A stretch of DNA of 47,751 nucleotides, from the IMG/VR virus record IMGVR_UViG_3300030106_002217, positions 1-47,751 of that record; one strand, given 5' to 3'. A program made the translations under genes and the position numbers. Source of the stretch: a virus. Of this stretch, positions 1 to 47,751 are shown one piece after another (the first letter of the stretch is position 1; the number at the start of each line of letters is the position of its first letter). The notes beneath the pieces were generated by a model, which was given only the letters and a program-made list of their open reading frames with translations, was not told where the DNA came from and made no database searches.

Positions 1-515
1 GTAAACAAGAAAAGTTTGTTAAAGAGCTTGTCTCTAATGATGGTATGATAACCATGAGAGAAGCTGCTATAAATGCTGGTTTTCCAGCTTCTTCAGCTCA
101 TACAAGAGCTTATGAAATGACTAATCCTGAAATCTGTCCCCATGTTGTTAGAGCAATACAACTCTATAGAGATGAACTGGATGAAAAATATGGCGTTAAT
201 TACAAACGACATTTAAAAGATTTGCAGACAATTAGAGATAGAGCTTTGGAGAATGGTGCATATTCAGCCGCTGTTCAGGCTGAGTATAGAAGAGGACAAG
301 CACAAGGTAATATCTATATTAATAAATCTGAGATTAGACATGGCACGATTGATAGTATGTCTAAAGATGAAGTAATAAAAGCTCTCAAGGAGATTAAAGA
401 TTCGTATGAGCCAAAAAGAGTTGAGGGAGTTATTGACCACGAGGACACCGCCTCAGCCGAAGAAGGAAAACGGCTTCTATCAGGAGATCAAAAGAGCAGT
501 AGAAAAACTGCCTAA
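1..515 (+). CDS. terS: Terminase small subunit, 5'-truncated by the window edge
   Basis: The reading frame is open from position 3, before the first ATG at 45, and reads KQEKFVKELVSNDG into MITMREAAINAGF. That is the helix-turn-helix start typical of phage small terminases, so the true start lies left of the window. The middle (AVQAEYRRGQAQGN) and the tail (SMSKDEVIKALKEI) also fit this family as I recall it. The small subunit recognises phage DNA and recruits the large subunit for packaging. It is separated from the large terminase at 7157 by about 6.6 kb of small genes. Its last 110 bases overlap the next gene in another frame. The identification is fairly sure; the start is missing. Confidence 0.75.
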   Translation, partial: KQEKFVKELVSNDGMITMREAAINAGFPASSAHTRAYEMTNPEICPHVVRAIQLYRDELDEKYGVNYKRHLKDLQTIRDRALENGAYSAAVQAEYRRGQAQGNIYINKSEIRHGTIDSMSKDEVIKALKEIKDSYEPKRVEGVIDHEDTASAEEGKRLLSGDQKSSRKTA

Positions 516-840
516 TAATATAATCCTGACAAGAATAGAAAACTGGATGACATTAGGCATACCTGATTTACTTGTCTGTGATGCAACAGGTAAATTTCAT
601 TTTATAGAATTAAAAGTGACAGTTGGTAATGTTGTTAAGCTTTCTCCTAATCAGGTAGCTTGGTTAACTCGTCATGGTCATGGTTCAACTTGGATTATGG
701 TTAGAGGGCGAGAGGATTTATATTTGTATCAAGGCAAAGATGCAGTAGAGCTGAGAAGCAAAGGCCTTCAGCTCGAACCATATCTACAACTTAAATATCC
801 TTTTGACTGGGAAAAACTTTTTGATTTGACAATAAATTAA
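406..840 (+). CDS. VRR-NUC family nuclease
   Basis: A 144-residue protein with the compact PD-(D/E)xK core of VRR-NUC nucleases: GIPDLLV (Pro-Asp near residue 53) followed by FIELKV (Glu-x-Lys near residues 68-70) and then LSPNQVAWL. Family members cut branched or other structured DNA, and phage versions are suspected to act as junction resolvases during replication or packaging. The chosen ATG at 406 has AGGAG at 388-392, a rather long 13-base spacing, and overlaps the terminase gene by 110 bases in another frame. In-frame TTG codons at 421 and 433 are alternative starts. The fold call is good; the substrate is unknown. Confidence 0.8.
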   Translation: MSQKELRELLTTRTPPQPKKENGFYQEIKRAVEKLPNNIILTRIENWMTLGIPDLLVCDATGKFHFIELKVTVGNVVKLSPNQVAWLTRHGHGSTWIMVRGREDLYLYQGKDAVELRSKGLQLEPYLQLKYPFDWEKLFDLTIN

Positions 841-860
841 AAATATGCGACAACTCTTAT

Positions 861-876
861 ACACATTATATAGGAG
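861..876 (+). promoter_or_regulatory. Repeated TCACAT-type leader, copy 1
   Basis: ACACATTATATAGGAG lies five bases before the ATG at 882. It is the first of five similar leaders (861, 2940, 4245, 5511, 6052) in which a CACAT element and an A/T-rich stretch run directly into the ribosome binding site. No TTGACA-like box stands at normal spacing; a TTGACA at 826-831 is about 26 bases too far upstream. It could be a phage-specific promoter or an mRNA leader element; the role is inferred. Confidence 0.45.
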
Positions 877-881
877 ATGGT

Positions 882-1340
882 ATGATTAAACCAAAGTTAA
901 CAAAGACAAGTATAACTGACGGTACTGAAGTCAGAATGTTCCGTAATTTAAAAAGTTATACAAATAGTGTCCAAATGCGATTACCAAATGCTGAGGGCAA
1001 AAACAGATGGATCACAGTTGGATACATCGATGAAATTAGATTGGACGAGGCACAATTTATTGTCCATGAAAAGACAAGACAAAAAGTGGCGGCCGAGGGC
1101 AAAAAATATGTCCATGCTTTTGTCAAAGGAAAGTGGAGAACTAATTGGACACTTGGTCAAGGCCATTCAAGAAATTACGATACCGATTTGGTTGAGTATA
1201 ATCCCAAACAAAATAAACTTTTTAAAGTAACAGAATGGTACGGCGGTAAATATATTCAGCCTGACTGGAGAGGAACTGTTTATTTTGGTAAGGAAACCAC
1301 AACAGATGGGACCTTAACTTTATGGAAAGAAAGGGATTAA
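882..1340 (+). CDS. Hypothetical protein, first gene of a small-gene island
   Basis: I do not recognise this 152-residue protein. It is soluble by composition, with no signal peptide or membrane segment, and the C-terminal half is rich in Trp, Tyr and Gly (KWRTNWTLGQGH, EWYGGKYIQPDWRG, TLTLWKERD), suggesting a small beta fold. It starts at an ATG preceded by AGGAG inside leader copy 1 and is followed two bases later by another small gene. No function is proposed. It is the first gene after the nuclease, and its own leader suggests independent expression of the island. Confidence 0.7.
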   Translation: MIKPKLTKTSITDGTEVRMFRNLKSYTNSVQMRLPNAEGKNRWITVGYIDEIRLDEAQFIVHEKTRQKVAAEGKKYVHAFVKGKWRTNWTLGQGHSRNYDTDLVEYNPKQNKLFKVTEWYGGKYIQPDWRGTVYFGKETTTDGTLTLWKERD

Positions 1341-1342
1341 TT

Positions 1343-1489
1343 ATGAAAAACACATGGGGATATATTTATGGAGATGAGTGCGATGAGTTGTGGGAGCATT
1401 TTGGTATGCCCAATAGAGATAAGAATGATCGCATGAAAGTTAAGTTAATCGAGTATCAGACAGAGGAGGACTATGATGGAAAAGATTGA
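1343..1489 (+). CDS. Small hypothetical protein, 48 residues
   Basis: A short gene beginning ATG AAA AAC ACA TGG two bases after the preceding stop and running to a TGA at 1487-1489. The product is acidic and Trp/Tyr-rich (MKNTWGYIYGDECDELWEHF). It overlaps the next gene's start by 17 bases and fills a gap that would otherwise be empty. No family is recognised. The tight packing between two genes and the coding-like composition are the main support; length makes it uncertain. Confidence 0.45.
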   Translation: MKNTWGYIYGDECDELWEHFGMPNRDKNDRMKVKLIEYQTEEDYDGKD

Positions 1490-1694
1490 ACTGACCAAAA
1501 AAGATAAACAAGAAATTATATCTTGTGTGATGGAGATTAAATTTATTTTAGAAAATGGTTTAGACGAAGGTTATGAAGCAGTTAATTCAGCTACAATAAA
1601 CGGTTTTAGTTATGACAATGATGATGATCTTTACAAAGATTTTAAAAAAATTCAAAAATTAGATTTAAAATTGGAGGCCTTATGGAAAAGCTAA
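1473..1694 (+). CDS. Small acidic hypothetical protein
   Basis: A 73-residue acidic, largely helical protein (MMEKIELTKKDKQEI...) with no recognised domain. A strong AGGAGGA at 1464-1470 precedes two adjacent ATGs; the second, at 1476, has the better five-base spacing and may be the real start. It overlaps both neighbours, as in a translationally coupled operon. An Asp-rich stretch (SYDNDDDLYKDF) sits in the C-terminal half. Function unknown. Confidence 0.6.
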   Translation: MMEKIELTKKDKQEIISCVMEIKFILENGLDEGYEAVNSATINGFSYDNDDDLYKDFKKIQKLDLKLEALWKS

Positions 1695-1984
1695 TTTGTG
1701 CAAATTGTGGTACAAAAGATACTACAGAATTTCGTAATGACGCTCTTTGGGATTTGTGTGTGGATTGCTATAAATCTTGGTTGGAGCATGAGGAGTATTT
1801 AAAAGTAAATCCTGATGAAAAAACGCGTAACTATTATGTTACAGTTACTCAAACTAATAATTTTCATATTGAAGCTAAAAATGAAGATGATGCAAAACGT
1901 ATAGCACTTGAGGATTACATTTGGGACGAACACCAAACTTATCCTAATACATATTCTTATAAAATTAATGCAGTAAAGAATTAA
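1682..1984 (+). CDS. Zinc-ribbon protein A of a tandem pair
   Basis: A 100-residue protein with an N-terminal four-cysteine zinc ribbon: CANC at residues 6-9 and CVDC at about 26-29, then a helix (YKSWLEHEEYL). The remaining 60 residues (NYYVTVTQTNNFHIEAKNED) look like a small alpha/beta domain. GGAGG at 1673-1677 sets the start. The first 40 residues closely match the next gene, which is a shorter copy without the C-terminal domain. Such ribbons may bind nucleic acid or protein; the partner is unknown. Confidence 0.7.
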   Translation: MEKLICANCGTKDTTEFRNDALWDLCVDCYKSWLEHEEYLKVNPDEKTRNYYVTVTQTNNFHIEAKNEDDAKRIALEDYIWDEHQTYPNTYSYKINAVKN

Positions 1985-1986
1985 TT

Positions 1987-2148
1987 ATGGAAAAGTTAAT
2001 TTGTGCGAGTTGTAATACTACTGAAACAACAGAATATCGCAGAGAAAGTAATTGGAACTTATGCTGGATTTGCCATAAATCTTGGCTAGAGGAAATGGTT
2101 TTTTTAGAAATAGATGAGGACTATAACGATGAAACATTGGCTAACTAA
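1987..2148 (+). CDS. Zinc-ribbon protein B, short paralogue of its neighbour
   Basis: A 53-residue protein from the ATG at 1987 to the TAA at 2146-2148, two bases after the previous stop. MEKLICASC, a second CWIC pair and HKSWLEEMVFL line up residue for residue with the upstream gene's ribbon and helix, so this is a tandem duplicate that lost, or never had, the C-terminal domain. It ends in an acidic tail (EIDEDYNDE) and overlaps the next gene by 20 bases. All four cysteines are kept, arguing against decay. Confidence 0.6.
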   Translation: MEKLICASCNTTETTEYRRESNWNLCWICHKSWLEEMVFLEIDEDYNDETLAN

Positions 2149-2362
2149 AGAAGAGATGGGAGATGGTTTCCAACACAATGAAGAGGAGCATAAAGAGTTT
2201 GAATATAATTCTTTGATAGATGTGGCCGAGCATGAAAAAAATACGATGCGAACTACATATATTGCTCGTGATATTTGGACGCCACAACAAAGACTTCAGC
2301 TGAGAGATTTGTTGAACGAACTCATAGAAAATGATCAGGAGGATAATAATGAGCAAAATTAA
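2129..2362 (+). CDS. Small acidic hypothetical protein
   Basis: A 77-residue acidic protein beginning MKHWLTKEEMGDGF. The start at 2129 is preferred over the in-frame ATG at 2114 because AGGA at 2117-2120 sits eight bases before it, inside the preceding zinc-ribbon gene. The C-terminus (DLLNELIENDQEDNNEQN) is strongly acidic and probably disordered. No domain recognised. Overlaps on both sides suggest co-translation with neighbours. Confidence 0.55.
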   Translation: MKHWLTKEEMGDGFQHNEEEHKEFEYNSLIDVAEHEKNTMRTTYIARDIWTPQQRLQLRDLLNELIENDQEDNNEQN

Positions 2363-2615
2363 ATTACCAACACCAATTTGGGTACAGTTTTATGGAGAGC
2401 TTTCTTCATATGTTGAAGAATATGGTAGCATTGACTGCCGTTTTGACGATGATGGCAATCGTTTAAAAGAATATGAGGGCGAATACGAATCTATTGTAGA
2501 TGAAGTAGAAAACATCATGTCAAAGTTTTTTGTAAAAGCAGATATTAATGAAACTGAAGAATTACACAAGGACGCTGTAATAGACAACCAATATGAAAGG
2601 AGCCGTGATGCGTGA
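2349..2615 (+). CDS. Acidic hypothetical protein
   Basis: An 88-residue protein starting MSKIKLPTPIWVQFYGE. The perfect AGGAGG at 2337-2342 is six bases before this ATG, which makes it a better start than the in-frame ATG at 2331. The product is rich in Glu and Asp, mixing short strands with a C-terminal helix. No family is recognised. It overlaps the previous gene by 14 bases and the next by eight. Confidence 0.6.
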   Translation: MSKIKLPTPIWVQFYGELSSYVEEYGSIDCRFDDDGNRLKEYEGEYESIVDEVENIMSKFFVKADINETEELHKDAVIDNQYERSRDA

Positions 2616-2790
2616 ATATAATTTAAATTTTAAAGATCTAGATGAATCAACAATTCAAAATATAAAATTAGAACTGGCCATTCAAGACAAGCTGGGCAAA
2701 TTTGAATTTAGAAATAAATTTATTTCGTCAGGATTTTTAAGTAGAGATAAAACCGGTCAGATCACATATAGACCAGCAATATATAAATGA
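2608..2790 (+). CDS. Small hypothetical protein
   Basis: A 60-residue protein beginning MREYNLNFKDLDES. AAAGGAG at 2596-2602 sits five bases before this ATG, so the in-frame ATG at 2593 is less likely. It has a short helix and a basic, aromatic C-terminus (GQITYRPAIYK). Near its end the coding sequence contains ATCACATATAG at 2761, which resembles the leader repeated elsewhere in this island. No function assigned. Confidence 0.55.
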   Translation: MREYNLNFKDLDESTIQNIKLELAIQDKLGKFEFRNKFISSGFLSRDKTGQITYRPAIYK

Positions 2791-2805
2791 AAGGAGGAAT
2801 CATTA

Positions 2806-2883
2806 ATGTTCATTTTACATTACCTTATGAAATGGCTTTACGGTGAGGATTATGAAAAGCATATGAAACGCCGTAGAAAATAG
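2806..2883 (+). CDS. Very small basic peptide, 25 residues
   Basis: A complete small frame from ATG 2806 to TAG 2881-2883 encoding MFILHYLMKWLYGEDYEK then a basic end, MKRRRK. It has one of the strongest ribosome binding sites in the island (AAAGGAGG at 2790-2797) and lies immediately before a terminator, so it is the last gene of its cassette. The hydrophobic N-terminus and basic tail suggest a membrane or nucleic-acid association, but this is inference. Short length keeps confidence modest. Confidence 0.45.
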   Translation: MFILHYLMKWLYGEDYEKHMKRRRK

Positions 2884-2889
2884 CAAATC

Positions 2890-2920
2890 AAGGCCGTGAT
2901 TGACACGGCCTTTTTTATTT
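2890..2920 (+). terminator. Intrinsic terminator
   Basis: A perfect 9-base stem, AAGGCCGTG at 2890-2898 pairing with CACGGCCTT at 2904-2912, with a five-base loop, followed by a T-rich run to 2920. It closes the cassette that began at leader copy 1. Confidence 0.9.
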
Positions 2921-2939
2921 GATAAAAATATAAGATAAA

Positions 2940-2955
2940 TCACATATTATAGGAG
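2940..2955 (+). promoter_or_regulatory. Repeated TCACAT-type leader, copy 2
   Basis: TCACATATTATAGGAG lies between the terminator ending at 2920 and the ATG at 2961. TATTAT at 2945-2950 could act as a -10, but the nearest -35 look-alike (TTGATA, 2919-2924) is 20 bases away. Because the upstream transcript terminates, an initiation signal is expected within these 40 bases. Confidence 0.5.
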
Positions 2956-2960
2956 AACTT

Positions 2961-3125
2961 ATGTCAAGATATAATTCAGATGCTTTAGACGAAGCGTGCG
3001 AAGAAATGCTGGGCCACACTAACTGGGCCTATGGCAAAAATCCAAATGAAAAAGAAATAGAATGCGTAGTTATATTCTATAAAGAACCTGATGAAGATGA
3101 AGATGAAAATGAGGAGGATGAATAA
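2961..3125 (+). CDS. Small protein with a polyacidic tail
   Basis: A 54-residue protein from ATG 2961 to TAA 3123-3125 (MSRYNSDALDEACEEM...) whose last 14 residues are almost all Asp and Glu (EPDEDEDENEEDE). Small, highly acidic phage proteins often mimic DNA or bind basic host factors; that is general family knowledge and only a hypothesis here. It is first in its cassette, directly behind leader copy 2, and its stop overlaps the next start as TAATG. Confidence 0.6.
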   Translation: MSRYNSDALDEACEEMLGHTNWAYGKNPNEKEIECVVIFYKEPDEDEDENEEDE

Positions 3126-3484
3126 TGGCAGTAATGATTAGATGCATAGAGAATGAGGGAACGTATGAGCGTTCCCACAAAACGTTTTTTGATTTGTTAT
3201 ATTTAAAAAAGAAAAAAACTAAACTTAATGGCAAAACTTGGACCGAAAATATTATTGTAAATAGCGAAGGTAAAGAGATTAAAGATAAAGATTTACTCAG
3301 GCTAACTTATGCAAATTTTAAGGTTTTTGAAAAAGAAGGATACGATGATTTTTTCATGGTCAGAGAATTTATTGACGACGACGGCAATTGTCAGCATGGT
3401 CCTGAGATAGATGTTTATATTGATCGAAAAGACCATGTAGATGAAAGTGACATGAAAGTTTTAAGACGCTGGGGCTTTGCATAA
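3125..3484 (+). CDS. Hypothetical protein
   Basis: A 119-residue protein with no recognised domain. A basic segment (LYLKKKKTKLNGK) is followed by a mixed alpha/beta region and an acidic stretch (REFIDDDGN, DVYIDRKDHVDESD). It is coupled by single-base overlaps to both neighbours (TAATG at each end), so it is probably made together with the cysteine-rich protein that follows. No signal peptide or membrane helix. Confidence 0.65.
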   Translation: MAVMIRCIENEGTYERSHKTFFDLLYLKKKKTKLNGKTWTENIIVNSEGKEIKDKDLLRLTYANFKVFEKEGYDDFFMVREFIDDDGNCQHGPEIDVYIDRKDHVDESDMKVLRRWGFA

Positions 3485-4182
3485 TGTTAAAATTAGTAAA
3501 CAAATCAACAGCAAAAAAAACTACAAATTGCGCTGTTACATATAGAGCTGGTGGCCAAGATAAGTTTGCCACTTGCCCTATTAGTTGCAGCTTAAAACCT
3601 GATGCTTTAGCTGGCGCCCATAAAATAGATACTGAATATTTAAATGCTGTATCTGATGCGGTCCCAGCTGAAGGCGTAAGCTTTACATATTCTCATTTTA
3701 ATCCTAGGTATTGGAAGCATAAATTAAAGCTTGGCAAAACCACAATTAATTATTCAGCTAAAAATTTAACTGATCTTTTATTGCACAGCTTCGTACCAGC
3801 TGTGATAAATGTTAAAGAAACATTTTGGAATAATAAAAAATCACAAAAAATTTCAGGTAAACAAATTGTCAGATGCCCAGCTGAATATTTAAGTATTGAT
3901 TGTAGTACTTGCGGTAATGGTAAACCTTTATGTTCACGGCTGGATAGATTATATGCAATTGGCTTTACTGATCATGGCGCTTATAAGAAAAAAGCCGGTA
4001 ATGAAAATGAAAACGGCGGTTGTTATGCAACTGGCGGTAATGTTAATTTGCATTGGAAAGCCACGGCATTAAGTAAAGATAAACAATCCGATAGTAAAAA
4101 GCTTATTAGCTGGTCTAAAGCATTACCAGCTGGAACAGTTTTAAGGCACCATATAGCCGGAGATTTTGGAAAAATAGAATAA
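3484..4182 (+). CDS. Cysteine-rich phage protein (DUF7227/GP88-like) with blocks in an unusual order
   Basis: A 232-residue protein with Cys at about 16, 31, 35, 131, 140, 143, 150 and 180. As I recall phage families of the DUF7227/GP88 type, an N-terminal TCPxxC motif is followed by a GCYA..G block, then RHHxxGDF, then a D..YL..A segment leading to YTH, then CPAE..CxxCG and IGF..HG. Here the pieces are present but the GGCYATGG and LRHHIAGDFGK block lies at the extreme C-terminus (about 171-232) instead of after residue 45. Joining AGDFGK to IDTEYLNAV would restore the usual order. AAAATAGA occurs at both putative joints (3622-3629 and 4171-4178). Biochemical function is unknown. The permuted reading depends on recalled families. 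Confidence 0.55.
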   Translation: MLKLVNKSTAKKTTNCAVTYRAGGQDKFATCPISCSLKPDALAGAHKIDTEYLNAVSDAVPAEGVSFTYSHFNPRYWKHKLKLGKTTINYSAKNLTDLLLHSFVPAVINVKETFWNNKKSQKISGKQIVRCPAEYLSIDCSTCGNGKPLCSRLDRLYAIGFTDHGAYKKKAGNENENGGCYATGGNVNLHWKATALSKDKQSDSKKLISWSKALPAGTVLRHHIAGDFGKIE

Positions 4183-4213
4183 ACTTTACATATAAGAGAA
4201 AAAGTATATATTT

Positions 4214-4241
4214 AAAGCTGGGAATAATCCCAGCTTTTTTT
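4214..4241 (+). terminator. Intrinsic terminator
   Basis: A perfect 10-base stem, AAAGCTGGGA at 4214-4223 with TCCCAGCTTT at 4228-4237, a four-base loop and a T run to 4241. It ends the cassette headed by the polyacidic protein. Confidence 0.9.
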
Positions 4242-4244
4242 AAT

Positions 4245-4263
4245 TCACACATTTAAAAAGGAG
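4245..4263 (+). promoter_or_regulatory. Repeated TCACAT-type leader, copy 3 (divergent)
   Basis: TCACACATTTAAAAAGGAG follows the terminator by only three bases and precedes a GTG start at 4272. It is the least similar copy: the A/T stretch lacks a TATA-like core. The position between terminator and start codon is the same as in the other copies. Confidence 0.35.
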
Positions 4264-4271
4264 AAATTATT

Positions 4272-5429
4272 GTGAGAAATTTAGAAAATGAAAATAGAAC
4301 TTTAGAATCTTTATGCACTGAGATCTTAGAGTTAAATAGAAAAAAACAAGATTATATTGCACCGACAAACCAGCTTCAGGTGAAGACCGTAGTTAATGAC
4401 GACGGCCCAAATACCACACAGATAATTATGGAAGCTGATCACGGAGAGAAAACAAAAATCTTGAATGCAAATGACGTATGTTTAGATCAGATGAATGTTA
4501 AAAACGGCTTGGATACCAAGGTAGGCCGTAGGCTTCAAAATAATTATCCTAAGGAATATGATCAATTAACAAATGCTATTTTAGAAAAAGAGCCTTGTAA
4601 ACGTATGATCAGATCATTTAATTATCCTGAAACAACCGGGCAGTACATGAATAATGTTATTGGTACGGCTAGAGCGTATTTATCGGATAGATTTAAAACT
4701 TTTGATAATTCTGATTTATTAGAGTCTGCATTACCTACACTTGCCGAATCAGGCGCGTGCTGGAAAATTGTCAATTATGCTAATACTGATAAAAAACTTT
4801 ACATTAGATTAAAAAGTGAAATACAAACCGCCGACGCTGGCGTCGGAGACCATATGGCTAATGGCCTATTTATTTCTAATTCTGAAGTAGGTTTTTCAAG
4901 CATTGCAACTGGTATGACATTATGGACCTTAGCTTGTTTAAACGGTATGCAAACCGAAAAAATCACGCGTAAGGCCCATATAACGTCCGCGAGGAATGGG
5001 GATAATTGGAATATATTAACCGATGAGACCAAGGACGCCGACAACCAGCTTTTAAAGCTTCAGATGAGAGATATTATAGCTTCATATGGTAGCCGTGAAG
5101 AGTTTGATAATCAGGTCGAATTATTTAGGAAGGCCAAAGAGGATAAAATATCCACTGATAAAAATATGAACGACGCTGTAGAGGATTTAGGAAAGGTTAT
5201 GGCCTTATCTAAAAAAGAGACTTCCAGCGTGCTTGAAGGCCTTTTAAATACTATTGGACAATCCGGTTATGAACAAGGCCAGCCGATTAATAAGGCTACA
5301 TTAGTTAATGCTTGCACTGCGGTAGGTAATAAGGCCCAGCCGGACGATGTCGACTTTTGGCAAAGACTAGGTGGTAAGGTTTTAAACCTTAATAAAAATG
5401 ACTGGAATAGAGTTGCCTTGGCCAGCTAA
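4272..5429 (+). CDS. DUF932-like phage protein
   Basis: A 385-residue protein starting at GTG with AAGGAG eight bases upstream. The central part (GARAYLSDRFK near 130; GLFISNSEVGFSSI near 200; TLWTLACLNGM near 220) matches the core of the DUF932 family found in phages and plasmids, whose biochemical role is unknown. The C-terminal third is helical and charged. It is the only gene in its cassette, enclosed by a leader and a terminator on each side, suggesting independently controlled expression. No catalytic motif is evident. The family call is from pattern memory. Confidence 0.6.
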   Translation: MRNLENENRTLESLCTEILELNRKKQDYIAPTNQLQVKTVVNDDGPNTTQIIMEADHGEKTKILNANDVCLDQMNVKNGLDTKVGRRLQNNYPKEYDQLTNAILEKEPCKRMIRSFNYPETTGQYMNNVIGTARAYLSDRFKTFDNSDLLESALPTLAESGACWKIVNYANTDKKLYIRLKSEIQTADAGVGDHMANGLFISNSEVGFSSIATGMTLWTLACLNGMQTEKITRKAHITSARNGDNWNILTDETKDADNQLLKLQMRDIIASYGSREEFDNQVELFRKAKEDKISTDKNMNDAVEDLGKVMALSKKETSSVLEGLLNTIGQSGYEQGQPINKATLVNACTAVGNKAQPDDVDFWQRLGGKVLNLNKNDWNRVALAS

Positions 5430-5467
5430 AATGCAACCTTGGTGATAACAGTTTTATGAACTGGATT

Positions 5468-5500
5468 AAACGGCCTTTACTTTTAGGCCGTTTTTTTTTA
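5468..5500 (+). terminator. Intrinsic terminator
   Basis: Stem AAACGGCCT at 5468-5476 with AGGCCGTTT at 5485-5493, an eight-base loop, and a run of T to about 5500. It ends the single-gene DUF932-like cassette. Confidence 0.9.
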
Positions 5501-5510
5501 TCTTATATTA

Positions 5511-5528
5511 TCACATACTATATAGGAG
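5511..5528 (+). promoter_or_regulatory. Repeated TCACAT-type leader, copy 4
   Basis: TCACATACTATATAGGAG lies 10 bases after the terminator T run and seven bases before the ATG at 5536. It shares CACAT plus TATATAGGAG with copy 1, the strongest pairwise match in the set. Confidence 0.5.
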
Positions 5529-5535
5529 AAAAAAA

Positions 5536-5718
5536 ATGCATATTAAAATAAAGTTAAAAGAAAATTCAAGCTTTAACAGTGAAGAACATTTTATTGATTG
5601 CTTAAAAGACTTAATCACAGAATGGGAGGATTGTTTAGGTGCGAAAGAAACGGATACCGATGACGTTGGCTTCAATTGTGAAAGATTAACAGAACTTAAA
5701 AAAGGGTTGACAAAATGA
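5536..5718 (+). CDS. Small acidic hypothetical protein
   Basis: A 60-residue protein (MHIKIKLKENSSFNSEEHF...) with an amphipathic middle helix (CLKDLITEWEDCLGAKE) and two further acidic segments. The AGGAG of leader copy 4 sets the start. It overlaps the next gene by four bases (ATGA). No family recognised. Confidence 0.6.
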   Translation: MHIKIKLKENSSFNSEEHFIDCLKDLITEWEDCLGAKETDTDDVGFNCERLTELKKGLTK

Positions 5719-5954
5719 AAGCAATTAAAAAAGAATTTGAATCAATTTTTTTAGATTGGATTCATGACGAACAAAAATATTATTTAGAAAATGTAACAAG
5801 CATTATGCAGAATGAAAAATATAAAAATTGCGTATATCATAAAAAACTTGTTAATGATTTAATAGAACCTTATCAAATTCCATCTTTTAAGTTAGCTGAT
5901 GGATATCATTATACTTCATTAAGAAGGCTAGAAGATTTTTTTAAGAAGAATTGA
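5715..5954 (+). CDS. Small hypothetical protein
   Basis: A 79-residue, Tyr- and Lys-rich protein (MKAIKKEFESIFLDWIHDEQ...YHYTSLRRLEDFFKKN), predicted to be mostly helical and soluble. It is coupled by an ATGA overlap to the preceding gene and is followed by a hairpin and a terminator, forming a two-gene cassette. No domain is recognised. Confidence 0.6.
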   Translation: MKAIKKEFESIFLDWIHDEQKYYLENVTSIMQNEKYKNCVYHKKLVNDLIEPYQIPSFKLADGYHYTSLRRLEDFFKKN

Positions 5955-5980
5955 CAAACAGAAAAAAGCATAATCAATAA

Positions 5981-6035
5981 AGCTGGACCGCTCCAGCTGA
6001 TAAGACGCCGTTATTGATTAACGGCGTTTTTTTTG
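5981..6035 (+). terminator. Tandem hairpins ending in an intrinsic terminator
   Basis: Two stems in a row. The first, AGCTGGA at 5981-5987 with TCCAGCT at 5992-5998, has no T run. The second, ACGCCGTTA at 6005-6013 with TAACGGCGT at 6019-6027, is followed by a run of T and is a classical terminator. The first hairpin's arm begins AGCTGGACC, the same motif that recurs in the non-coding region at 6633-6916. Confidence 0.85.
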
Positions 6036-6051
6036 TTACAAATTACAAGAA

Positions 6052-6075
6052 TCACATTTTATATTATGAAAGGAG
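6052..6075 (+). promoter_or_regulatory. Repeated TCACAT-type leader, copy 5
   Basis: TCACATTTTATATTATG at 6052-6068 runs into AAAGGAG, five bases before the ATG at 6081. It again fills the gap between a terminator and the next gene. TATATTAT here is the best -10-like string of the five copies. Confidence 0.45.
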
Positions 6076-6080
6076 TCGAA

Positions 6081-6596
6081 ATGTTGAATCATCAATTAAC
6101 TTGTAAAGAGCGAGTCGCCGGAGAGCTGGCCGACCGTTTAAACGATATTAAAACCGCAAATCTATTTTATAGCAGTTTAGAAAATATTAAACGTAAGGCC
6201 AAAAATAAGGCAATACCGGAAAACTTTTTTAAGATTGTTAAAGATTTAGATTTAAGAAGTTATGAAAGCATGACGCAATTTTTAAACAGTTATTCTTTAT
6301 GTTTCGATTTTATCGACGGCGTGCAGGCTGAACAAGAAAATAGCGGTAATTATTGGCGGTTGCAATTAAGCTGGGGTGGTCCTTCCGATGAATTTAGAAT
6401 ATTTTGGAATTTGGAGGATGGAATTTATAGAATAGATTATTGGTTTTTGGACTGGTACGACGGCGCAAAAATAACGCTAAATAAACACCACGAAGATTTT
6501 AATTTATTACGCCGAATCATTTATATTGAATATTTAGAACCTTGGATTGAAGGCCACGCAGACGATTATAAATCGATTCGTTATTACCAAAGTTAA
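6081..6596 (+). CDS. Hypothetical protein with an LSWGGPSDEF segment
   Basis: A 171-residue protein beginning MLNHQLTCKERVAGELADRL. The ATG at 6081 is chosen over an in-frame start at 6033 because AGGAG at 6071-6075 lies five bases before it and because 6033 would overlap the leader and the terminator run. The N-terminal third is helical; the middle (YWRLQLSWGGPSDEFRIFW, then YRIDYWFLDWYDGA) is a Trp/Tyr-rich beta region that I recall from small uncharacterised phage and plasmid proteins. It ends just before a terminator and is alone in its cassette. No function is assigned. Confidence 0.65.
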   Translation: MLNHQLTCKERVAGELADRLNDIKTANLFYSSLENIKRKAKNKAIPENFFKIVKDLDLRSYESMTQFLNSYSLCFDFIDGVQAEQENSGNYWRLQLSWGGPSDEFRIFWNLEDGIYRIDYWFLDWYDGAKITLNKHHEDFNLLRRIIYIEYLEPWIEGHADDYKSIRYYQS

Positions 6597-6621
6597 AATA
6601 TAACTTCATAATTTTATTAAC

Positions 6622-6651
6622 GCCGTCCGGCCAGCTGGACGGCCTTTTTTT
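6622..6651 (+). terminator. Intrinsic terminator whose T run begins a tandem repeat
   Basis: Stem GCCGTCC at 6622-6628 with GGACGGC at 6637-6643, an eight-base loop containing most of an AGCTGGACG motif copy, and a seven-T run at 6645-6651. The T run is the first part of a 24-bp unit present three times in tandem. Confidence 0.9.
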
Positions 6652-6716
6652 ATCCAAATAGACGCTGCTTTTTTTATCCAAATAGACGCTGCTTTTTTTA
6701 TCCAAATAGACGCTGC
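6645..6716 (+). repeat. Three perfect 24-bp tandem repeats
   Basis: Units at 6645-6668, 6669-6692 and 6693-6716 are identical: seven T followed by ATCCAAATAGACGCTGC. A further run of six T starts a partial fourth copy. The first T run belongs to the preceding terminator, so the array may have grown by slippage of the terminator tail. The 24-bp period is not a multiple of a helical turn, and no hairpin lies inside the unit. Confidence 0.9.
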
Positions 6717-6849
6717 TTTTTTACTGTTAACGCGTCACAAGCTGGAGCGTGTTTATAATAGTTAATTAAGGCCCAGCCGGCCTTCTACACCGGTTTAAAA
6801 CCTACGACGCGCGCTAGCTGGTCCCTGAACCGTAATAATTGAATCATAA

Positions 6850-6878
6850 ACCGTGGAGTATGTTAGCTGGTCCACGGT
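6850..6878. repeat. Inverted repeat
   Basis: Perfect 8-base arms ACCGTGGA (6850-6857) and TCCACGGT (6871-6878) flank 13 bases. An AGCTGGTCC motif copy straddles the right arm. There is no T run, so it is more likely a protein-binding or structural site than a terminator. Confidence 0.7.
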
Positions 6879-6934
6879 CCGCGATTCGCGCCAGCTGGAC
6901 CGGCACCAGCTGGACGAGATTCGCGCGCCGGCCG

Positions 6935-6969
6935 GGAAGGAAACCGGATAAATTTTTAAGGTTCCTTCC
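6935..6969. repeat. Inverted repeat
   Basis: GGAAGGAAACC (6935-6945) and GGTTCCTTCC (6960-6969) are complementary apart from one extra A, separated by 14 A/T-rich bases. It follows the last AGCTGG copy and is not directly followed by a T run. Confidence 0.6.
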
Positions 6970-7085
6970 AAAATAAAGGTTAATTTTTAACGCCGGATTT
7001 TTTATTTTTTTTAAAATTTTCACGGTCCCACAGGCGTTGGGCACAACGGCATTTGCCAAGTTTTTCTCAAATATTCAGATAAAAT

Positions 7086-7113
7086 TTGATATAAGCGTTA
7101 ACTATATTATAAT
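7086..7113 (+). promoter_or_regulatory. Sigma70-type promoter for the late operon
   Basis: TTGATA at 7086-7091 and a perfect TATAAT at 7108-7113 are separated by 16 bases, five of six and six of six matches to consensus. Transcription would begin near 7120, leaving a leader of roughly 37 bases before the terminase ATG at 7157. ATAAGCG occurs twice around the -10 (7091 and 7112). This is the best promoter in the window and would drive the head and packaging genes. Confidence 0.75.
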
Positions 7114-7143
7114 AAGCGATAAATGGCATAAAATAACATAGCA

Positions 7144-7155
7144 TAGGGGCCCCTA
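7144..7155. promoter_or_regulatory. 12-bp palindrome covering the terminase ribosome site
   Basis: TAGGGGCCCCTA is a perfect palindrome ending one base before the ATG of the large terminase. The only Shine-Dalgarno-like string (AGGGG, 7145-7149) lies inside it. It could be an operator or affect translation, though with no loop an RNA hairpin would have to sacrifice central pairs. Confidence 0.5.
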
Positions 7156-7156
7156 C

Positions 7157-8611
7157 ATGGATGGTAATAGACAGGACGAGAGACGCTTAAAACTGCAACT
7201 AAGGTTGGCACAGTTAGAGAAGAATGAAGCTTGTAAAAATAACTTTTTATCATTTGTCAAAACCATATGGCCGTCTTTCATACAGGGCCGTCATCATGAA
7301 ATTATCGCAGAGAAATTAGAACGAGTTGCGAATGGGGAACTAAAGAGACTTATTATCAACATGGCACCAAGACATACGAAGTCAGAGTTCGCATCCTTTT
7401 TGTTTCCAGCATGGATGATGGGCAGAAACCCAAATATGAAAATAATTCAGGCCACACACACGACAGAACTTGCAGTAAATTTTGGACGTAAGGTAAAAAA
7501 CCTTTTGGACACGGATGAGTTCCATGAAGTTTTTCCAGAAGTAAAACTTGCAGCTGACAGTAAAGCGTCAGGAAGATGGGATACAAACAAGGGCGGTATG
7601 TATTATGCCGTTGGTGTAGGGTCAAACTTAGCTGGTCGTGGTGGTGATCTTGTTATCATTGATGATCCACACTCAGAACAAACTGCGATGAGCAACAATG
7701 GTTTTGAAGATGCCTGGGATTGGTACACTGGGGGCCCCCGACAGAGACTACAACCAGGCGGGACGATCGTTTTAGTGCAGACCCGGTGGTCCGAAAAGGA
7801 TTTAACTGGTCAGTTGATACGTTCTATGGCTAAAGACCCGTTGGCTGATCAGTGGGAAATCGTGGAACTGCCTGCAATATTCGAGAGCGGTGAGCCTTGT
7901 TGGCCCGAGTACTGGAGCTTGAAAGACTTAACGGCTGTAAAAGCGTCAATACCTCCGAGCAAATGGAACGCCCAGTATCAGCAGCAGCCAACGGGCGAAG
8001 AGAATGCTATCATTAAGCGAGAATGGTGGCAAAGATGGGAAAAAACAAGCGTACCGAACCTTCAATATGTGATTCAAAGCTACGATACAGCTTTCTCGAA
8101 GCGTGAAACAGCAGATTATAGTGCGATTACAACGTGGGGCGTGTTTTATCCAGAAGAAGAGGGCGGTCAACCCGCTCTAATCTTGCTTGATAGCAAGAAA
8201 GGACGGTGGGATTTTCCAGAATTAAAAGATTTAGCGTTAGAAATGTATAAATATTGGGACCCAGAGACAGTAATTGTTGAAGCTAAGGCGTCAGGAATGC
8301 CCTTGACCCACGAATTACGGAACATGGGCATTCCAGTTGTTAATTTTACACCGAGTAAAGGTAACGATAAGGTGTCAAGGGTGCATTCTGTGTCTCCGTT
8401 GTTTGAAGCAGGCATGGTTTGGGCCCCCGATGAAACTTTTGCAGACGAAATGATAGAAGAGGTTGCAGCTTTTCCAAATGGAGAGTATGATGACCTTGTA
8501 GATAGTATGACACAGGCCTTAATGAGATACCGTCAAGGTAATTTTGTACAGTTACCGAGTGACGATTGGGGCGAAGAGGTTGATTCTGTCAAAGTAAGAG
8601 CGTATTATTGA
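7157..8611 (+). CDS. terL: Terminase large subunit
   Basis: A 484-residue packaging motor. The N-terminal ATPase has Walker A APRHTKSE (70-77), Walker B LVIIDD (165-170) and a coupling motif VQTRW (207-211). The C-terminal RNase H-like nuclease has its acidic triad in SYDTAF (Asp310), VEAKASG (Glu375) and YDDLVDS (Asp446/Asp449). Together they pump DNA into the prohead and cut it. Length and both active sites are complete. It heads the late operon, behind a sigma70-type promoter, and lacks an ordinary AGGAG site; the gap to the next gene is seven bases. Confidence 0.95.
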   Translation: MDGNRQDERRLKLQLRLAQLEKNEACKNNFLSFVKTIWPSFIQGRHHEIIAEKLERVANGELKRLIINMAPRHTKSEFASFLFPAWMMGRNPNMKIIQATHTTELAVNFGRKVKNLLDTDEFHEVFPEVKLAADSKASGRWDTNKGGMYYAVGVGSNLAGRGGDLVIIDDPHSEQTAMSNNGFEDAWDWYTGGPRQRLQPGGTIVLVQTRWSEKDLTGQLIRSMAKDPLADQWEIVELPAIFESGEPCWPEYWSLKDLTAVKASIPPSKWNAQYQQQPTGEENAIIKREWWQRWEKTSVPNLQYVIQSYDTAFSKRETADYSAITTWGVFYPEEEGGQPALILLDSKKGRWDFPELKDLALEMYKYWDPETVIVEAKASGMPLTHELRNMGIPVVNFTPSKGNDKVSRVHSVSPLFEAGMVWAPDETFADEMIEEVAAFPNGEYDDLVDSMTQALMRYRQGNFVQLPSDDWGEEVDSVKVRAYY

Positions 8612-8618
8612 GGGTAAC

Positions 8619-9020
8619 ATGGCTGATTCTGTAGTAAAAAATGCAAATAAGGAACAATATGACGAAAATGCTATCTTTGATCGTTTATTAGATCAAACAC
8701 TTGAACCTGAGGTTGTAGATTTGCGCGAAGAACAGTATGAAGGCATGGCACCGCCTCTTTTTGATGTTGATGTGCGTGATATTACTTATGAACCACCAAC
8801 AGAACTACCAATGGAATCAGAAGGCATTCGTTCTATAGGCTTAGAAATGGGCGGCAACGCGGGTATTGAGACACTTAAACAAACGACTATACAGCTACAA
8901 GAGATACCGCCTGACAGAAACATGACTGTTCTGCAAAGAATGATGAAACAAGCAGGGGCACCGGCACAGGACCCACGGCTCTTGGCTCAAGTATCACAAG
9001 TCTTAGGAAGAGATGTCTGA
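8619..9020 (+). CDS. Hypothetical acidic protein of the head module
   Basis: A 133-residue acidic protein (MADSVVKNANKEQYDENAIF...) with many Glu, Asp and Pro residues and few hydrophobic stretches, probably largely disordered, ending in a short helix (DPRLLAQVSQVLGRDV). It lies between the large terminase and the polyvalent-type protein and overlaps the latter by eight bases. A virion or assembly role is likely from position only. Confidence 0.65.
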   Translation: MADSVVKNANKEQYDENAIFDRLLDQTLEPEVVDLREEQYEGMAPPLFDVDVRDITYEPPTELPMESEGIRSIGLEMGGNAGIETLKQTTIQLQEIPPDRNMTVLQRMMKQAGAPAQDPRLLAQVSQVLGRDV

Positions 9021-11103
9021 ACAAACTTATAGAGACGTTCTTTCCCGATTAGAGGAAAAGGACAAGAAACCTATGACAATAGATGAGGCGTATGACGCCC
9101 TGTCTTTCCTACCCGGCACAGGTGAAACTATAGCAGCTTATGAACTACCGGGTGTTTTATCTCAAGCTAAAACTTTAATGCAGGACCCAGACGCTTTGAA
9201 GGCGTTGGCAGGTTTAGGACTAGGAGCATTAGGCACAGCTGCGGTTGCTCCGGGTATAGGGCCTTTAGCGAGAGGAGCTAAAAAAGGACTTGAGGGTTTT
9301 ATACCTTATTTACAACCAAAACTTGCTCCAGCTGGCGGTCCCGACACATCTAAAGTATTGATGTCTGGTGACGACGGTGATGATCTTTTCTCTTTACCCC
9401 CTGCGAGTGGAACCTATGAGCCTGGACAGAAGAAGGTTATCAAAGGTTTAAACCAAGAGATATACAAACTAACCGATAAGAGTTTATTTAATCCTGCAAA
9501 AAAAGCAGGACGTAAACTTGTAATTGTATCTTGTAGCCAGAAAAAATGTCCTGACGTAGGCAATATGAAAGCATTTGACAGATACATGGGTTCTGTTTTT
9601 CAGTCTTTAAAAAAGCAAGGCGTACCAGAAGATGTGGATGTCGCTATATTGTCCGCGAAACACGGTCTTATATCAAGAGACACACCAATCAAAAATTATG
9701 ATTTAAAGATGTCATCAGAGATTGGTGAAAAATTTAAAAGCGATCCTATACAAATGAACAGAATGATTAATACAATGACCGGGTATGATGATGTTATTGT
9801 TCAAGGCGGCCCTTTATACAAAGATGTTATAAGAGCTGCGGCAGGCAAGGGAGATATTAATTTAACTGAGGTACCACCGGGTAAGGGCATTGGGACCCAG
9901 CGTTCGGATCTTGTTAAGCTTATAAAAGGTGAAGATGTAAGTAAGAAAGTCTCTGATCAAGATTATGCTGATCAGCTGAGAGATATGAAGATAAATCCTG
10001 TATTTAGTTATCAATACGAACCTCTTCTTAATAAGTTTGATAAAGTGTTAATACCGGGGCTAGACAGGTTTAATTTAAGGGATATATTAAAAGCCGGTGA
10101 AAACTTAAAAGGTGCTGAAAAGAAAAGAGCAATATCTGACAAAGCTGACGAAATTAAATTTATTGTAAACCAGCATTTAGATCAGGCAAAAAAAGATTTA
10201 GCCTATGCTGTTCCAAAAAGAGATGCTTCATCCTCCAACAGTGTAAATAGATATTTTCAGTTTCAAGTACAACGATTACAAAATCAAATAACAAATTCTG
10301 AAAATTTAATGAGAGATTTAAATACTATACAAGAAAATATATTGGGCAACTCATTTAATAAGTCAAAAACTTTAGCACAGTCTCAGAATTACAAAGGCGG
10401 TATATTTGCTAAAATAGACACACCTGTATATCACTTTTCAATTAATGTTGGCGGTAGTGCCAGAAAACCAGCTTTTAGCAAATTTGATAAATCTAAGTTA
10501 GGGTTTTATGATTTTGGTCCTCATGTGGCTTCTTCGCCAAAAGGTGCACAAGATAGATATGTAAGTCAAGTAGGGGGTGTAAGGGATAAAGACGGTGAAA
10601 TAATTTTAAAATCTGACGCTGAAGCAAAGGGTGCGACCTTTCCTTTGTTAGCAGATCTGAGCAAACCCTTTAATAATCCAAAAACAGGAAAACCTTTTAC
10701 AGAGGATGACTTAATAAATTATAAAGTAGAAAAAATTTCTGAAATTTTAAATAAACCTTTTACGAGAGACGATTTACTCTTAGAAACTGACAATTTTAGC
10801 GTTGATACAATTAGGGACGCGGTAAATAAAATATCTTTTAATTTAGCAAAAGATGGTTTTACTCATGTCCCTTATGTAAACGCTTACGAAGATGTAGGCG
10901 AACTATCTTATGAAATGTTAATTGATAGACCCATGAACAGTACAAAAGTTTTACAGGGTCAGTTTGCTAAAAAAGATCCGTCCGCGGCTAACGATCCAGA
11001 CTTTATGAAAGCTGAAGGCGGCGTGGTTGAAATGAAAGATAAAGCTGTTAATATGTACAGAGATACACAAGGTATTGAACCATTTATTAAATATATGGTA
11101 TAG
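9013..11103 (+). CDS. Polyvalent-type protein: DUF6884-like domain plus ADP-ribosyltransferase-like domain
   Basis: A 696-residue protein. Residues about 167-290 carry SCSQKK (173-178), ILSAKHGLI (212-220) and GGPLYKDVIR (265-274), a pattern I associate with DUF6884/YaaA-type proteins. Residues about 470-650 read PVYHFS, FDKSKLG, GPHVASSPKGAQDRY, PLLADLSKPF, DGFTHVPYVNAYED and then SYEMLI, the layout of ADP-ribosyltransferase-like domains in phage polyvalent proteins: an aromatic-His strand, a GxHxxxSP..A..RY region and a late Y.N..E. A Gly/Ala-rich segment near 60-85 precedes them. The C-terminus (FMKAEGGVVEMKDKAV) resembles virion-protein tails. It sits between terminase and portal, so it may be packaged and injected. 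The ribosyltransferase call is moderate; catalysis is unproven. Confidence 0.55.
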   Translation: MSEQTYRDVLSRLEEKDKKPMTIDEAYDALSFLPGTGETIAAYELPGVLSQAKTLMQDPDALKALAGLGLGALGTAAVAPGIGPLARGAKKGLEGFIPYLQPKLAPAGGPDTSKVLMSGDDGDDLFSLPPASGTYEPGQKKVIKGLNQEIYKLTDKSLFNPAKKAGRKLVIVSCSQKKCPDVGNMKAFDRYMGSVFQSLKKQGVPEDVDVAILSAKHGLISRDTPIKNYDLKMSSEIGEKFKSDPIQMNRMINTMTGYDDVIVQGGPLYKDVIRAAAGKGDINLTEVPPGKGIGTQRSDLVKLIKGEDVSKKVSDQDYADQLRDMKINPVFSYQYEPLLNKFDKVLIPGLDRFNLRDILKAGENLKGAEKKRAISDKADEIKFIVNQHLDQAKKDLAYAVPKRDASSSNSVNRYFQFQVQRLQNQITNSENLMRDLNTIQENILGNSFNKSKTLAQSQNYKGGIFAKIDTPVYHFSINVGGSARKPAFSKFDKSKLGFYDFGPHVASSPKGAQDRYVSQVGGVRDKDGEIILKSDAEAKGATFPLLADLSKPFNNPKTGKPFTEDDLINYKVEKISEILNKPFTRDDLLLETDNFSVDTIRDAVNKISFNLAKDGFTHVPYVNAYEDVGELSYEMLIDRPMNSTKVLQGQFAKKDPSAANDPDFMKAEGGVVEMKDKAVNMYRDTQGIEPFIKYMV

Positions 11104-11122
11104 TCCTCAGAAGGAGACTTAG

Positions 11123-13528
11123 ATGGCAGAAAAACCAAGTATGGTGGACAAAGTTCCGTCACAGTTAGACGAACAGGAATTAAAAGAGCAGATGGATGTT
11201 GAAATTCCTGAGGCGATGGAAGTTGAAGAAACACCAGAAAACGTAGAGATTGTTGAAGAAGAAGACGGCAGCGTTGTTGTTGATTTTGATCCTCGTGAAG
11301 ATAAGGGTATGGACGGTGACTTTTACGCTAACTTAGCAGAAGATATGTCCGATGATGAGTTGGGTCGTTTGTCAGGTGAGTTAAGTGGTGAGTTTGAAGA
11401 AAACAAAAACAGCAGACAGGAGTGGGAAGATGCCTTTGCCAATGGTCTTGAATTACTTGGATTTAGTTACGAAGAAAGAGCACAGCCCTTTAGAGGTGCC
11501 AGCGGAGTTACGCACCCATTACTTGCAGAGTCCGCTACACAGTTCCAAGCACAAGCTTTCAATGAGCTCCTTCCACCGGGCGGTCCAGTTAGAACTCTTG
11601 TCATGGGAACAAGCACACCAGATAAAGAGGACCAAGCCCAACGTGTAAAAGAATTTATGAATTACTACATAACTTCGGTTATGGAGGAATATACGCCTGA
11701 GTTTGACCAAATGCTTTTCTATTTGCCACTTGCAGGGTCAACATTCAAAAAAGTTTACTATGATGAGAACTTAGATAGAGCTGTTAGCAAGTTTATACCA
11801 GCTGAGGATCTAGTTGTGCCGTATAGCACATCTGATCTGGAGACCTGTCCTAATATCACTCATGTTGTGAAAATGAGCTTAAATGACCTTAGGAAGAGGC
11901 AGTTATCAGGTTTTTATAGAGACATACCTGTCATACCGGCTCAAGGTGAAGGATCAGCCTTAAAAGATGAGCTAGAACGTATAGATGGTATGTATGCATC
12001 TAACGTTGACTATGACTGCACTTTACTTGAGTGTCACGTTGATTTAGACCTTGAAGGGTTTGAAGAACAGGACGATGACGGTGAGGCAACAGGTATTAAA
12101 GTTCCTTATGTAGTAACTATATCGCAGGATAACGGACAGATACTTTCAATACGCAGGAACTACAAAGAGAACGATGAGAAAAAGAAAAAGATACAATATT
12201 TTGTACATTACAAGTTCCTTCCTGGTTTTGGTTTTTACGGACTAGGTTTGATACATACCATAGGCGGATTATCAAGAACAGCGACAGCTGCACTAAGACA
12301 GTTGATTGATGCAGGCACATTATCAAACTTACCAGCAGGCTTCAAGGCACGCGGCCTACGGATCAGAGATGATGACGAGCCATTACAGCCCGGAGAGTTT
12401 AGGGACGTTGATGCACCGGGGGGAGACATTAAAGCTAGTCTTATGTCCTTACCGTTCAAGGGTCCAGACCAGACATTGATGGCACTTTTAGGCTTTGTAG
12501 TTGACGCTGGACGGCGATTCGCAACAATTACAGATATGAAAGTAGGCGATGGTAACCAGCAGGCGGCGGTCGGTACTACGATTGCTATGTTGGAACAAGG
12601 CTCACGGGTCATGTCAGCTGTGCACAAAAGATTGCATTATGCAATGAGGTTAGAGTTTAAATTACTTTCTAATGTCATGGCTGAGTTTTTACCAGACAGT
12701 TATCCTTATACGATTGCGGGTGTGGACAGCTCTGTTAAGTCAGAGGACTTTGACGAGAGAGTAGATGTCCTTCCTGTTTCTAATCCTAATATATTTTCGC
12801 AGGCACAGAGAATAGCGTTGGCACAGACTAAAATGCAACTAGCTACAGCGGCACCTGAGATGCACAATATGTACGAAGTGTTTAGAGATATGTACGAGGC
12901 CTTAGGTGTAAGAGACATTGATAGAATATTAAAAAGAACACCTGAGCCAGAGGCAGAACCAAAAGATCCTGCTTCAGAAAACATAGATGCATTAGATATG
13001 CTGCCTATGGTAGCGTTTGAGGGCCAAGATCATGAGGCACACATTATGTCTCACATGGTTTTTGGGTCAACACCGCTTGTAGCGGGCACACCGCAGATTG
13101 CTGTGTCTTTACAGAAACATATCATGGATCATGTAAGAATTAGTGCAAGAGAAAAGGCAGCTGTAGAGATGATACAGGTTAGTGGTGGTCAGGCGATATC
13201 AGAAGAGCAGATGCTTGATGTAGAAGCTAAGACAGCACAATATGTTGCAGAGGGTATGACAGCCTTGAAACAATTAAGTGCGCAACTATCAGCACCAGGT
13301 CCTGATCCATTAGTACAATTAAAAGAAAAAGAGCTACAGGTTAGAGCACAGGCCGAACAGAATGATGCACAGATTGATGCAGCTAAACTAGGTCTTGAGC
13401 AACAAAAGGTACAGCAAAGAGACGCTCAGTTTGATAAACGACTTGATAGTCAAGAAAGACAGACTGCGGCTAGAATAAACGCAGCTCAACAGCGTGAAAT
13501 GATGAAACAACAAAAAGGAGGTCAGTGA
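11123..13528 (+). CDS. Portal protein
   Basis: An 801-residue protein of the long P22-like portal type, forming the ring through which DNA enters and leaves the capsid. Supporting it are an acidic disordered N-terminus, a core beginning at SRQEWEDAFANGLELLGF, an inner segment (GLSRTATAALRQLIDAG, then VGTTIAMLEQGSRVMSAVH) and a long Gln/Ala-rich coiled-coil C-terminus fitting the portal barrel. It starts after AGGAG at 11111-11115. Large terminase and capsid genes lie on either side, which strengthens the call. Confidence 0.8.
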   Translation: MAEKPSMVDKVPSQLDEQELKEQMDVEIPEAMEVEETPENVEIVEEEDGSVVVDFDPREDKGMDGDFYANLAEDMSDDELGRLSGELSGEFEENKNSRQEWEDAFANGLELLGFSYEERAQPFRGASGVTHPLLAESATQFQAQAFNELLPPGGPVRTLVMGTSTPDKEDQAQRVKEFMNYYITSVMEEYTPEFDQMLFYLPLAGSTFKKVYYDENLDRAVSKFIPAEDLVVPYSTSDLETCPNITHVVKMSLNDLRKRQLSGFYRDIPVIPAQGEGSALKDELERIDGMYASNVDYDCTLLECHVDLDLEGFEEQDDDGEATGIKVPYVVTISQDNGQILSIRRNYKENDEKKKKIQYFVHYKFLPGFGFYGLGLIHTIGGLSRTATAALRQLIDAGTLSNLPAGFKARGLRIRDDDEPLQPGEFRDVDAPGGDIKASLMSLPFKGPDQTLMALLGFVVDAGRRFATITDMKVGDGNQQAAVGTTIAMLEQGSRVMSAVHKRLHYAMRLEFKLLSNVMAEFLPDSYPYTIAGVDSSVKSEDFDERVDVLPVSNPNIFSQAQRIALAQTKMQLATAAPEMHNMYEVFRDMYEALGVRDIDRILKRTPEPEAEPKDPASENIDALDMLPMVAFEGQDHEAHIMSHMVFGSTPLVAGTPQIAVSLQKHIMDHVRISAREKAAVEMIQVSGGQAISEEQMLDVEAKTAQYVAEGMTALKQLSAQLSAPGPDPLVQLKEKELQVRAQAEQNDAQIDAAKLGLEQQKVQQRDAQFDKRLDSQERQTAARINAAQQREMMKQQKGGQ

Positions 13529-13737
13529 TGGCAAAAGAAAGCGATAAAAGAACAGAAAAAGATCTAAGAAAAGAATTTTTCGATGGTCCAGCCTCAGATA
13601 TTATGAGCTTTGAACAGTTTCTCATACAACAAGGTAGAGGTGATCTTGTTAAACCGATAGGTAAAGAAGCTGGCGGCGTCGTTGGCGGGTATGAGCTAGT
13701 CAAAGGTGACCCAAACTATTACAAAGATTTATTATGA
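13528..13737 (+). CDS. Small hypothetical protein downstream of the portal
   Basis: A 69-residue soluble protein (MAKESDKRTEKDLRKEFF...), charged at the N-terminus and Gly-rich later (GKEAGGVVGGYELV). AAGGAGG ends six bases before the ATG at 13528; an in-frame GTG at 13525 is less likely. It overlaps the tiny membrane-peptide gene by four bases. Function unknown, perhaps head assembly by position. Confidence 0.6.
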   Translation: MAKESDKRTEKDLRKEFFDGPASDIMSFEQFLIQQGRGDLVKPIGKEAGGVVGGYELVKGDPNYYKDLL

Positions 13738-13811
13738 ATAATGAAGAATGGGTTTATCTTATTCTTGGGTTTTGGAGCTATAGCTTTTTAGCAGGGTTTT
13801 ATTTTGGTTAG
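13734..13811 (+). CDS. Tiny membrane peptide, 25 residues
   Basis: ATG 13734 to TAG 13809-13811 encodes MNNEEWVYLILGFWSYSFLA plus GFYFG, one strongly hydrophobic aromatic helix. It overlaps the preceding stop (ATGA) and the following gene's TTG start, so it is tightly embedded in the operon. Short membrane peptides near lysis genes can act with holins, but here that is only a guess. Confidence 0.5.
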   Translation: MNNEEWVYLILGFWSYSFLAGFYFG

Positions 13812-14130
13812 CAGACAAAAAAAACTACAGAAACAGTCCATTTTTGCTGAATATGACGAAGATGGTGACGGTATAGTTTCTGACGAAGAGTTAAGTCATG
13901 TCGCAGATATTAAAAAACTTGAGCACGATCTTAGGAAGCAGAGAGCTCAAAGGCGGATGGCAACTGCCAGTCTGGTTGCTATGGCTGCTTTTACTGCTGC
14001 AATGTTCTTTGTCGATCTCGAAAGAGTTAAAGCACTTGCCGATATTAGTAATCTTTTCTATCTCACTGGTGGTGGGATTGTGTCTGTATATATGGGTGCA
14101 TCGGCTATAATGAATAGAAACGGAAAATGA
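13804..14130 (+). CDS. EF-hand protein with two membrane helices
   Basis: A 108-residue protein starting at TTG with AGGG six bases upstream. It carries one canonical 12-residue EF-hand loop at 18-29 (DEDGDGIVSDEE: Asp1, Asp3, Asp5, Gly6, Glu12 all present), then a basic helix (KKLEHDLRKQRAQRRM) and two hydrophobic segments at about 53-70 and 84-101. A single EF-hand next to a membrane anchor suggests calcium-dependent membrane action, possibly in lysis timing, since a holin gene follows. The motif is certain; the role is inferred. Confidence 0.75.
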   Translation: MVSRQKKLQKQSIFAEYDEDGDGIVSDEELSHVADIKKLEHDLRKQRAQRRMATASLVAMAAFTAAMFFVDLERVKALADISNLFYLTGGGIVSVYMGASAIMNRNGK

Positions 14131-14321
14131 AGCCTGCCTTTCTGCTCATGTGTTATTTGGCGGGTAATCCAGCGGGCACTTTGCATTTTCAATCAGTTAA
14201 GACAGCAGACTATTTTAAGTCATATCTTGACAACCAGACTGTAAGAATAGGTGATGACACGAAGAAATACGATTGTTTTGTAAAATTAGTTAAAGTTAAC
14301 AAAGAAATGAGGTTATGGTGA
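14127..14321 (+). CDS. Small hypothetical protein with a hydrophobic N-terminus
   Basis: A 64-residue protein (MKPAFLLMCYLAGNPAGTLHF...) with a short hydrophobic N-terminus that may be a signal or membrane anchor, followed by a compact soluble part. It overlaps the EF-hand gene by four bases and the holin gene by seven, so it probably belongs to the lysis cluster. No family function is known to me. Confidence 0.55.
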   Translation: MKPAFLLMCYLAGNPAGTLHFQSVKTADYFKSYLDNQTVRIGDDTKKYDCFVKLVKVNKEMRLW

Positions 14322-14725
14322 TACAAGCATTAATAGGTCCAGCAACAAAATTGCTTGGAAAATTTATAGAAGACAAAGATCAGAAAAACAAACTGGCACA
14401 TGACTTGGCAACGCTTGCCTCTCGTCATGCTCAGGAGCTGGCGAAAGGTCAGATAGCCGCGAATACAGAACAGGCGAAGCACCCTAGTTTATTTGTAGCT
14501 GGGGCACGCCCGGCCATAATGTGGATCTGTGCTCTCGGCCTCCTAACTCAATTTTTTATCATGCCCGTTGCTGAATGGGCGACAGCGATATGGATGCCTG
14601 AGATTAGTTTACCAAAACTACAGACGGGTGAACTTATGACCTTAACCCTTTCATTATTAGGATTGGGTGGAATGAGATCTTATGAAAAGTCAAAAGGTGT
14701 AGCAAGGGAGAATATGAAAAAATGA
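14315..14725 (+). CDS. Holin of the 3TM (GTA) type
   Basis: A 136-residue membrane protein. The N-terminal amphipathic helix (LLGKFIEDKDQKNKLAHDLA) is followed by RPAIMWICALGLLTQFFIMP (about 65-84), a second hydrophobic stretch and a third at LMTLTLSLLGLGGM (107-120), then RSYEKSKG. This arrangement and the terminal RxYEKxKG match 3TM holins of gene-transfer-agent type, which permeabilise the inner membrane at lysis. The likely endolysin is distant, at 41390. The family call is good. Confidence 0.8.
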   Translation: MVIQALIGPATKLLGKFIEDKDQKNKLAHDLATLASRHAQELAKGQIAANTEQAKHPSLFVAGARPAIMWICALGLLTQFFIMPVAEWATAIWMPEISLPKLQTGELMTLTLSLLGLGGMRSYEKSKGVARENMKK

Positions 14726-14862
14726 GTTTATATAAAAATATACACGCTAAAAAGAAAAGAATTGCAGCTGGCAGTGGAGAGAGGATGCGAAAAAAAGGAC
14801 AAAAAGGTGCACCAACTGCAAAAAACTTCAGACAAGCAAAAAAAACTGTGAGAAAGACATAA
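14722..14862 (+). CDS. Small basic protein, 46 residues
   Basis: ATG 14722, overlapping the holin stop by four bases, to TAA 14860-14862. The product (MSLYKNIHAKKKRIAAGSGE...) is rich in Lys and Arg. I recall short SLYxNIxxKK proteins from marine phage genomes, of unknown role. It probably binds nucleic acid by charge alone. Tight coupling to the holin gene supports it being real. Confidence 0.55.
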   Translation: MSLYKNIHAKKKRIAAGSGERMRKKGQKGAPTAKNFRQAKKTVRKT

Positions 14863-14906
14863 CGCAGGATTTATTTAGACATTTAAGAATACATACGAGT
14901 CATAGA

Positions 14907-15044
14907 ATGGAAACAATATTGTGTGAGAGATGTAAGGTTGCAATGAATAAAACAGAACTAGCTTATGTTTATCGTTGCCCTGTGTGTTTTACAGTTGTGG
15001 AAGAACCACCAAAAGATCAAACAATAGTTGAAGAACAAGACTAA
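14907..15044 (+). CDS. Small zinc-ribbon protein, 45 residues
   Basis: ATG 14907 to TAA 15042-15044. CERC at residues 6-9 and CPVC at 24-27 form a complete four-cysteine zinc ribbon, followed by an acidic tail (EEPPKDQTIVEEQD). It is distinct in sequence from the ribbon pair near 1.7-2.1 kb. There is no strong ribosome binding site, so the start is tentative. Confidence 0.5.
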   Translation: METILCERCKVAMNKTELAYVYRCPVCFTVVEEPPKDQTIVEEQD

Positions 15045-15099
15045 ATCTGCTACTCTATATAAGAAGATATAAGACAAAGTAGGAAGTTATAAGTTAATT

Positions 15100-15303
15100 A
15101 TGTCAAAAAGTGAGATTTATCTTGCAGAAGCTGTTTTTCGTATTATAAATGAAAGAAAGAAACAAATTTCTGAGGCTTTGTTGTACGACAGTGTAAAAAA
15201 TATGGAGCAATATCGACAGCTCATGGGTGAAAGAAAAGCTTTAGAGTATGTTGATGATGAATTAAAAAGTTTACTGGACCGTCAGGAGAAAGACGATGAA
15301 TGA
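15100..15303 (+). CDS. Small helical hypothetical protein
   Basis: A 67-residue, highly charged, entirely helical protein (MSKSEIYLAEAVFRIINERK...), probably a short coiled coil. It overlaps the GroES-like gene by eight bases. In phage genomes I recall, a similar small helical protein precedes the co-chaperonin, so it may serve in capsid assembly; this is inference. Confidence 0.65.
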   Translation: MSKSEIYLAEAVFRIINERKKQISEALLYDSVKNMEQYRQLMGERKALEYVDDELKSLLDRQEKDDE

Positions 15304-15709
15304 TACAGCATTAGATAAAATGTATGTAGAGCCCCAAGAAAGGGTCTTAGACCCGAGTTTAGCAGATCAGAGCCTAATAGACCGGATGCCAAGTCCAACG
15401 GGCTGGAGGCTGCTTATTTTGCCTTACAGGGGTAAAGGAAAAACAGAGGGTGGGTTGTACCTTCCAGATAAAGTTGTTGAAGACAACCAAATATCTACAC
15501 AAGTTGGATTTGTTTTAAAGATGGGTCCTATGGCTTACAAAGACCCAGAGAAGTTTCCAAGCGGACCTTGGTGTGCGGAAAAAGATTGGGTGATGTTTGC
15601 ACGATACGCAGGTTCAAGATTTAAAATAGATGGCGGCGAGGTTAGAATACTCAATGATGATGAGATTTTAGCTAAAATACAAGAACCTGAAGATATTTTA
15701 CATTTTTAA
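15296..15709 (+). CDS. GroES-like co-chaperonin
   Basis: A 137-residue protein with the GroES fold: GWRLLILPYR (strand one), EGGLYLPDKVVEDN (mobile-loop-like region), TQVGFVLKMGPMAYK and a C-terminal DWVMFARYAGSRFKIDGGEVRILNDDEI. Phage co-chaperonins such as T4 gp31 pair with the host GroEL ring to fold capsid proteins. Its place between the lysis and scaffold genes fits a capsid-folding role. There is no GroEL gene here, so it must use the host's. About 40 N-terminal residues precede the first strand, longer than a bacterial GroES. Confidence 0.85.
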   Translation: MNDTALDKMYVEPQERVLDPSLADQSLIDRMPSPTGWRLLILPYRGKGKTEGGLYLPDKVVEDNQISTQVGFVLKMGPMAYKDPEKFPSGPWCAEKDWVMFARYAGSRFKIDGGEVRILNDDEILAKIQEPEDILHF

Positions 15710-15718
15710 GAGGAAGAT

Positions 15719-16627
15719 ATGAACCAACCAAAAAAAGAAGAACAACTAGATTTAGAGATTGATGAACAGCAAGAGGAGGCTCAAGATGTTGAAATCCCTG
15801 TCGAAGACCAAGCTCAAAATGCTGAGACTACAGTGGTACAAGAAGGTGAACCAGCTCAAGACCAGTTTGAAGAGGCTAAAAACAAAACTGAAAAGCGTAT
15901 TAACAGGCTTACTAAAAAAATGCGGGATCACGAAAAAAACGCAGATGAAGCCCTCAGGTTCGCCCAGCAGAAGGAAAAAGAAAACCAAGAGTTAAGAGAT
16001 CGTCTTAATAAAATGGATACCAGTTACTTGAGTGAATATACTGGTAGAGTGGACAGTCAAATGGCACAAGCGGAAGCAACTCTCAAATCAGCTATGGAAC
16101 TAGGTGACACTGAAGCTGCCGTGGCTGCTCAAAAACAAATTAGTCAATTAACCGTCCAAGCTGACAGAGCAAGTCAAGCAAGAGCTGCTCAAGAGAAAAA
16201 AGTAGAGCAAGCCAAAGCACAGCCTCAAGCTCAGGTGCAACCTCAGGCACAACAACCTGTTGCTCCACCGCCACCTGATCCAAAAGCTCAAGCTTGGGCA
16301 GAGCGAAATGATTGGTTTGGCAATGATAGTGCCATGACTTATGCTGCTTTTGGTATACACAAAGAATTAGTAGAACAAGATGGTGTTGACCCAAAGACCG
16401 ATGAATACTATACTGAATTAGACAGACGTATGAGCGAAGAATTTCCTCATAAGTTTGCTAGTAAGACGCAAGGCAAAAAACCCGTCCAGAACGTAGCCTC
16501 CGCGTCAAGATCAAGTTCTGGACGTAGTAGTGGGAAGAAGTCTGTCAAGCTTACAGCAAGACAGGTTGCGTTAGCAAAAAAACTAGGCGTTCCTTTAGAA
16601 GAGTACGCAAAATATGTAAAGGAGTAA
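15719..16627 (+). CDS. Scaffolding protein
   Basis: A 302-residue acidic, Gln-rich protein. An acidic start (MNQPKKEEQLDLEIDEQQEE) leads into coiled coil (KTEKRINRLTKKMRDHEKNA), a Pro/Gln linker (PQAQQPVAPPPPDPKAQ), a WAERNDWFGND segment and a basic C-terminal helix ending LEEYAKYVKE. Disordered ends, a long coiled coil and a basic C-terminal capsid-binding helix are usual for scaffolding proteins. It stands before the capsid gene, as expected. No protease gene is seen nearby. Confidence 0.65.
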   Translation: MNQPKKEEQLDLEIDEQQEEAQDVEIPVEDQAQNAETTVVQEGEPAQDQFEEAKNKTEKRINRLTKKMRDHEKNADEALRFAQQKEKENQELRDRLNKMDTSYLSEYTGRVDSQMAQAEATLKSAMELGDTEAAVAAQKQISQLTVQADRASQARAAQEKKVEQAKAQPQAQVQPQAQQPVAPPPPDPKAQAWAERNDWFGNDSAMTYAAFGIHKELVEQDGVDPKTDEYYTELDRRMSEEFPHKFASKTQGKKPVQNVASASRSSSGRSSGKKSVKLTARQVALAKKLGVPLEEYAKYVKE

Positions 16628-16633
16628 TTGATT

Positions 16634-17119
16634 ATGGAAAAGCAAGACGAAATGTTTGAGAAACCTATTTCGAGGTCTCCTAGAACATCTAATACAAGAG
16701 AAAAGACAGCTGCAAGAAAACCGTGGGCTCCACCATCTATGTTGGACGCACCTCCTGCACCTGATGGCTTTAAACATCGCTGGATAAGAGCGGAAACCAG
16801 AGGTTTCAACGATAGTAAGAATATCTCTGCTAGAATACGAGAAGGTTGGGAGCTCGTAAGAAAAGATGAATATCCAGATTTTGAAGCACCAGTTATAGAT
16901 TCAGGTAAATATGAGGGTGTATTTGGAGTTGGTGGACTTATTTTAGCTCGTATACCGGAAGAAACTGTTGCAGAACGTACAGCTTACTTTAATGCAAGAA
17001 GTGCGGATCAAATGGAAGCAGTAGATTCTGATATGATGAGAGAAAATGCTCATTCTACTATGACAATTAGTAGACCAGATCGTCAGTCTCGCGTAAGCTT
17101 TGGAGGGAAAAAATCTTAA
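16634..17119 (+). CDS. Hypothetical head protein
   Basis: A 161-residue protein (MEKQDEMFEKPISRSPRTSN...) with a disordered basic N-terminus, a Pro-rich link (KPWAPPSMLDAPPAPDGFKHRWIR) and a conserved-looking core (REGWELVRKDEYPDF, then FGVGGLILARIPEET). AAAGGAG at 16618-16624 favours the ATG at 16634 over an in-frame TTG at 16628. It lies between scaffold and capsid genes, so a structural or assembly role is likely. Confidence 0.6.
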   Translation: MEKQDEMFEKPISRSPRTSNTREKTAARKPWAPPSMLDAPPAPDGFKHRWIRAETRGFNDSKNISARIREGWELVRKDEYPDFEAPVIDSGKYEGVFGVGGLILARIPEETVAERTAYFNARSADQMEAVDSDMMRENAHSTMTISRPDRQSRVSFGGKKS

Positions 17120-17143
17120 CTTTTAACTTTAATGGAGACTTAA

Positions 17144-17776
17144 ATGGCTAATAATTTAGCAGGCGGCTATGGCTTACGTCCTATTGGGTTAGTAGGTGCG
17201 GGTGCTAACACTACTGGTACTACACAGTACGAAATTGCGTCCAATAATACAAATGCCATCTATCAAGGTGGTATAGTAATTCCTACTGCGGCAGGAGTCA
17301 TAGACATAACTGACCAAGCGGTTGCACCGTTAGGAGTTTTTTATGGTGTTGAATATGTCGATTCAGGCACAAAGAAAACAACATTTAAAAACTTTTGGCC
17401 AGGATCAAATAATGTCAGTGTTGATACAAACTTTCCTATTAAGGCGTTTGTATTTGACAATCCAAACCAGCTATTCACAGTAGTTGCAGATGGAACTAAC
17501 ACAAATAGAGCGACAGCCTTAGCTGATATTTTTGCAAATGCTAGTATGGCAAGTGTAAACAATGGTAGCACCAACACGGGTCAGTCTACTGATATGCTTG
17601 ACATATCTACAGCTGCAACAACAGCAACTTTGGATGTCAGAATTGTAGGGTTGTATGAAGATGAAGGCAATACAGATTACTCAGCATTGGGTCATCAGTA
17701 TATTGTGCGTCTTCTAGGACACTTTAACTCAGGCTTTGCGGCTGCCGTTGGTACCGCTGCCAATACTGGTATATAA
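17144..17776 (+). CDS. Probable head decoration or structural protein
   Basis: A 210-residue, Thr/Asn/Ala-rich protein (MANNLAGGYGLRPIGLVGAG...), low in charge and predicted all-beta. It starts 12 bases before the end of a clear leader (AATGGAGACTTAAATGG). It directly precedes the capsid gene. Composition and position fit a virion surface protein; I do not recognise a specific family. Confidence 0.6.
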   Translation: MANNLAGGYGLRPIGLVGAGANTTGTTQYEIASNNTNAIYQGGIVIPTAAGVIDITDQAVAPLGVFYGVEYVDSGTKKTTFKNFWPGSNNVSVDTNFPIKAFVFDNPNQLFTVVADGTNTNRATALADIFANASMASVNNGSTNTGQSTDMLDISTAATTATLDVRIVGLYEDEGNTDYSALGHQYIVRLLGHFNSGFAAAVGTAANTGI

Positions 17777-17788
17777 GGAGAATAGAGT

Positions 17789-18694
17789 ATGGCTATATCA
17801 AGAGCACAATTAGCGAAAGAGCTAGAGCCTGGTCTTAATGCCTTATTTGGCCTTGAGTATGACAGGTATGAAAATGAACACGCAGAAATATTTGATGAGG
17901 AATCATCTGATAGAGCGTTTGAAGAGGAAGTGATGTTAGCAGGCTTCTCAACTGCACCGACTAAATCAGAAGGTGGAGCTGTAAGCTTTGATGATGCACA
18001 AGAAACATTTACTGCAAGATATACACACGAGACTATTGCTCTTGCTTTCTCAATCACTGAGGAGGCTATTGAGGATAATCTTTATGATAGACTTGCAAGT
18101 AGATACACTAAAGCATTGGCTAGATCTATGGCACAAACCAAGCAGATCAAAGCTGCTGCTATTCTAAACAATGCGTTTAGCACAAGCAGTGCAATTGGTG
18201 ACGGTGCTGCATTAGCATCTGCTTCTCACCCAACCATCAATGGTAACCAGAGCAACATTTTATCAACTGCTTCTGACTTAAATGAAACATCACTTGAGCA
18301 GGCGTTGATTGATATTGCTGGTTTCAAAGATGAAAGAGGACTTAAAATTGCTGTAAGAGGCACAAAACTTATAATTCCAAAAGAATTACAGTTTACTGCT
18401 GAAAGAATTATGAACAGTAATTTAAGAGTGGGCACTTCAGACAATGATGCAAACGCAATTAAAAACATGGGTATGTTACCAGAAGGAGCGGTTGTTAACC
18501 ACTTCTTAACAGACACAGATGCGTTTTTCATTAAGACTGATGCACCAAACGGTTTTAAATATTTCAACCGTTCACCTATCAAAACAGCTATGGAAGGCGA
18601 TTTTGATACAGGAAACATGAGATTTAAAGCTAGAGAGCGTTACAGCTTTGGTGTTTCCGACTGGAGATGTGTATTCGCAACTCCTGGGGCATAA
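17789..18694 (+). CDS. Major capsid protein
   Basis: A 301-residue protein (MAISRAQLAKELEPGLNALF...) resembling major head proteins of Mu gpT type with an HK97-like fold: N-terminal helix with ELEPGLNALFGLEYD, E-loop-like acidic region, TARYTHETIALAFSITEEAIEDN, a helix KALARSMAQTKQIKAAAILN, and a C-terminal FGVSDWRCVF. AAGGAG precedes the start. It is followed by a terminator, as is usual for the most highly expressed gene. The length suits an unprocessed capsid subunit. Confidence 0.85.
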   Translation: MAISRAQLAKELEPGLNALFGLEYDRYENEHAEIFDEESSDRAFEEEVMLAGFSTAPTKSEGGAVSFDDAQETFTARYTHETIALAFSITEEAIEDNLYDRLASRYTKALARSMAQTKQIKAAAILNNAFSTSSAIGDGAALASASHPTINGNQSNILSTASDLNETSLEQALIDIAGFKDERGLKIAVRGTKLIIPKELQFTAERIMNSNLRVGTSDNDANAIKNMGMLPEGAVVNHFLTDTDAFFIKTDAPNGFKYFNRSPIKTAMEGDFDTGNMRFKARERYSFGVSDWRCVFATPGA

Positions 18695-18712
18695 AAACAA
18701 CTACATATTTTT

Positions 18713-18740
18713 AAAGGGGTCTTTTCAGGCCCCTTTTTTT
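18713..18740 (+). terminator. Intrinsic terminator after the capsid gene
   Basis: AAAGGGGTC (18713-18721) pairs with GGCCCCTTT (18728-18736), including one G-U pair, around a six-base loop, and is followed by T to 18740. It separates the packaging/head operon from the genes at 18805 onward. Confidence 0.9.
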
Positions 18741-18749
18741 ATGTATAAT
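18722..18749 (+). promoter_or_regulatory. Possible promoter overlapping the terminator
   Basis: A perfect TATAAT at 18744-18749 lies just after the terminator. The best -35 at proper spacing is TTTTCA (18722-18727, 16 bases), four of six matches and inside the hairpin loop. It would restart transcription for the decoration and adaptor genes. The -10 is good; the -35 is weak. Confidence 0.4.
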
Positions 18750-18758
18750 AGAAGTACC

Positions 18759-18782
18759 TTGACGAAGAATTAACTTCGACAA
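18759..18782. promoter_or_regulatory. Near-perfect inverted repeat before the second late operon
   Basis: TTGACGAAG (18759-18767) and CTTCGACAA (18774-18782) are complementary in eight of nine positions, with a six-base AATTAA centre. Its place 10-33 bases downstream of the TATAAT puts it in the transcribed leader, where it may be an operator or a stable 5' hairpin. Confidence 0.55.
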
Positions 18783-18804
18783 TAGCCAAGACAAGGAGAG
18801 ACAT

Positions 18805-19311
18805 ATGGCTAATTCAACTTTCTCAGGTCCTCTAAGATCTGAAAGCACAATTAAGACTGTGAGTAAAAATGCTTCTACTGGAGCAATTACAGAGGTAACT
18901 ACTTTTGGAGACGGGCCAGTTAGCTTATCTGATGGAGATGTTACTCTAACTAATGCAACACATAGTGGTAGAATTTTACTTGTACCAGACGGATCACAAG
19001 ATAACACATATACGTTACCAGCACCTATAGCAGGATCAGTTTTTAGATTTGTTTACGCTGGCGGGGCTGCTGACGGTACAGATGCACTTATATTAACACC
19101 AGGTAACACAAACTTTTACATTGGTGGTATCACTCACTTAGATACAAATGCAGACAATGCAACTGTATTTTCAAACGGTAGCTCAAATAGTAGTGTGCAA
19201 TTAAATGTTCCGCAAGCATTTGATATCACCATAATAGGTAAAGACACAACTAATTATCAAATTTTTGGCACTGTTACATCAACAACAGTTCCTGCTTTTG
19301 CTGACCAGTAA
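18805..19311 (+). CDS. Probable virion decoration protein
   Basis: A 168-residue, Ser/Thr/Gly-rich, all-beta protein (MANSTFSGPLRSESTIKTVS...) with short strands (NTYTLPAPIAGSVFRFVYAG; DALILTPGNTNFYIGG). CAAGGAGAG 12 bases upstream sets the start. Composition and location directly after the capsid suggest a capsid-bound surface protein. I recall related MANSTFSGP proteins in marine phages, without known activity. Confidence 0.6.
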   Translation: MANSTFSGPLRSESTIKTVSKNASTGAITEVTTFGDGPVSLSDGDVTLTNATHSGRILLVPDGSQDNTYTLPAPIAGSVFRFVYAGGAADGTDALILTPGNTNFYIGGITHLDTNADNATVFSNGSSNSSVQLNVPQAFDITIIGKDTTNYQIFGTVTSTTVPAFADQ

Positions 19312-19323
19312 TAGGAGATTTAA

Positions 19324-19728
19324 ATGGCTGATGCAGTAACATCACAAACTATTTTTGATGGCGATAAAACGGTCGTTCAGAAGTTTACAAACATTTCTGA
19401 CGGAACCGGTGAATCTGAAGTCAAAAAGGTGGATGTAAGTGCTTTAAGTACAAATGGTCATGGTCAAACTTGCACTGGTGTAACCATAGAAAAAATATGG
19501 TGGCAGTGTGTGGGTATGAAAACTAGATTGTTTTTTGACGCAACATCAAATGCGTTTATTATTGAATTAGGTGAAAACCAAAGCGGCTATCACGATTATT
19601 CTAGCTTTGGTGGTTTAAAAAACAATGCAGGTTCTGGTGTAACAGGAGACATTCTTTTTACAACAGTAGGTCATTCAAGTGCGGATACTTACACTATCAC
19701 GCTTGAAATGAGAAAGAACTATGACTAG
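19324..19728 (+). CDS. Probable virion structural protein
   Basis: A 134-residue beta-rich protein (MADAVTSQTIFDGDKTVVQK...) with a Trp-rich strand (EKIWWQCVGMKTRLFFD) and an C-terminal strand pair (DTYTITLEMRKNYD). It is next to the decoration-like gene and overlaps the following basic gene by eight bases. A structural role is inferred from position and composition. Confidence 0.6.
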   Translation: MADAVTSQTIFDGDKTVVQKFTNISDGTGESEVKKVDVSALSTNGHGQTCTGVTIEKIWWQCVGMKTRLFFDATSNAFIIELGENQSGYHDYSSFGGLKNNAGSGVTGDILFTTVGHSSADTYTITLEMRKNYD

Positions 19729-20005
19729 GAAAAGGGACAAGCAACCGCCTAGAACAAAAAAATATTACCGCCCCACTAAAAAAGGGGCGGGCATGACAGC
19801 AGCCGGTGTGGCTAAATACAGACGGGATAATCCGGGTAGTAAGCTAAAAACAGCTGTGACAGGTAAAGTAAAAAAGGGTTCAGCCGCAGCTAAAAGAAGA
19901 AAGTCATTTTGTGCAAGAAGTGCAGGACAAATGAAGAAGTTTCCAAAGGCTGCAAAAAATCCTAATAGTAGATTAAGGCAAGCAAGAAGAAGGTGGAAAT
20001 GTTAA
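19721..20005 (+). CDS. Small basic protein, DUF6321-like
   Basis: A 94-residue very basic protein. GMTAAGVAKYRRDNPGSKLK, TAVTGKVKKGSAAAKRRKSF and CARSAGQMKKF resemble the DUF6321 family as I recall it, with a conserved RRKSFCARS core and a RRRWKC end. The role is unknown. It begins a run of small Lys-rich genes extending to 21782, all on the same strand and mostly overlapping, which points to a linked DNA-binding or packaged function. Confidence 0.65.
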   Translation: MTRKRDKQPPRTKKYYRPTKKGAGMTAAGVAKYRRDNPGSKLKTAVTGKVKKGSAAAKRRKSFCARSAGQMKKFPKAAKNPNSRLRQARRRWKC

Positions 20006-20172
20006 AGAAAAAACCAATACCCAGACCAAAATTATCAGAATTAACAGAAAATCAACAGAAAAGATTATTAAGAGTTTACATTGATAATATGCCTGCAAAA
20101 GAAAAAACTATTTTTCTCAATAAGGCAATAAAAAAAGTATATCCAAAGAGTTTAAAAAAAAATGGCAACTAA
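19999..20172 (+). CDS. Small basic hypothetical protein, 57 residues
   Basis: ATG 19999 to TAA 20170-20172, overlapping both neighbours. The product (MLKKKPIPRPKLSELTENQQ...) is basic with a helical middle (KRLLRVYIDNM). It is one of the cluster of Lys-rich proteins. No family is recognised; overlap on each side and a similar codon pattern support it. Confidence 0.5.
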   Translation: MLKKKPIPRPKLSELTENQQKRLLRVYIDNMPAKEKTIFLNKAIKKVYPKSLKKNGN

Positions 20173-20368
20173 AAGAGAAAAAGATATTTTACATAATTTA
20201 GACAAAAGAATGTCTGTACTTGAAGAAGTAATAAAAAGATTAGAAAGCAACCATTTAACACACTTACAGGCACAAATAGACAAAATTGATAGACGTGTGT
20301 GGATGTTAATAGCTGGTGTAGTATTACAGCTAATATCAATTGTATTTATTTTTGTAGGAGGTAGATAA
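20162..20368 (+). CDS. Coiled-coil protein with a C-terminal membrane helix
   Basis: A 68-residue protein: a charged coiled coil at 5-45 (LDKRMSVLEEVIKRLESNHL) followed by a hydrophobic helix at 47-66 (VWMLIAGVVLQLISIVFIFV). This layout is seen in small phage membrane-anchored proteins of XhlA/holin-accessory type. It lies amid basic genes and has no clear partner. The topology is certain; the function is inferred. Confidence 0.6.
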   Translation: MATKREKDILHNLDKRMSVLEEVIKRLESNHLTHLQAQIDKIDRRVWMLIAGVVLQLISIVFIFVGGR

Positions 20369-20523
20369 TGGCCTTAACAGGTGTAGCAAAAAGAAAAGTT
20401 AAAAAAGTACAGGGTAAATTAAAAAAAGCAAGTAGAGCTCATGCTAATCAATCAAAAATATTAGGAAGTTTACTTAAAAATGGTAGCAAGACTAGAAACA
20501 ATAAGAAAAAAAATAAAAGGTAA
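20368..20523 (+). CDS. Small Lys-rich protein, 51 residues
   Basis: ATG 20368 overlaps the preceding TAA (TAATG) and ends at TAA 20521-20523. AGGAGG precedes the start. The product (MALTGVAKRKVKKVQGKLKK...) is about one third Lys/Arg. It has no recognised domain; high charge suggests DNA or RNA binding. Confidence 0.55.
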   Translation: MALTGVAKRKVKKVQGKLKKASRAHANQSKILGSLLKNGSKTRNNKKKNKR

Positions 20524-20623
20524 AAAAAAACTTGGGTTTAGTGAAAGAGCAAGAGCTGTAAATAAGGGTTTATTGCCTAGTAAAGCGAAAAAAAATGACA
20601 AAAAAAAGAAAAAAAGATCCTAA
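20480..20623 (+). CDS. Small Lys-rich protein, 47 residues
   Basis: ATG 20480 to TAA 20621-20623, overlapping the preceding gene by 44 bases and the next by 29 in other frames. The product (MVARLETIRKKIKGKKKLGF...) is extremely basic with a patch SERARAVNKGLLPSKAK. A large share of overlap and a purine-rich sequence make it less certain than its neighbours. Confidence 0.4.
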   Translation: MVARLETIRKKIKGKKKLGFSERARAVNKGLLPSKAKKNDKKKKKRS

Positions 20624-20891
20624 AGTTGGAACAGGAAAAAAGCCGAAAGGTTCTGGCAGACGCTTATATACGGACGAAAACCCTAAGGACACGGTTAGTA
20701 TTAAATTTGCTACGCCGTCGGATGCCAGAGCAACTGTTGCCAAGGTTAAAAAAATCAATAAACCGTTTGCGAGAAAGATACAAATTCTTACGGTCGGTGA
20801 ACAAAGAGCAAAAGTGATGGGCAAAACTCAAGTTGCAAATATATTTAAAAAAGGTAAAGATAGTATTAGAAAACAGAGGAGCACAGCATGA
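20595..20891 (+). CDS. Basic hypothetical protein of a marine-phage type
   Basis: A 98-residue protein: Lys-rich start (MTKKRKKDPKVGTGKKPKGS), then RRLYTDENPKDTVSIKF and a helical half (ATPSDARATVAKVKKINKPF). I recall similar GSGRRLYTDENPKDTV proteins in marine phages, with no assigned function. It overlaps both neighbours and belongs to the basic cluster. Confidence 0.6.
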   Translation: MTKKRKKDPKVGTGKKPKGSGRRLYTDENPKDTVSIKFATPSDARATVAKVKKINKPFARKIQILTVGEQRAKVMGKTQVANIFKKGKDSIRKQRSTA

Positions 20892-21118
20892 CCGTTGTAA
20901 GAACTGGACCCAAACCAGGTAAACAAACTGTTACATATTTTAAAAAGGGCGGTGCAGCAAAAAGCAAAGGTAGTAAAATATGTCCTGAGGGTAAAGCATG
21001 GGCAAAACGAACATTTGATACATATCCTAGTGCATATGCAAATTTAGCCGCATCAAAATATTGTAAAGATCCAAATTATGCAAAAAAGGCCAAGGGTGGT
21101 AAAAGAAAGGGTCGCTAG
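20888..21118 (+). CDS. Small basic protein with a YPSAYAN motif
   Basis: A 76-residue protein with KSKGSKICPEGKAWAKRTFD followed by TYPSAYANLAASKYC. This conserved-looking Cys-Pro..Gly-Lys-Ala..YPSAYAN pattern also occurs, as I recall, in small proteins of phages and of large algal viruses. Basic tails at both ends suggest nucleic-acid binding. It overlaps the previous gene by four bases and the next GTG start by one. Confidence 0.6.
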   Translation: MTVVRTGPKPGKQTVTYFKKGGAAKSKGSKICPEGKAWAKRTFDTYPSAYANLAASKYCKDPNYAKKAKGGKRKGR

Positions 21119-21498
21119 TGGGTGAATTAAAAAAATGGTTGAAGCAAGATTGGGTGCGAATCGGCACTGACGGTAAGATTAAAGGGCCTTGCGGTACATC
21201 CAAAGATAAAAAAAATCCAGATCGTTGTTTACCACGAGCAAAGGCAAACAGCTTATCTCAAGCAGAACGTGCCTCCACAGCAAGAAAAAAGAAAAAAGCA
21301 GGCGCAAAAGGTAAAACAGTTGTGGGAAATACACCAGCAGCTAAAGTAAGAAAAATGGGTTCTGGGGGTGCAATACCTGGCACAAAAGCAAAAAGACCCT
21401 TTAAAGGTAAAGTAAAAACAGGTAGTGTAGTAGCCAGAGGCTGTGGAGCTGTTATGGCAAACAGACGTAAGGTTACACAGGGTTCAGTCAGTAGTTAA
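21118..21498 (+). CDS. Basic protein, DUF5872-like
   Basis: A 126-residue basic protein starting at GTG. LKKWLKQDWVRIGTDGKIKG followed by PCGTSKDKKNPDRCLPRAKA matches the WVxI....PCGRS....P.C.P..KA pattern I associate with DUF5872; the rest is a Lys/Gly-rich tail. The role is unknown. One-base overlap with the previous stop implies coupled translation. Confidence 0.6.
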   Translation: MGELKKWLKQDWVRIGTDGKIKGPCGTSKDKKNPDRCLPRAKANSLSQAERASTARKKKKAGAKGKTVVGNTPAAKVRKMGSGGAIPGTKAKRPFKGKVKTGSVVARGCGAVMANRRKVTQGSVSS

Positions 21499-21512
21499 CA
21501 AAGGAGGGCAAA

Positions 21513-21782
21513 ATGCCAGCAAAAAAGAAAAAAAATATGAAGAAAAAAGGTTACGCCAAAATGATGGGTGGCGGTGCAGCCGGAATGAAAAAGAAAGGTT
21601 TCGCTAAAGGCGGAACTGTGAAAAAGATGAGAGGCGGCGGTGCAGCCGGAATGAAAAAGAAAGGATACGCCAAAGGTGGTGCTGTCAAGAAGATGATGGG
21701 TGGCGGTGCAGCTGGCATGAAGAAAAAAGGTTTTGCTAAAGGCGGTGCTATCAAGAAGATGAGAAGAGGCGGCCGAGCATAA
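21513..21782 (+). CDS. Lys/Gly-rich repeat protein
   Basis: An 89-residue protein made largely of three 22-residue repeats at 19-40, 41-62 and 63-84, each of the form GGGAAGMKKKGFAKGGAVKK plus two residues. It is very basic and lacks acidic residues. AAGGAGG at 21500-21506 precedes the start. Such repeats could bind DNA along its length or interact with membrane, but nothing specific is known. Confidence 0.6.
   Translation: MPAKKKKNMKKKGYAKMMGGGAAGMKKKGFAKGGTVKKMRGGGAAGMKKKGYAKGGAVKKMMGGGAAGMKKKGFAKGGAIKKMRRGGRA
21567..21764 (+). repeat. Three tandem 66-bp coding repeats
   Basis: The 66-base unit encodes the 22-residue GGGAAGMKKK repeat and occurs three times with few base changes, mostly silent or conservative (Phe/Tyr, Thr/Ala, Val/Ile). 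Preservation of the reading frame shows selection on the protein repeat. Confidence 0.85.
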
Positions 21783-22451
21783 GTGCCTTATCTTCAAAGT
21801 AACATCCCGCATTTTAAATGCTGGGTGAGAAGAGAGTATACGCACAATCACGAAAAATATCATGGTGAATTTATTCATGCTATGGCTATTGCAGTCACTA
21901 CCGTGCCTGATAGATGTTTAAGTTTTCAAATGATTTTTACAGGTTGTGAGTCTGATTTTGATGAAAGTCAAAATATTAACGGTGGGGCTATGTGGGCTCG
22001 TATGCCGATTACAGCTCTAGTTGCAGATACTCCTTTGGACAATTGGCCAGAGCCTATGCCTGTTCATTTAGTTCAACCTTGGGATTGTAGTTCTCATCAT
22101 CATTCAATAATAAAACTAGACCGAGTTAGCTCTAGTCCTTGGAAATGTAAGATTGATGGTAAGTTTTACACAGGTAAATATCTTTTTACCGTAGATTATA
22201 CAGAGTCAGATATAGCTGATGATCCTGCTCAACACAAACAAAGTCATGTAATAGAATTAACTGATGCTGGAAAATGGACTGGAAATATAGTAGCATTACC
22301 TAATAACAGGGTTCGTGCAACAAGTCCTGCATTATGGGAGACTGGTGAGGGTGCACCTGATTTTAAACCAAGCCAGTGGATTCATAACGCAGAATGTGAT
22401 AATAGTTATATGGACCCTAGTGTTACATTTGATAACTTGTATAAGGATTAA
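21783..22451 (+). CDS. Conserved phage protein, paralogue of the gene at 41855
   Basis: A 222-residue protein starting at GTG one base after the repeat gene's stop. HFKCWVRREY..HEKYHGEFIHA, MPITALV, QPWDCSSHHHSI, GKYLFTVDY and LPNNRVRATS align in order with WVRKEYLRDG, LPISAFT, FWNCMDYGVV, GSYVCTLDNY and YPNNRMRVYD in the protein at 41855. The family is common in marine phages as I recall and has no known function; the all-beta, aromatic-rich sequence suggests a virion component. Two diverged copies in one genome is notable. Confidence 0.65.
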   Translation: MPYLQSNIPHFKCWVRREYTHNHEKYHGEFIHAMAIAVTTVPDRCLSFQMIFTGCESDFDESQNINGGAMWARMPITALVADTPLDNWPEPMPVHLVQPWDCSSHHHSIIKLDRVSSSPWKCKIDGKFYTGKYLFTVDYTESDIADDPAQHKQSHVIELTDAGKWTGNIVALPNNRVRATSPALWETGEGAPDFKPSQWIHNAECDNSYMDPSVTFDNLYKD

Positions 22452-22453
22452 AC

Positions 22454-23122
22454 ATGGCAACATCAAGCTCAACAGATTTTGAATTAGACGTAGCAGAATA
22501 TATAGAGGAGGCTTTTGAAAGATGTGGTCTTGAAGTAAGAACAGGCTATGATTTAAAAACTGCAAAAAGATCCATGAATTTAATGTTAGCTGAATGGGCT
22601 AATCGTGGTTTAAATCAATGGACAATAGAGCAGAGAACACAATCTTTGACTGCGAATGATACAGACTATTCTTTGGGCACAGATGTAATTGACATACTTT
22701 CAGCTGTTGTTAGACGAAGTAGCACTGATTTTAGTTTAAGTAGAATTAGTAGAGACAGCTATTTAGCAATACCCACAAAAACTTCAACAGGACGTCCGAC
22801 ACAATTTTTTCTTGATAGACAAATTACACCTAATTTAAAGATTTGGCCTGCACCTGAAAACAGTACAGACGTTATAATTTATGACGCCCTAACACGAATA
22901 CAGGATGCAGATGCTCCTGTGAACACACTTGAGATACCATTTAGGTTTTATCCTTGTTTGACAGCTGGCCTTGCTTATTATTTATCCTTGAAAAAAAATC
23001 CTCAACTCACTCAAATGTTAAAGGTTATTTACGAAGAAGAGTTTGAAAGAGCTATGGGCGAGGACAGAGACAGATCAAGCTTTACTGTCACCCCAGAATA
23101 TCAATATTTTAGGAGCAACTGA
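22454..23122 (+). CDS. Head-tail adaptor (P22 gp4 / T7 gp11-like)
   Basis: A 222-residue protein (MATSSSTDFELDVAEYIEEA...). Helices FERCGLEVRTGYDLKTAKRS and MNLMLAEWANRGLNQWTIEQ, followed by beta strands (TQSLTANDTDYSLGTDVIDI) and a C-terminal DRSSFTVTPEYQYFR, fit the adaptor proteins attached below the portal of short-tailed phages. It would close the packaged head and connect the tail. It overlaps its neighbour by one base. Confidence 0.65.
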   Translation: MATSSSTDFELDVAEYIEEAFERCGLEVRTGYDLKTAKRSMNLMLAEWANRGLNQWTIEQRTQSLTANDTDYSLGTDVIDILSAVVRRSSTDFSLSRISRDSYLAIPTKTSTGRPTQFFLDRQITPNLKIWPAPENSTDVIIYDALTRIQDADAPVNTLEIPFRFYPCLTAGLAYYLSLKKNPQLTQMLKVIYEEEFERAMGEDRDRSSFTVTPEYQYFRSN

Positions 23123-23460
23123 TGGGTAGATTTGCTTCAGGTAAACACTCGTTTGGGATATCCGACAGATCTGGTATGAGATATCGACTTAGAGATATGA
23201 AACTTGAGTGGAATGGTTCTTTAGTTGGACCAGATGAATATGAAAGAAAACACCCACAGTTAGGCCCATTTAATGTCCCAGTTGACGGTCAAGCGATAAA
23301 AAACGCTAGACCTGATAGTCCTACAGTGCCTGTTGACTTTTTAGTATTTACAACTAATCCTATTGATAAGCCTACCTATACGGATAGCCATATACCAAAA
23401 AAACTTGATAGTTTTGAGGTTACAGGTAGTATTGGTAGTGTAACAGTGAGTGTGGCATGA
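23122..23460 (+). CDS. Conserved small structural protein
   Basis: A 112-residue protein (MGRFASGKHSFGISDRSGMR...) continuing YRLRDMKLEWNGSLVGPDEY and KHPQLGPFNVPVD. I recall this GKxSxGxSDRSGxRYxxxxxxxEWNGxxVGPDE pattern from many marine phages, always near adaptor genes. Function unknown, presumably a neck or tail component. It overlaps both flanking genes by one to four bases. Confidence 0.65.
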   Translation: MGRFASGKHSFGISDRSGMRYRLRDMKLEWNGSLVGPDEYERKHPQLGPFNVPVDGQAIKNARPDSPTVPVDFLVFTTNPIDKPTYTDSHIPKKLDSFEVTGSIGSVTVSVA

Positions 23461-24104
23461 GTTTTACATTAACAACATTGACAGCTTCAATTCAAGAATG
23501 GACAGAGAATGATGAAACTACATTTGTAGCAGAAATACCTTTTTTTATAAAAAACGCAGAAGAAAGGATTTTTAAATCAGTAGACTTAGATTATTTTAGA
23601 AAAAATGTTACTGGTACAATGACAAGTGGTAATAAGTTTCTTGAAAAACCTTCAGATTATTTGGCAACGCACTCTTTATCCTATGTTAACGCTAGTAGCG
23701 AAAATGTTTTTTTGTTACAAAAAGATGTAAACTTCTTACAAGAATATACTCCTAATCCAGCAACTACTGGCTCTCCAATATATTATGCACAATTTGATGT
23801 AGATACATTTATAGTAGCCCCTACCCCAAATAGTAGTTTTTCTGTAGAGTTGCACTATTATTATAGACCCGCTTCTCTTACAACAGACAATAGTGGTACA
23901 ACATGGATTAGCACAAATGCTCCAGATGCTTTACTTTATGCAAGTTTGGTAGAGGCTTACACCTTTATGAAAGGTGAAAATGATTTAATTAAACTATATA
24001 ATGATCGATATATGGAAGCTATAACTAGATTAAAAGTATACTCTGAAGGTAGAAATTATTCAGATTCTTATAGAGATGGATTAGTAAGAGTCCCAAAATC
24101 TTGA
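23457..24104 (+). CDS. Phage adaptor / tail tubular-like protein
   Basis: A 215-residue protein (MSFTLTTLTASIQEWTENDE...). IQEWTENDETTFVAEIPFFI and KNAEERIFKSVDLDYFRKNV with later strands (VELHYYYRPASLT) and a helix (LLYASLVEAYTFMKGENDL) match phage adaptor proteins seen beneath the portal. It probably acts with the protein at 22454 to form the neck. ATGA overlap with the preceding gene. Confidence 0.65.
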   Translation: MSFTLTTLTASIQEWTENDETTFVAEIPFFIKNAEERIFKSVDLDYFRKNVTGTMTSGNKFLEKPSDYLATHSLSYVNASSENVFLLQKDVNFLQEYTPNPATTGSPIYYAQFDVDTFIVAPTPNSSFSVELHYYYRPASLTTDNSGTTWISTNAPDALLYASLVEAYTFMKGENDLIKLYNDRYMEAITRLKVYSEGRNYSDSYRDGLVRVPKS

Positions 24105-24128
24105 CGTTTATAAGATATTATGTATAGT
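24101..24128 (+). promoter_or_regulatory. Sigma70-type promoter overlapped by an inverted repeat
   Basis: TTGACG at 24101-24106 and TATAGT at 24123-24128 are 16 bases apart, each matching consensus at five of six positions. The imperfect inverted repeat AAGATATTATGTATAGTATC at 24112-24131, closed by TT, covers the -10 and may be an operator. The next ATG is at 24136, so the transcript would have little or no leader. Confidence 0.6.
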
Positions 24129-24135
24129 ATCTTAT

Positions 24136-24855
24136 ATGAAGAAAAAAAGTATAGCGATAGTTGCATTAGGCAACAGTGGTTTTGAATATATAAGAAGTAG
24201 AGTTCGCAGTGAGAAGTTTGATGAAGTTTGGGCAATAAACTCAATGTCTTCTGTCATTTATCACGATAAGTGTTTTATGTTAGACCCACCATCAAGATTT
24301 CTTGATACACCCAATGCTGGTAAGCAGACGGATATTATGGCTGAAAGATTGCAAACTAAATTAAATGTGCCAATTTTTTCTTGTACATTAGATAAAAGAT
24401 GCCCTGATGTGGTTGAGTACCCATTACAAGATGTTTTAAAAAAAGTTGGTTATGCTTACCTTAATAATACAGTTGCTTATGCAATAGCATATGCAATATA
24501 TGTGGAGGTAAAAGAGTTACATTTATATGGAATAGACTTTACACACAAAAACATATCTTTTGCTGAAGCTGGAAGAGGTTGCTGTGAATTTTGGTTGGCT
24601 ATAGCGGCAACAAAAGGTATTAAATTAAATATTGCTCACAACTCATCTTTACTAGATACAAATGTTCCAAATGATCAAAAATTTTATGGTTATCATAGAT
24701 TAGAAGATCCCTTAGTTTCAACTGCGACAAATGGTAGCATGTTAATTACAAGAAAATCAAAATTAGACCCACCAGATCCATTAGACTCCACACCAAATAT
24801 AGTTGGTAGAGAGGATATACCAGGCGTGACTTACGAGGAGAAAAAAAATGTTTAA
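24136..24855 (+). CDS. Rossmann-like protein, DUF115-type possible glycosyltransferase
   Basis: A 239-residue protein. SIAIVALGNSGFEYI is a nucleotide-binding-like first loop; FDEVWAINSMSSVIYHDKCF and MLDPPSRFLD follow, and then LHLYGIDFTH, AEAGRGCCEFWLAIAATKGI and a HRLEDP-type end. The layout resembles DUF115/MAF-type enzymes and related phage proteins thought to act on sugars or nucleotides. It has a separate promoter with an operator-like repeat. It may modify a virion or host surface; the substrate is unknown. Confidence 0.45.
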   Translation: MKKKSIAIVALGNSGFEYIRSRVRSEKFDEVWAINSMSSVIYHDKCFMLDPPSRFLDTPNAGKQTDIMAERLQTKLNVPIFSCTLDKRCPDVVEYPLQDVLKKVGYAYLNNTVAYAIAYAIYVEVKELHLYGIDFTHKNISFAEAGRGCCEFWLAIAATKGIKLNIAHNSSLLDTNVPNDQKFYGYHRLEDPLVSTATNGSMLITRKSKLDPPDPLDSTPNIVGREDIPGVTYEEKKNV

Positions 24856-25135
24856 TGTAAACGTATCAGAAATTGGAAATGTTAATGTGATGACATCAAA
24901 TAAAGGTGGATTGACAAATGAGCAAATAGCAGATTTAGCAGTAGATAAAATTGCAAGTATTTCAGATAATGCTCCCTCTCATGTAAAAGAACAAGCTAAA
25001 TTATTTAGAGAACAACTTAAAGGAATAATCTATTATTATCTTATCTTGGCAAGAAAGGAAGAGCGTGCTACAATTATTCAAGCCTTGAGATCGAGTGGTC
25101 AAAAGGAAACGGCTGAATATATAAGGAGACTCTAA
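24848..25135 (+). CDS. Small conserved phage protein
   Basis: A 95-residue protein, mostly helical, with NEQIADLAVDKIASISDNAP, FREQLKGIIYYYLILARKEE and ERATIIQALRSSGQKETAEY. I recall close relatives ending in A..IRRL in many marine phages, usually between structural genes, with no assigned function. It overlaps the preceding gene by eight bases; the next starts one base after its stop. Confidence 0.6.
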   Translation: MFNVNVSEIGNVNVMTSNKGGLTNEQIADLAVDKIASISDNAPSHVKEQAKLFREQLKGIIYYYLILARKEERATIIQALRSSGQKETAEYIRRL

Positions 25136-25136
25136 T

Positions 25137-25589
25137 ATGGCTATAGCACAAGCAATGTGTACTGCATTTAAACAAGAATTAATGCTAGGTACACACAATT
25201 TTGCAACTAATGGAAATACTTTCAAATTAGCATTATATGCAGAAGGTAGTGGTGGAAAGTCATCAACAACTGCAACATTAGGAGCTACAACTACTGCATT
25301 TACTACAACTGGTGAAGTAGGATCAACTGGCACTTATGCTACGGGTGGTGGAACTTTAACTAAAGTTGCTCCAACAACTTCTGGAACAACTGCATTTACA
25401 GATTTTGCAGATTTAAGTTTTACAACTGCAACAATTACTGCGATGGGTGCGTTAATATATAACAGCACAAACAGTAACAAAGCAGTTTGTGTTTTAGATT
25501 TCACATCTAATAAAACATCAACATCTGGAACATTTACAATTCAGTTTCCAACTGCTGATGCAACTAATGCGATTATAAGGATAGCATAA
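25137..25589 (+). CDS. Virion structural protein
   Basis: A 150-residue, Thr/Gly/Ala-rich beta protein (MAIAQAMCTAFKQELMLGTH...). CTAFKQELMLGTHNFATNGN, FKLALYAEGS, FADLSFTTATITAMGALIYN and GTFTIQFPTADATNAIIRIA follow a well-known phage structural pattern. Usually placed among tail and fibre genes. The exact position in the particle is unknown. AAGGAG precedes the start. Confidence 0.65.
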   Translation: MAIAQAMCTAFKQELMLGTHNFATNGNTFKLALYAEGSGGKSSTTATLGATTTAFTTTGEVGSTGTYATGGGTLTKVAPTTSGTTAFTDFADLSFTTATITAMGALIYNSTNSNKAVCVLDFTSNKTSTSGTFTIQFPTADATNAIIRIA

Positions 25590-25590
25590 A

Positions 25591-26436
25591 TTGTCAAACA
25601 CTACCTTACAAGGTTGGGGTAGAGGCACATGGGGTCAAGGAGCGTGGAACGCTCCTATATCCGTTGAAATAGATAGCACTAATCCTCAAATACTTGGGAC
25701 AACTGCTTTAGGCTCTGTGTTGGGCATACCTGGTGTTTTTGTAAATGTTACTGGTGTTTCTGCTACTGCTGCTATAAGTCAAACAGGTGCTAGTACAGTT
25801 ACTTATACAGTAACTGTAGTTTCTGGTAATCCTTCAAACCATCCGTATTACAATCAAGGCTCTACTAATAAATATGCAATCAATGGTTCCACTGCATCAT
25901 CAGATGTCATATTAACTTTATATGAAGGTAACACTTATAGATTTGATCAAAGTGATTCAAGTAATGCAGGTCACCCGTTAAGAATTTATACTGCTGCTGA
26001 TAAAACTGGTGGTGAGTACACAACGGGAGTAACAACAAATGGAACTGCTGGACAATCGGGTGCTTACACAGAAATTACTGTAGCAGATGGAGCACCAACA
26101 TTATTTTATCAATGTAGTAATCATGCACTCATGGGTGCAACATTAAACACTCATGGTATTCCTAATATTGTTACGACAACTGGAGCACCAGCTAGTGGTG
26201 TTGCAGGAACAACTGCATTAGGCACTAATTTTTCTGTTGTTGGAACAGCTCAAATCACTCCTCCAAATTATAGTGACAGATTACCTACTTTACAGGCACA
26301 ACAATCTAATGTTGTCACAATACCACAATGTGTGGTATCTTTAACGGGAGTTAGTGCTACTGGTGGCACTGGCGAGGAATTGGTCTACAGTTTGATCGTT
26401 CCTAATCAAACAGCTAACTGGCAAGAGGTCGCATAA
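25591..26436 (+). CDS. Virion protein with a cupredoxin-like domain
   Basis: A 281-residue, Thr/Ser-rich protein starting at TTG. Residues about 75-189 look like a cupredoxin: DVILTLYEGNTYRFDQ, then GHPLRIY (His128) and YQCSNHALMG (Cys175, His178, Met181). That His...Cys-x2-His-x2-Met set resembles the ligands of a type 1 copper site, although plastocyanin has four residues between its His and Met. The rest consists of Ig-like VTGVSATAAI/VVSLTGVSATGG repeats. Copper binding is untested. It sits among tail-fibre genes, so it is probably a virion protein. Confidence 0.6.
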   Translation: MSNTTLQGWGRGTWGQGAWNAPISVEIDSTNPQILGTTALGSVLGIPGVFVNVTGVSATAAISQTGASTVTYTVTVVSGNPSNHPYYNQGSTNKYAINGSTASSDVILTLYEGNTYRFDQSDSSNAGHPLRIYTAADKTGGEYTTGVTTNGTAGQSGAYTEITVADGAPTLFYQCSNHALMGATLNTHGIPNIVTTTGAPASGVAGTTALGTNFSVVGTAQITPPNYSDRLPTLQAQQSNVVTIPQCVVSLTGVSATGGTGEELVYSLIVPNQTANWQEVA

Positions 26437-27713
26437 TGGCAAGTACATTTGTTAATAATTTAAGACTCGAAGAAATGAACACTGGCGAACAGTCAGGAAC
26501 TTGGGGTACAAAAACAAACACTAATTTAGAGCTTATAGGTGAAGCATTAGGTTTTGGCACAGAGGGTATAACAACAAACGCTGATACTCATACTACAACA
26601 GTAGCAGATGCTTCTACTGATCCTGGTAGAGCAATGTTTATCAAGTACACTGGAACTTTGGACTCTGCTTGCACGATCACAATAGCACCAAACACTTTAA
26701 GTAGAGTACATATTATCGAAAATGGAACAAGTGGTTCACAAAATATAATTATATCACAAGGATCTGGAGATAATGTTACAATAGCACCAGGCACTGCAAA
26801 GGTTGTTTATTTAGATGGTGCAGGTTCTGGAGCAGCCGTAGTGGATGCTTTTGCACATTTAGCAGCTGTAGACTTAACAGTCGATGATGATCTAATAGTA
26901 AGTGATGATGTTACATTAAAATCAGATAGTGCTGTTCTTGGTTTTGGAGCCGACACTGATACAACACTTACTCATACGGATGGCACTGGACTAACGCTAA
27001 ACGGAACAAATAAATTAACTTTTGGTGACGCTGCAAGTTTTGTACAACAATCATCTGACGGCACTTTACGAATAGATGGTGAGGCTATAATTGATTTAAA
27101 CGCTAGTACTAGAGTTGATGTATCTACAGATCTACAAGTTGGAGATGATTTAACTTTAGCTTCTGATGATGCAGTATTAGGGTTTGGTGCAGATACAGAC
27201 ACAACATTGACACACACAGATGGCAGTGGTTTAACTCTTAACTCTACAAATAAATTAATGTTTAGAGATAGTGCTTTATCAGTAAGTTCTAGCTCTGATG
27301 GTAAATTAGACATTGACGCAGATACAGAGTGCGAGATCACTGCACCAACAATAGATTTAACTGCATCAACAGCAGTTACAATTAGTAACGATGTTTCTGT
27401 AGCTGGTAGAGGCACGGGTACTCAAACAACAGACGATGATGGTAGTTTTGATTTAAGTGTTAGTAACTTTTTTAAGTGCACTCCATCAGGTGATTTTACT
27501 TTGACATTTACTAATCCCGCAGAAGGACAATCTGGAACAGTAATGTTGATTAACACTGGTGGTCATACTGTGTCTGCTCATGCTAGTGTTGCTATAAATG
27601 CAGATATATTAACTGCCTTATCAACAGCAGGAACGTATATGCTTAATTATTACTGTTCTGCATCTAGTGGCGATAATACTATATTAGTAGGTGCAACTGG
27701 AGCTCTAACATAA
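26436..27713 (+). CDS. Tail fibre protein with an 80-residue internal repeat
   Basis: A 425-residue protein. An N-terminal virion-binding-like part (NNLRLEEMNTGEQSGTWGTK) is followed by AVLGFGADTDTTLTHTDG twice, at 166-183 and 246-263, exactly 80 residues apart, with matching TGLTLNGTNKL and SGLTLNSTNKL. Asp/Thr/Ser-rich short strands of this sort form trimeric beta-helical fibres. The C-terminus (GTVMLINTGGHTVSAHASVA) may be a tip domain. It overlaps the previous gene by one base. Confidence 0.65.
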   Translation: MASTFVNNLRLEEMNTGEQSGTWGTKTNTNLELIGEALGFGTEGITTNADTHTTTVADASTDPGRAMFIKYTGTLDSACTITIAPNTLSRVHIIENGTSGSQNIIISQGSGDNVTIAPGTAKVVYLDGAGSGAAVVDAFAHLAAVDLTVDDDLIVSDDVTLKSDSAVLGFGADTDTTLTHTDGTGLTLNGTNKLTFGDAASFVQQSSDGTLRIDGEAIIDLNASTRVDVSTDLQVGDDLTLASDDAVLGFGADTDTTLTHTDGSGLTLNSTNKLMFRDSALSVSSSSDGKLDIDADTECEITAPTIDLTASTAVTISNDVSVAGRGTGTQTTDDDGSFDLSVSNFFKCTPSGDFTLTFTNPAEGQSGTVMLINTGGHTVSAHASVAINADILTALSTAGTYMLNYYCSASSGDNTILVGATGALT

Positions 27714-27714
27714 A

Positions 27715-30234
27715 ATGAGTATACTTCCTGCATCAGGTATAGGTGATGAAAGCACTGGATTTTATAATGGTGTAGCTGAAAGGTCTTTAAGATTTAATGG
27801 GTCAAATCATTATCTAACAAGACAAAGTAGCACAGCACCTAACTTTGCAGCAGGAAATCAAAAAACTTGGACTTGTTCTTTTTGGATTAAGAAAACTAAA
27901 TTTGGTTCAACAGTGATGCTATTAAGTACAATAGTAAATAATGCAAATGAATTTAATATATATATAAATAGCACTGGTTATTTTTCTGTTGGTACTCAAA
28001 CTACAACTTTATTACAATCATCTGAAGCCTTACTTGATCCTACAAACTGGTACAATTTAATAGTGAGGATGGATACTACACAATCATCAGACACAAACAA
28101 ATTAAGACTTTATATTAATGGTAACGAAGCATCATATAGCACAGATAATAGAAGTAGTATTTCAGAAAATGACGATTTAGGACTATTAAGTGGTATAAAT
28201 CATTACTATGGTGGAAGATCAAATGGCACAATGTTTTATGATGGGTACATGGCAGAATTAAATGTTGTTGATGGTTCATCATTAGGACCAACCTCTTTTG
28301 GAGAGTTAAAAAATGGCACATGGATACCCGTTGAATACTCATCATCTTATGGAACACAAGGTTGGAGATTACAATTTATAAATACAACATTAAACTCTTC
28401 TGGAGCGGCTGGATCATCTAGTACAGTAGGTGCAGATACAAGTGGTAACGGAAATCATTGGCAAGCAGAAAATATTACTGCTGACGATATAAACATGGCA
28501 GATTCTCCAGAAAATAATTTTTGTATACTAAATCCTTTAGCAGCAGGAGATGTAAACGATATGTCACAGGGAGCTTTACAATATGCAGATAATAGAACTG
28601 GTGGCACTGCTCAAGCTATAGGCACATTTCCCTTATCTTCTGGCAAGTGGTATTGGGAAGTTCATTATGATTATGATCCTGGTGCGTCAAACATGATTGG
28701 TATAGTAGCTGTTGAGGAAATAACTGGTAGCCATACAGATACAGACGCAATTATTGGTTACGGAAACTTTTTTGGTTGGGATGAAAGAGGAATTTATTAT
28801 TATTCAGGTGGTAGCACCAGTAGCAAGACATCTTATGCTGCAGGAGATGTAGTTAGTTTTGCTATGGATGTTGATGCAGGAAAATTATTTATAAGAAAAA
28901 ACGATGGTTCTTTTGAAGATAGTGGTAATCCAGTTAACGGAACTAATCCAAGTTATACATTTACAGCTAACACAGTAATGGTACCACACGTACAAAATTA
29001 CAAGAGTTCGAGACACATTTTTAATTTCGGGCAAAATCAAAGTTTTAATGGAGATGGAAGCATAACAGCAGGTACAGAAACAGATTCTAATGGAAAAGGA
29101 CTATTTAAATATGCTCCTCCCACAGATTATTTGGCGATTTGTGCGGCTAATCTGCCAGATACTACAATAAGTCCAAGTAAATCTTCACAAGCAGATGATC
29201 ATTTTGATACAGATACATATGCAGGATCTTCTTCAAATCAAACTAGAACTTTAAATTTTCAAGCTGATTGGTTGTGGTTTAAGGAAAGAACAACAGATGG
29301 TATTCAACCTCAACTATTTGATTCATCAAGAGCACACGCAAGTACTGGAACAAAGTTACAAAGTAGATTGGAATCTAATGGTAGTTTATCTGAAACAGAT
29401 TCAGTTGCAATACAATCTCAAAGTGGAAACGATATAGTTTTGCTTGGAGGTGTGTCTACTACAAACGATGCTTCTAGTAGAACTTATGTTGTGTGGCATT
29501 GGAAAGCCAATGGTGGAACAACTAGCAGTAATACAGATGGAGATATTACATCAACAGTTCAAGCAAATACAACAGCAGGATTTAGTATTGTAACTTATAC
29601 TGGTACTGGCACTCAGTCAGATACTGTTGGACACGGATTAGGAAAAAAACCAGCTTGGGTTCTAGTTAAGTCAAGAAGCGAGGCACAGAACTGGCACGTT
29701 TATCATCAAGGATTAGATTCTTCTGCACCTCACAATTATACAATATTTTTAAATGCAACTAATGCAAGAGCATCTTCAAGCTCAAATTACTGGGGTGGAT
29801 CAGCACCAACAACATCAGTAATTGGTGTAGGCAACGATAATTCAAGTAATAAAAGTAGCACAACTTATGTTATGTATTGTTTTGCTGAAATAGAGGGTTA
29901 CTCTAAGTTTGGCAATTATACTGGCAATGGTTCAACAGACGGAAAGTATGTCTATACTGGATTTCGTCCTGCTTTTGTTATGATCAAAAGATATAATGGA
30001 ACTGGTAATTGGTTTATGATGGATAATAAAAGATTAGGTTACAATCCTAATAACTATAGACTTTTAGCTGACTCTAATCTCAAAGAGTATACTAGTACAA
30101 GTGCAAACATAATTGATATATTTTCAAATGGATTTAAATGTAGAACAACAAGCAGTAATACTAATGGAGATAATGATACTTACATCTATATGGCTTTTGC
30201 AGAACAGCCATTTCAGTTTAGTAATGCAAGATAG
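27715..30234 (+). CDS. Tail fibre/spike with LamG-like and SPRY-like domains
   Basis: An 839-residue protein. Residues about 25-200 form a LamG/concanavalin-like domain (RSLRFNGSNHYLTRQ, TWTCSFWIKKTKFG, RLYINGNEASY). Residues about 300-445 look like SPRY (GKWYWEVHYDYDP, GIYYYSGG, VVSFAMDVDAGKLFIRKNDG). The rest (WLWFKERTTDGIQPQLFDSS; GHGLGKKPAWVLVKSRSEAQ; MYCFAEIEGYSKFGNYTGNG) resembles a DUF7483-type fibre module as I recall. Such lectin-like folds bind host surface glycans, so this is the best candidate for the receptor-binding protein. Confidence 0.65.
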   Translation: MSILPASGIGDESTGFYNGVAERSLRFNGSNHYLTRQSSTAPNFAAGNQKTWTCSFWIKKTKFGSTVMLLSTIVNNANEFNIYINSTGYFSVGTQTTTLLQSSEALLDPTNWYNLIVRMDTTQSSDTNKLRLYINGNEASYSTDNRSSISENDDLGLLSGINHYYGGRSNGTMFYDGYMAELNVVDGSSLGPTSFGELKNGTWIPVEYSSSYGTQGWRLQFINTTLNSSGAAGSSSTVGADTSGNGNHWQAENITADDINMADSPENNFCILNPLAAGDVNDMSQGALQYADNRTGGTAQAIGTFPLSSGKWYWEVHYDYDPGASNMIGIVAVEEITGSHTDTDAIIGYGNFFGWDERGIYYYSGGSTSSKTSYAAGDVVSFAMDVDAGKLFIRKNDGSFEDSGNPVNGTNPSYTFTANTVMVPHVQNYKSSRHIFNFGQNQSFNGDGSITAGTETDSNGKGLFKYAPPTDYLAICAANLPDTTISPSKSSQADDHFDTDTYAGSSSNQTRTLNFQADWLWFKERTTDGIQPQLFDSSRAHASTGTKLQSRLESNGSLSETDSVAIQSQSGNDIVLLGGVSTTNDASSRTYVVWHWKANGGTTSSNTDGDITSTVQANTTAGFSIVTYTGTGTQSDTVGHGLGKKPAWVLVKSRSEAQNWHVYHQGLDSSAPHNYTIFLNATNARASSSSNYWGGSAPTTSVIGVGNDNSSNKSSTTYVMYCFAEIEGYSKFGNYTGNGSTDGKYVYTGFRPAFVMIKRYNGTGNWFMMDNKRLGYNPNNYRLLADSNLKEYTSTSANIIDIFSNGFKCRTTSSNTNGDNDTYIYMAFAEQPFQFSNAR

Positions 30235-30243
30235 GAGACAATA

Positions 30244-30801
30244 ATGCCTTGGAAACATAATAATAAAGTAATTAGAGAAGGGAGATCATGGGTCGCTGAT
30301 GATGGTACTCAACATCCAGCAGTTTGGATGAGATGGTCAGACTCTGCAAAAAAAGCAAATGGATTAACATGGGAAAATTCACCAGCATCTGAAGAGGCTT
30401 ATGATCATAGATTTTATTGGGGAAGACAAACAGATGGAACCCTAATTGAAAAAAGCCTAACAGATGAAGATGCAAAAGATGATGATGGAAAGCAACTTTA
30501 TAAAGAAGATGGTAAAACAAAACTTATCACTGAGGGTTTAAAAACAATATGGATACAAAAAACAAAAGAAAAGGCAAATAATCTTTTGTCATCTTCAGAT
30601 TGGATGATAACTCGCAAGGCTGAAAAAGGAACTGCTATACCTGACGCAACAACAACATATAGAGATAGTGTAAGAACTGCTTGTAATACAATAGAGACAA
30701 AAATAAATAATTGTAGTAGTCTTGCAGATTTTATGAAATTATTTGAAACTCCATCAGATAATAGCAATCCTCCTATTTTTGATTTTCCAAGTGAGGAGTA
30801 A
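30244..30801 (+). CDS. Probable tail fibre assembly or structural protein
   Basis: A 185-residue protein (MPWKHNNKVIREGRSWVADD...) with WRWSD-type Trp motifs, YDHRFYWGRQTDG and a helical C-half (LLSSSDWMITRKAEKGTAIP; YRDSVRTACNTIETKI). The LLxxSDWMxxRKxE..IP pattern recurs in proteins next to tail fibres that often serve as fibre assembly factors. The role is inferred from that and from position. Confidence 0.5.
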   Translation: MPWKHNNKVIREGRSWVADDGTQHPAVWMRWSDSAKKANGLTWENSPASEEAYDHRFYWGRQTDGTLIEKSLTDEDAKDDDGKQLYKEDGKTKLITEGLKTIWIQKTKEKANNLLSSSDWMITRKAEKGTAIPDATTTYRDSVRTACNTIETKINNCSSLADFMKLFETPSDNSNPPIFDFPSEE

Positions 30802-30803
30802 TC

Positions 30804-31376
30804 GTGCCAATAACGTCTTTAAAGTTCAGACCAGGAATAAATAAAGAGACAACATCTTATTCAAACAAAGGTGGTTGGAACGATTGTGATTTAGTTAGAT
30901 TTCGTTTTGGTTATCCAGAAAAATTAGGTGGTTGGGAAAAATATTCTATTGTTACTTTCTTAGGTTCGTCAAGATCACTCCATGCTTGGGCAAACTTAGA
31001 GGGCAATAAATATTTAGGTATAGGCACAGAAATAAAATTTTACATAGAGGAATCTCAAGGTTATAACGACATCACACCAATTAGACGAAAGGTTGTAAGT
31101 GGTGAAGTTGTTTTTGATATAGATGGACAAGTAGTTTTATTTGAAGTTACTGGATTAGCAGCAACAACTGCTTTGGGTAGCGTAACTGTTACGGCTGTTT
31201 CAAACGCAACATTTACACCTGTGATTGTCACTGGGGTCACATCAACAGCTCAAATTGGCACTGTTACTCAACAAGAAACAACTCCAGCTGCAGTTGGTGC
31301 GATAGGCACAGTAACTATATCTACCACAGTTATTCCAACAAATATTACAGTGACAGATTTTGTGGATGAAACATAA
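30804..31376 (+). CDS. Tail protein (T7 gp12/P22 gp10-like), N-terminal part of a split gene
   Basis: A 190-residue protein starting MPITSLKFRPGINKETTSYS, then DLVRFRFGYPEKLGGWEKYS and YNDITPIRR, which I recognise as the start of long tail-stabilising proteins of short-tailed marine phages. Here it ends soon after, following VTGLAATTALGSVT-type repeats (residues about 115-180). The remainder is encoded by the next gene, whose ATG overlaps this TAA (TAATG). The split may be a real two-subunit arrangement or a frameshift. Confidence 0.55.
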   Translation: MPITSLKFRPGINKETTSYSNKGGWNDCDLVRFRFGYPEKLGGWEKYSIVTFLGSSRSLHAWANLEGNKYLGIGTEIKFYIEESQGYNDITPIRRKVVSGEVVFDIDGQVVLFEVTGLAATTALGSVTVTAVSNATFTPVIVTGVTSTAQIGTVTQQETTPAAVGAIGTVTISTTVIPTNITVTDFVDET

Positions 31377-32917
31377 TGGCTTTGACTTTTACAACATCAA
31401 CCTCTTCTGCACAAGCCACCGTTAATGATGCAAATCATGGTGCTATTGCAGGTAGCTTTGTTACATTTTCTAATGCCAATACTGGTAACAGTGATTTAAA
31501 CACAAAGATAAATAACGAGTTTTCTATCACATCAATTACTGATGCCAATAGCTATGTTATAACTTTAAGTGGTAATGCAGATGCGGCTTTATCTAGTGCT
31601 GGATCGGCAGATGCAGAATATCAAATCAATATAGGTATTAACACCGTAGTACCAGGTGATGGTTGGGGTGCAGGAACTTGGGGTGCAGATGGTTGGGGTT
31701 CTGCTTCAAGTGAAACTGCTGGTGGTGGAACTTTACGCCTTTGGTCACAAGATAATTTTGGAGAGGATCTAATATTTAACAATAGAGATGGATTTGTTTT
31801 CTATTGGGATAAAAGTTTAGGTTTGACATCTAGAGCAAAAAACTTGTTAGAGTTATCTGACGCGGCTCCAAAAAAATCAAGAAAAGTTATGGTGTCTGAA
31901 AGAGATCGTCATGTTATCTGTTTTGGTGCAAATCCTATAGACTCAGTTGTGCAAGATAGAATGTTAATTAGATTTAGCCATCAAGAAAACCCCTTTCTTT
32001 GGACACCCACTGCAACAAACACGGCAGGTGATTTAAGACTAGGCTCTGGATCAGAGATTGTAACGGCAGTAAAAACTAGAAGAGAGATGATAGTTCTTAC
32101 AGATACTGCGGTATTTAGTATGCAGTTTATAGGTCCTCCTTTTACTTTTGGTGTTAATCAACTTGCCAGTAACACAACAGTCAAAGGATTCAACGCGGCA
32201 GTTGCTGTTGGTGATGCAATATTTTGGATGGGTTATGATAGATTTTATGTTTATGATGGTCGTGTGCAAGTCATACCTTGTTCTGTAAGAGATCATGTTT
32301 TTCAAGATTTTAACGAAACCCAGTCTGATAAAGTGTATGCTGGTGTAAATTCTGCCTTTGGAGAAGTGTTTTGGTTCTATCCATCTGAATCAAACTCTGG
32401 TGCTAATGGCGGTACAGATGAAAATGATAAGTATGTTATTTATAACTACGATGAAAAAGTGTGGTATGTTGGTTCTTTATCAAGAACATCTTGGGTAGAT
32501 CGAGGAGTGTATCAATATCCCATGGCTACAGATTCTAATCTTGTTTACAACCATGAAAAAGGTAATGATAATGACGGCACTGCTTTTACATCATTTATAG
32601 AATCAAGTCCAATAGATGTACAAGATGGTGATCAGTTTGTCTTTTTAAGAAGAATGATACCAGATGTCAGTTTTGATAAAAGCGACAATGGTTTAAGTAA
32701 CGATAACAAACAAGCTGTATTTTCGTTAAAAGCACAAAGAAGTCCAGGTGGTGGATTTATAAAAACATCTACAAATACAGTAACTTCTGACACAGAACTT
32801 AATCATTTAAGGTTGCGTGGAAGATCATTTGGACTTAGAGTAGAAAGCACAACACAAGGTGTGAACTGGAGACTTGGAACACCAAGAGTTGATTTAAGAG
32901 CGGATGGAGATAGATGA
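31376..32917 (+). CDS. Tail protein (T7 gp12/P22 gp10-like), main part
   Basis: A 513-residue protein. It opens with an Ig-like region (NDANHGAIAGSFVTFSNA) and Trp/Gly strands (GDGWGAGTWGADGWG), followed by a beta-propeller-like body (LTDTAVFSMQFIGPPFTFGV; FWMGYDRFYVYDGRVQVIPC; GEVFWFYPSES). In relatives I recall, this body is continuous with the segment now in the preceding gene. It would form the tail tube below the adaptors. Reading frame differs from the upstream part; reinitiation at TAATG would link them. Confidence 0.65.
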   Translation: MALTFTTSTSSAQATVNDANHGAIAGSFVTFSNANTGNSDLNTKINNEFSITSITDANSYVITLSGNADAALSSAGSADAEYQINIGINTVVPGDGWGAGTWGADGWGSASSETAGGGTLRLWSQDNFGEDLIFNNRDGFVFYWDKSLGLTSRAKNLLELSDAAPKKSRKVMVSERDRHVICFGANPIDSVVQDRMLIRFSHQENPFLWTPTATNTAGDLRLGSGSEIVTAVKTRREMIVLTDTAVFSMQFIGPPFTFGVNQLASNTTVKGFNAAVAVGDAIFWMGYDRFYVYDGRVQVIPCSVRDHVFQDFNETQSDKVYAGVNSAFGEVFWFYPSESNSGANGGTDENDKYVIYNYDEKVWYVGSLSRTSWVDRGVYQYPMATDSNLVYNHEKGNDNDGTAFTSFIESSPIDVQDGDQFVFLRRMIPDVSFDKSDNGLSNDNKQAVFSLKAQRSPGGGFIKTSTNTVTSDTELNHLRLRGRSFGLRVESTTQGVNWRLGTPRVDLRADGDR

Positions 32918-33141
32918 GCAGACAACTTGTACCACCAACCTTTTCGTTGCCACCAGATGAATATGACGTACAATATTTTAATGAAATGGTTAGAAGTTTG
33001 AGTCAACTTACAAATCAACTACAAAACCCTGGTGAGTTGAGAGGCACTAAAATAACTTTGACAGAACTACCAACAAGTTCTGATGGATTAGAAACTGGTG
33101 CGTTGTTTAATGATAATGGTACTGTTAAAGTTGTAACATAG
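32914..33141 (+). CDS. Small virion-associated protein
   Basis: A 75-residue protein (MSRQLVPPTFSLPPDEYDVQ...) with a Pro-rich start, a helix (YFNEMVRSLSQLTNQLQNPG) and an acidic end (SDGLETGALFNDNGTVKVVT). It overlaps the tail gene by four bases and precedes the internal virion genes. The pattern is common in this position in marine phages; the function is unknown. Confidence 0.6.
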   Translation: MSRQLVPPTFSLPPDEYDVQYFNEMVRSLSQLTNQLQNPGELRGTKITLTELPTSSDGLETGALFNDNGTVKVVT

Positions 33142-33158
33142 ATGTTATAGTAGGTAAT

Positions 33159-33956
33159 ATGGGAATATTTAAAAGTTTTACAAAAATCTTAAAAAAAGCC
33201 GCACCAGTAATTGGTGGTACGATTGGTTTTGCAATAGGTGGACCTTTGGGTTCTGCCGCCATAGGTTCTGCCCTCGGAGCAGGTATAGGAAGCCTTGTTG
33301 GTGGAGCAGACACAGATGACGCATTAAAAGCTGCCTTGTTAGGTGGTATCGGTGGATACGCTGCAAGTGGTGGTAACTTTTTTACTCCGACCGCAGGCAG
33401 TGCCGCAACTAACGTAGTTGCAACTGCACCAACCACTAGCGTTGCAACTGGTAATCCAGTCACTGGAGTTGTTGGTGCAACAGGTCCTATGAGTCCAGCT
33501 GTAACATCCACTGGTGGTGCTGGTATTATGAGCACGTTAAAAGATTTTGCCACAAGTCCAGTTGGAATTGCTACATTGGGTGGTGGTGCTTTAGCACTCG
33601 GAACTTTAGGAGAAGAAGAAAAAGAAAAAGTTGACTTTAAAGAGAGACCTTATCCAGTAGGAAGAACTAGATTAGGCACTGGTCTTATCGATGGAAAGAC
33701 ATTTAATTTAGACGATGAAGAAGAAAGAGCAGAGTATTTTAAAACTTTAAGAGAAAGACAAGGTGCAGAGACATTAGCAGATGGTGGTGAGGTTGAAGGA
33801 CCTGGAACTGGAACGAGTGATTCTGTTCCAGCTATGTTATCTGATGGTGAATTTGTACTTACTGCCAAAGCAGTAAGAGGCGCTGGTGGTGGAGACAGAG
33901 ACGTTGGAGCCGCTAGAATGTATGATATGATGTCAGAATTAGAGAGGGTAGCATAA
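33159..33956 (+). CDS. Glycine-rich internal virion protein
   Basis: A 265-residue protein. An N-terminal Gly/Ala-rich membrane-active-looking region (APVIGGTIGFAIGGPLGSAA) is followed by a Thr-rich middle, an acidic helix and a C-terminal motif GPGTGTSDSVPAMLSDGEFV with AVRGAGGGDRDVGAARMYDM, which is widespread in phage virion proteins. A role as an ejected or internal protein is likely. Starts with MGIFKSFTKILKK, an amphipathic basic helix. Confidence 0.6.
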   Translation: MGIFKSFTKILKKAAPVIGGTIGFAIGGPLGSAAIGSALGAGIGSLVGGADTDDALKAALLGGIGGYAASGGNFFTPTAGSAATNVVATAPTTSVATGNPVTGVVGATGPMSPAVTSTGGAGIMSTLKDFATSPVGIATLGGGALALGTLGEEEKEKVDFKERPYPVGRTRLGTGLIDGKTFNLDDEEERAEYFKTLRERQGAETLADGGEVEGPGTGTSDSVPAMLSDGEFVLTAKAVRGAGGGDRDVGAARMYDMMSELERVA

Positions 33957-34876
33957 TGGCAGATCAAAATATAAGACAAACCCAAACCCAAACCGTAAGA
34001 CTTGCACCATTTCAAGAAGAATTTTTAGCAGATATATTTGAGAGTGCTAAAGCCTTAACTGGTGAAGGCTCAATGATGCCTTTCGAGCAACAACAAGTTG
34101 CTGGACTTTCAGAAGGACAACGATCTGCGATTGCAAATGCACTTGGTGGAGTGGGAGCGTTTCAACCTTTTCTAAGACAAGGTAGTGGAGCAATTCAACA
34201 AGGAATCATGGGTGCAATGGGATCTGGTTACGACCCTACTTCTTACAAAGATTTTATGAGTCCCTTTACAGAAGATGTTATTGCAACGACACAAGCAGAC
34301 ATAGCAAGACAAGGACAGATGCAACAGAATCAATTAGCTGGAAATGCCATAAGTCAAGGTGCTTTCGGTGGATCAAGACAAGGTGTGGCTCAAGCAGAGA
34401 TTGCAAGAAATGTTCTCGATCAACAAGCTAGAACTGGAGCACAGTTAAGATCTGCTGGGTTTCAACAAGCACAACAAGCAGCACAACAAGCAGCGAATCA
34501 ACAATTAAGACAAGCACAATTAACTGGACAGTTAGGTGTGTCTCAAGCAGGACTTGGACAACTAGGACAACAGATGGCAACTCAAGATATCAACACATTG
34601 TTGGGTATCGGAGGTCTGCAACAACAACAAGGACAAAGAGAGCTTGATGTATTAAGAGCAAACAGACTTGCTGCACAAGCGTTGCCTTTTCAACAAGTTG
34701 GATTTATGTCAGATATATTCAGAGGTGTTCCAGCACTACAACAAACTTTTTCAACTCAAAGAGCACCAGGTCCAAGCAGAGGGTCACAATTACTTGGTCT
34801 TGGAATCGCGGGTCTTGGAGCAGTAGGACAAGCTGGTGGTTTTGGTAACTTCTTTAATTTTGGAAGGCCTGCATGA
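33956..34876 (+). CDS. Gln-rich internal virion protein
   Basis: A 306-residue protein with many Gln and Ala, a long helical segment (RSAGFQQAQQAAQQAANQQL) and a Gly-rich C-terminus (GLGAVGQAGGFGNFFNFGR). AISQGAFGGSRQGVAQAEIA is a conserved-looking stretch I recall from marine podoviruses. Between other presumed ejection proteins and overlapping both. No enzymatic motif. Confidence 0.55.
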   Translation: MADQNIRQTQTQTVRLAPFQEEFLADIFESAKALTGEGSMMPFEQQQVAGLSEGQRSAIANALGGVGAFQPFLRQGSGAIQQGIMGAMGSGYDPTSYKDFMSPFTEDVIATTQADIARQGQMQQNQLAGNAISQGAFGGSRQGVAQAEIARNVLDQQARTGAQLRSAGFQQAQQAAQQAANQQLRQAQLTGQLGVSQAGLGQLGQQMATQDINTLLGIGGLQQQQGQRELDVLRANRLAAQALPFQQVGFMSDIFRGVPALQQTFSTQRAPGPSRGSQLLGLGIAGLGAVGQAGGFGNFFNFGRPA

Positions 34877-36654
34877 TGAGCGTATACGATAGACCAATGT
34901 TTCGTAAAAAAGGTGGAGCCACTGGGATCATGGCTAGTGGACCAGAGCTAATAAAAAGATCTAATGGTGGTGGCTTTAATATTGTTTCAAGTGCAAAAGC
35001 TAATCCTCTTTTAACTGGTGACAATCAGATAATACAAATACCACAAGGAGGGGGAACATTTAAAGTTCCTTTCTATGGGAAACCACGACCTGAGGATAGG
35101 TTTAACACAGAAATAGAAACTCCTGATTTTGAATTTGGTAGAACCCCTATGGTTACTCCTGCAAGTTTTGGTGCTATACCTGGAACTACTTCTGCTGAAA
35201 ATATTGTACAAGACGATTTAGAAAAAGATAAGTCTGGGACTTTTGGAAAGAAAATTAATGAAAGTGCTAAAAAAATATTAGATAAAAAAACTACAGAGAA
35301 TAAAGAAATTGTTGATGAACAAACTGGTGATGTGGTTACTACAACAGAAGATGATGAAGGATTAGTGACAGATGGCACAAGCACCACGGACACTGGTACT
35401 GGTACTGATACAACTACCACTCCATTTAATTTTAAAGACATCAAAAATAAAACGGCAGATGAAATAAAAAAAATACAAAATTTGTATTCACAATATTCAA
35501 CTGATTTAAATAATTTAAAGAGTGCAAACATACTGGGTAAAACAATAGACCAGCACAGAGAAGAATATCTAGCTGTTTTGAACAAAAGACCAGAAGAAGC
35601 AACTTTTGAAGATGTAAGAGATAGTGCTTTTGATTTACTAGGGTTTGATAAAAAATCTCTTGATGAAAAACTTACAAAGGATCAACAAGGATCTATTTGG
35701 CTTAACATGATGAGAGCTGGTCTTGCTATGGCTGCAGGTGAAAGTCCAAATGCTTTAACAAATGTAGCAAAAGGATTTCAAATTGGTCTTGAAGGTTATG
35801 GCAGAGACATGAGAAATCTTACAGATGACTACAGAGAAGACATCGAAAAACATCAAAACACAATGTATCGATTACTAAAAGATAAAAAATCTGAGAACAT
35901 TGCAAAGAACGCATTAGACGTTCAAAGAAAAGCAGCAGAGTTTTCTATAATTCAACAAACTCGTGGTGAAGAAAGAAAAGATTTACTCGATAAATTAAAC
36001 ACAGAAGTCACCATGAGAAAACTTAAGATAGAAAGTATGTCAACCTTGGCTAACTACGATTTAGAAAAATTCAAATTAGATAAAAGTAGTGCAGAGTTTA
36101 ACGAGTTGTTAGAAATCAAAAAGGCTCAAATCGCTGGATTATTACCAGATGAAATTAAGGCTGCACAAGGTCAAGGACTTGTTAAAGTAAAAGATCCAAG
36201 TAAATTAATTACAGCCGATAACCTAGAACTTACAGAAAAAGGTATTGAGCAAGAGTTTGATTTAGTCAAGTCATTGAAAGAGAGCAGTAAAAAATATCGT
36301 CCTAGTGAAAGTATGCAAAAAATTAAGATACAAGGAAGAAAAGGTGGCTTTGGTTTAAAGGCTAAACCAGGTGTAACGCTATCCGATGAAGTCCAACAAG
36401 AATTAGGATTAACTCTTCAAAACTTAACAACATCTACAAGTCCTTTTATGAAAGCTCTAGATCCAATTCAAGGTAGTCCTTCTACCGCTTTAGAAATGTT
36501 AATTACTGCATACAGACCTTTGAAAGAGAAGGGTATTATTCTCGAATATAACAGTCTGCCAGAGTCGATTAAAAATGCTATAGAGTCTGGTGATGAGGAT
36601 ACTTTAAAAACATATCAAAATAATACAGAGCTCTTTGTAGGATCACCACAGTAA
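34873..36654 (+). CDS. Probable internal virion protein
   Basis: A 593-residue protein starting MMSVYDRPMFRKKGGATGIM, with a disordered Thr/Asp-rich stretch (TDTGTGTDTTTTPF, about residues 170-190) and long helices (WLNMMRAGLAMAAGESPNAL; EDIEKHQNTMYRLLKDKKSE). It joins the previous gene by an ATGA overlap and the giant gene by a TAATG overlap. Position and helix content fit an ejected protein that helps DNA cross the host envelope. Confidence 0.55.
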   Translation: MMSVYDRPMFRKKGGATGIMASGPELIKRSNGGGFNIVSSAKANPLLTGDNQIIQIPQGGGTFKVPFYGKPRPEDRFNTEIETPDFEFGRTPMVTPASFGAIPGTTSAENIVQDDLEKDKSGTFGKKINESAKKILDKKTTENKEIVDEQTGDVVTTTEDDEGLVTDGTSTTDTGTGTDTTTTPFNFKDIKNKTADEIKKIQNLYSQYSTDLNNLKSANILGKTIDQHREEYLAVLNKRPEEATFEDVRDSAFDLLGFDKKSLDEKLTKDQQGSIWLNMMRAGLAMAAGESPNALTNVAKGFQIGLEGYGRDMRNLTDDYREDIEKHQNTMYRLLKDKKSENIAKNALDVQRKAAEFSIIQQTRGEERKDLLDKLNTEVTMRKLKIESMSTLANYDLEKFKLDKSSAEFNELLEIKKAQIAGLLPDEIKAAQGQGLVKVKDPSKLITADNLELTEKGIEQEFDLVKSLKESSKKYRPSESMQKIKIQGRKGGFGLKAKPGVTLSDEVQQELGLTLQNLTTSTSPFMKALDPIQGSPSTALEMLITAYRPLKEKGIILEYNSLPESIKNAIESGDEDTLKTYQNNTELFVGSPQ

Positions 36655-39600
36655 TGTTTACCTATGAAGTCGATGGAAAGCAATACACCTACGATAAGGA
36701 GATAGGTCAAGAAGAGGCTGAGAAAAGAGTCAGAGCTTTTAACGAAAGAATAGCTCAAGCAACAAAAGCTAGAACTGGTGGCAGTTACGAGGGTTTTTTC
36801 ACAGAGGCTGGAGAAGGTATTCTATCTGGTCTGTCTAAAATACCAGAAGGTCTTGTAACAACTGGAACTTTAATTTCTGATGCGATTACTGGAGGAAGAG
36901 CTACCGATGTAGTTGAAAATTGGTTTGATGAGAGAAGAGAAGAACTAGGAATAGATCCAGAAGGAGCAGCTGGTAAAGTCACAGAAGCTCTCGTTCAGTT
37001 TGGTTTACCAGGTGTAGTAGCTGCATCTGCCGTCTCAAAGGCAGGACGAGTTGGTAGAATTTTAAGTGGTCGAGTTAAAGTTGGTGCAAGAAATCCAGAG
37101 ATAGGTCCTAAAAATGCTCGTGTTTTAGGAACTCGTTTAAGTGACATAAATAAACGAAGAGATCCTTTTAGAAAATTTAGAAAAGGTGACGAGATTGTTT
37201 TTCAAAAACAAACGAAAGCACAAAAATTAGGGCGATATGCTACCATGTTGGGTGCGGCAGGTTTAGCAGATGCCATTGTTTCTACAGATGACACGCAAAC
37301 TATAGGTGATTTTTTTGATGCAGGTCCAACAAATACAGTTGATGCAGTAGGCATGGATGGTCAAGAAAGGGCATTTACAAAAATATTAAATAAATTAAAA
37401 GTTGGAGTTGAAGGTGGTGTAGCAACTGCCGTATTTCCACCAGCGTTTGGTGCTTCTTTGAAAGTTTTAAACAAGACACTTAGTGCACGACCCATTGAAG
37501 GGTTAACTCAGTTAAATCAATCAGTGGGTAATTTTGCTGGAAAAGTTTTACCTAAGGACACAACTGTTTTAGATTTAGCAAGTGGTATGACAGTGCCTTT
37601 AGCCAGAGGCATAATAGATACAAGTAAGAGAGCTATTCGTGCAAGAGAAACACAGTTATTAACACAAGGGCAAGGAGCACGAACATTACCAAGTATAATA
37701 GGTAAGTTAGAAGCATTACTGAGATACAGAGGTTTCTTAGATCCAGTTGTTGCCAGAGCAAGATCGTTAATTAATCCAGAAGTAGAAGGTAATATCAAAG
37801 TTGCAAAACAAAAGATGCAAGAGATTGACGAAGAAATAGAAAGAGTTTTAAAAAATCCTCGCTATACTGGTCTTCCAGATCACAGTAAAAAGAAATATCT
37901 TGATAATTTTATGGATGTTTTAGAAGGAGCTAGAAGAGACCCAGACGTAACTGGAGTAACAGCCAGAGTCAGAAGAATAGCATTAGAAAAAGAACAGAAA
38001 ATTATAGACCTACCAGATGAACTTTATCAGTTGTATTTACAAGCAGCTAAAAACATTGAGGGTTTAACAGATCAGTTTTTAAAAAGTAAAGTGATAACTG
38101 ATTTACCAGAAGATGCCGTCATACAAGGTGGGTTGACCAGAGAAAATTTTCAAAGACAAGTCTCAAGAATGATGCGAGAGGGTGGCTACTTAAGAAGAAT
38201 GTATAGAATATACAATGATAAAAATTATCAAATACAACCTCAAGCTAAAGAAGAGATAATTAGAAAAATTTTAGCTGGTGAGGGTGTAGATTATGGACAT
38301 ATTAGAGGTATTTTGACAGATACTCCTTACAGAATAGATGACGATCAAATGCAACAACTTGTCAGTCGTCAAGGTAATTTAACAAGAGAACAAGCACAGT
38401 TTTATATTGATACTGTTGTTAGAAACGCAAAATTAAAAGGTGGTAATCGAGGTCTTGGTATGAATAGATTATTTCAAACAAGATTAGATACAAGTTTAAT
38501 TAATAAAAGAAAAGTAGATAGTGAAGTTCAACGATTAATACTTGGTGAGATAAGAGATCCAAGAGAAGCGTTTATTTCTACTGTATCAGAGCTATCTAAT
38601 TTTATTGCAACTGATAGATTTTTAGGGTTGTTTAAAGAATCAATGGATATAAATATTGCAAATGTTGCAGCTAGAAACGCAGCTCGACCCACCACATTGA
38701 GAGGAACTCCAGAACAGCCATTGTTTTACAAAATGGACGATGAAATAATAAACTGGATTAAACAGAAACCAGATTTTTTTAACGTAGATCCTAACAACAT
38801 TAGTAGAGTATCTCAATTAGACGAAAAATTATTAAGTAAGGCTTTAGATGACTGGTTAGAAAACCATCCAAATCATGTCATATTGGGAAGATCTGCCGAA
38901 ACTAGCGTAGCAAGAGATGCGTATTCACCTGGAGCAAATCAAACATCTAGCATGTACGGAGCAACTTTTGGATATGCTGTTCCTAGAGTTATGTATAATA
39001 ACTTAAGTCAACATGTTTGGACAGATGCAGATACCATGCCGACACTACTTAGAAATGTTTATGGTTTTATGCAAACTTTAAAAGGTGTCACGCAATACAC
39101 AAAAACAATTTTATCTCCACTAACGCAAGTAAGAAACGTAACTTCTGCCTCTGGCTTTGCATTAGCTCAAGGCAACGTGGGCAAAGGAGCAAGTCTTGGA
39201 ACATCTATGAATCTTGTTTTGAGAGACGCTATTGATAAAGAACTTAAGATCAAAGGGATGACTTTCATAGACTTGATAAGAGATGGGAAGACACTTGATT
39301 TTCTTGTTGATATGCAGAAACGAGGAGTCATAGGTAGTTCTGCTCAGTTACGAGAGATACAAGATAACTTAAGAAAAGGTTTGGGATACGAAGCAAAAGG
39401 AGATTTTGTTGAAGCACAAGTCAGAGGCGAAACACAAGCTCTTGGAAGATCAGACCCACAGTTCAAAGCAGAGAAAAGAAGTAAACTTGGACAATTTTTT
39501 AGAAGACCTCTTGGATTTGCAGAGGATTTGTATAGAGGTGGTGATGATGTTTGGAAAATGTACAATTATTTATTTGAGCTACAAAAGTTTAGAAATGCTA

Positions 39601-41393
39601 GAAGAAAAATGCAGGCCTCTGCAATAAATAAAATTAAAAAGTCTCCAGGCTTTGAAAACTTAACAAGAGAACAACAACAAGCAGGTATTGCTAACGCAAC
39701 TAAAAATGCAGATAGAGAGTTTGGTAGATATATTGGAGCAAAGTCAGATGCTACACCAGAACAATTAGAAGAGACATTTAAACAATTTACAGCAGATAAT
39801 ATTCGTAACCTTGTACCAAACTATGAACTTGTTCCAGATGCAATCAAAGGTTTAAGAGGATTACCTCTTGGTAACTTTATTGCTTTTCCAGCAGAGATTA
39901 TGAGAACTGGTTTTAATACACTTGATGTCGCCATGAAAGAATTAGCCAGTGATAGTGCTGCGATAAGAGAGATCGGTGCAAGACGAATGACAAGTGCATT
40001 GTTTACTTTTGGTATTTTAGGTGAAGGACTACAAAGATTTGGACAAATGATGACTGATACATCTGACAAAGAAGTTGATGGCATTAACAGACTAGCCGCA
40101 CCGTGGCAAAGAAATTCTGTTTTAATACCAGTAGGTAAAGATGAAAAAGGTAATCCAGAGGTTATTGATTTTAGTTACACAAACCCTTGGGATTTAGTCG
40201 GCAAACCTTTTCACACTCTAGCTCGTTCTCTTAGAGAAGGCACACGATTAGACAAGTCTGATTTTGCTAAAATAAGAGGAGCCGCGTTTGATTCCGTAGC
40301 AGAGTTTTTTAGTCCTTTCTTTGAAGTGTCTATGATTTATGACGCTGCCATAGATGTTCTACCAAAAGAAAGTGTGCTTGGACTTGGTATAGGTAGAGGC
40401 GGTCGAACTCGTTCTGGTGCTAAAGTTTATAAAGAAGGAGATGGTTTAGGGTTATCCATAGAAAAATCTATGGTGCATATACTTGATACGCTCAAGCCAA
40501 ATATACTTCCGATAAGAGTTCCAACAGGAGCAGATCTTGGTATTGTTAGAGGACAACCAGTAAAATCTCCAGAGCTTGGTAGAACTGCAAGAGGTCTTTT
40601 CTTTCCAGAGGGTGGAGAGTTCTTAGGATTTAATGTGAAGGCAGAAGAACCGACAACAGGTCGAGAATACAAAAGATATGGTGAATTGTTTAGAGCTTTT
40701 ACTGGACTACAATCTCAAATAATAGACAGAGATAAGATTGCAGAGTTTAAAGCACAAGAGTTTAAAGGACTCAGATCAGAAGCAGCTACATTATTTACTG
40801 ATGTTTTAAGACTGGAAGATCCTAGTAAAGATCAAATATTAGAAGCATATTTAAGAGCAGATGATGCAAGATACAAAGCATTTAAAGAAATGAAATTAAA
40901 TTATGACAGTTTGAAAGATATAGGTTTAACAGATAACAAGATAGCTAAAATATTAAAACTAAAAGCTGGATTAGGAAGTAAAGAAATATTTTCTTTAAAA
41001 GCAGATAGATATATACCATATCTTCCAAGTAGAGATAGACTTGGACTTGCCAAAAGAAAAGGTATTGATGTTCCTATTTCTGCAATACAAAGATTATTTA
41101 GGAAAAGACTTGGCATAAAATTAACGCCACCAGTAAGAAAAAAAGAAGAGCCAAGAAACATAAATGAATTTTTAAGTTTAAACAATGATGTTACGACAAG
41201 TGCACCCACAAACTTACCAGAAGCTAGACCAGAAAACTTAACGCAAACACAACCTACTTTGGATGTGAGTCAGAATCAAATCACAAATGAATTACTTAGA
41301 CCATCTCCAGAAAACAGACAAGTTGCAGCTTTCTTGGGAAGTAATCCAGAAGAGGTGCTCAAGAATATGGAAATAGCTAGGAGGACTGGATGA
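36654..41393 (+). CDS. Giant internal virion (ejection) protein
   Basis: At 1,579 residues this is the largest gene in the window. It is long and helical with repeated amphipathic segments, a Gly/Ala-rich segment near 110-130 (VQFGLPGVVAASAVSKAG) and conserved-looking blocks near 1075-1180 (LPLGNFIAFPAEIMRTGFNT; LAAPWQRNSVLIPVGKDEKG). No lysozyme, transglycosylase or helicase motif is seen. Large ejected proteins such as T7 gp16 occupy this position in podoviruses and form a channel through the envelope. The role is inferred by size, composition and location. Confidence 0.6.
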   Translation: MFTYEVDGKQYTYDKEIGQEEAEKRVRAFNERIAQATKARTGGSYEGFFTEAGEGILSGLSKIPEGLVTTGTLISDAITGGRATDVVENWFDERREELGIDPEGAAGKVTEALVQFGLPGVVAASAVSKAGRVGRILSGRVKVGARNPEIGPKNARVLGTRLSDINKRRDPFRKFRKGDEIVFQKQTKAQKLGRYATMLGAAGLADAIVSTDDTQTIGDFFDAGPTNTVDAVGMDGQERAFTKILNKLKVGVEGGVATAVFPPAFGASLKVLNKTLSARPIEGLTQLNQSVGNFAGKVLPKDTTVLDLASGMTVPLARGIIDTSKRAIRARETQLLTQGQGARTLPSIIGKLEALLRYRGFLDPVVARARSLINPEVEGNIKVAKQKMQEIDEEIERVLKNPRYTGLPDHSKKKYLDNFMDVLEGARRDPDVTGVTARVRRIALEKEQKIIDLPDELYQLYLQAAKNIEGLTDQFLKSKVITDLPEDAVIQGGLTRENFQRQVSRMMREGGYLRRMYRIYNDKNYQIQPQAKEEIIRKILAGEGVDYGHIRGILTDTPYRIDDDQMQQLVSRQGNLTREQAQFYIDTVVRNAKLKGGNRGLGMNRLFQTRLDTSLINKRKVDSEVQRLILGEIRDPREAFISTVSELSNFIATDRFLGLFKESMDINIANVAARNAARPTTLRGTPEQPLFYKMDDEIINWIKQKPDFFNVDPNNISRVSQLDEKLLSKALDDWLENHPNHVILGRSAETSVARDAYSPGANQTSSMYGATFGYAVPRVMYNNLSQHVWTDADTMPTLLRNVYGFMQTLKGVTQYTKTILSPLTQVRNVTSASGFALAQGNVGKGASLGTSMNLVLRDAIDKELKIKGMTFIDLIRDGKTLDFLVDMQKRGVIGSSAQLREIQDNLRKGLGYEAKGDFVEAQVRGETQALGRSDPQFKAEKRSKLGQFFRRPLGFAEDLYRGGDDVWKMYNYLFELQKFRNARRKMQASAINKIKKSPGFENLTREQQQAGIANATKNADREFGRYIGAKSDATPEQLEETFKQFTADNIRNLVPNYELVPDAIKGLRGLPLGNFIAFPAEIMRTGFNTLDVAMKELASDSAAIREIGARRMTSALFTFGILGEGLQRFGQMMTDTSDKEVDGINRLAAPWQRNSVLIPVGKDEKGNPEVIDFSYTNPWDLVGKPFHTLARSLREGTRLDKSDFAKIRGAAFDSVAEFFSPFFEVSMIYDAAIDVLPKESVLGLGIGRGGRTRSGAKVYKEGDGLGLSIEKSMVHILDTLKPNILPIRVPTGADLGIVRGQPVKSPELGRTARGLFFPEGGEFLGFNVKAEEPTTGREYKRYGELFRAFTGLQSQIIDRDKIAEFKAQEFKGLRSEAATLFTDVLRLEDPSKDQILEAYLRADDARYKAFKEMKLNYDSLKDIGLTDNKIAKILKLKAGLGSKEIFSLKADRYIPYLPSRDRLGLAKRKGIDVPISAIQRLFRKRLGIKLTPPVRKKEEPRNINEFLSLNNDVTTSAPTNLPEARPENLTQTQPTLDVSQNQITNELLRPSPENRQVAAFLGSNPEEVLKNMEIARRTG

Positions 41394-41851
41394 GGCTATC
41401 ACCACATTTCACGTTAAGTGAATTTACAAAATCGCAAACCGCAGAGCGAAAAGGTATCGATAACACGCCAGAACCAATACATATTAAATGTATGGAGACA
41501 CTTTGTTTAAATGTGTTAGAACCTATCCGTGAACACTTTGGTAAACCCATGACAATAAACTCTGGGTATCGCAGTGTAGATTTATGCGAAGCGATTGGTT
41601 CAAAAGCAACCAGTCAACATGCAAAGGGAGAGGCGGCAGATATAGAGATAGCAGGCATAAGCAATGCAGACCTCGCTGTGTTTATTAAGGATAATCTTTC
41701 TTTCGATCAACTTATTTTAGAATGCTATGATCAAGCAAAAGGTCCGAGTTCTGGTTGGGTGCATGTGTCTTTTGTAGGTCAACCAGAAAACAGAATGGAT
41801 GTGTTAACTTACGATAGGTCGAATGGATATAGGGAGGGTTTGATTTTCTAA
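41390..41851 (+). CDS. M15-type peptidase, probable endolysin
   Basis: A 153-residue enzyme of the M15 peptidase class. The zinc ligands are visible: SQHAKGEAADIE (His77, Asp84) and GWVHVSF (His125), with a structural Ser-Gly-Tyr-Arg-Ser (58-62) typical of the fold. Family members cleave peptide cross-links of peptidoglycan (VanY/endolysin type). Without a signal peptide it would need the holin, which is at 14315, to reach the wall. It overlaps the giant protein gene by four bases. Confidence 0.85.
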   Translation: MRLSPHFTLSEFTKSQTAERKGIDNTPEPIHIKCMETLCLNVLEPIREHFGKPMTINSGYRSVDLCEAIGSKATSQHAKGEAADIEIAGISNADLAVFIKDNLSFDQLILECYDQAKGPSSGWVHVSFVGQPENRMDVLTYDRSNGYREGLIF

Positions 41852-41854
41852 CAG

Positions 41855-42496
41855 ATGGCTACGTTAGTTGTTAATCTGCCCTCAATAGATGTATGGGTAC
41901 GAAAAGAATATTTAAGAGATGGCGAAGACGGACATGGTGAGTTTGTCAAAGGCATTTGGGTTACTGCGAAATCTATTCCAGGTCGAGCTTTCTATTTTGA
42001 AACTTACCTTCCAGACTATGGTGCTCTTTATGATAAACTACCTATTAGTGCTTTTACTGTTGAACCACAAACCCCGACTCCAGATATGGATCTTTATAAT
42101 CTCCAGTTTTGGAATTGCATGGACTATGGCGTGGTGGCAGTCAGTAAACAGTTTATAGGCTCGATGGACTTCGAAGTTTACACAAGAGATCATGGTATTG
42201 TAAAAGGATCGTATGTCTGCACTCTTGATAATTATCACGAGAGCATAGACAACATCGATTATTCAACAAGTGAAAAACCAGCAGAACATAAATCGTTTAA
42301 TTTATTAGAACTAGAAAATGGACAGTTCTGTTTGTATCCAAACAACAGAATGAGAGTGTACGACAACTCACTCACGCCAGATCAACCGTTGCAGCCAGAC
42401 TTCAAAGTTAGTACAGAAATATATCAAGTAGAGAATGGACAAAAGTTTAGACTCGGAGATACAGATGAATATTTTTGGAAAGCAAAGGATGAATGA
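41855..42496 (+). CDS. Conserved phage protein, paralogue of the gene at 21783
   Basis: A 213-residue protein (MATLVVNLPSIDVWVRKEYL...). Blocks WVRKEYLRDGEDGHGEFVKG, KLPISAFTVE, QFWNCMDYGVV, KGSYVCTLDNY and YPNNRMRVYDN correspond in order to blocks of the protein at 21783. It has the form I remember from many marine phages; the copy at 21783 is more diverged. The function is unknown. It lies three bases after the endolysin gene. Confidence 0.65.
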   Translation: MATLVVNLPSIDVWVRKEYLRDGEDGHGEFVKGIWVTAKSIPGRAFYFETYLPDYGALYDKLPISAFTVEPQTPTPDMDLYNLQFWNCMDYGVVAVSKQFIGSMDFEVYTRDHGIVKGSYVCTLDNYHESIDNIDYSTSEKPAEHKSFNLLELENGQFCLYPNNRMRVYDNSLTPDQPLQPDFKVSTEIYQVENGQKFRLGDTDEYFWKAKDE

Positions 42497-42672
42497 TTGA
42501 GTTCTTGTTGATATTTATGATAGACGAAAAAATTATAGATAGAACACAAAGATTTGAAAGTGTAGACAGATGTTTGTATTTTGCTGAAAGATTAACGGCT
42601 CAACCAAATGTTCCCAACGAAGATGGAAAACCTGGTAAAATAATAGCTTATTGTAAACCAGTTCGTAAATAA
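42493..42672 (+). CDS. Small hypothetical protein, last late gene
   Basis: ATG 42493 overlaps the preceding TGA and the frame ends at TAA 42670-42672, giving 59 residues (MIEFLLIFMIDEKIIDRTQR...). FESVDRCLYFAERL, then a turn (PNEDGKPGK) and IIAYCKP suggest a small alpha/beta fold. I recall close forms next to the preceding gene in other marine phages. It ends the plus-strand late region. Confidence 0.55.
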   Translation: MIEFLLIFMIDEKIIDRTQRFESVDRCLYFAERLTAQPNVPNEDGKPGKIIAYCKPVRK

Positions 42673-42860
42673 TCATGGCATCAAACTTGCAAGTTTAAAA
42701 TACTTGCTACTTCGCCACCACATTAAGAGGATGCCGTGAATCAGAGCGAGTTCCGAGAAAAAAGTCTTCGTATAAGAAGCATACAGAGGGGGTAACAACC
42801 TCCTCTGGTATGATTACACCCAAAGAATATCTTGTCTTTTGTGTGTTTGTATAATCGTCA
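42673..42860. other. Convergent intergenic region
   Basis: A 188-base gap between the plus-strand late genes and the minus-strand polymerase. It holds a perfect 14-bp palindrome AAACTTGCAAGTTT (42683-42696) and a strong hairpin at 42780-42812. No gene or tRNA is seen. It should end transcription from both sides, but neither direction shows a classical T-run terminator. Confidence 0.7.
42780..42812 (+). terminator. Strong hairpin without a T run
   Basis: CATACAGAGGGGG (42780-42792) and CCTCCTCTGGTATG (42799-42812) pair over about 13 bases with one bulge and, in plus-strand RNA, one G-U pair, around a TAACAA loop. On the opposite strand the G-U becomes an A-C mismatch, so the RNA favours the plus transcript. 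It may stabilise or end the late transcript, though the missing T run makes termination uncertain. Confidence 0.5.
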
Positions 42861-44780
42861 CTATCCAACCTCACCCCAATTTTGACCTATTTCAACGTCT
42901 ACTTCGAAGGGTATTTTAAGTTCTGGCACACAATTACACATAATCTCTTCAATTTGATCTATTTGTTTGGCACTCTTGCTGTTTTCTATATTAAAACATA
43001 GTTCATCATGCACAGTTAACATGGGAGTTATCCCAGCTTCATAACAATCGACCATAGCTTTCTTAGTTTGATCGGCACTCGATCCTTGAATCAATCTATT
43101 TAGCGCCTTGTATGTAAACGCTCTTCTGATTCTACCCTTGCCACCATACTCATCTATAGCTTCTTTCATAGGTAATGCTTTATTATATGTATACGAGATA
43201 GGTTCATACATATTAAATCTGCATTTACGACCTAGCCAAGTTCTAATCACACCACTATCGGCTGCTCTTCTCATGGCTTTCTCTGAGATTCTTTTTAAGA
43301 AAGGAACTTTGTCGTTGTATTTATCCAACAGAGTCGTTGCCTCCTCCATCGAGAGATCAAGTATGTTTGCCAACTTACCTTTACCCATGCCATACATCAA
43401 ACCAAGATTAACTGTCTTTGCTTGTTTTCTAGGTATGTCTGCTATATCTGCAACGATCTGATGAAAGTCAGCTTGTCCCTTTTTATACAATGCTACAACA
43501 TCATCTATCTGTGGATGTCTGTCTATGCCCGTTAGTGTCGCACAATAATGCACAAGCCATCTTGGTTCTTGTGAGGCATAATCAAATGATCCCCACTCAC
43601 AATCTGCCTCTGGAATAAACAATCCTCTAATTATTTTTTTAATATACGGATCTCGTGCAGGTATCTGTTGCAAATTAGGATTGCTTGAGCTAAACCTACC
43701 AGTAACAGTGCCTCCACCATCAGAACGTAAAGGATGAAAGTCACAATGTATACGACCCTTATGAGAGTGTTCAAGAATTGTATCGATAAAAGTCGTATTG
43801 GCTTTATTGACCTCCCTTATCTTTATAATTTTTTTCGCAATCGGATGGCTGTGATTTGCAAGAAACTGTTTTGTAAAGGCGGGGGCCCTGGACTTCTCTG
43901 TGCGAGAGTACGAAAGTCCTACCGCGTCAAAGACCTTTGCTACAGATGTGGCGACCCACGGTTCCAACGCAACTTTTGTTTCCGTGGCTATCTCATCAAG
44001 TAGTTTCTTTTCTAAAGTTATAAGTTCTTTTTTAACTTGCTCTGCTTTTACAAGATCAACTCGTACACCTTTTGTTTTCATGTCAAGAAGCAAGGGTGTA
44101 AGTCTAGTTTCTAAATCAAATACGTTACTACATTCTTCTTTTGTTATTTGTTTTCGTAACTCATTCCATAATCTCAAAGTTATTGAAGCATCATGCTCTG
44201 CATATGCACCAACATAACGAGGTGGTAGTCTCCACATGCCAGACTTCGGATCTACACCAAACTCTTCGGCAGCGCTCTTGAGCATCTTCTCATCTTTGTA
44301 AGTCCCAAGATAATCTCCAGCAAGAGAGTTAAGATTATAATATCTTCTGTTCTCATTTAACAAAGGCGCTGCAACCATAGTGTCTCTGATCTTACCTTTG
44401 ACCTCTATGCCCTCTGCTCGAAGCCAACCAAGATCGTACAACGCATTGTGAAACACGAAAGTTTTAGTTGTATCTTTACATAAGTCTGTAAGCCATTGAT
44501 ATATAACTCTCTTTGGCATGTTACCAACTGTATGTGCTACTGGAAAATACCAAGAGCTATCTCCAGCTGCAACTGCTATACCTATAATGTGCCCATCTTT
44601 CCTACACCAGCCAGGTCCTAGCTTTAGAAGATTCTCATCTCTTGTCTCCAAGTCTATGGCTATCGTGTCATACTGCGATAGATCTGGTATTGTTTCTGGT
44701 GGAGTCCAATCAGAATCTACATTACCCCATGCTACATCTTTTATATCTTGTTCAAGTAGATGGTATTGATCACTTGTCAT
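42861..44780 (-). CDS. DNA polymerase A family (replicative phage type), Leu at position 762
   Basis: A 639-residue polymerase with 3'-5' exonuclease and polymerase domains and no 5' nuclease. Exonuclease: AIDLET (Asp43, Glu45), HNALYDLGWL (Asp116), YAEHD (Asp197). Polymerase: motif A SFDYASQEPR (Asp400), motif B RKQAKTVNLGLMYGMG (Arg451, Lys455, Tyr463) and motif C VHDE (590-593). In motif B, Leu459 stands where E. coli Pol I has Phe762, a substitution used to classify environmental viral polymerases. Last gene of the minus-strand replication operon; overlaps DUF6378 by 11 bases. Complete and probably active. Confidence 0.95.
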   Translation of the reverse strand: MTSDQYHLLEQDIKDVAWGNVDSDWTPPETIPDLSQYDTIAIDLETRDENLLKLGPGWCRKDGHIIGIAVAAGDSSWYFPVAHTVGNMPKRVIYQWLTDLCKDTTKTFVFHNALYDLGWLRAEGIEVKGKIRDTMVAAPLLNENRRYYNLNSLAGDYLGTYKDEKMLKSAAEEFGVDPKSGMWRLPPRYVGAYAEHDASITLRLWNELRKQITKEECSNVFDLETRLTPLLLDMKTKGVRVDLVKAEQVKKELITLEKKLLDEIATETKVALEPWVATSVAKVFDAVGLSYSRTEKSRAPAFTKQFLANHSHPIAKKIIKIREVNKANTTFIDTILEHSHKGRIHCDFHPLRSDGGGTVTGRFSSSNPNLQQIPARDPYIKKIIRGLFIPEADCEWGSFDYASQEPRWLVHYCATLTGIDRHPQIDDVVALYKKGQADFHQIVADIADIPRKQAKTVNLGLMYGMGKGKLANILDLSMEEATTLLDKYNDKVPFLKRISEKAMRRAADSGVIRTWLGRKCRFNMYEPISYTYNKALPMKEAIDEYGGKGRIRRAFTYKALNRLIQGSSADQTKKAMVDCYEAGITPMLTVHDELCFNIENSKSAKQIDQIEEIMCNCVPELKIPFEVDVEIGQNWGEVG

Positions 44781-45036
44781 TTTTTTCCTCTGCTCCTAAC
44801 GCACCGTATCCACAAATATCCACCCATGAATCCTCATGGTCTGGTGTGTTTATAAGTCTAGACATCTTAACAGCAACCATAGCTAGATATACCATAGGCA
44901 CTGTAACTTTGACCCCAAAGATCACACTCCACATTGTAGCAATTCTTTGATGATTAAGTCTAGCATCTCCGTATACTTCTGCCCTTTCGGTGCTAACTAA
45001 ACCTTCTGCTTTTTTTAATGCTTTATCTCTTCTCAT
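44770..45036 (-). CDS. DUF6378-like protein
   Basis: An 88-residue helical protein. ERAEVYGDARLNHQRIATMW, then MVAVKMSRLINTPDHEDSWV and DICGYGALGAEEK match the phage family DUF6378, whose fold may resemble MazG-like nucleotide pyrophosphatases; that link is weak. In many phages it lies beside replication genes. It overlaps both the helicase (four bases) and the polymerase gene (11 bases), indicating co-expression. Confidence 0.7.
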   Translation of the reverse strand: MRRDKALKKAEGLVSTERAEVYGDARLNHQRIATMWSVIFGVKVTVPMVYLAMVAVKMSRLINTPDHEDSWVDICGYGALGAEEKNDK

Positions 45037-46553
45037 AAATCAAACCCATACCTTCCTGATTTTTCTATTATATGTAATTCTCTCTTTGCTCTTGTTATAC
45101 CAACATACCACACTCTTCTCTCGGCATCTTGATCTTCACTTTCGACACATGCTTTTGTCGAGTCCATAAGTATTGCTACATTATCCGCCTCTCCTCCTTT
45201 TGCTCTGTGTATTGTCGATACACGGATTCTAGGATCTTCCGACAAAATTTTCTCTCCTCGTCTTCTAGCAGAGACTATGTATGCAACAACTTGTTCCGAT
45301 AGCTTCAAAACCTTTTGCCAACCCATGAAGTGATTAGCCTCAAATCCACATAGGTTTTTTAAATGTTCTAAGTTATATTCTAAATCTTCAACAAGATTAC
45401 CCATAGCTTTTCTACCAGCTCTCTTTATCAAAGAAGGATCTATAAACTTAGCAAAGACTTTTAACAATTTTGGCTCTACTGCTTTACCTCTTTGTAAAGC
45501 TATCCATACCTCTATCGCTAATAATACATTTAAAGATACAGACCAACCATCTCCCTCTCTCCAGAATATGTAGCCTTCCTCTCTAAGTTTATTACAAACT
45601 TGGTTTGCTATGTAATTTGTTCTTGTGAGTATCAACCATTCGCCTTCTCGCATATCTACATCAAGAATATCGTTATGCCATGTAACCATTCCTTTTTCAT
45701 TTGTTGGTTTCCATTCTTTCTTTTCTCTTGTTGTTATTGATTCTGCAAGGGTTTTTGCCCACACATGAATATGATCTGGAACTCTGTGAGAATCTTCAAG
45801 TAATAATTTTTCTTTACTCGCATTTAAAAAATCATTCACATTCACACCCATCCAAGAATATATAGCCTGGTCATCATCTCCAGCATAGTAGACTTCCTCT
45901 GAATTAGGAACGAGAACTTCCTTAACCATCTTCCACTGTATCGGTGCTAAGTCTTGTGCTTCATCTATAATTAATAATTCAAACTTTGGTGAAGTGCCTT
46001 CTTTAATAAATCTCTCTATCATATCAATAAAATCTATTTTACCTCTTCTCTCTTTAAAGTCTTTAAAAGCCTTGTCTAGCACCGTTAACTGTTGCCAACT
46101 CATGTCGTTACTCCAAGTTCCCTTGTGAAACTCTTCTTGCAAATCAACTTGCTTAACACGAGCGAATTGAATTAAAGACATGTATTTGTCCCCACCAGCA
46201 CCGATAGAAAATAAAGGTCCCTCTTCCATATTAATTGTTTGTGTTGTTCTAAAATCCAGACCAACTAATTTACCTAACTCATTATAATCACGACCAGACA
46301 TTACTTCTGCCGTGCTCAAACCAAGCCAAGTGAAAGCAAGAGAATGTAATGTTCTAAAAAATAACATGTCTTTATAATCTATTTCTAAAGATGCAACTGC
46401 TCTCGTTCTTGCCTCCTCGGCTGCTTTCCTACTGAAAGACATAAAGCCTATCTTTTTAGGATCTTTCTTTTGTAGTAAATGACCCTCTACTATTTTTATT
46501 AATCTCGTGGTCTTACCTGTTCCAGGTGGACCGAATATTGTTGTCTCTGTCAA
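45033..46553 (-). CDS. SF1A DNA helicase (UvrD/Rep-like)
   Basis: A 506-residue helicase with all the expected motifs: I GPPGTGKTT (8-16), Ia FMSFSRKAAEEA (37-48), II LIIDEAQD (194-201), III AGDDDQAIYSWMG (224-236), IV DSHRVP (254-259), V VSTIHRAKGGEADNV (445-459) and VI RRVWYVGITRAKREL (479-493). It would unwind duplex DNA ahead of the polymerase. Shorter than bacterial UvrD, mainly by smaller inserted domains. ATGA overlaps on both sides keep it in one operon with primase and polymerase. Confidence 0.92.
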   Translation of the reverse strand: MTETTIFGPPGTGKTTRLIKIVEGHLLQKKDPKKIGFMSFSRKAAEEARTRAVASLEIDYKDMLFFRTLHSLAFTWLGLSTAEVMSGRDYNELGKLVGLDFRTTQTINMEEGPLFSIGAGGDKYMSLIQFARVKQVDLQEEFHKGTWSNDMSWQQLTVLDKAFKDFKERRGKIDFIDMIERFIKEGTSPKFELLIIDEAQDLAPIQWKMVKEVLVPNSEEVYYAGDDDQAIYSWMGVNVNDFLNASKEKLLLEDSHRVPDHIHVWAKTLAESITTREKKEWKPTNEKGMVTWHNDILDVDMREGEWLILTRTNYIANQVCNKLREEGYIFWREGDGWSVSLNVLLAIEVWIALQRGKAVEPKLLKVFAKFIDPSLIKRAGRKAMGNLVEDLEYNLEHLKNLCGFEANHFMGWQKVLKLSEQVVAYIVSARRRGEKILSEDPRIRVSTIHRAKGGEADNVAILMDSTKACVESEDQDAERRVWYVGITRAKRELHIIEKSGRYGFDL

Positions 46554-47751
46554 AACGGAACCTCATCTGTTTCTATTGTTATTGGTTTTATTTCTACTTC
46601 TGCTCCAAACTCTGGTATCCACCAAACTCTAACGGACTTCCATTTACCTTGTGATGTTTGAAACTTTTTAACTACGGAACTATCTCCATTGTTTATCTCT
46701 TTGAGTCTTTCTTGAACTTGTGCTCTGGTATAATTATCGAACTTTCTGTTTCGCAGAAACTCCATCAAAGAGTCTATCTTGAAATAAGTTCTTGCTTCTT
46801 CTGCATCTGTAAATGGTTTACCAAGAACAACTTCCTCAAAACTTTGTGCCTGTACTCTGCCCGTGCAAAAGAGCTCGAGATAAGATAAAAACTGTCCCTT
46901 GTATGTTAGTTCTTGTGGTACGGCTATCTCATTACAGTTTTCAAGAAGACCATTGACTTGTACCTCCCAATCTCCGTCCTTCATCTTCGGCGGCATGAAG
47001 TTTAACTGCTCCATACATGCTCGTTGGAACAGTCTTGGAGCTTGTAGTTCTTCTGTTGTAAGTTCTAATCGTCTACCATCTATATCCAAGAACCATAAAC
47101 GAGGCTCTGATAATATAACAGACAAACCACTGATCGCAGGCATGGATGTTGTTCCGATACCATGTTTAAGTCCTCGACACACACCTTGATTGCAATGTGA
47201 GGACATAGGCTCGTCTTTACATAGATACTGATATTCTTTTTTCTCTAACTGTGATTGTATTGTAACGATCTCGGCAGCAGGTAACGGTGGTGTGAAATGT
47301 TTTACATTCAACTGCTCCAACTGCGACTTCCAATTATTAGGTTGAGACTTCTGTAAAAAAACACCTAACTGAAAAGCAACTTTGTTTCTGCCACCTTCAT
47401 GCACTCCAACAGATAACATGGCACGGAGACACGGAACAAAACCTGGAAATAGATTTGGTTTACCACCCACAGATATCTGCATAAATTTATTTGGATCACA
47501 TTTTACTGTCCCTAAATGTTGGATAAATTCTTTTAAACTAGCTTCGACATAAGTCTTGCCAACTTTAATAATGGCAAATCTCAAAGTTTTTTCTGCATCA
47601 AAGTATGGTAGATTGATGAAGTTGCCCACATCTCCTCGCTCTACCAATACTTGCTCTTGTTTTGGAAATATTTCACAACGTCCATGTCCAAGAGCTGCAG
47701 CTATCTCGGCAGCTTTATCTCTAAAGTCTGCCGCTTCCATCCACTTTGTAA
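46550..47751 (-). CDS. Archaeo-eukaryotic primase-like protein, C-terminal part (5'-truncated at window edge)
   Basis: The frame stays open past its first ATG (47740) up to the window edge, reading ..TKWMEAADFRDKAAEIA, so the real start is outside. EIFPKQEQVLVERGDVGNFI with NLPYFDAEKT fits the end of the catalytic domain of primases of the TOTE conflict-system type, in which FPKQ..GNxIxLP follows the catalytic Asp and His motifs. Then YLCKDEPMSSHCNQGVCRGL gives a Cys-x8-Cys-x4-Cys cluster, possibly metal-binding. The catalytic residues lie outside the window, so activity cannot be judged. It leads the replication operon. Confidence 0.7.
   Translation of the reverse strand, partial: TKWMEAADFRDKAAEIAAALGHGRCEIFPKQEQVLVERGDVGNFINLPYFDAEKTLRFAIIKVGKTYVEASLKEFIQHLGTVKCDPNKFMQISVGGKPNLFPGFVPCLRAMLSVGVHEGGRNKVAFQLGVFLQKSQPNNWKSQLEQLNVKHFTPPLPAAEIVTIQSQLEKKEYQYLCKDEPMSSHCNQGVCRGLKHGIGTTSMPAISGLSVILSEPRLWFLDIDGRRLELTTEELQAPRLFQRACMEQLNFMPPKMKDGDWEVQVNGLLENCNEIAVPQELTYKGQFLSYLELFCTGRVQAQSFEEVVLGKPFTDAEEARTYFKIDSLMEFLRNRKFDNYTRAQVQERLKEINNGDSSVVKKFQTSQGKWKSVRVWWIPEFGAEVEIKPITIETDEVPF

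Follow-up and report, generated by a model that had tools for sequence, protein, structure and literature searches.

A permuted subfamily of the phage protein family DUF7227 with a divided cysteine motif

The forward-strand gene at positions 3484-4182 of the virus sequence analysed here encodes a 232-residue protein that belongs to a permuted subfamily within DUF7227, a phage protein family already known. Canonical members carry three sequence blocks in the order A-C-B, whereas this protein carries them as A-B-C, an assignment that rests on its translation, Pfam matching and block-order scoring. We consider it likely that the subfamily is old and stably inherited and that it arose once, and its members are probably iron-sulfur proteins in which the barrel and its cysteine sites would be rebuilt. 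The window, meaning the whole stretch of DNA analysed (47,751 bases out of a 77,651-base virus record), also contains the tailed-phage genes for terminase large subunit, portal, virion structural protein, DNA polymerase and primase. A 696-residue protein with a DUF6884 match (residues 170-296) is encoded at 9013-11103, between the terminase and portal genes.

Block A (3484-3624) comprises the N-terminal strands and the TCPISC motif, which supplies C31 and C35 of a three-cysteine set. It resembles the start of canonical DUF7227 (hhalign, canonical positions 8-40, E 3.7e-9); searched alone, these 47 residues gave no Pfam or PHROG match. Block B and its linker (3625-4014) run through the motifs IDTEYL, FTYSHF, CPAE, CSTCG, LC and HG and hold a four-cysteine set (C131, C140, C143 and C150). 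On its own, the middle segment of 120 residues corresponds to positions 92-212 of the Pfam model PF23872 (E 1.5e-11); in hhalign, block B of the permuted profile corresponds to canonical positions 95-223 (E 5.1e-29). Block C (4015-4179) extends from GGCYATGG to LRHHIAGDFGK and carries C180, the third cysteine of the three-cysteine set, together with the RHH..GD motif. The C-terminal 65 residues alone match PF23872 positions 35-85 (E 2.4e-8), and block C of the permuted profile matches canonical positions 39-89 in hhalign (E 2.4e-15), so that the block lying last in the window protein is the second block of the canonical order. All three blocks, the C-terminal one included, thus match the canonical DUF7227 profile separately.

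The original prediction held that this gene encodes a permuted DUF7227/GP88-like protein and that moving block C between A and B would recreate the family order; both claims were borne out by the block-wise matches and by matches of the reordered protein. The window protein passes the Pfam DUF7227 model with 81.6 bits against a cut-off of 27, but the hit comes in two stretches that are exchanged relative to the profile (residues 45-172 correspond to profile positions 89-218), rather than following the full model colinearly as A-C-B. Because of this swap we file it as a member of a permuted subfamily and not as a canonical DUF7227 protein. By comparison, the canonical members PaP1 gp135 and those of Curvibacter phage P26059A and Roseobacter phage CRP-345 give a colinear Pfam match in a single piece. 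Profile-profile comparison of 29 permuted with 44 canonical sequences led to the same result. The unmodified A-B-C form could be aligned without a break only when the canonical profile was doubled in tandem (positions 8-314 of 456, E 1.3e-39), which is the signature of a permutation, and the version reordered to A-C-B aligned with the canonical profile from end to end (hhalign, E 2.3e-46). When all six block orders were scored against the canonical HMM, A-C-B was best in 30/30 permuted proteins tested, with a mean gain over the native order of 52 bits; the window protein scored 95.2 bits as A-C-B and 47.5 bits in its native order.

Searches beyond DUF7227 added little. GP88 (PF17338), a distant relative with the order A-C-B, did not match the window protein at E <= 1, and neither an NCBIfam search nor a plasmid search gave a match. 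PADLOC returned a single 15-bit REase_II match, which was absent from the two relatives tested (P0002 and P0005) and is therefore taken as chance. A literature search on DUF7227 and PF17338, which was not exhaustive, found no paper.

Seven cysteines are invariant in the permuted and canonical alignments alike, and the window protein has all of them along with the RHx(x)xGD motif; CPxxC and GGC[YF] occur in 137/137 permuted proteins. Canonical proteins such as Pseudomonas phage PaP1 gp135 thus share with the window type the three blocks, the seven cysteines, RHx(x)xGD, a Y(T/S)H motif and a similar length. They differ in block order and in the spacing between the second and third cysteines, which is 7-10 in canonical proteins as against 142-164 in permuted ones. 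The permutation therefore divides the family cysteine motif, leaving CX3C at the N-terminus and the third cysteine about 147 residues downstream rather than 7. Neither arrangement is the CX3CX2C motif of radical SAM enzymes, the third cysteine lying too far on in both. Some radical SAM enzymes deviate from CX3CX2C, so the mismatch lowers the case for membership without excluding it.

Predicted structures suggest how the two orders could be reconciled. AlphaFold2 models of a permuted and a canonical protein were confident (mean pLDDT 90.6 and 95.9, respectively), and after block C was moved their secondary-structure elements corresponded mostly one to one. The permuted model retains only short turns where the canonical one has helix 120-131, and its last helix is shorter. 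The canonical model follows the order beta1, cysteine loop, alpha1, beta2 (ending in GD), alpha2, beta3, and as modelled its fold is a TIM-like partial barrel, perhaps radical-SAM-like. Its best VIA matches were EpeE (8ai3; Z 6.7, 4.4 A over 151 residues) and viperin (5vsl; Z 6.1, 3.9 A over 156), both radical SAM (beta-alpha)6 partial barrels that are TIM-like and have an N-terminal cysteine loop, as the canonical model does. However, other TIM barrels score close behind (Z 5-6), and kinship with radical SAM proteins is thus not established. EpeE and viperin are also unlike DUF7227 in that Z reaches only 6-7, no sequence match links them, and the permuted form has a split cysteine motif. No radical SAM Pfam match was found, and a PDB sequence search with the permuted and canonical profiles returned nothing meaningful.

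The permuted model reached a Z of at most 2.6 against the radical SAM fold in a sequential alignment, and a structure search of the PDB found no good match for it, a miss that does not imply a new fold. Its closest BFVD model was A0A6J5N836, a DUF7227 protein of an uncultured Caudovirales phage that is 41% identical and matches from end to end in predicted structure with TM 0.92. This protein is catalogued simply as DUF7227; since the match is sequential over the full length, it presumably has the same block order as the window protein. Other DUF7227-type BFVD models gave TM of about 0.5 at 7 A, the outcome to be expected when a permuted protein is put through an aligner that follows chain order, and a 168-residue DUF7227-type model fits the permuted model at 2.8 A over 113 columns.

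We suggest that block C, which comprises the third cysteine, the RHx(x)xGD strand and a stretch of helix, shifted behind block B without displacing CX3C or the two N-terminal strands, and that the permuted product most likely folds into the same partial barrel. The joined loops would all sit at one end of the barrel, and the shortened last helix of the permuted model would allow the chain to re-enter. With the fold retained, the third cysteine is predicted to return to the same place in space, such that the three-cysteine site would be rebuilt from C31, C35 and C180 and the four-cysteine site from C131, C140, C143 and C150. The protein is probably an iron-sulfur protein and perhaps a radical-SAM-like enzyme, which would act in the course of phage infection. 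The more specific proposal, that a radical-SAM-like enzyme here keeps its catalysis although the permutation has distributed its cluster-binding cysteine motif over both ends of the chain, we regard as possible but doubtful.

A competing reading, to which we give a substantial though minority weight, is that the subfamily consists of zinc-binding or other structural cysteine proteins rather than iron-sulfur enzymes. The middling fold scores, with no tie to radical SAM families at the level of sequence, are what it would predict. It accounts less readily for two conserved sets of cysteines (three and four) on what is modelled as a TIM-like barrel, or for the conserved GD motif ending the strand that follows the cysteine helix. 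Two cysteine sets and GD on such a barrel look, in our reading, like a radical SAM core to which a further cluster has been added.

Trees were built from reordered whole proteins and from block B alone, a block left intact by either order. In both trees, one branch separates the complete permuted set from the remaining proteins. In the whole-protein tree SH-aLRT was 95 for the canonical side, but the permuted side reached no more than 51 against GP88; the block B tree gave 98. The branch that separates the two groups is long (2.17), and a single origin is therefore favoured, not proven. The rearrangement is thus old and, so far as these trees show, happened once, a single ancient origin of the permuted group being the favoured interpretation.

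The direction of the change depends on the root, which is set by the distant GP88 outgroup. The canonical relative P0003 matches GP88 colinearly, and the GP88-type proteins L192 and L193 carry TCP..C, CYGN and LGDF motifs. Because GP88 has the order A-C-B, this is most likely the ancestral arrangement. The reverse polarity, with A-B-C ancestral within DUF7227 and the canonical order derived, gains some room from so remote an outgroup and from the diversity of the permuted group itself. Yet it would require an additional change, given that GP88 is a separate Pfam family sharing A-C-B colinearly with canonical DUF7227, and we judge it improbable. The usual route to permutations of this kind is tandem duplication followed by loss, and duplication then deletion is the most plausible origin of the permuted gene. 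In a one-time event, the gene would have been duplicated in tandem, the two copies would have fused, first to second, and the surplus segments would then have been lost (A-C-B/A-C-B to A-B-C).

The A-B-C order is widespread. Across 328 loci we distinguished 137 distinct A-B-C proteins and 96 distinct A-C-B proteins, and every relative examined at about 39% to 95% identity kept the A-B-C order. Two profile scans of IMG/VR gave 338 and 572 confirmed stretches, the best 80 of each being examined; the larger figure is a lower bound for the number of IMG/VR stretches with a relative of the permuted profile. At 22 IMG/VR loci of 69-95% identity the whole protein was present in the same order, with one (L022) stopping just before the C-terminus at a contig end. 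One phage record, DSL-LC04, was seen to have this order in a collection of 50,697. Seven loci come from bacterial MAG contigs; PF23872 is rare in the approximately 780 bacterial genomes searched, and the very few matches indicate that the family is mainly viral. Apart from truncations at contig ends (L079 and L255), no intermediates (A-C-B-C, or B-C without A) were found among the 328 loci, which were sampled by searches with each type, so that rare intermediates may be missed. No alternative order occurred at the same place among the contigs examined. The same order in more than a hundred distinct relatives identifies an old, stable rearrangement rather than a sequencing error or a genetic switch, and it contradicts the earlier notion of a local event in one gene. 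One relative (L017:5001-5744) carries some 16 additional residues, approximately SLVPRKKDLSCLKNIS, ahead of the RCPAEY motif; the sequence near this insertion may be frameshifted or replaced.

The original prediction had also pointed to AAAATAGA, an 8-bp direct repeat at 3622-3629 and 4171-4178 on the forward strand, as the site at which the blocks had been joined. Both copies are present, near the A/B junction and near the gene end, a position that could speak for a programmed or recent rearrangement of a single phage gene. The repeat occurs eight times in the window, five on the forward strand (the others at 4291, 10411 and 15623) and three on the reverse, and the open reading frame contains 25 repeated 8-mers, compared with a mean of 12 (range 2-25) in codon shuffles. 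Being common in the window and not above the chance level of repeats, it is not informative, and the pair is a coincidence of AT-rich DNA. Three same-order relatives (L016, L018 and L042) do not have the repeat and a fourth (L001) has a single copy; it is missing from 71%-identical relatives with the A-B-C order. A search near the gene for longer repeats, whether direct or inverted, turned up only weak AT-rich pairs, none of which joins both sites. With a single order in all relatives examined, down to about 39% identity, and no conserved recombination site, we reject the repeat as a joining site and find a programmed or recent rearrangement highly improbable. Of the earlier interpretation, the permutation therefore stands and this mechanism falls.

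Least credible of all is an assembly or sequencing artefact, for which one could cite a contig (L023) whose hybrid gene joins a permuted N-terminus to a GP88 body, since A-B-C recurs across numerous independent metagenomes as well as the genome of Phage DSL-LC04, and that hybrid is itself a scaffold misjoin. The contig, IMGVR_UViG_3300030202_001885 (L023/L344), begins with the 5' part of a GP88 gene, followed by 10 Ns, 174 bases of permuted phage and the GP88 body. The Ns and the bases of another phage lie inside the GP88 gene (L344, 345-528) and create a false hybrid open reading frame. Recombination at its TCPKTC motif was ruled out by the 10 Ns and by the GP88 gene's own start upstream, and the misjoin has no evolutionary meaning.

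The permuted and canonical genes also differ in their surroundings. Directly downstream of the permuted gene lies a gene for a DUF932 protein (PF06067, phrog_1362; 4272-5429, forward strand), a neighbour found in both the window and DSL-LC04. Among loci with enough flank, a DUF932 gene lay within 700 bp downstream on the same strand at 46/110 distinct permuted loci and at 0/83 canonical ones, counts made with a profile built from the neighbours of permuted genes, by which divergent DUF932 genes near canonical genes could be missed. The absence of an adjacent DUF932 gene thus sets the canonical proteins apart in the sampled loci. This contrast raises the possibility that permuted proteins act with a partner of their own.

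A persistent natural permutation that splits a presumed metal-binding motif across a virus gene subfamily is unusual. The DUF7227 label assigned by profile annotation conceals the change of order, and searches by motif would overlook the third cysteine of the permuted proteins. If the motif does belong to a radical-SAM-like enzyme that keeps its catalysis, searches for contiguous motifs would miss such split-motif enzymes. Permutations of this kind cleanly test which connections a barrel can do without.
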